Below, one piece after another: positions 1-23,428 of a stretch of DNA of 23,428 bases (positions within the stretch are counted from its first letter, which is position 1; each line of letters opens with the position of its first letter). The position numbers and the translations under genes are program-made. The stretch lies in the IMG/VR virus record IMGVR_UViG_3300043773_000805, positions 1 to 23,428 of that record. One strand, written 5' to 3'. The notes beneath the pieces are model-generated. The model was given only the letters and a program-made list of their open reading frames with translations, searched no databases and was not told where the DNA came from. The DNA comes from a virus.

Positions 1-1133
1 GCTACGCAAAAAATGACGTCCCCAAGCTGAGTGAACAAACCGATTGGGAGACTGGCAAAATCGTCCTGCCGCAGGAAACGGGGACGTACTACTTCAACCC
101 GGCAATCATGCTCGAACCAGATGGTCGCATCATGCTTTTTGCCCGTCGCTGCCGTAACAAGCGCGAGAAGGACGAGGATGTCTACATCGAGAAAAATGAC
201 ATCGTCATATTCGAACTGAGTCAGGATCTTCGCGCCACAAAGAAGTCTCTGACCCAGTTAATCTCCCATTACCCCCTCGAACAGTTCGAAGACCCTCGCG
301 TCCTCAAATTCGGCGACAAGTACGGGCTTGCGTGCTGCACATTCGTCCCGTTCAAGAGCTACGCGCATCAGGGAATGTTCCTTCTGGACAAGCATTTCCT
401 GAACGTAGGCCGCTTCGACATGATCTACGGCAACAACTACGCGCAGGCCATGATCAACGATGGCCATGAGAAGAACTGGCTCTACTTCGTCCACGATAAT
501 GCGCCACATATGGTGTATTCGGCCAACCCACACGTCGTTGTACGCCTTAATGGGCGTTTAGAGAAGGAGGAGGAATACGTCACCGACGAGTTCAATCCGC
601 TCTGGAAGTTTGGCGAGGTGCGCGGAGGCTCCAATCCGATCCTGTGCGACGGCTTGTACTGGACCTTCTTCCACAGTTCTTTGCCGTGGATCAACAAGAA
701 GCGCCGCTACTACATGGGTGCCTACGCTTTCGAAGCAAAGCCTCCTTTCCGCATCGTCCGAATGACGACGTTGCCGCTTCTGACTGGAACGAATCAGCAG
801 GATTGGTGGCCGGGATTACCTGCGGTCGTCTTCCCATGCGGCGCATTTTTCGATACCGCAAAGAATAAGTTCGTCGTCTCGTACGGAATCAACGACATAG
901 ACTGCGGTTACATCAAGATTCCTTTGGCCGACTTGCTTGAGGTGACGAAGGTGATTCGACCGAAACGCGACGTCGTCAACAAAGAGAACCCGATCAAACT
1001 CGACGAGGTTCTCGATCCAATTCCGCAGAGACATAAACTAAAACGAAACAAGAAATCAAAGTATGATGAACTGGCTAAGAGGCTCGACGAAGAACCGCAA
1101 GGAGATGGCAAAAAGCCTGATGGACTTGCCTGA
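1..1133 (+). CDS. GH130-like five-bladed beta-propeller protein (5' partial)
   Basis: The reading frame is open from the left edge (first full codon at base 3), so the true start lies outside the window. Counting from the Met at 108, the protein shows the signature pattern of GH130-type glycoside hydrolases/phosphorylases and related phage propeller proteins: EDPRV at residues 61-65, EKNWLYFV near 121, RGGSNPI at 172-178 followed by DGLYWTFFHSS, then FPCG at 242 and SYGINDIDC near 258. These blade motifs normally line a sugar-binding pocket. A role in modifying or binding a surface glycan is inference, since the catalytic residues were not verified. The C-terminal 40 residues are charged and probably disordered. 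It overlaps the next gene out of frame, in a head-gene context (scaffold-like gene downstream). Confidence 0.75.
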   Translation, partial: YAKNDVPKLSEQTDWETGKIVLPQETGTYYFNPAIMLEPDGRIMLFARRCRNKREKDEDVYIEKNDIVIFELSQDLRATKKSLTQLISHYPLEQFEDPRVLKFGDKYGLACCTFVPFKSYAHQGMFLLDKHFLNVGRFDMIYGNNYAQAMINDGHEKNWLYFVHDNAPHMVYSANPHVVVRLNGRLEKEEEYVTDEFNPLWKFGEVRGGSNPILCDGLYWTFFHSSLPWINKKRRYYMGAYAFEAKPPFRIVRMTTLPLLTGTNQQDWWPGLPAVVFPCGAFFDTAKNKFVVSYGINDIDCGYIKIPLADLLEVTKVIRPKRDVVNKENPIKLDEVLDPIPQRHKLKRNKKSKYDELAKRLDEEPQGDGKKPDGLA

Positions 1134-1395
1134 GGTAGACATTCTCGAATGGACAACGGCTGGCCAACAGGGCGAACTTGCGCTTATTTTACGAAATCCG
1201 ATTCTTCGGATGGCTTTACGCATCGTGGCTGAGTCAATGCCGGTGCCTATGCCCTCCCAAGGAAGCAAGGAATCGGACATTGTTTTCGCTGCTGGCGTGA
1301 CTGCTGGCTACGCGCATTGTCTTGAAAACATTCGAAAACTTGCAGTAACCGACACAACGAGAGAACCTGAAGCAACATTTGAAAAACAATACTAA
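1063..1395 (+). CDS. Small hypothetical phage protein
   Basis: An ORF of 110 residues from ATG 1063. Internal starts at 1105 or 1120 are possible: AAGGAG at 1099-1104 abuts ATG 1105 and lies 15 bases before ATG 1120. The core is a helical stretch rich in Leu, Ile and Ala, ending in a segment that reads FAAGVTAGYAHCLENI. I do not recognise a family. It overlaps the end of the propeller gene by about 70 bases and sits directly before the scaffold-like gene, so a small virion or assembly role is possible but unproven. Confidence 0.6.
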   Translation: MMNWLRGSTKNRKEMAKSLMDLPEVDILEWTTAGQQGELALILRNPILRMALRIVAESMPVPMPSQGSKESDIVFAAGVTAGYAHCLENIRKLAVTDTTREPEATFEKQY

Positions 1396-1401
1396 CATTT
1401 T

Positions 1402-2583
1402 ATGGAAGAACCACTGAACTCACCGACCGTTAACTCCGCGCAAACGCCTGATTTCGAAAGCTCCTTCATCGAGTCTTTTAAGGCTAACACTCTTGAGGAT
1501 GCTGCCGCTGGAGAGGCTAGTGCAAAAGCTTCGCAATTAACCGAGGAGCCTAAGCAGAAGAAGCAAACGCAGCCTAAGTCCGAAGCGAATACCAAGCTCA
1601 GCAAGTCTGAGATGGATATCGAGCGGATGTTCAGTCCGAAGGAGAAGGCTTCAGCTACCGAGGATTCCTCGGCTACTGATGACTCGGACATTCCCGAGAC
1701 GATCAAGTCTACGAAGGCCGCTGATGCTTTTCGCAAGATCAAGGAAGAGAAGGCGCAGTTGGCCAAGCAGCTTGAGGAGATGAAGTCTGGCAAGGTTGCC
1801 AATCCAAACTTCGAAGCGCAGCTCAAGACTTTGCAGGAGGAGCGCGACACGCTTTCCGAACGTGTTCGACTCCTCGACATTGAGCGCCATCCCAACTTCG
1901 TCAAAAAGTACGAAGGCAAGATTACCGGCGTGTTCGACTCGATGAAATCGGTCGTTGGCACGGACGGCGATAGGCTTATTGGCCTACTCAAGTCCCCTGA
2001 GAACGATTATCGCAACTCGCAGATCGACGACATTGTTGAGGGTCTTTCGCCATCCAAGAAGGCGAAGCTTGGCGCTCTGATCGTCAAGTACGACGAGATT
2101 AACGGCGAGAAGTCTGCGGAGATGTCAGAGGCGAAGTCCGATTACGACTCGATCATCTCGAAGTACCAGCAGGACAACGAGGAAGGCACTCGCGCTGCAT
2201 TGGAGTCGGCCAATAAGACTTGGACAAAGGTCATCGAGAACGCTCGCGCTCTGGAAATCTTTGAGCCGCGTGAAAACGACGACGAATGGAATACGGAACT
2301 AACTGGCCGACTTAGCCTCGCGCAGCAGATCTTCAATGGCGAGAACAGCGAAGAAGACCTCGCCAAGGCCGCTCTATGGGCCGCTGCCGCACCGAAATAC
2401 CGTGAGCTTCTCTACTCTCAGGTCGAGGTAAACAAGCGCCTGCAAGCCGAACTGGCGAAGTATCGAGGCAGTGAACCCGGTGTTAGCTCGAAAGCAACGG
2501 CTGGCGGCTCCCGTGCATCAAATGCAAATGGTTCGAAGAGCGAGGACTTCGTCACGAACGTCCTGAAGTCGTTAGGACGCTGA
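1402..2583 (+). CDS. Scaffold-like coiled-coil protein
   Basis: 393 residues, highly charged. A low-complexity Ser/Glu/Lys/Ala N-terminal third (about 1-110) is followed by a predicted coiled coil rich in Glu and Lys (about 110-155), a helical middle, and a disordered Gly/Ser/Ala tail ending in a short helix (SEDFVTNVLKSLGR). This architecture is typical of phage head scaffolding proteins: acidic and disordered at the N terminus, with a C-terminal helix that binds the capsid protein. No protease motif is visible. The start ATG has no Shine-Dalgarno sequence (upstream is ACTAACATTTT). An intrinsic terminator follows. Oddly, the capsid gene is not next to it but lies 4.3 kb away on the opposite strand. 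The scaffold call rests on composition and architecture, not on a recognised motif. Confidence 0.6.
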   Translation: MEEPLNSPTVNSAQTPDFESSFIESFKANTLEDAAAGEASAKASQLTEEPKQKKQTQPKSEANTKLSKSEMDIERMFSPKEKASATEDSSATDDSDIPETIKSTKAADAFRKIKEEKAQLAKQLEEMKSGKVANPNFEAQLKTLQEERDTLSERVRLLDIERHPNFVKKYEGKITGVFDSMKSVVGTDGDRLIGLLKSPENDYRNSQIDDIVEGLSPSKKAKLGALIVKYDEINGEKSAEMSEAKSDYDSIISKYQQDNEEGTRAALESANKTWTKVIENARALEIFEPRENDDEWNTELTGRLSLAQQIFNGENSEEDLAKAALWAAAAPKYRELLYSQVEVNKRLQAELAKYRGSEPGVSSKATAGGSRASNANGSKSEDFVTNVLKSLGR

Positions 2584-2604
2584 CCTTACGCGTAGAAGTA
2601 ATTA

Positions 2605-2639
2605 TCCCCCGGTGGTTTTTGTTACCGCTGGGGGATTTT
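2605..2639 (+). terminator. Intrinsic terminator after scaffold-like gene
   Basis: The arms TCCCCCGGTGG (2605-2615) and CCGCTGGGGGA (2625-2635) pair over 11 bp with two G-U wobbles, around a 9-base loop, and are followed by TTTT. It lies just after the stop of the scaffold-like gene and before the convergent minus-strand lysis block, so it may also stop transcription arriving from the other side. The minus-strand tail is less T-rich. Confidence 0.8.
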
Positions 2640-2647
2640 GCTTTGAA

Positions 2648-2821
2648 TCACTTACGATACGGACCGCTGCCACCTTTATAAGGACCGCTGCCACCTTTAT
2701 AAGGACCGCTGCCACTTGGCGCAGGCTTAACCGGAGGCTTCGATGGAGGAGACTGCTTGTAAGGTCCGCTGCCACTCCCCTTAACAGACGGTGAACCTTT
2801 GTACGGTGCGTTATTGCTCAT
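2648..2821 (-). CDS. 57-residue GSGPYK-repeat peptide
   Basis: The ATG overlaps the TGA of the upstream lipoprotein gene (ATGA at 2818-2821), the same coupling seen at other junctions of this block. The peptide is almost entirely Gly, Ser, Pro, Tyr and Lys. The hexad GSGPYK/R occurs four times (one early, three in tandem at the C terminus), with a related APYKGS at the N terminus. No membrane segment or signal peptide is visible. At DNA level the tandem copies are a near-perfect 21-bp repeat. I do not recognise a family. It is last in the lysis operon, so a structural or envelope-related role is speculation. The coupled start and the in-frame repeat argue that it is coding. Confidence 0.65.
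   Translation of the reverse strand: MSNNAPYKGSPSVKGSGSGPYKQSPPSKPPVKPAPSGSGPYKGGSGPYKGGSGPYRK
2656..2716. repeat. 21-bp tandem repeat within the GSGPYK peptide gene
   Basis: Nearly three consecutive copies of a 21-base unit (core GGACCGCTGCCACCTTTATAA on the plus strand). A further related copy (GGTCCGCTGCCACT) lies near 2763. Each unit encodes seven residues (GGSGPYK) on the minus strand, so copy-number change keeps the frame. Confidence 0.85.
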
Positions 2822-3060
2822 TTGTCCTTTGGTAGTGCATACCAGCCTTCGTGGATGATGATGCGGTTATTACTACGCACCGTTTTGCCGGTAGAGTCAA
2901 CCACCCAAACCTTCGCCTTAACGCTCTGTGCGAGGCGCACAGGCTCACCGTGGGGGACGTAAATCACCCGGCTCGCGCAGCTCACGCTCATGCTCATCAA
3001 TGCGAGCAAGCAGACCGCGCTTAAGATCGGGTTGTTTTTTCGCATCTTCGCTTGTGACAT
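2818..3060 (-). CDS. Candidate o-spanin lipoprotein (Rz1-like)
   Basis: 80 residues. A basic N terminus (MRKNN at 6-10), a hydrophobic segment (about 11-26) and a lipobox-like SVSC ending at Cys28 predict a lipoprotein. The mature part is about 53 residues, including VPHGEPVRLAQ and EGWYALP, a pattern I associate with small phage lipoproteins near lysis genes. It begins inside the preceding membrane-peptide ORF in a different frame (about 115 bases of overlap), which is the classic arrangement of embedded or overlapping Rz/Rz1 spanin genes. Outer spanins sit in the outer membrane and join with the inner spanin to fuse the two membranes at lysis. Start alternatives are Met1 and Met6. Confidence 0.65.
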   Translation of the reverse strand: MSQAKMRKNNPILSAVCLLALMSMSVSCASRVIYVPHGEPVRLAQSVKAKVWVVDSTGKTVRSNNRIIIHEGWYALPKDK

Positions 3061-3124
3061 CCTGCTTCGTCAGCGCGTGAAGCCAGATAACCAGCTTCAT
3101 CACCAAGTCGGCCAAGAAGTTCAT
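2945..3124 (-). CDS. Candidate i-spanin: 59-residue membrane protein
   Basis: The ATG overlaps the TGA of the upstream holin-like gene (ATGA). The N terminus is a hydrophobic segment (about residues 3-17, FLADLVMKLVIWLHAL). The remaining 40 residues are strongly charged and helical (TSEDAKKQPDLKRGLLARIDEHERELREPG), as expected for a periplasmic domain anchored by an N-terminal signal anchor. The lipoprotein gene starts inside this ORF in another frame, the usual spanin layout. It is much shorter than lambda Rz (153 residues), so the call is an inference from topology and position. Confidence 0.55.
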   Translation of the reverse strand: MNFLADLVMKLVIWLHALTKQDVTSEDAKKQPDLKRGLLARIDEHERELREPGDLRPPR

Positions 3125-3318
3125 TCAGCTTTGACAACCTCGGGCGCAGCCTTTGCGGCTTTCTTGTTGTTGTAAACAGACCAGCCAACGCCAGCGATGC
3201 TTACGACAGCGCCTACGAGTTCAGCGAGTTGATCAGCACTGGCCAACCCTTTGGCAACGAGAAAGCCACCGGCAGCGGTCAAGATGTGGCGGACAAGAGA
3301 GGCGAGATTAGGATTCAT
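3121..3318 (-). CDS. Holin-like protein (Pam3-gp28-type)
   Basis: 65 residues from the ATG at 3318, which overlaps the TGA of the gene before it. The frame stays open 16 codons further upstream, but the ATGA overlap argues for this start. Two hydrophobic helices (about 11-25, HILTAAGGFLVAKGL, and 31-50, LAELVGAVVSIAGVGWSVYN) are separated by a short polar turn and followed by a Lys/Ala tail. This pattern (NLASLVRHILTAAGG...) is familiar from small putative phage holins. Holins form inner-membrane holes that trigger lysis. No Shine-Dalgarno sequence is visible, so it probably relies on translational coupling. Confidence 0.7.
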   Translation of the reverse strand: MNPNLASLVRHILTAAGGFLVAKGLASADQLAELVGAVVSIAGVGWSVYNNKKAAKAAPEVVKAE

Positions 3319-3509
3319 TTTTCTGTTTTTAGTTTGCGATACAGTTCGAGTGCTTTGACGGCGCAAGTTAGAAGCGCGGCGAATGCGCCAAGAGCTAATG
3401 ACGCAGTCTTGAGATGAGGATCTGAAAATACCGCGTTCCCCAGAATACCGATGATCGGACCACCGACGCCGATTGAGATGTCTCTAATAAAAGCGTGGTG
3501 GTCCGTCAT
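3315..3509 (-). CDS. Small two-helix membrane protein, possible second holin or antiholin
   Basis: 64 residues with two hydrophobic segments (about 11-28, ISIGVGGPIIGILGNAVF, and 35-54, TASLALGAFAALLTCAVKAL) and a basic tail (LYRKLKTEK). It is the first gene of the coupled chain that continues with the holin-like gene, the spanin candidates and the repeat peptide. Size, topology and position suggest a holin or antiholin. No family is recognised. Confidence 0.6.
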   Translation of the reverse strand: MTDHHAFIRDISIGVGGPIIGILGNAVFSDPHLKTASLALGAFAALLTCAVKALELYRKLKTEK

Positions 3510-3530
3510 CGTGATGGTTAGTTGACTTTA

Positions 3531-3722
3531 TTACTCGGACTTAGGTTGAGCAGATTCAGAAGCCTGAGCGGCCTTGAACTCTTCATCCTGCCGAATGATT
3601 TCGCTGATGATAGAAACCGCAGTACGAGCGGCTGCAAAGTCGCCCTGTCGTCTTGCGACTTCAAGGGCAGCAATCAGTGCGTTGGCGGTAGCGGCGTCGA
3701 AGTTGAGTGTGAATGCTTGCAT
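3531..3722 (-). CDS. Small helical hypothetical protein
   Basis: 63 residues, Ala-rich and helical (LNFDAATANALIAALEVARRQGDFAAARTAVSII), with an acidic/polar tail. It lies 5 bases after the DUF7936-like gene and 21 bases before the lysis chain, on the same strand. No Shine-Dalgarno sequence. Family not recognised. It could be a small chaperone or virion accessory. Confidence 0.6.
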   Translation of the reverse strand: MQAFTLNFDAATANALIAALEVARRQGDFAAARTAVSIISEIIRQDEEFKAAQASESAQPKSE

Positions 3723-3727
3723 AGATG

Positions 3728-4174
3728 TCAGTTTGTCGGCTCGGAAGTCTCGACAATAACTTCAGTCTCTGCAACCACAACCGGCTCAGCAACCGGCTCG
3801 ACAACCGGCACTGAACGCTCGACTTGAGGAGGCTCAGGAGTAGGCCACGGCAACGGCAGCACTTCCGGCTGCGGAGGCGGATCAATCTGCCGCTCGACCT
3901 GAATAGCGAGGCTTCCCTGAATCGAAGCAATCATGTCAGGCCCGATGTTGTACTGCACCCAGCCGATGACGATGTCATTGGTCAAGTCAGCATAAGGAAT
4001 GAACGGCACAGACGGGTCCAGCGGGGTGTAGGCGAAGTTGGAATAGTCGGCAGTGTGACCTTCGCCATCGTCTGCAAGGACGGTGTACGAAGCGCGGGTA
4101 ACGACATCAGTCTCACCGTCGATGACGGGGTAGCCGATGAGGCTGGTGGCGGTCCAAGTGTAGGTGATGGGCAT
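3728..4174 (-). CDS. DUF7936-like phage protein with Pro/Val/Glu-rich tail
   Basis: 148 residues. The first 100 (MPITYTWTATSLIGYP, then SYTVLADDGEGHTADYSNFAYTPLDP, then IPYADLTNDIVIGWVQ and a segment ending AIQVERQIDPP) match a phage protein type I remember as DUF7936, commonly located next to tail-fibre genes. Its function is unknown. The last 45 residues are a Pro/Val/Glu-rich low-complexity tail with repeated PVxEPVxEPVVV, likely extended and disordered. It starts 2 bases after the tail-fibre stop codon, so the two are probably co-translated. Confidence 0.65.
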   Translation of the reverse strand: MPITYTWTATSLIGYPVIDGETDVVTRASYTVLADDGEGHTADYSNFAYTPLDPSVPFIPYADLTNDIVIGWVQYNIGPDMIASIQGSLAIQVERQIDPPPQPEVLPLPWPTPEPPQVERSVPVVEPVAEPVVVAETEVIVETSEPTN

Positions 4175-4175
4175 A

Positions 4176-5699
4176 TTAGTTTCCGTAGACGGGGATTTTG
4201 ACGAAGGTTCCGTTTAGGTTGATTCGGATGAATCCTAGAGCGTTGCCGAGAACAACCGCACCAGCAGTAGCGGTGGCGAAGTAGGTTGTAGCACCGCCGT
4301 TGGTTGCGACGTATTGACCGCCACTAGCTGAACCAATTGAAAGCTCATTGCTAATTCCTACGGTACTCATTCTTGAGTTTGATCCAATGCAAATGTTCTG
4401 GCTTCCAGTCGTTGTAGTGTTTCCAGCAGTGTTTCCAATAAATGTATTGTCAGTACCACCAAGTAAATCTGATCCAGATCCTCTACCAACGCAAGTATTG
4501 TAACCTCCGGTAGTTATTACACTTCCCATTGCATTATAGCCAACAGCAGTGTTTCCAGCTCCACCTGTCGCCAACCCCAGCGCATTGGCACCGATGGCAG
4601 TGACTTCTCCAGCGTTGGTAGACTGAGCCGCTCGAAATCCAAGAGCAGTGTTATTGCTTGAGGTCGTTACTGCCGCCAAAACACCTCGACCGACAGCGGT
4701 GTTATTGGCTCCTGTAGTATTCTCTACCAGCGCATAAGCACCAACAGCAACAAGATCACCAACAGTGGATTTTTGTAATGCTGAAATGCCAACTGCTGTG
4801 CTATTAGTTCCAGTAACATTTAAGTTTAACGCAGAATTACCAATGCCAACGTTGTTAGAACCACTTGTCAGATTGCGGAATGTACTTTGACCGATGCCGA
4901 TGTTGTCGGAGCCGGTGATAGCCGCACTAGAAGATAGCGCACTAACTCCGATTGCTATGTTGTTCGAGCCAGTATGACCTGTACCTGCGGTCTTATTGAG
5001 CGCGTCAAGCCCAACAGCGATGTTTCCAGATCCTGTGGTTACTTCTTGTCCTGAAGCAATTCCAAGGAATGTGTTGTTGGACCCTGTAGTAAGATTTCTT
5101 CCTGAATTGTATCCAAAAGCACTGTTCTGTCCACCACTGGAAAGAGTACCCAACGAAGACCGGCCAATGGCAATATTGTCAGAACCAGTCATCGCCGCTG
5201 CACTCAACGGGCTATTTCCGATTGCCACGTTATTTGCGCCAGTCGTTGCCCGATACATCGCCTGATAACCAAGCGCGGTGTTCCCAGTTGCACCGGCAGT
5301 CGTAGCGGCCAACGCCGTTGCGCCAACGCCTGTGCTGGTGCCGTCGTTGAGAAGACCGCGAGTAATCTCGATGTTGGTGTTGGCGGTTACTTTGCCGGTG
5401 ACTACCAGCGTCGTACCCACCGTAGCCGCGCCGGTGATGGCGGCGGAGCCAGCGGTAACGAGTCCGGCAACGGTCAGCGCATCGGTCGTTTTGTTGTAAA
5501 CCAGACCGGCATCGCCTGCCAGATTCGTCCCGCCATCATTGAAGATGACTTGAGTCGTCGCACCGGGAAGACCAACGCCGCCTCCAAGAGCCGTGTACAG
5601 CTCCGTAAAGTTCTGGTTGGTATAATCGAACGAAGTCCGCAGCGGCGTCCCCGTTCCGTCGTTCGGCGATGCGCCGATATTGATGGTTTGCTTTGACAT
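4176..5699 (-). CDS. Tail fibre / spike with trimeric beta-repeat shaft
   Basis: 507 residues. The N terminus (INIGASPNDGTGTPLRTSFDYTNQNFTELYTAL) is a recurrent phage fibre module. Residues about 120-445 form many degenerate repeats of 20-24 residues of the type TTGxNNxAxGxxAL (for example GNTALGYQAM, NNVAIGNSPL, NNTFLGIASG, NNTAVGRGVL), resembling the left-handed beta-roll repeats of trimeric adhesin heads (YadA-type). The C terminus (GFIRINLNGTFVKIPVYGN) is a common end module of phage fibres. It would mediate host receptor binding. It stands between short fibre-related genes and the DUF7936-like gene. There is no Shine-Dalgarno sequence before ATG. Confidence 0.85.
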   Translation of the reverse strand: MSKQTINIGASPNDGTGTPLRTSFDYTNQNFTELYTALGGGVGLPGATTQVIFNDGGTNLAGDAGLVYNKTTDALTVAGLVTAGSAAITGAATVGTTLVVTGKVTANTNIEITRGLLNDGTSTGVGATALAATTAGATGNTALGYQAMYRATTGANNVAIGNSPLSAAAMTGSDNIAIGRSSLGTLSSGGQNSAFGYNSGRNLTTGSNNTFLGIASGQEVTTGSGNIAVGLDALNKTAGTGHTGSNNIAIGVSALSSSAAITGSDNIGIGQSTFRNLTSGSNNVGIGNSALNLNVTGTNSTAVGISALQKSTVGDLVAVGAYALVENTTGANNTAVGRGVLAAVTTSSNNTALGFRAAQSTNAGEVTAIGANALGLATGGAGNTAVGYNAMGSVITTGGYNTCVGRGSGSDLLGGTDNTFIGNTAGNTTTTGSQNICIGSNSRMSTVGISNELSIGSASGGQYVATNGGATTYFATATAGAVVLGNALGFIRINLNGTFVKIPVYGN

Positions 5700-5726
5700 A
5701 TATGACTAAATGAATGTTTCGTTGAC

Positions 5727-5936
5727 CTACAGAAATTCGGTCATGTCCGCCGTGATGCTCGTCACGTCCGCGCTTATCACCGTGTTATCCGCCGTGATAT
5801 CCGCCGTTCCGCCAAGCGTCGCCGCTTCCCAGAGTAGGCCAATCTCCAGTAGAATGCGTTCACGCGGACTCATGCACGAAGCTCCCTGAGCCTCCGCAAT
5901 TAGTGTGGCCGCATCGGCGCAAGAAATGTTTGCCAT
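5727..5936 (-). CDS. Small virion-associated protein with shared N-terminal module
   Basis: 69 residues. The first 32 (MANISCADAATLIAEA, then a CMSPRE motif) are clearly paralogous to the start of the next upstream gene, with the conserved frame NIxCxxAATLIxEA and CxSPxE. The C terminus is a threonine/aspartate-rich beta-like tail with repeated TADxT. It lies between the 145-residue paralogue and the tail fibre, so a baseplate/fibre-attachment role is plausible. No family name is recognised. Confidence 0.65.
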   Translation of the reverse strand: MANISCADAATLIAEAQGASCMSPRERILLEIGLLWEAATLGGTADITADNTVISADVTSITADMTEFL

Positions 5937-5942
5937 GATATT

Positions 5943-6380
5943 TTAGAACGGATGCGAAGTGATGAACCAAGCCGTACCGTTCGAAATGATGGTAATCGAA
6001 TTCCATTGCGGGGACAGCACATGTGTGGCCGCTCCGTCAATCGTCTCGGACGCGTACGCATCAACCGTCACCGTATTCGCGCCAGCATTGATGCGCTTGA
6101 AAACGTAGATACGACCAGCAGCCAACGCCGCCGGGGGCAATGTCAGCGTAATCGCGCCAGCCGTCGCATCGCAGATCAGAAAGTAATCACCGCTCACCAC
6201 ACTGCCGCTGGTCGTCACCGACCGATACGCACCGCGTGTCGCGCCGCCTCCCTGAAGATACGTCGCAATGCGGTTCTCCAGAGCCAGCTTGGCCAACTCA
6301 ACCTCCCACGGTGAGCGACATCCCAGCGACGCCGCCTCGTTGATGAGCGTTGCCGCCTCGTCGCATGTGATGTTTGGCAT
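5943..6380 (-). CDS. Fibre-like protein: shared N-terminal module plus beta domain
   Basis: 145 residues. Residues 1-32 (MPNITCDEAATLINEA, then CRSPWE) share their pattern with the 69-residue neighbour. Residues about 52-143 form a beta-rich domain typical of phage fibre/appendage proteins (SGDYFLICDATAGAITLTLP, then YVFKRINAGANTVTVDAY, then WNSITIISNGTAWFI). The two genes are only 6 bases apart. The module pairing suggests that the N terminus docks to a common virion partner while the C termini differ. Confidence 0.75.
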   Translation of the reverse strand: MPNITCDEAATLINEAASLGCRSPWEVELAKLALENRIATYLQGGGATRGAYRSVTTSGSVVSGDYFLICDATAGAITLTLPPAALAAGRIYVFKRINAGANTVTVDAYASETIDGAATHVLSPQWNSITIISNGTAWFITSHPF

Positions 6381-6400
6381 ATCGTTCTATTGAAAAATGG

Positions 6401-6682
6401 TTATCGTGCCATCGGACCAGCGCCGCGCTGCATCACCTCGGCGATGAAACCACCGCCGCCGGGAGCCTCGCCCTCCTCCTCCATCTCCTCCTCCTCACCG
6501 CGCTCGGCCAGCTTCTTGCCCTTGGATTTCTTCTCGTATCCGGGAATGGCCACACCATCAATCTCGATGACCTCCGCCTTACCGCCCTTACCAAGAACGA
6601 TAGTCGCCATAGTCTGGAACGCTTCGCCCTCCGCAAGGTTCTCGGGGATTTCTACGCCTTTTGGAATCATGAATGACGGCAT
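6401..6682 (-). CDS. Acidic hypothetical protein
   Basis: 93 residues. A small N-terminal region (MPSFMIPKGVEIPENLAEGEAFQTMATIVL) is followed by a Lys-rich patch, a run of glutamates (EEEEMEEEGE) and a glycine-rich tail. It is the first gene after the two terminators that follow the capsid gene. The family is not recognised. Its size and acidity would fit a head decoration, scaffold or DNA-mimic protein, but nothing decides between these. Confidence 0.6.
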   Translation of the reverse strand: MPSFMIPKGVEIPENLAEGEAFQTMATIVLGKGGKAEVIEIDGVAIPGYEKKSKGKKLAERGEEEEMEEEGEAPGGGGFIAEVMQRGAGPMAR

Positions 6683-6689
6683 ACGGGGA

Positions 6690-6716
6690 GCATTACGCGA
6701 CCCATTGGGATGTCAA
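6690..6716 (-). promoter_or_regulatory. Possible promoter for the fibre/lysis operon
   Basis: On the minus strand a perfect TTGACA (6716-6711) is followed after 15 bases by TAATGC (6695-6690), only a few bases before the ATG at 6682. The spacing is short and the -10 weak, so this is only suggestive. A promoter is expected here because two terminators lie just upstream. Confidence 0.25.
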
Positions 6717-6737
6717 TGTCTAAGCGATAACGGGCAA

Positions 6738-6775
6738 TAAAAAACCCGCCACTAACTTTTCGGGCCAGTGACGGG
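6738..6775 (-). terminator. Intrinsic terminator 2 downstream of capsid gene
   Basis: On the minus strand CCCGTCACT (6775-6767) pairs with AGTGGCGGG (6753-6745) over 9 bp with one wobble, and a TTTTTT run follows at 6744-6739. It is a strong minus-strand terminator separating the capsid gene from the fibre/lysis operon. Confidence 0.8.
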
Positions 6776-6842
6776 GTGCCTCGTTGTGAGGCGATTTACA
6801 AGACATTCAACCTATTGATTCAACCGAGGCAACGATGTCCCA

Positions 6843-6877
6843 AAAAGAAAAACCCGCAAGCATTTTCACGCCTGCGG
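6843..6877 (-). terminator. Intrinsic terminator 1 downstream of capsid gene
   Basis: On the minus strand CCGCAGGC (6877-6870) pairs with GCTTGCGG (6861-6854) around an 8-base loop and is followed by GTTTTTC. It lies 26 bases after the capsid stop codon. Together with the second hairpin it insulates the highly expressed capsid gene. Confidence 0.8.
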
Positions 6878-6902
6878 ATCTTTCGTATGAACCTCTGATC
6901 GA

Positions 6903-8150
6903 TTACGAGCAGATGATCTGAGTCAGCGCGCCGGTGCAGCGGCGGAAGATGATGGTCATTCCCTGGTTTGTGAATATAGGCTCCGAAGCGTGAACGAACT
7001 CAGCATAATGCTGACCCTTCTTCTCCAACGGATCTTCGCAGTCCGTATTGAACTTATAGGCACCAGTCACCCACTGCCACTCGCCCATGTAGTTGGTCGG
7101 CATCCACGCCAAATCGCCAACCCGATTGACGGGCCGCACAATGTGGCTCTTGAACACATACGGAGTCACGATGAACGCAGCCTCGTACGGAGCGGTCGTC
7201 CAGCTCGAATTGACGCTGAACACAGTACCCTTCGTTCCGCTCGCACTGGTGAACGGCTGAACCAGCGTGTACTTGCCACCGGCATAAGTGAAGCGGGGTG
7301 GGAACAGATTCGGCACATGGCGATAGTTCTTAATCACCCGGTTCGCGCCAATCCGCTTGAGCAACTCCGCACCAGCGCCACTGCCCTGATCAGCGAAACG
7401 CAAGTCATCGCGGAACGCCGGGTTGTTCTGAGCGATACGCTGCGAAGCCTCCAAGCCGATGTACAACGGGAACACCGGACCATCGCTGCTGTACGAGATG
7501 AAGCCGGAGCTATCAGGATTCGTTGCACCGTTACGAATCAGCGTAGCAGCCGCGACATCGAGCATCTCCTGAGTCAGCTCAGAGGTGGACTGATTGAGCG
7601 CCTGACCAGCAGAACCAGTCTGAATCCACGGGAACTCATTCACGCCAGAGGGAATCGTCTCGACCTGAGTAAAGGACGAGTCGGCCACTGCCTTGATCGC
7701 GAACTTCGCGAACGTATTCTGATAGCGAGTCTCCCATGAACGCTGAGCGCGGATCGAGAGCTTCTCCAAGTACACGCGCAAGAACGCCTCGACGCGGTGG
7801 TCATAGGTCAGATCATCCTTACACAAGAGCGGACCCTTGAGCGCGAAACGCTCAGGACTCCATGTAACGGAATTAAAACCAACCGGAACCTCGCTATAGG
7901 TGACATCGCAAGCGCCGCCGTTGTCGCCGGGGTTACCGCTCGCTAGGGTAATGGCCGACCACTCCTCAGCCGAAGTCGGCTCGATGCTGGTCGTGTTGTA
8001 CGAGGTCTGGGTCAAGCCAGTACCTTGAGGATACTCTCCGCGCTCAATCATATTGAGCCACATCGAGCGATACGAGGCGCGTTTATAGACGTCCTGCGCG
8101 AGCGACTCAGTCGCTACGGCGAAGGCGTTGAAGACATTAGGACAAGCCAT
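6903..8150 (-). CDS. Major capsid protein
   Basis: 415 residues, in the size range of HK97-fold capsid proteins. It contains a mid-protein segment rich in Arg/Phe and hydrophobics (FALKGPLLCKDDLTYDHRVEAFLRVYLEKL), a long helix-like region, and a C-terminal part (VFKSHIVRPVNRVGDLAWMP, then NFTDCEDP-type and KKGQHYAEFVHASEPI segments) that I associate with capsid proteins of metagenomic siphophages. Cysteines are unusually frequent for a capsid protein. It is followed by two terminators and preceded by a 199-base leader without another gene. No Shine-Dalgarno sequence precedes the ATG (TTTTTTCTCAAT). The scaffold-like gene lies on the opposite strand, which is unusual. Confidence 0.75.
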   Translation of the reverse strand: MACPNVFNAFAVATESLAQDVYKRASYRSMWLNMIERGEYPQGTGLTQTSYNTTSIEPTSAEEWSAITLASGNPGDNGGACDVTYSEVPVGFNSVTWSPERFALKGPLLCKDDLTYDHRVEAFLRVYLEKLSIRAQRSWETRYQNTFAKFAIKAVADSSFTQVETIPSGVNEFPWIQTGSAGQALNQSTSELTQEMLDVAAATLIRNGATNPDSSGFISYSSDGPVFPLYIGLEASQRIAQNNPAFRDDLRFADQGSGAGAELLKRIGANRVIKNYRHVPNLFPPRFTYAGGKYTLVQPFTSASGTKGTVFSVNSSWTTAPYEAAFIVTPYVFKSHIVRPVNRVGDLAWMPTNYMGEWQWVTGAYKFNTDCEDPLEKKGQHYAEFVHASEPIFTNQGMTIIFRRCTGALTQIICS

Positions 8151-8323
8151 ATTGAGAAAAAATTAAACCGACGTTATCTGCATTTGGTAGGCCATTCTAT
8201 CCATCCATCAAACGATGGCGGATCGGACCTACGCGCTGACCGATGCGGAGCGTCATTGCCGCTTAGACAGTTTTGCGATGGCTGACCAAGCCTCCGCCTT
8301 GCTTAGGGTCGATAAGCCGGATG

Positions 8324-8340
8324 GATACATTTTATGTATC
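8324..8340. repeat. Small inverted repeat in the capsid leader
   Basis: GATACAT-TTT-ATGTATC, a 7-bp perfect inverted repeat between the nuclease-like gene and the capsid gene. It could be an operator or mRNA hairpin. A match of this size is expected about once by chance in a window this long, so weight is low. Confidence 0.3.
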
Positions 8341-8349
8341 ACGAGTCAA

Positions 8350-8895
8350 TTAGAATAAGTGCGCTGATTGGCAATCCGAAGGATTGTCGATTAGCTCGCT
8401 CTGATCCGCCATGTAGGTTTTGTATCCCTTGATGAGCGTTCCGATTCTATGCGGCTGGATGATATGTTCCTTCGCGATGAATCCTCGGAACGTATACGGA
8501 CCGGGGAATTGACCCGTCATCAGCGCGTAGAAATCCACGCCATCGGTCTTTGAACCCTTGCGCGCATCGACCAGTAGCTTGCCATTCTCGTACTTCGTCG
8601 TCTTCACATCGATGCGAATGCCCGGAGGGATGGGCGGGATAATCGCGTCGTAGAGCGGGTGCGGTGGCTCTCGATCCGTGTCGATGTCGGGGTAGACATT
8701 AAATAGCTTACAGAAGGCTATCTCGCCGCACACGCCCTCCAGATCCACCGTCGCAGGGTCATCCGTGCTTATCTTCAAGTTCGTAGTGTTGAAATGACGG
8801 TTATTGCCGTTGCGATTCTTGGCTACGAAGTGGGCCAACTTCCTCTCAGCTTGATTGAGAGAAATAACTTGACCAATTTTAATTTTACTTAACAT
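8350..8895 (-). CDS. PD-(D/E)XK nuclease-like protein
   Basis: 181 residues from the ATG at 8895 (a TTG two codons upstream is less likely). A helical N terminus precedes a restriction-endonuclease-like core: GEIAFCKLF (Glu58), LYDAII (Asp83), and RIDVKTT (Asp96-x-Lys98), giving the spacing of a PD-(D/E)XK active site. It would cut DNA using metal ions. The partner and specificity are unknown. Located between the small-terminase-like gene and the capsid gene, it could act in packaging, genome processing or host DNA degradation. No family name is recognised. Confidence 0.6.
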   Translation of the reverse strand: MLSKIKIGQVISLNQAERKLAHFVAKNRNGNNRHFNTTNLKISTDDPATVDLEGVCGEIAFCKLFNVYPDIDTDREPPHPLYDAIIPPIPPGIRIDVKTTKYENGKLLVDARKGSKTDGVDFYALMTGQFPGPYTFRGFIAKEHIIQPHRIGTLIKGYKTYMADQSELIDNPSDCQSAHLF

Positions 8896-9076
8896 GGTCA
8901 AAAAGACGGAAAATTTTTGAGGGGGGTATCGTAAACGAAGCCCACCCGCAAAGGGGGTGCCAGGTCTTACGTCAACTTTCGTGCCAATCCTAGGAAAAAC
9001 AATCCTTTTGTCCCATTAGATTTACTTATGCTGACTATAAGTTTCTACGTGTTGCACAATACTAGTTATATTCACT

Positions 9077-9514
9077 TTAAACGGGATTCACGCTTTGTTC
9101 CACGTGGAACAATTTGTCAGGCATTGAACCTAACAAGTTAATGGACACTGAGGTTGATTCGTTACCTTCAGACCAGCCAAACACAAGCGCTGATCGCTTC
9201 GCAACGCTCCCGAGTATCTGCTCCCGTGTTGATTCATCTTTGATTCCGTCCAACGAATAGCTATCGATTCGTTCCAGCGTGCTGGCAGCGTCCGCCGCGA
9301 GTTTCGAACGTACCAAAGCAGAGAGACTTTCTAGGGATTGGGTTTTCTTTTCAATGCAAACCGTTTGCATTTGCGCCTTCACTTTCGTAATCCCTTCGCG
9401 GCACGCCCTACTGCGCAGAGTATTTATAGGCACGCTCAAATCGCTTGCAATTGCTGCCCATTCTTTCCCGCTGAGATACTGCGCCGTTGCGCTCTTCCAT
9501 TGCTTGGCCGTCAT
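9077..9514 (-). CDS. Small-terminase-like HTH protein
   Basis: 145 residues. The N terminus (TAKQWKSATAQYLSGKEWAAIASDLSVPINTLRSRACREG) is a helix-turn-helix of the homeodomain/terminase-small-subunit kind: EWAAIASDLSVPINTLRSRA contains both helices. A helical middle follows, and the C terminus reads LFHVEQSVNPV. In phages this kind of protein recognises pac/cos DNA and loads the large terminase. The FHVEQ is encoded by a perfect parS-type palindrome (9095-9112). The frame stays open for about 25 codons upstream of ATG 9514 without a better start. It is first in the minus-strand late operon, though the large terminase is not in the window. A generic HTH regulator is the main alternative. Confidence 0.55.
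   Translation of the reverse strand: MTAKQWKSATAQYLSGKEWAAIASDLSVPINTLRSRACREGITKVKAQMQTVCIEKKTQSLESLSALVRSKLAADAASTLERIDSYSLDGIKDESTREQILGSVAKRSALVFGWSEGNESTSVSINLLGSMPDKLFHVEQSVNPV
9095..9112. promoter_or_regulatory. parS-like 18-bp palindrome
   Basis: TTGTTCCACGTGGAACAA is a perfect 18-bp palindrome. Its 16-bp core TGTTCCACGTGGAACA equals the parS variant known from Pseudomonas chromosomes and differs symmetrically at two positions from the canonical TGTTTCACGTGAAACA bound by ParB. It lies inside the small-terminase-like gene near its 3' end. I found no second copy by eye and no parA/parB gene in the window. Confidence 0.6.
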
Positions 9515-9657
9515 CCTGAGATGATTGGCCGTTGCGCCGTCCGTTGCAACTCCGGTTTTCCCCTTCCCCAGTCGCTTTCCTAGAATTTATTTTCCCTCGT
9601 TTTCCCCAATGAATCCGGCCCTTTTGCACCTTTCTAAATTTATTTTTGATTTTTCTT

Positions 9658-9686
9658 TTGACTCCCTCCGCTCCGTTGCCTAGTCT
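9658..9686 (+). promoter_or_regulatory. Possible plus-strand promoter of the accessory island
   Basis: TTGACT (9658-9663), a 17-base spacer and TAGTCT (9681-9686) lie upstream of the ATG at 9697. The -35 has five of six consensus bases and the -10 only three. The position, in the divergent gap between minus- and plus-strand operons, is where a promoter is expected. The gap upstream is strikingly pyrimidine-rich on the plus strand. Confidence 0.3.
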
Positions 9687-9696
9687 GTCCGCAGCA

Positions 9697-9801
9697 ATGA
9701 AAACCGCGCTTCAAAAACTCGCCTCATTCCTACTCTGCGCCGCGCTTTACGCCGTCGCCAGCTATGCTTTCTTCCTGATTTTCTTTAAATCTCAATTCTA
9801 A
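9697..9801 (+). CDS. 34-residue single-pass membrane peptide
   Basis: The short ORF MKTALQKLASFLLCAALY continues into a hydrophobic helix (AVASYAFFLIFF) and ends in KSQF. The whole middle is one transmembrane segment or an uncleaved signal, with positive charges at the N terminus. It is first in the plus-strand island, 4 bases before the GP88-like gene. Family unknown. It may be a tiny holin-like, inhibitor or leader peptide. No Shine-Dalgarno sequence (GTCCGCAGCA precedes ATG). Confidence 0.5.
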   Translation: MKTALQKLASFLLCAALYAVASYAFFLIFFKSQF

Positions 9802-9805
9802 TCCC

Positions 9806-10498
9806 ATGACCAAAAACCTCCTATCCATCGACACCAACGCAAAGACCGTCAAAGGGCAATCTAAAGGCTACCGCACCGGAATTCTGTATCTTGCGCCAGC
9901 TTCGGTGTCCGGTGTCGTAAATGTTTGCCCGCATGCGTCGCCAGCATGCCGCGCCGCTTGTCTGTATTCCGCAGGACGTGGCGCATTTACTAGCGTTCAA
10001 AAGGCACGCATCAACAAAACACGTTTTTACGTCACCAACAAAAACGCTTTCGTGGCCACGCTGATATCGAACGTGTCAAAACTAGTCGCCAAGTGTACCA
10101 AAGAAAACGCCACGCCGACGGTGCGTTTAAACGGTACTTCAGACATTGGATGGGAGCGTCAAGGCATTATTCAAGCGTTCAAAGGTGTTCAATTTTACGA
10201 CTACACCAAAAACGTGGCGCGCATGTTTGCCTTTCTAGACGGTACTTTGCCCAAGAATTACAACCTCACGTTTTCCCGCTCCGAAACGAACGAAAACGAC
10301 TGCGTTTCAATTCTCAAACGTGGCGGTAACGTGGCGGTAGTCTTTCGCAGCAAAGTTCTGCCGACGCATTGGAACGGTTTTCCCGTAATAAACGGCGACG
10401 AGAACGACCTTCGATTCCTTGACCCCCGTGGCGTGGTCGTTGGCCTGACAGCCAAGGGCAAAGCAAAGTCCGACACAAGCGGTTTTGTGGTGGGTTAA
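9806..10498 (+). CDS. GP88-like phage protein
   Basis: 230 residues. The segment LYLAPASVSGVVNVCPHASPACRAACLYSAGRG contains four cysteines in the pattern expected for the phage gene-product-88 type of protein (CPxAxxxCxxxCLxxxGRG), followed by VQKARINKTRFYV. A conserved second half includes VRLNGTSDIGWE and YDYTKN (about residues 108-130), then LTFSRSETNEND. The molecular function is not established. The clustered cysteines suggest a metal site. It follows a 34-residue membrane peptide and starts after an AATCCC-ATG leader. Recognition is from memory of the family pattern. Confidence 0.7.
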   Translation: MTKNLLSIDTNAKTVKGQSKGYRTGILYLAPASVSGVVNVCPHASPACRAACLYSAGRGAFTSVQKARINKTRFYVTNKNAFVATLISNVSKLVAKCTKENATPTVRLNGTSDIGWERQGIIQAFKGVQFYDYTKNVARMFAFLDGTLPKNYNLTFSRSETNENDCVSILKRGGNVAVVFRSKVLPTHWNGFPVINGDENDLRFLDPRGVVVGLTAKGKAKSDTSGFVVG

Positions 10499-10508
10499 AG
10501 GTGCGTGC

Positions 10509-10532
10509 CAAACTATCGGAAACGGTAGTTTG
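10509..10532 (+). other. Strong RNA hairpin with GAAA tetraloop
   Basis: CAAACTATCG (10509-10518) pairs with CGGTAGTTTG (10523-10532) over 10 bp with one wobble, closed by a GAAA tetraloop. It lies in the gap after the GP88-like gene. No T-run follows, so it looks more like an mRNA stability or processing element than a classical terminator. Confidence 0.55.
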
Positions 10533-10580
10533 CAACGTGTCTTTAACTCTCAATCCAAAGCATCCAATCCACTAAATCCA

Positions 10581-10814
10581 ATGACCAACCGATATTCAGG
10601 CCAATGCGTTCAATGTCACGAATACGTGCCTGCAGGCCTTGGCACAGTCACCAAACGCAACCGCGCATGGCGCATCGACTGCAATGCATGCACCGGACGC
10701 GTCGCGCAAAGCACCGACCTAGTCTGCGTCAAACTCTCATCCGGCTGGACAGGCACGCGCAATGCACGCGGACGCTGCGAGGACGCGCCATGCTGCGGTT
10801 GCTGCACTTTCTAA
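10581..10814 (+). CDS. Cys-rich zinc-ribbon-like protein
   Basis: 77 residues from ATG 10581, which follows an AAATCCA leader. Eleven cysteines: CVQC at 9-12, CNAC at 34-37, then C49, C66 and a dense CCGCC at 71-75. The first half (YSGQCVQCHEYVPAGLGTVTK, then WRIDCNAC) resembles a small two-CxxC zinc ribbon. The function is unknown, with nucleic-acid or protein binding likely. It follows the GP88-like gene, with which it may be co-expressed. Confidence 0.6.
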   Translation: MTNRYSGQCVQCHEYVPAGLGTVTKRNRAWRIDCNACTGRVAQSTDLVCVKLSSGWTGTRNARGRCEDAPCCGCCTF

Positions 10815-10839
10815 GTCTCAATCCCAACGAACAACCCCA

Positions 10840-11022
10840 ATGAAACTCGCAGAATTTATCCGCCTCCGTTCCTTTGAAGATCCTTTCATTCTGTCCGGCG
10901 AAAAGTGGCAATTTGTCACCGTCCGACGGTCCGACGGGGCAGAGGATATTGGAGTATACCGCTTCTCAACCGATCTTTGCCACGACTACGCGGACTTTCG
11001 CGCCATGTTCAATCTGTCCTGA
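10840..11022 (+). CDS. Small hypothetical protein
   Basis: 60 residues (MKLAEFIRLRSFEDPF and onwards, ending DFRAMFNLS), mixed alpha/beta, with no membrane segment. The ATG is preceded by ACAACCCCA, and an upstream CTCAATCCC occurs in the same gap. Family not recognised. Confidence 0.5.
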   Translation: MKLAEFIRLRSFEDPFILSGEKWQFVTVRRSDGAEDIGVYRFSTDLCHDYADFRAMFNLS

Positions 11023-11036
11023 TTTCCCGCGCGAGA

Positions 11037-11052
11037 CTATCCGCAAGGGTAG
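11037..11052 (+). other. Small RNA hairpin with GCAA tetraloop
   Basis: CTATCC-GCAA-GGGTAG forms a 6-bp stem with one wobble, closed by a GNRA-type tetraloop, in the gap before the next gene. The same arms (CTATCC / GGGTAG) recur in the gap near 11585-11626. Confidence 0.4.
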
Positions 11053-11086
11053 CCTCCGGCGGTCAATCAAACACGAACAAAACACC

Positions 11087-11356
11087 ATGCAATCAATCCA
11101 AACAAAATACCTCCCCGCGACTGACTCCAAAGGTTCACGCATCAAAGCAAAGTGTGCGCGCGGCTCCATCACCATTCCACTGGACTACGGTTTAAGCGGT
11201 GACGATATCCACCGCGCGGCAGTTCTCGCGCTTGTGACTCGTTTTTTAGATGAAGACGAATCGAAAGGCACGCCCCGCGAGACTAACTTTTGGAACCGCG
11301 CTTTCGTAAGCGGTTCGCTCCCCGACGGTTCAATGGCGCATATCTTCACCGCCTAA
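11087..11356 (+). CDS. Conserved small phage protein (TKYLxxT...GSRIKAK type)
   Basis: 89 residues. MQSIQTKYLPATDSKGSRIK and AVLALVTRFL together with GSLPDGSMAHIF match a small phage protein pattern often seen in early regions. No function is known to me. The ATG follows AAAACACC without a Shine-Dalgarno sequence. Confidence 0.6.
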   Translation: MQSIQTKYLPATDSKGSRIKAKCARGSITIPLDYGLSGDDIHRAAVLALVTRFLDEDESKGTPRETNFWNRAFVSGSLPDGSMAHIFTA

Positions 11357-11375
11357 CCCATTCCCCGCGCATCCA

Positions 11376-11579
11376 ATGAAATACTACGTCATGAAAACAA
11401 GTCTCGCGAGCGGCTCAAAACCGCTATTGGACCACTGGTCAAAGTCCGAATCGGACGCCGTCGCATATGCGCGCCAGCAACTAGACCTGTGGCGCGAGGT
11501 TGGCGTCTTAAATCCCCCGCGCTACGAAGTCCATTATAGCGGCCTTCGCGGCTCCGCCCTCTGGTCAAGTCTCGACTGA
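11376..11579 (+). CDS. Small hypothetical protein
   Basis: 67 residues (MKYYVMKTSLASGSKPLLDH, then a helix SESDAVAYARQQLDLWREV and a beta-like end YEVHYSGLRGSALW). It is preceded by CCCCGCGCATCCA directly before ATG, the island's typical leader. No family recognised. Confidence 0.5.
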   Translation: MKYYVMKTSLASGSKPLLDHWSKSESDAVAYARQQLDLWREVGVLNPPRYEVHYSGLRGSALWSSLD

Positions 11580-11584
11580 TCGAC

Positions 11585-11628
11585 CTATCCTCCGCGCCCC
11601 ATTCGAAAGAGTAGGGCGACAGGGTAGG
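11585..11628 (+). other. Nested RNA hairpin in intergenic gap
   Basis: CCTATCC (11585-11591) can pair with GGGTAGG (about 11621-11627), enclosing a second small stem GCCC/GGGC around TTCGAAAGAG. The arms resemble those of the hairpins at 10509 and 11037. It is a structural prediction by eye only. Confidence 0.35.
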
Positions 11629-11653
11629 CCATAAGTCCTTCTCAAATAATCCA

Positions 11654-11857
11654 ATGAATCCAATCCATACGTTTCAAAACGAAGATCACGCCCAATATTT
11701 TTCCCGCGCAATGAATGCATGGGGAGGAAGGCGCAACGAAGGCCAGCCAGTAGTTTTCCGCGAAGGCAAAACGGTTTACCTCAGGCCAGAATTCTCATCG
11801 AAAGAATCCATGCGCGAATTCACCTATCAGCTTCAGGCATTTTCCGCTGACCAATAA
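11654..11857 (+). CDS. Small hypothetical protein
   Basis: 67 residues (FQNEDHAQYFSRAMNAWGGRR, then QPVVFREGKTVYLRPEFSS and a helix ESMREFTYQLQAFS). The alpha-beta-beta-alpha layout suggests a compact fold. It starts after AATAATCCA. Family not recognised. Confidence 0.5.
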   Translation: MNPIHTFQNEDHAQYFSRAMNAWGGRRNEGQPVVFREGKTVYLRPEFSSKESMREFTYQLQAFSADQ

Positions 11858-11861
11858 TCCC

Positions 11862-12035
11862 ATGAAATACACCCTCTTCGACCATTTCAATATGCGCACG
11901 ATATCGCGCCATCGTTCCTTCGAAACCGCTTCCCGCGCACAAGTCCGCCATTCCCGCGCCATTAAACGGACGCACGGACGCAATTCCTATCTTCCGACGG
12001 TCGTAATGCTCAACGGTCAAATCACTCTCAAATAA
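11862..12035 (+). CDS. 57-residue basic hypothetical protein
   Basis: An ORF starting 4 bases after the previous stop with leader AATAATCCC-ATG. The product (MKYTLFDHFNMRTISRHRSF and onwards) is very basic, rich in Arg and His (for example RHSRAIKRTHGR), and ends in a short hydrophobic strand (VVMLNGQITLK). Nucleic-acid binding is possible. The leader match and tight spacing are the reason to call it. Confidence 0.5.
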   Translation: MKYTLFDHFNMRTISRHRSFETASRAQVRHSRAIKRTHGRNSYLPTVVMLNGQITLK

Positions 12036-12043
12036 TCCAAATC

Positions 12044-12652
12044 ATGAATCCAAAGCTAATCCCCATTCTCGAAAAGCTAATCGCTCGCGACTCGGTCCTG
12101 TCGTCTTTCGAAGCGCGCCGGCTCCCGTTATCCGCCCGCGCCTACGTCCGCCATAATTACCGCATGGACGATGCTTTCACTCCCGAGGAGCAAGACTTAA
12201 TCGAGGAACTCCCTCCGTTCGCCGACGACATAGCAGACTCTTTCCGCGCCGGCACTGGCGGTGACGATTCCGTGTACCATCTATTTCAGGACGGCTCCCT
12301 GTGGCTCAAAACCAACGCATACAGCAGCATATGGGCCGACGCTACAGACTATGCGGTCGAAGTCATCCTCCCGCGCATGACCCTGTCCCGCATGGACGCG
12401 CAATTGCTCCGCGCTATCGACATGGAAGATGCGGTTGACGGCGTGCGGCAGGACTTTTTCACCGCTTTTGCCGGCGTGCTGCACCGCTCATGTCATATCG
12501 CGCATTGCGACGCTCGCGGACATTGGGACGCATTCACGCGCCAGCTAGGCGACGGTCAGCGCGAAATCATCGAATTCGGAGGCAGTGAAACTGGCGAATC
12601 TGAAGGTCAGTCGTTTGCCGAAACCTTTAAGCGCGAAACCATCAACGCCTGA
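12044..12652 (+). CDS. Hypothetical protein of the accessory island
   Basis: 202 residues, the largest unknown of this block. It has an acidic middle (FTPEEQDLIEELPPFADDIADSF), a strand-rich segment (YHLFQDGSLWLKTNAYSSIW) and a helical part with His/Cys (LHRSCHIAHCDARGHWDAF) that could bind metal. There is no signal or membrane segment. It starts after TAATCCAAATC. Function unknown. Confidence 0.6.
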   Translation: MNPKLIPILEKLIARDSVLSSFEARRLPLSARAYVRHNYRMDDAFTPEEQDLIEELPPFADDIADSFRAGTGGDDSVYHLFQDGSLWLKTNAYSSIWADATDYAVEVILPRMTLSRMDAQLLRAIDMEDAVDGVRQDFFTAFAGVLHRSCHIAHCDARGHWDAFTRQLGDGQREIIEFGGSETGESEGQSFAETFKRETINA

Positions 12653-12656
12653 ACCC

Positions 12657-12965
12657 ATGAAATCCCATACCCCCGGCCCTTGGCTTGTCCGATTCGACGA
12701 GGATCAATTCGACCCGACGCATTCGACTCTTAAGATCATCGATGGCCGTGAAGAATCGGTGAACCATACACACGGCGCGCTCTCCCTCGCCTTCATCAAC
12801 GTAAGCGCCTTCGCCCCGCACATGGACGAACCGCTTGCAAATGCGACGCTCATCGCTTCCGCGCCCGATCTTCTCTCCGCGCTGGAACGTCTGGCGCATC
12901 CAATGGCCGACGACGACGACCTGTACCACGCATTCGCCATCATCGCGAAGGCGAAAGGGCTTTAA
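12657..12965 (+). CDS. HTPGPW-type conserved phage protein
   Basis: 102 residues from ATG 12657 (leader CTGAACCC, 4 bases after the previous stop). It shows the well-known phage small-protein frame SHTPGPW at the N terminus and ANATLIASAPDLLSALERL near residues 60-80. The function is not established. It is common in early regions of phages from many hosts. Confidence 0.7.
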   Translation: MKSHTPGPWLVRFDEDQFDPTHSTLKIIDGREESVNHTHGALSLAFINVSAFAPHMDEPLANATLIASAPDLLSALERLAHPMADDDDLYHAFAIIAKAKGL

Positions 12966-12992
12966 GCCGCTCCGGTTATCCGGTAAACCCTG

Positions 12993-13038
12993 TCCGCGCA
13001 TCAAATCCCACGAATAAACCGCATCCGCGCATCAAATC
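12993..13038 (+). repeat. Duplicated 15-bp leader (TCCGCGCATCAAATC)
   Basis: TCCGCGCATCAAATC occurs at 12993-13007 and again at 13024-13038, the second copy ending exactly at the ATG of the lysozyme-like gene. Related CCGCGCATC sequences precede the gene at 11376 and follow the methyltransferase near 15253. Confidence 0.6.
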
Positions 13039-13395
13039 ATGCATCCATTGCTCCTATCCGCGCTCATCCAGATCGAATCCCACGGAAACGATCATGCCAA
13101 AGGCCGTCACGGCGAACTTGGCGCGCTCCAGATCAAGCCGATTATGGTAAGAGACGTGAATCGCCTGATGGGTACATCCTACGCGCACCAACAGGTAACG
13201 AATCGAGCCGTCGCGACGTTCATCGCCAACGCATACCTTTCGCATTACGGACGCAATCTCAGCGACGAATCGCTCGCACGCATCTGGCAAGGTGGGCCAA
13301 CAGCCCTCAAGCGGTCCTCCTCCCGCGCCTATGGCCGTCGCGTCATGCGAAAACTTTCCTCTCTCGAAACAAACCAAACAACAGCAAAGAAATGA
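13039..13395 (+). CDS. Lytic-transglycosylase-like lysozyme
   Basis: 118 residues. LLSALIQIESHGNDHAKGRHGELGALQI carries the hallmark of SLT-type transglycosylases: the catalytic Glu (Glu13) in IESxGN, followed by the GELGALQI motif (25-32). IWQGGPTA later corresponds to the WNGGP region. No signal peptide is visible, so export would need a holin. It would cleave murein as endolysin or virion lysin. It lies in the accessory island on the opposite strand, about 10 kb from the holin/spanin cassette. Its stop overlaps the next start (ATGA). Confidence 0.75.
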   Translation: MHPLLLSALIQIESHGNDHAKGRHGELGALQIKPIMVRDVNRLMGTSYAHQQVTNRAVATFIANAYLSHYGRNLSDESLARIWQGGPTALKRSSSRAYGRRVMRKLSSLETNQTTAKK

Positions 13396-13643
13396 AACTA
13401 ACCATCCAGTCCAAACAGAACGCCCAGACCATCGTGGACCTGTTCAACGCAATCCTAACGGGCGAGGAGCAAGAATCCGGCGCGAAAGCGCTCTCAATCT
13501 ACGACGAAAACAAGCATATCTGTAGCCTGATCGCGAAGGATGGCACGCAAATCCTTGAACTCATCATCGAACGCGAGGACGGCGACGTGCTTTGCTCCGC
13601 TTCTAAGTGCATCAATAGCGAGGGAAAGGAGGAATCCAAGTGA
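13392..13643 (+). CDS. Small hypothetical protein
   Basis: 83 residues. The ATG overlaps the lysozyme stop (ATGA at 13392-13395). The protein is alpha/beta (KLTIQSKQNAQTIVDLFNAIL, then strands around HICSLIAKDGTQILELII). No family recognised. It is first of a coupled chain leading to the methyltransferase locus. Confidence 0.55.
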   Translation: MKLTIQSKQNAQTIVDLFNAILTGEEQESGAKALSIYDENKHICSLIAKDGTQILELIIEREDGDVLCSASKCINSEGKEESK

Positions 13644-13918
13644 TTCTTCCCAAAGATCAAATCAATCCGGTCCAGCATCTTAAAGAGATTGCCAATTCCG
13701 ACAGGTTTCATGCCGATGATCCTGACGGTGGACTTCTCCTCTCGACTGCGAAAATTCTGGAACTGTCGCTTCGCGCGACTGAGTTGCTGGACAGCTCAAT
13801 TTTCTACGCCCAGATGTACGCGGACAAGACTTTGGCCGGAAAGGCATTGCGCGAGAAGATGATTTCCGAGTCTCAGACCATCATTCAAAAGCTCAAACGA
13901 GGAAACATTGTCGATTGA
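13640..13918 (+). CDS. Small helical hypothetical protein
   Basis: 92 residues from GTG 13640, which overlaps the previous TGA (GTGA) and has a good Shine-Dalgarno (AAGGAGG about 7 bases upstream). It is mostly helical (TAKILELSLRATELLDSSIFYAQMYADKTL, then REKMISESQTIIQKLKR). Function unknown. Confidence 0.6.
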   Translation: MILPKDQINPVQHLKEIANSDRFHADDPDGGLLLSTAKILELSLRATELLDSSIFYAQMYADKTLAGKALREKMISESQTIIQKLKRGNIVD

Positions 13919-14154
13919 AAGATCCAGCATCCTACCTCAGCGGCACCGAACTCCGCGTGTGCCAGCTAATCGCCGAGCGCCAGATGCGCGGCATAGAAAA
14001 ATACGGCACGACCGTCTCCGACAATCCGCTTCCCCTCCGCGCGTGGCTGCGTCATGCGCTGGAAGAGACACTGGACAACGCGATTTATCTCCAGCGCGCG
14101 ATTGAGCAGTTGGAGCGCAATGGGTTGGTCAGCGAGGAGGAGGTTGGCCAATGA
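13915..14154 (+). CDS. Small MazG-like / nucleotide-pyrophosphohydrolase-related protein
   Basis: 79 residues from TTG 13915, overlapping the previous TGA (TTGA). The pattern QMRGIEKYGTTV, then PLPLRAWLRHALEETLDNAIYLQRAIEQL, matches short phage proteins (KYGT and HALEExLDxAxYL) related to MazG-type all-alpha NTP pyrophosphohydrolases, where the acidic helix residues bind metal. Whether this short form is active is unknown. It is followed by an ATGA-coupled gene. Confidence 0.6.
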   Translation: MKDPASYLSGTELRVCQLIAERQMRGIEKYGTTVSDNPLPLRAWLRHALEETLDNAIYLQRAIEQLERNGLVSEEEVGQ

Positions 14155-14396
14155 GCCGCAACCTGTTCGCGAAGCCAGTCTACAAAGTCCAGCTAAGCGG
14201 CGCGATTGGCTGGTCCGATATGAAGGAGAAGGTTGTCAGCTACCAGACGGTCGAATTCTCCTCGCGCAAGGACGCGGAACGAGCGGCTCGTGAATTAAAT
14301 CCTGGCGAGTACACGCAGGGGCGAATTCGGGTCGTCCCGGTCGAATTGTCGGAGGACTACGATGTGTATCCCACCGCAGAACGATCCAAGCCGTGA
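14151..14396 (+). CDS. Small hypothetical protein
   Basis: 81 residues. The ATG overlaps the previous stop (ATGA). A strand-rich N terminus (FAKPVYKVQLSGAIGWSDM) is followed by a helix SRKDAERAARELNPG and a C-terminal strand RIRVVPVEL. Its TGA is overlapped by a GTG (GTGA at 14393) that opens the second-frame ORF of the methyltransferase locus. Family not recognised. Confidence 0.6.
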   Translation: MSRNLFAKPVYKVQLSGAIGWSDMKEKVVSYQTVEFSSRKDAERAARELNPGEYTQGRIRVVPVELSEDYDVYPTAERSKP

Positions 14397-15237
14397 ACCC
14401 ACCGTGCATCATCATCCCGTCAATCTTGTCGAGTTCTGCGCCGGATATTGCGGCATTGGAATTGGACTCAAGTCGGCTATCCCGCATCTACGCACTATCG
14501 CTTACGTCGAAAGGGAAGCATACGCCGTCGCAAATCTGGCTGCGAAAATTGAAGAGGGACGACTGGATGCAGCACCTATCTGGACGGACCTGCTCGCCTT
14601 CCCATACGCAAAATTTCGAGGACTGGTGGATATCGCGGCTGCGGGAATCCCCTGTCAGCCCCACAGCCACGCCGGACTCCGCAAAGGTGGAGCCGATGAA
14701 AGATTTCTCTTTAACGACTGGCTCATTGGACTCCAGCAAATGCGTCCGCGCTGCATCCTCATCGAAAACGTCGAAGGCTTGCTTACCAGTCTTATGCCAG
14801 ACGGAACTCTTTGCATCCGATGGACGCTGGAGAGATTGGAGCGCATGGGCTACCGCGTTGCGAGCGGACTATTCAGCGCGGAAGAATGCGGCGCGCCACA
14901 TATTAGGAAGCGGATCTGGATTCTGGCCTACGCCGACAGCGAACGAGGACAAGGATCAGAATGCTTCCTTCGCGACGCTTGCGCGACTGGACCGGGGGGG
15001 GCGTATCTTGCGACGGATAGCGACATTGACGATGCGTGGAAATGGCCCAGTGGACCAAATGAACCTCAACGATGGTGGGAACCGGCGCGAACGCTTGAAT
15101 CCAGCTTGGGTCGAAAGTCTGCTCGGTCTGCCGTCATCCTGGACCGCTTGCGACTCCTCGGAAACGGAGTCGTCCCCGCAACCGCCAGTCTAGCATTCCG
15201 CACTCTCGCAAAACAACTTTTCCAATTTTCCATCTAA
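14362..15237 (+). CDS. DNA (cytosine-5) methyltransferase (Dcm-like)
   Basis: 291 residues from ATG 14362; a GTG at 14404 is an alternative start. Order of motifs: FCAGYCGIGIGL (25-36, SAM-binding motif I), GIPCQPHSHAG (95-105, motif IV, catalytic Cys98), IENVEGL (134-140, motif VI, ENV), GAPHIRKRIWILA (177-189, motif VIII region), and a C-terminal GNGVVPATASLAF (267-279, motif X). It transfers a methyl group from SAM to cytosine C5 in DNA, often to protect phage DNA from restriction. The target-recognition region is short and weakly conserved here. The gene is overlapped along almost its full length by another ORF in a different frame. Confidence 0.85.
   Translation: MCIPPQNDPSREPTVHHHPVNLVEFCAGYCGIGIGLKSAIPHLRTIAYVEREAYAVANLAAKIEEGRLDAAPIWTDLLAFPYAKFRGLVDIAAAGIPCQPHSHAGLRKGGADERFLFNDWLIGLQQMRPRCILIENVEGLLTSLMPDGTLCIRWTLERLERMGYRVASGLFSAEECGAPHIRKRIWILAYADSERGQGSECFLRDACATGPGGAYLATDSDIDDAWKWPSGPNEPQRWWEPARTLESSLGRKSARSAVILDRLRLLGNGVVPATASLAFRTLAKQLFQFSI
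14393..15193 (+). CDS. Overlapping second-frame ORF with phage methylase-associated domain
   Basis: 266 residues from GTG 14393, which overlaps the upstream TGA exactly like other coupled starts here. The last 160 residues look like a real protein: SSSKTSKACLP, then SDGRWRDWSAWATALRADYSAR, FWPTPTA (177-183) and LNPAWVESLLGLPSSWT (235-251). The WPTPTA and LNPxWVExLxGxPxxWT signatures are familiar, from memory, from phage proteins found next to or fused with Dcm-type methylases. Meanwhile the other frame encodes methyltransferase motif X over the same bases. The first 90 residues, opposite motifs I-IV, are not recognised. The function is unknown, perhaps linked to target recognition. It could still be an uninterrupted shadow frame. 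Confidence 0.55.
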   Translation: MNPPCIIIPSILSSSAPDIAALELDSSRLSRIYALSLTSKGKHTPSQIWLRKLKRDDWMQHLSGRTCSPSHTQNFEDWWISRLRESPVSPTATPDSAKVEPMKDFSLTTGSLDSSKCVRAASSSKTSKACLPVLCQTELFASDGRWRDWSAWATALRADYSARKNAARHILGSGSGFWPTPTANEDKDQNASFATLARLDRGGRILRRIATLTMRGNGPVDQMNLNDGGNRRERLNPAWVESLLGLPSSWTACDSSETESSPQPPV

Positions 15238-15606
15238 CTTCTCCAATCCGCCCCGCGCATCTAACTTGTCGGCCATTCTATCCCCTATCCAAGAGCGTGA
15301 AAATCTATCCATCCGCCCCCTCGCCCCTACGCGTCGCCAACCCCGCAACGGTATCAACACGTCATTCGCCAATCAAAAACGCTCTACAGCCCCTTTCTGA
15401 GCGATTGAACAGCATGTCGAACGAGCGATTGAGCGGTCTTGGAGGGGTTTCAATTCCGCCGCTGACTGCGTCCGCCCCGTCAGGGAGCGGTTCAAGCAAG
15501 TCTGCGAAAGCGGAATTGTACTCCCTATTTATGGGGAGTTAAGTAACTCCCAATAGGGGAGATAGCGGTAACCATGCTAACTTTCTGTTAGCCAAAAGTG
15601 GGTTAG
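15238..15606. other. Gene-poor region with possible small ORF
   Basis: 369 bases without a confident gene. A GTG-started frame at 15297-15542 (81 residues, Ser/Pro/Ala-rich, internal ATG at 15414 giving MSNERLSGLGG and onwards) is possible, but it has no Shine-Dalgarno sequence and no recognisable family. The right part holds the palindrome at 15523-15558 and the inverted repeat at 15577-15617, so a regulatory role is more likely than coding. Confidence 0.4.
15523..15558. repeat. Long imperfect palindrome upstream of early gene
   Basis: GGGAGTTA-AG-TAACTCCC (15534-15551) is a perfect 8-bp inverted repeat with a 2-base centre. It is extended outward by CCCTATT (15523-15529) and AATAGGG (15552-15558), with a four-base bulge on the left. 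No T-run follows, so it is a candidate operator, cruciform or replication-related site rather than a terminator. Confidence 0.6.
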
Positions 15607-15617
15607 ATGAAAGTTAG
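15577..15617. repeat. Inverted repeat spanning the start of the 197-residue gene
   Basis: CTAACTTTC (15577-15585) and GAAAGTTAG (15609-15617) are perfect complements. The right arm covers the G of the ATG at 15607. A shorter alternative stem GCTAAC/GTTAGC (15576-15592) competes for the left arm. If folded in mRNA, the long form would bury the start codon. Confidence 0.4.
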
Positions 15618-16200
15618 TTTGGGAGATGTTGACAATATCGAAACGAAGAGTGAATTTAAAGTTCGTATGAGCTATCTAGAAAACGGATCGACGCACCGGA
15701 GCCTGTTCCGGTTAATGCCGCCCCTGCATCACGATGCGGACCCGAACCGCTCGCAAGTTCTGGCCTACATTCGGGAAAATCTGATTTGCGATATCGGGCG
15801 GTCGATACGGGCGTTCAACTCGATGAGGCATCCCAAGTCGAAGGTGCTGGTCTTCGATCAAGTCCACCGGATGTGGAAGGGCTGCGACTGGTTGCCCTCC
15901 GATGAGAACTCCAAGGACGCCATGATCTTGGTCGAGCATCGGGCATTGGAACGCCGGGTCATCGCGATGGATGGCGAACTGCGAAAGGCTCTCAAAGAAA
16001 TCAAGAGGCTGAACAAGCAGATGGCCGACTTGTATTCCGATGCGAAGACGATGGGGGAGTCTGGTGGTGACGAGAATCAGAAAACTCTGGTCGAGGAGTT
16101 TAACGAAATATTTGGAAAAAAGAGCGAAAAACCCAGCAAAACCAAGCATCAGCAACCGCTCAACTCCATCGAATCGATGGTTGCCGCAGCTTGGAAGTGA
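15607..16200 (+). CDS. Hypothetical protein with C-terminal coiled coil
   Basis: 197 residues. The N-terminal part is mixed alpha/beta and basic (FKVRMSYLENGSTHRSLFRLM, then VLAYIRENLICDIGRSIRAF). A helix around residues 118-145 (LERRVIAMDGELRKALKEIKRLNKQMADLY) looks like a coiled coil. The C-terminal tail is Lys-rich and disordered. No Shine-Dalgarno sequence precedes the ATG. The start sits in an inverted repeat. Family not recognised. It is first after the gene-poor region, so an early regulator is possible. Confidence 0.6.
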   Translation: MKVSLGDVDNIETKSEFKVRMSYLENGSTHRSLFRLMPPLHHDADPNRSQVLAYIRENLICDIGRSIRAFNSMRHPKSKVLVFDQVHRMWKGCDWLPSDENSKDAMILVEHRALERRVIAMDGELRKALKEIKRLNKQMADLYSDAKTMGESGGDENQKTLVEEFNEIFGKKSEKPSKTKHQQPLNSIESMVAAAWK

Positions 16201-16261
16201 GAAACATGAAAAAAGATTTGACTCGACCTGATGCAACCCATAACTTGTCACAACGATTTTT

Positions 16262-16336
16262 TGCAATCAGGCGTAGAGTGCGTCGAGGTGGCGCAACGAG
16301 GTTTCGGATTTTACCTGTAATGATCACCTGATTGCA
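16262..16336. repeat. 10-bp inverted repeat upstream of the HTH gene
   Basis: TGCAATCAGG (16262-16271) and CCTGATTGCA (16327-16336) are perfect inverted copies flanking 55 bases in the gap before the HTH gene at 16350. They might be paired operator half-sites for the neighbouring HTH protein. Such a match can arise by chance at this spacing. Confidence 0.3.
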
Positions 16337-16349
16337 TAACCAACGAACC

Positions 16350-16568
16350 ATGAAGTGCTACACGACCAAGACTGCCGCTGAGATGCTGAACGTATGCAGC
16401 GAGACATTGCGCCGACTCTGCCGGGAGGGCGCACAACACCGCCGCGTCGGTCGTCGCATCCTGTTCACGGAATCAGATTTGGCCGCGCTGCTCGATTCAA
16501 AGGTGATGCGAGATGAAGTAAATCCATTCGCCCGGAAAACGAAGGCTCAGGAGGAAGTGAAGCTATGA
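16350..16568 (+). CDS. HTH_17 / excisionase-like DNA-binding protein
   Basis: 72 residues from ATG 16350 (an upstream TTG is less likely). TTKTAAEMLNVCSETLRRLCREGAQHRRVGRRILFTESDLAALL is the classic small winged-helix pattern of MerR/excisionase-type proteins: helix-turn-helix, then the wing, then a final helix. It would bind DNA as a regulator or architectural factor. Its stop overlaps the ATGATG that begins the HNH gene. No integrase is in the window, so a transcriptional role is more likely than excision. Confidence 0.7.
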   Translation: MKCYTTKTAAEMLNVCSETLRRLCREGAQHRRVGRRILFTESDLAALLDSKVMRDEVNPFARKTKAQEEVKL

Positions 16569-17137
16569 TGACCGAGGTTGAACAGGTTCAAGCGACTAAA
16601 CCGTGTGGCAAGTGTAAGATTGAGAAGAGTTTCCAAGAATTCTCAAAGACACGAATAAGCAGTGACGGCCACCAGAGGTATTGCAAGTCATGCTGCAAGC
16701 AATACAAGCGGGACAATAGGGAGAAGCTTTCGGCCTATCAGAAAAAATGGTGCGCCGAGAACAAGGAGCGGCTGAGCGAGTATGGCAAAGGTTACTACGC
16801 AGCTAACCTGTTAAAAAAGTCCGAGTACCATCGACAGACGTATTTCAACATCAAGAATGATGCAGTTAGATACCAGAAGCATCTTGAACGAGCGCGTCGA
16901 TTGAACAGGGCATCTCAGATAAAATATCCAGAGAAGCAGAAGTCGAGAAAGGCAGTCATGTTGGCGCTGAAGTCTGGAAAGCTTGTCAGGCCGCAATCCT
17001 GTTCAGCTTGCATGAAGACGTGCGTTCCAGAGGCTCATCACGAAAGTTACGATCAAGATAAGCGGCTTGATGTAAGGTGGCTTTGCAAGCAATGCCACGA
17101 AGCGCATCACCGAAAGTATCCGATGATTTCTAAATAA
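16565..17137 (+). CDS. Zinc-ribbon plus HNH-like nuclease
   Basis: 190 residues. The N terminus has CGKC (14-17) and CKSC (40-43) in the frame CxxCKxxKxFxxFxxxxxxxDGxxxxCKxC, a common zinc ribbon of phage HNH and homing-type proteins. A long basic helical linker follows. The C terminus has CSAC (146-149), EAHHESY (156-162) and WLCKQCHEAHH (172-182), which fits an HNH-type zinc-bound nuclease core. It starts at an ATGATG overlapping the previous stop. It may be a free-standing homing endonuclease or a packaging-type HNH. Confidence 0.7.
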   Translation: MMTEVEQVQATKPCGKCKIEKSFQEFSKTRISSDGHQRYCKSCCKQYKRDNREKLSAYQKKWCAENKERLSEYGKGYYAANLLKKSEYHRQTYFNIKNDAVRYQKHLERARRLNRASQIKYPEKQKSRKAVMLALKSGKLVRPQSCSACMKTCVPEAHHESYDQDKRLDVRWLCKQCHEAHHRKYPMISK

Positions 17138-17141
17138 TTTT

Positions 17142-17159
17142 GTCTGCTGAATGGCAGAC
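17142..17159 (+). other. Small hairpin between HNH and RecT-like genes
   Basis: GTCTGC-TGAATG-GCAGAC, a perfect 6-bp stem in the 51-base gap. No T-run follows, so it is at best a weak attenuator or mRNA-end element. Confidence 0.35.
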
Positions 17160-17188
17160 GTGTCAGAGAACAAAAACAAGACAAAACC

Positions 17189-18013
17189 ATGAGTAATACA
17201 TCGATATCAGTCGCGGCAAATCAGCCGCAGTCACTTGAACAGCAGCCTCAATCAGGAGCAGACTTCTACTCCCAAGCATGCACGTCTTTAGACGCTGTGA
17301 AGACGCTTGGAGAGTGGATGGCCCACTCAGGACTCTTTGGACTTACCAAGGCCGAGCAAGGGTATGTTCTGGCACTTGAGTGCATTGCGAGTCAGCAAAC
17401 TCCGCTGACGTGGAAGAGGTCTAACCACGTCATAAATGGCCAGATTGCCATGAAATCCGAGGCTATGTTGTCCGGTCTAATGGATGCAGGGTGGGACGTG
17501 GATTGGGTGCAATTTGACGCCCAAGCTGCCATTGCTGACTTTTGCAAGGGGCAGAAGAAGATCCGTATTTCGTTTACGACTGAAGATGCAAAGTTGGCCG
17601 GTTTGCTTCCTGCTAAAGCGGGGAGTGGTTGGCAGAAATTCCCAGCAGCTATGATGCGTGCGCGTCTTGTGAGTCTCGCCACAAGGATGCTCGACCCCCG
17701 CATTACTCAGGGTCGATATTGCGTTGAAGAAGTAGCCGACTTCTCCAACCCTTCACCAACACCCACCATCACCGCTACGACGCGCCAGACGGTCAACGTG
17801 ACGCCGGAACCAGCCTTCTCGCTCGTTGAGAAGTTAGAGCAGATTCTTGAGCCACATTCTGATATCGCCAATGCGTTCCTCGTCAGCAAGAACCTGATCA
17901 AGGAAGGCCAGAACTTCCGCGATGTATCCACGAAGGTGGCCAACATGATCCTCGCTGATGCGAGTGGTTTCATTACCAAAGCAACCGCGTTCGCTAACCC
18001 GCCCACCGAATGA
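17189..18013 (+). CDS. RecT-like ssDNA-annealing protein
   Basis: 274 residues. The segment KAEQGYVLALECIASQQTPL, then NHVINGQIAMKSEAMLSGLMDAGW and KFPAAMMRARLVSLATRMLDP, then GRYCVEEV, follows the RecT/Redbeta-type order (recombinase core, the P..MxRARxxS segment, then a YxxEEV-like end). Such proteins anneal complementary single strands during phage recombination and replication. The N terminus (about 1-25) is Gln/Ser-rich and disordered, and the C-terminal 80 residues form a separate helical tail. It is coupled by ATGA to the exonuclease gene, the usual partner. Confidence 0.7.
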   Translation: MSNTSISVAANQPQSLEQQPQSGADFYSQACTSLDAVKTLGEWMAHSGLFGLTKAEQGYVLALECIASQQTPLTWKRSNHVINGQIAMKSEAMLSGLMDAGWDVDWVQFDAQAAIADFCKGQKKIRISFTTEDAKLAGLLPAKAGSGWQKFPAAMMRARLVSLATRMLDPRITQGRYCVEEVADFSNPSPTPTITATTRQTVNVTPEPAFSLVEKLEQILEPHSDIANAFLVSKNLIKEGQNFRDVSTKVANMILADASGFITKATAFANPPTE

Positions 18014-18804
18014 GCATCCTCAACCAACACGTCAATCTCGACATGCCAGCGGAGAAGTATCACGCCGTTGATGCTCTCTCGAAGAGCATGATGTCGAAGA
18101 TCCTCAAGTCCCCGGCTCATTACAAAGCCGCGCTGGAGGAGCATCAGGAGCCGAGCAAGGCCATGCAGATGGGTACGGCGATTCATACCGCTGTATTAGA
18201 GCCGCAACTCTACTCGCAAGTCGTCGCCGTTATTCCGCCGGACATCGATGGACGCAACAAAGAAGGCAAAGCGTGGAAGGAGCAGCATAAGAGCCGCATC
18301 CACCTGACTCACGCTGAAGACCTCGATGTGCAAGGCGTGGCCAACAGTGTCCGTCGTCATCCGTTCTGGGACATCATTCATCTGCCGCACAGGATCGAAG
18401 CCAGCGTGTTCGCTCAGGACGAGGAAACCGGCATTGCTCTCAAGGCACGTCCCGATCTGTGGATCGAGGGTCATACCCTCGTGGACGTAAAGACGACCGA
18501 CGACGCATCGCCCGAGGCGTTCCTGCGAACCATCGCCTCGTTCGGCTATCACATTCAGGCCGCGCACTATCTGGAGATGACTGGCGCTGATAGCTTCATC
18601 TTCGTGGCGGTCGAGCGTAAGGCTCCGTATGCTGTCGCCATCTATCGACTGGATGCCGAATGGCTTCAGGCTGGTGCGAATCTGCGACGCAAAGCAATCT
18701 CGACGCTGCACGAATGCCGCGCACTGGACAGTTGGCCAGCCTATCCAACAGCGACACAAACCCTTTCATGCCCTAAGTGGGTTCTGAATAAATCCGAAAA
18801 CTAA
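18010..18804 (+). CDS. RecE/YqaJ-type PD-(D/E)XK exonuclease
   Basis: 264 residues. The substrate/phosphate-site motif MGTAIHTAVLEP (54-65), Glu130 in HRIEASVF, ARPDLWIEG (Asp149), VDVKTTDD (Asp159-x-Lys161) and the QxxxY motif in YHIQAAHY (180-187) are in the order of the lambda-exo/YqaJ/RecE nuclease family. It would resect double-strand ends 5' to 3' and hand the 3' strand to the RecT-like partner encoded just upstream (ATGA overlap). No Shine-Dalgarno sequence is obvious. Confidence 0.85.
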   Translation: MSILNQHVNLDMPAEKYHAVDALSKSMMSKILKSPAHYKAALEEHQEPSKAMQMGTAIHTAVLEPQLYSQVVAVIPPDIDGRNKEGKAWKEQHKSRIHLTHAEDLDVQGVANSVRRHPFWDIIHLPHRIEASVFAQDEETGIALKARPDLWIEGHTLVDVKTTDDASPEAFLRTIASFGYHIQAAHYLEMTGADSFIFVAVERKAPYAVAIYRLDAEWLQAGANLRRKAISTLHECRALDSWPAYPTATQTLSCPKWVLNKSEN

Positions 18805-18818
18805 CCACCGAATAAATT

Positions 18819-19256
18819 ATGTTCACAGTAAACCGCAAGGATGCCGGAGGCAGCTACATCAATGCCGAAGGCGACTACACCGTCACCGTAGCCAAGGTCG
18901 AGGAAACCTTAGACGCCAAAGGCCGCGAGGTCTGTAAGGTTACATTCAAGACTGAAGATGGCGCATCCATCACTGACCGCTTCATCAACCAGGAGAATGT
19001 CTGGTTTCGCGTCAATCAGCTTGTCGCAGCGACGAAGCACAATGTTCCTGATGGCACTGAGTACGACTTCCTTGGGGTCAAGGGCAGCTACGCGGCGTTC
19101 TTGAAGTCGATGACTGGCTTAGAGCTGCTCATCACCGCTCGCTCCGAGGAGTACATGGTCAACGGCGAGACGAAGAAGACGCTCCGCATCAAGAACATGC
19201 GCGAGGTTCCGATTGCCGAAGTCGATGGCGACGATCTTGATCCGAAGCCGTTCTAA
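18819..19256 (+). CDS. DUF669-like recombination-associated protein
   Basis: 145 residues. GDYTVTVAKVEETLDAKGREVCKVTFKTEDG, then ITDRFINQENVWFRVNQL and LLITARSEEYMVNGETKKTLRIKNM, fit the phage DUF669 pattern (YEVxIxxxExxxxxxGxxxxxxxFxV, and an acidic C terminus DGDDLDPKPF). DUF669 proteins usually sit between recombinase and helicase genes, and an ssDNA-binding OB-like role has been suggested. Its position directly after the exonuclease supports this. Confidence 0.65.
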   Translation: MFTVNRKDAGGSYINAEGDYTVTVAKVEETLDAKGREVCKVTFKTEDGASITDRFINQENVWFRVNQLVAATKHNVPDGTEYDFLGVKGSYAAFLKSMTGLELLITARSEEYMVNGETKKTLRIKNMREVPIAEVDGDDLDPKPF

Positions 19257-19328
19257 GGCGCATCACGGAGGGGAGCGCATTCCGAGATAACGCTCAAAAC
19301 TAAAACCCAAGAATTAAAAAACGTATCT

Positions 19329-19532
19329 ATGGTCAAACCAATCAAAGAAGACAAAGAGCAGTATCGAATCACATTCAAAGGGCTTCTTTCTATCTATCTG
19401 CCCGACGCAGTTATGAACGAAGTCCTAACCGCAATCGAGCTATCATGCCGTCGCAACGGCTGGGGTATCGCAATTAACGAAGAGAACCGACTGGACTTTG
19501 TGCAGATGCAACAAGTGAAGGAGTCGAAATGA
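19329..19532 (+). CDS. Small hypothetical protein
   Basis: 67 residues (YRITFKGLLSIYLPDAVMNEVLTAIELSCRRNGWGI). Mixed alpha/beta. No family recognised. It precedes a run of SD-driven overlapping small genes. Its TGA is overlapped by the next ATG. Confidence 0.55.
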   Translation: MVKPIKEDKEQYRITFKGLLSIYLPDAVMNEVLTAIELSCRRNGWGIAINEENRLDFVQMQQVKESK

Positions 19533-19879
19533 ACATCGAAGAAACTAAAGAATGCATCCGCGTGATGCAGGCATTTGTGGATGGGAAGGAACTACAGGTT
19601 TTAGGTCCGGTTGGAAAATGGGAACCAGTACATTTCCCTCGGTGGGGCTGGGACGACACCCAATACAGAATCAAACCCATTGCTACAATCCGCCCGTGGA
19701 CTGCGGATGAGGTGCCGCTGGGAATGCAGGCGAGGAATCGTGAATACCCCAAAACACGTTGGTTGATCGACCGCACATCTAGCGAAGAGAACAGAAAGGA
19801 TTGGTGTGAAAAATACGAACACTCAATCGATGGTGGCAAAACATGGCTCCACTGTGGAGTGATGGAGGAATCGAAATGA
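19529..19879 (+). CDS. Conserved small phage protein (W...YRIKP type)
   Basis: 116 residues. IRVMQAFVDGKELQVLGPVGKWEPV, then YRIKPI, then RPWTADEVPLG matches a phage protein of unknown function with a C-terminal pair of W-rich strands (HSIDGGKTWLHCG). Good Shine-Dalgarno (AAGGAG, 6 bases before ATG) and ATGA coupling with the gene before it. Confidence 0.65.
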   Translation: MNIEETKECIRVMQAFVDGKELQVLGPVGKWEPVHFPRWGWDDTQYRIKPIATIRPWTADEVPLGMQARNREYPKTRWLIDRTSSEENRKDWCEKYEHSIDGGKTWLHCGVMEESK

Positions 19880-20154
19880 GCGATCATATTCCTGACCCCA
19901 CGAAAATGATCAGCGATACACCGAGGACAGACGCTGCGTACTTCAAGCCTGACGCTACGATGTACGACCTAGCTGGTGAGATGAAACGCATCGAACGCGA
20001 ACTCAACGCGGCCAATGAGCGCATCAAGCGGCTGGAGGAGGCGGGGGATGCGCTATGCGAAAACTCCAATCCATCACGCTGGGACTCGACAGAAGCCGCT
20101 GCTCAAAAACTAACGGAGCAATCAAACTGGCGCAAAGCTAAGGAGGCGAAATGA
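19876..20154 (+). CDS. SDTPRTDA-type small phage protein
   Basis: 92 residues from ATG 19876, which overlaps the previous TGA and follows GGAGG. MISDTPRTDAAYFKP, then a helix LAGEMKRIERELNAANERIKRLEEAG with coiled-coil potential, is a common early phage protein type with no known function. It is related to the protein encoded at 20480 (shared SDTPxxD start and coiled coil). Confidence 0.7.
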   Translation: MSDHIPDPTKMISDTPRTDAAYFKPDATMYDLAGEMKRIERELNAANERIKRLEEAGDALCENSNPSRWDSTEAAAQKLTEQSNWRKAKEAK

Positions 20155-20483
20155 CACCAGAAGCACAACGAATAGCCATCGCGGAAGCGTGTGGGTGGAC
20201 AAACGTAGCACCACGGATCGTCAAAAACGTAAAGCATCAAGGCGACGATATAACAGTGGGAATCTGGTCTGATAATGGGTGGATTCCCGACTACCTCAAC
20301 GACCTCAACGCAATGCACGAAGCGGAGAAGGTGCTGCCTGCAGGACAATGGGATAGATATGCTCAATGGCTGCGTGAACTCACCAGCAGCAACAGGCGTT
20401 TTTTAATCGCCCGCGCCACCGCATCCCAACGCGCAGAGGCTTTCCTCCGCACGATTGGAAAATGGGAGGAGGCCAAGCCGTGA
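20151..20483 (+). CDS. ABA-sandwich-type small phage protein
   Basis: 110 residues. AIAEACGW, then IPDYLNDLNAMHEAEKVL, then ARATASQRAEAFLRTIGKW is a pattern common in small phage proteins (DUF2591-like, alpha-beta-alpha sandwich). The function is unknown. Strong Shine-Dalgarno (AAGGAGG) and ATGA coupling with the previous gene. Confidence 0.7.
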   Translation: MTPEAQRIAIAEACGWTNVAPRIVKNVKHQGDDITVGIWSDNGWIPDYLNDLNAMHEAEKVLPAGQWDRYAQWLRELTSSNRRFLIARATASQRAEAFLRTIGKWEEAKP

Positions 20484-20656
20484 GCGACACCCCCATCTGC
20501 GACTCAACGCCGCACAACGTCGCCGACTTGGCAATGCTATGCAGGAGGTTTGAGCGATTCGCAGCGGAGCGACAGGCGCGCATCGACCAGCTAGAAGCCG
20601 AGAACGATGCACTCCGCGCTGACTTGCTGTTGTGGAATGAGAAGGAGGTCAAATGA
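20480..20656 (+). CDS. SDTPxxD-type small coiled-coil protein
   Basis: 58 residues from GTG 20480 (GTGA overlap with the previous stop, GGGAGGAGG upstream). An upstream in-frame ATG at 20462 is less likely because the SDTP start matches the paralogue at 19876. RRFERFAAERQARIDQLEAENDALRADLLLW is a strong coiled coil. Function unknown. Confidence 0.65.
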   Translation: MSDTPICDSTPHNVADLAMLCRRFERFAAERQARIDQLEAENDALRADLLLWNEKEVK

Positions 20657-20850
20657 GAGACTGCGCTTTCATCTACGTCCACGCATTTAACGGATTAGTG
20701 CGCGTTGAAAGTCTTGATACAGCCAAGCACATTGATGGCAATCCAGAATGGAAACACGTCGCGACAATCAACCCTCACGTTGTGCTGGAGAGCATCTTGA
20801 GAGCGACGATCAAAGAGCGAAATCAGATCATCAAACACCTTCTTACATGA
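20653..20850 (+). CDS. Small hypothetical protein
   Basis: 65 residues. Excellent Shine-Dalgarno (AAGGAGGT) and ATGA coupling on both sides. FIYVHAFNGLVRVESLD, then HIDGNPEWKHVATINPHVVLESIL. No family recognised. Confidence 0.6.
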   Translation: MRDCAFIYVHAFNGLVRVESLDTAKHIDGNPEWKHVATINPHVVLESILRATIKERNQIIKHLLT

Positions 20851-21044
20851 AACACCTTCACGAACTGCCGGAAGACCACCGGCTAAGGAACGTCGCCATC
20901 CAGGACATCGATGTCCGTATCCGCTGCCGTCACACCAAGACGACCCGCGATCCGCGCACTTGGAAGATCAAGGGCGACACCTACAACCGGCTTGGCGACA
21001 ACTGGAAGATCAACTTCGACTTCATTATCCAACCAACCCCATAA
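20847..21044 (+). CDS. Small hypothetical protein
   Basis: 65 residues from ATG 20847 (ATGA with the previous stop). Basic, strand-rich (VRIRCRHTKTTRDPRTWKIKG, then NWKINFDFII). An overlapping frame on the same strand from 20748 is not favoured as a start. Function unknown. Confidence 0.55.
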   Translation: MKHLHELPEDHRLRNVAIQDIDVRIRCRHTKTTRDPRTWKIKGDTYNRLGDNWKINFDFIIQPTP

Positions 21045-21082
21045 CCGACACCATTTACACCTGCGAATAAACATTTCCCCAC

Positions 21083-21274
21083 ATGAAGAAAAAAGCCACT
21101 TACACAGTTATCACCATCGACTCGGCGCTCCACGAAGAGGTTCGCAAACATTGCGACGAGAATGGTTTGAAGATCGGATTTTTCGCCAATCAAGCGTTAA
21201 GGAAGTTGCTGAACAAGAAGTGCGCCACGACGCAATCGAGCGCGCTTTCTACCGACAGTACAACGAACGAATGA
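21083..21274 (+). CDS. Ribbon-helix-helix-like DNA-binding protein
   Basis: 63 residues. TYTVITIDSALHEEVRKHCDENGLKIGFFANQALRKLL has the beta strand followed by two helices of the RHH (Arc/CopG) fold, in which the ITID-like strand contacts DNA. The C-terminal 15 residues are Thr/Ser-rich. It is likely an early regulator. It overlaps a further short ORF at its end (ATGA at 21271). Confidence 0.6.
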   Translation: MKKKATYTVITIDSALHEEVRKHCDENGLKIGFFANQALRKLLNKKCATTQSSALSTDSTTNE

Positions 21275-21351
21275 CAGCGAATCGCACCGTGTGGTGCGGA
21301 CAAAACCCTTCGCTCGCTATGAAGCAGTGGGCGGAGGGGCAAATTTCCTAA
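21220..21351 (+). CDS. Possible short overlapping ORF after RHH gene
   Basis: A frame with GTG 21220 or ATG 21271 (ATGA overlap with the RHH stop) encodes up to 43 residues (AFYRQYNERMTANRTVWCG and LAMKQWAEGQIS). Protein-like composition and the coupled ATG are the only support. Confidence 0.3.
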   Translation: MRHDAIERAFYRQYNERMTANRTVWCGQNPSLAMKQWAEGQIS

Positions 21352-21355
21352 AATT

Positions 21356-22432
21356 ATGAATCTAAGAGAATACCAACAAAAAGCAGTAGAGTGGGCCAAA
21401 ACTAGCGATGGACTGATCATCGCCCCCGCCGGTAGCGGTAAGACATGGATTGCCGCATCGATCATCAAGAACTATCAAAACTGCGGATCTGGATTGAGAT
21501 TCGGATGGCTTGCTCCGACCAGAGAAACATGCCAGCAAGCGCGCACATCGCTCCGTGTTGCCGGTGTGCCTGATGAGATTGTCGAAGTTCGCTGTCCGCA
21601 TGAGTCAGTGGACTTCAGCAAGAAGGACATGCTCATCGTGGACGAAGCGAAGCACAGCGCCGCCGCTGGATGGCGTCGCATCATCGAGTCCTGTAACGGT
21701 ATACGTTATGGCTTCGACGCCACTCCTTGGAGCGACGATCCAGACCGGAACACGGTAACACGAACGCTCTTCCACAACCGCACCTACGAGATAAACCGCA
21801 ACGACATTGGCGATTCATTGGCCGACGCTTACCTCGAAATCAGCGATGCCACAGACCTCAACATCCAGCAGAAGATCGACGACAACATCGACCGGCTCTT
21901 CAACACTCGCGTCAAGTACATGCGGATCAGGGAGGATGAACTCAAACGGATGTGCGCTTGGGAATCGATTGTCGATATCGGCATCTGCCAGAACCGCGAG
22001 CGCAACAAATACGCCATCAACTACGCGGTCGAACACCTTGACATGCAGACGCTCATCCTCATTCCGCGCATCACGCTGGGAGAGGACTACGAACACCAGA
22101 TTCCGAATTCTCGGCTCGTTCACTCCAAGATCGGCAAGAAGGACCGGCGCGCTTACATGGAGGAATTCAAGGCTGGTAACCTGCGGACCATGATCGCCAC
22201 AAGCTTGGCCGACGAAGGATTGGATCTGCCCAACGTCGAACTGCTAATTATGGTCAGCGGCGGTCGGTCGTCGCAGAAGACCATCCAGCGAGCGAGTCGG
22301 GCATTGCGGAAAACAGAAACCAAGAACTGCGCGACAATCGTAGATTTCTCTGACAAATTCCACCCCATCGGAGCGTTCCACGCTAAGAAGCGCATGACCT
22401 GCTACCGTGAACTAGGTTGTATTTTCCAATGA
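21356..22432 (+). CDS. SF2 DNA helicase
   Basis: 358 residues. An N-terminal LREYQQKAV (Q-tip region) precedes Walker A APAGSGKT (23-30), the Walker B box DEAK (96-99, in place of DEAH), and FDATPW (120-125, motif III). The C-terminal lobe carries TSLADEGLDLP (282-292, motif V) and QRASRALRK (311-319, motif VI with arginine finger). It is a typical compact phage RecG/UvsW-like SF2 enzyme that would remodel forks or recombination intermediates. It is coupled by ATGA to the SSB gene. Confidence 0.85.
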   Translation: MNLREYQQKAVEWAKTSDGLIIAPAGSGKTWIAASIIKNYQNCGSGLRFGWLAPTRETCQQARTSLRVAGVPDEIVEVRCPHESVDFSKKDMLIVDEAKHSAAAGWRRIIESCNGIRYGFDATPWSDDPDRNTVTRTLFHNRTYEINRNDIGDSLADAYLEISDATDLNIQQKIDDNIDRLFNTRVKYMRIREDELKRMCAWESIVDIGICQNRERNKYAINYAVEHLDMQTLILIPRITLGEDYEHQIPNSRLVHSKIGKKDRRAYMEEFKAGNLRTMIATSLADEGLDLPNVELLIMVSGGRSSQKTIQRASRALRKTETKNCATIVDFSDKFHPIGAFHAKKRMTCYRELGCIFQ

Positions 22433-22785
22433 GTGTATCCACGCCAGCAAACGAAACATCCACGCCCACCGAGAACGTAGTCTATCTGATCGGCGAACTG
22501 CGCGGCATCAGTCGGCAAACCGAAACCAAAACCGGCTCGCTCATGGTGCGCCGCGTTATATCCATCGCCCGTCACTGGACTGACAACGAAGGGCGCTTCC
22601 ACGAAGATTTCGATGAGTTCGAGCTGTCCTCATGGGGACAAGTTGCAGAGAAGATTATCGAGATTCAGAACGGCGCTCTAGTGCGCGTCAAAGGCCGTGT
22701 GAAGGTCGAGAAGTGGAGCGAGGGCGGAGACACGAAATCAGCGGTTCGAATCGCTGCCGAGCAGGTTACTATCCTCTGTTACTAA
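22429..22785 (+). CDS. ssb: Single-stranded DNA-binding protein
   Basis: 118 residues from ATG 22429 (ATGA overlap with the helicase stop). The OB-fold order is visible: VVYLIGELRGISRQTETKTG, then RHWTDNEGRFHEDFDEFELSSWGQVAEKI, then GALVRVKGRVKVEKW. It covers ssDNA during replication and recombination. It lacks the usual acidic DxxPF tail that recruits host partners, so it may act with phage proteins only. Confidence 0.75.
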   Translation: MSVSTPANETSTPTENVVYLIGELRGISRQTETKTGSLMVRRVISIARHWTDNEGRFHEDFDEFELSSWGQVAEKIIEIQNGALVRVKGRVKVEKWSEGGDTKSAVRIAAEQVTILCY

Positions 22786-22801
22786 AAATAATATTGAGCG
22801 A

Positions 22802-23263
22802 ATGAAATCAAACCAAACAATCGTTGCGGTCGATCCGGGTGTGGGCGGCGGATTCGCGGTCAGCACGTCGGAAGGAATACTGCTTTTCCCAATGCCCGAG
22901 TCGCTGCCAGACACGGCGCAGTTACTCAGCGGATTCAAAGTGGCCGACTCGCATTTGTGGGTCGAGAAGGTGCCAAAGTTCGTGAGCAAACTCACGTCGT
23001 CGGCCAGCATGGCGACGCTCCATGAAAACTACGGGATTGTGCAGGGACTTGGCTACGCGCAAGGCTACGCACTCCACCGTGTTGAGCCGAAAATCTGGCA
23101 AGAACCACTTGGGCTTGGAGGACGTAAATCATGCGAAACCGGACCAGAATGGAAGCGAAAGCTAAAAAGCAAAGCTCAGGAACTGTATCCGAATCTGGAC
23201 GTCACGCTCAAAAACTGCGACGCCCTTTTGATCCTCCATTACGCGATGGGCGGTGGCCGGTGA
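22802..23263 (+). CDS. RuvC-like Holliday junction resolvase
   Basis: 153 residues. VAVDPGVGGGFAV (Asp11), LWVEKVPKF (Glu55) and CDALLILHYA (Asp140) supply the three acidic residues of the RNase H-fold active site in RuvC spacing. It cuts four-way junctions after recombination and before packaging. No Shine-Dalgarno sequence precedes the ATG. Its stop overlaps the next GTG (GTGA). Confidence 0.75.
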   Translation: MKSNQTIVAVDPGVGGGFAVSTSEGILLFPMPESLPDTAQLLSGFKVADSHLWVEKVPKFVSKLTSSASMATLHENYGIVQGLGYAQGYALHRVEPKIWQEPLGLGGRKSCETGPEWKRKLKSKAQELYPNLDVTLKNCDALLILHYAMGGGR

Positions 23264-23379
23264 TACATAAAGCCAATCGTCCACCCTCGCCCGAGGAGCT
23301 AAAGCAATTGCTCATCATGGCGTTCGGAATGGGGATGGTCGTCGCCAGCGCCTACTTCCTTCTCTTCGTCGTCAAATGA
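23260..23379 (+). CDS. 39-residue membrane peptide
   Basis: From GTG 23260, overlapping the resolvase stop (GTGA). An upstream in-frame ATG at 23131 would run through the resolvase gene and is less likely. A short polar N terminus (VIHKANRPPSPEELKQ) is followed by one transmembrane helix (LLIMAFGMGMVVASAYFLLFVV). Function unknown. Confidence 0.55.
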   Translation: MIHKANRPPSPEELKQLLIMAFGMGMVVASAYFLLFVVK

Positions 23380-23428
23380 GCGAGAATATCAAACCCATGT
23401 CCGAAGAAACGGACGTGGAGACATTGCG
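23376..23428 (+). CDS. Start of a further gene (3' partial)
   Basis: ATG 23376 overlaps the previous TGA (ATGA). The first 17 residues are MSENIKPMSEETDVETL, with an in-frame second Met. The gene runs off the window, so the product cannot be named. Confidence 0.5.
   Translation, partial: MSENIKPMSEETDVETL

Follow-up and report, generated by a model that had tools for sequence, protein, structure and literature searches.

The window, a 23,428-nucleotide stretch of viral DNA, probably encodes at one locus the two chains of a heterodimeric C5-cytosine methyltransferase (MTase) of the M.EcoHK31I kind. According to the list of open reading frames and translations of the window, the MTase ORF (14362-15237, plus strand, 291 aa) is overlapped on the same strand, in phase +1, by a second ORF with a GTG start (frame 2, or beta, open for 266 codons as predicted), and around 800 shared bases are read as two different proteins in two reading frames (Table 1). 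The original prediction, made from the letters of the sequence, was that two family-like proteins overlap here and that, if both are translated, this would be overprinting at full gene scale. It is supported by our analysis: a search of protein families found homologues of the frame-2 product that are annotated as genes elsewhere, and in relatives both near and remote the second frame has remained open and conserved, with neither stop codons nor unconstrained change that would speak against it.

Table 1. Predicted features of the dual-coded MTase locus (window positions).
Feature	Position	Strand	Remarks
Alpha frame: C5-cytosine methyltransferase of 277 aa from the probable GTG start at 14404, with motifs I-VIII and X	14404..15237	+	PF00145, conserved start
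Beta frame: overlapping ORF in phase +1, 266 aa, phrog_1008-like	14393..15193	+	Shuffle test, dNN/dNS, phrog_1008
GTGA, shared by the frame-2 start codon and the stop codon of the upstream gene (14151-14396)	14393..14396	+	GTGA/ATGA in relatives
MTase motif I (FCAGYCGIG)	14434..14460	+	Alpha frame
MTase motif IV with catalytic Cys (GIPCQPHS)	14644..14667	+	Alpha frame; invariant in alignment A1
MTase motif VI (ENVEG)	14764..14778	+	Alpha frame
MTase motif VIII region (HIRKRIWILAYADSE)	14899..14943	+	Alpha frame
MTase motif X (RLRLLGNGVVP)	15145..15177	+	Alpha frame
Beta Trp-rich conserved helix (WRDWSAWATALRADYSARKNAARH)	14828..14899	+	14800-15000 most constrained in both frames; AF2 helix 149-168, pLDDT ~80-87
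Beta FWPTPTAN module	14921..14944	+	In WPTPxA, conservation of W, P, T, P and A exceeds the MTase echo (z 10-28)
Beta segment, motif IX (RLNPAWVESLLGLPSSWT)	15092..15145	+	HMM of such segments matches class D frame-0 motif IX

The MTase frame (alpha, frame 0 in the comparisons below) matches PF00145 (1.7e-23) and phrog_363 (1e-40). The C5-cytosine MTase motifs I, IV (PCQ), VI (ENV), VIII and X that had been read from this frame are all present, and they are invariant in alignment A1. The bases of motif X also encode the end of frame 2 (...ACDSSETESSP), as originally pointed out. Neither a TRD nor motif IX was found in the alpha chain: the PF00145 match spans profile positions 2-165 of 324, that is, it ends at motif VIII, an HMM of motif IX has no match in frame 0, and the approximately 85 residues between motifs VIII and X contain no recognisable TRD.

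The MTase frame is open from the ATG at 14362, as predicted, but this is not its likeliest start. Upstream of the 14404 region it is closed in several close relatives, and an MTase ATG or GTG is conserved shortly downstream of the frame-2 start in L002-L017, at a distance of 11 nt in most of them. The MTase therefore probably starts at the conserved [A/G]TG at 14404 (MHHHPVNLVEFC...), 11 nt after the GTG of frame 2, which would make the latter the first, coupled start. The stop-start overlap of frame 2 with the upstream gene, already noticed in the window, recurs in these 16 close relatives, as GTGA in the window group and ATGA in L012-L017, and represents a putative translational coupling. 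In 5,000 synonymous shuffles with the MTase protein and codon usage fixed, a +1 run of this length was rare (p = 0.002-0.003), and the +2 frame was ordinary (p 0.39-0.46). In the converse test, in which frame 2 was kept, an open MTase frame was rarer still (p = 0.0002).

Some other features of the window may be mentioned. A RecT-like annealing protein, exonuclease VIII and a DNA helicase are recognised by PHROGs at 17189-18804 and 21356-22432, which places the MTase near a replication/recombination module. Short inverted repeats (ACTCCCTATTTATGGGGAGT, AACTCCCAATAGGGGAG) lie at 15520-15560, just upstream of the gene at 15607, and are perhaps an operator. Finally, there are two long antisense open frames that may be due to chance, one of 249 aa (6990-7739, plus strand, opposite 6903-8150 on the minus strand) and one of 184 aa (15712-16266, minus strand, opposite 15607-16200 on the plus strand).

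The frame-2 product matches phrog_1008 (4.6e-8), and no family for it is present in Pfam and NCBIfam. PHROG families 1008 and 16143, both of which contain frame-2 proteins, are labelled 'DNA methyltransferase'; this label is misleading, as the proteins are the overlapping product and not the catalytic chain. In addition to phrog_1008, annotated homologues include gp63 of Paenibacillus phage Lily ('g62 internal gene'), and a relative, orf14 of phage MM1, is annotated as 'C5 methyltransferase beta subunit'. In Acidovorax phage Alfacinha3, gp46 (L030, 1493-2659), deposited as a cytosine-specific methyltransferase, is the frame-2 protein, and the real MTase frame (from 1495) carries no annotation. 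In the variable regions of L001, L018, L021 and L030, between motifs VIII and X, the MTase frame harbors MADTNGxRxG-like repeats, which coincide with W-x-T-P modules in frame 2, the number of modules differing among these phages. AF2 models of beta (mean pLDDT 59) are too poor to place its predicted fold; a fold search returned no match in PDB and one uncharacterised phage protein in BFVD. Sequence searches of PDB with frame-2 profiles gave none, or chance apolipoprotein-like matches, and a profile of diverse frame-2 proteins is too variable for scanning contigs.

Conservation of the double coding extends to hundreds of methyltransferase genes in phages and prophages. Among 170 MTase loci, most of them gathered by MTase similarity only and four (L001, L012, L018 and L021) via frame 2, the +1 run was significantly long (p <= 0.05, codon shuffles) in 158, as opposed to 4 for the +2 frame. 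Below 55% G+C it was significant in 109 of 110 loci; the non-significant loci of high G+C include L081, L095, L098, L104 and L105, and the shuffle test has little power at very high G+C. In class A, which comprises the window, phage C75C1, Salmonella phage S9-5 and Synechococcus phage Yong-M2-251, the +1 frame is open across nearly the whole MTase; in C75C1 it is open for 460 codons, against 35 stops in the +2 frame. The +1 ORF of class B, to which Paenibacillus phage Lily belongs among others, runs from about codon 60-75 to the end. No such +1 ORF was found in the restriction-linked or other plasmid MTases L195, L197, L200, L201 and L202. Three plasmid MTases first taken as controls do have long +1 runs: L196 from Listeria (p 0.003) looks like class C, L198 belongs to class D, and L199 from Nostoc (p 0.01) is a short fragment.

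A search of GTDB genomes with the frame-2 profile gave 80 loci. Under a strict motif criterion the overlapped MTase frame is intact in 73 of them and truncated or motif-incomplete in the remaining 7. The titles of the 80 loci span some ten phyla (Bacillota, Bacteroidota, Pseudomonadota, Desulfobacterota, Actinomycetota, Chloroflexota, Acidobacteriota, Verrucomicrobiota, Calditrichota and Chlorobiota), host assignments that are indicative only, many genomes being metagenome bins and the matches possibly prophages or stray phage contigs.

The division of the motifs between the frames was followed through class D, represented by a Streptomyces plasmid MTase (L198) and by phage loci such as L366-L368, L374 and L376-L378. 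Here the WVE segment is read in frame 0 and, immediately preceding motif X, occupies the place of motif IX. In L198, L366, L367, L374, L376 and L377 the +1 ORF ends at the very residue where the frame-0 motif IX begins, and it looks as if one module had switched frames. An HMM of motif IX built only from the frame-2 segments of classes A and B matches the frame-0 proteins of 14 of the 29 loci of the class D group (iE 1.9e-10 to 4.5e-5), before motif X wherever X is present. The same HMM has no match to restriction-linked or shuffled proteins, nor to the frame-0 proteins of classes A and B (170 targets), except in L121. The latter (1501-2262) is a prophage copy with the WPTP and WVE segments in frame 0, apparently frameshifted and probably broken. 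A direct hhalign comparison with canonical MTases aligns the same place, weakly (E 0.004); the link of the beta segment to the canonical motif IX runs through class D. We conclude from these comparisons that motif IX of classes A and B is encoded in frame 2 and that motif X stays in frame 0. For most dual-coded MTases the match to Pfam goes no further than motif VIII, and for restriction-linked ones it reaches the end; this end-point is not specific, since the match also stops after motif VIII in class D and extends to 253 in C75C1, which has a long variable region.

In class C (phage MM1 and 70-odd relatives, L286-L364) the frame-0 MTase is complete in most loci, with a canonical motif IX (LTPRECWRLQGFP), and a nested +1 ORF covers roughly codon 48 to motif VIII; in MM1 (L286) the MTase lies at 1303-2460 and the nested ORF at 1454-1879. 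All 73 class C loci tested were significant by shuffle, and conservation in the columns covered by the nested ORF reaches Z = 18-44 per 30 columns versus 0-4 outside. Since these MTases are complete and nevertheless keep the nested ORF, its product should have a role beyond motif IX, and beta is not only a carrier of this motif; frame 2 thus probably does more than supply it. A resemblance by eye between the class C segment 'DILEExVDEKYFLS' and a canonical MTase segment (L200, DILEKSVDNKYTLS) was suggestive, was not significant and was not used. Many frame-2 proteins of classes B and C (L111-L190, L206-L285 and A7) start with EQLTLF-, QLTLF- or QMSLF-like peptides, whose resemblance to the sliding-clamp binding pentapeptide may serve as a lead only.

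These features are what would be expected if frame 2 encoded an independent small accessory protein that shares only the locus with the MTase, for example one docking the MTase to the replication clamp, or an anti-restriction factor, with a C-terminal motif IX that was acquired secondarily and may not serve catalysis. The nested ORF of the complete class C enzymes and the clamp-like peptides agree with such a protein, as does the relatedness of the N-terminal halves of the class B and class C frame-2 proteins (hhalign E 7e-6). It nonetheless appears unlikely. The alpha chains of classes A and B have no motif IX of their own and their beta has one; no clear example of the free-standing frame-2 gene that had been expected was found among the 80 bacterial-genome loci; and the beta of the window has no QxxLF peptide.

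In a two-chain enzyme, which we prefer, the ribosome would enter frame 2 (beta) of the window at GTG 14393, coupled to the upstream gene, and initiation in frame 1 (alpha) would follow 11 nt later, at 14404. Alpha would be the catalytic large domain carrying motifs I-VIII and X, and beta would supply motif IX and, probably, W-x-T-P modules helping to read the DNA target. Joined in a single enzyme, the two chains would methylate the DNA of the phage, presumably as a protection from host restriction. The comparisons show that both frames are conserved as protein, that alpha is devoid of motif IX and that the beta C-terminus is this motif; we infer that both chains are translated and assemble, that beta takes part in reading the target and that the enzyme acts against restriction. 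An SD-like sequence precedes the frame-2 start in 30/41 class B loci (controls, 79/583) and in 29/53 class C loci (controls, 116/1022). Both these sequences and the stop-start overlaps favour independent initiation over programmed ribosomal frameshifting, by which the +1 frame would be read as an alternative C-terminus of the same chain. The order of the motifs on one message, with the frame-2 motif IX after the frame-0 motifs I-VIII, would be compatible with a shift, but we hold this to be very improbable: frame 2 has a coupled start and SD-like signals of its own, it is conserved upstream of any sensible shift site, and a shift that gained motif IX would lose motif X, such that a complete chain would presumably need two shifts.

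Purifying selection acts on both frames in close relatives. When synonymous and nonsynonymous changes were compared in each frame of the window and its relatives, by site-class counts with an OLGenie-like method, dNN/dNS of frame 2 was 0.17-0.22 within the window group and 0.25-0.33 between groups, with bootstrap 95% limits below 0.6 in four comparisons with the window, and dNN/dSN of the MTase frame was 0.10-0.18. By segment, the frame-2 ratio is relaxed at 14590-14800 (1.27), which overlaps the low-confidence stretch of the AF2 models (residues 87-141), and falls to 0.05 at 14800-15000 and 0.22 at 15000-15190. Moreover, divergence from the window at third codon positions is 0.06-0.20 in the MTase versus 0.19-0.67 in flanking genes of the same genomes; the within-gene ratios weigh more, because recombination could cause part of this gap. 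The pattern points to selection at the protein level and argues against a DNA- or RNA-level signal, since silent changes in frame 2 have been tolerated, unlike replacements.

Part of the resemblance that first drew attention to frame 2 is an echo of the MTase. WPTPTA, named in the original prediction as a family signature, is the +1 reading of the MTase segment ILAYADS, and LNPxWVExLMGxPxGWT that of VEPxVGRVADGxPxRVDRL. Homology was accordingly not inferred from a signature alone, and a null that removes the echo was needed: 97 non-redundant MTases were aligned and synonymous codons shuffled within each, every MTase protein being kept. Frame-2 column conservation lies 80 SD above this null, a Z that is inflated by related sequences and is a gauge of the excess, not a probability. 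In the motif IX segment, the frame-2 residues P (92%), M (89%), E (88%) and P (85%) each outdo the MTase residue that shares their column, and an MTase Leu that hardly varies underlies a frame-2 Trp (86%, z = 29); from motif IV to motif X the frame-2 columns of the 97 loci are nearly free of stops. The echo is hence real for the signatures, which are also conserved beyond it, and the codon shuffles reject it as a full explanation. That frame 2 is an untranslated by-product of this echo and of base composition, as the literal +1 readings and the frequently open +1 frame of the high-G+C loci might suggest, is almost certainly wrong, being contradicted by the excess that persists after shuffling, the 0.2-0.3 ratios, the near-universal significance below 55% G+C and the restriction-linked and plasmid MTases without such an ORF, unless shuffles and dNN/dNS share an unseen bias.

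The division of the enzyme proposed here has a known parallel. M.EcoHK31I (YGGCCR; Lee, Kam and Shaw 1995, NAR 23:103) is a two-polypeptide C5 MTase with motifs I-VIII and X in the large chain, which also holds its predicted TRD, and motif IX in the small chain (PMC3404938). The window similarly has motifs I-VIII and X without IX in its large chain and IX in its small chain, a likeness in the division of motifs. Because the predicted TRD of M.EcoHK31I sits in the large chain, a TRD role of beta is uncertain. The gene of the M.EcoHK31I small chain reportedly lies inside that of the large chain in another frame, and the small-chain gene of the window likewise overlaps its large-chain gene in another frame. 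In contrast to M.EcoHK31I, beta of the window has, through stop-start coupling, an earlier start than alpha and extends over nearly all of the gene; furthermore, M.EcoHK31I belongs to a restriction-modification system, whereas the window is a phage locus in which no adjacent restriction gene was seen. M.AquI (CYCGRG) is also a C5 MTase in two polypeptides, its small chain comprising the distal variable region with motifs IX and X (PMC3404938); unlike in M.AquI, motif X of the window is in the large chain (frame 0).

Among phages, orf13/orf14 of MM1 (DQ113772, L286) were deposited as C5 methyltransferase alpha and beta subunit, and gp63 of phage Lily is named after gp62, in which it is nested (NC_028841, L028). 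As in the window, both have a nested +1 ORF inside a phage C5 MTase gene, and it was noticed by annotators. MM1 has a complete alpha that includes a motif IX, and its beta goes no further than motif VIII; in Lily, of class B, the nested ORF starts inside alpha. In ShiLan-type genes, phage methylases contain an out-of-frame HNH endonuclease (PMC11855218). A second frame is thus used inside a phage methylase gene there too, but as a mobile insertion encoding a homing nuclease, whereas in the window the methylase's own coding sequence is overlapped. No description of a phage-wide MTase overlap was found in the literature searched, which consisted of open-licence papers and left most subscription papers outside, and only one such enzyme seems to be well known. 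Double coding of an MTase is of a kind already known and apparently little noticed, and its mechanism is directly testable.

To our knowledge, it is rare in dsDNA phages that two frames in a long overlap on one strand are both strongly conserved across deep divergence. On balance we favour the view that dual coding is the rule for C5 MTases in these phage and prophage lineages, whose hosts span around ten phyla, and that the pair is among the most widespread and oldest overlapping pairs in dsDNA phages. Motif IX, which is in frame 2 in classes A and B and in frame 0 in C and D, would have changed frames, part of the enzyme thereby being taken over by a nested protein that already existed, and M.EcoHK31I would be the visible tip of a phage-wide design. 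Hundreds of phage 'DNA methyltransferase' genes would then be half-annotated, their second chain being absent, labelled hypothetical or confused with the enzyme. Should both chains be needed, a recoded gene expressing the annotated frame would lose beta and yield a dead enzyme. The family would also constitute a large natural data set on the origin, persistence and domain exchange of overlapping genes.
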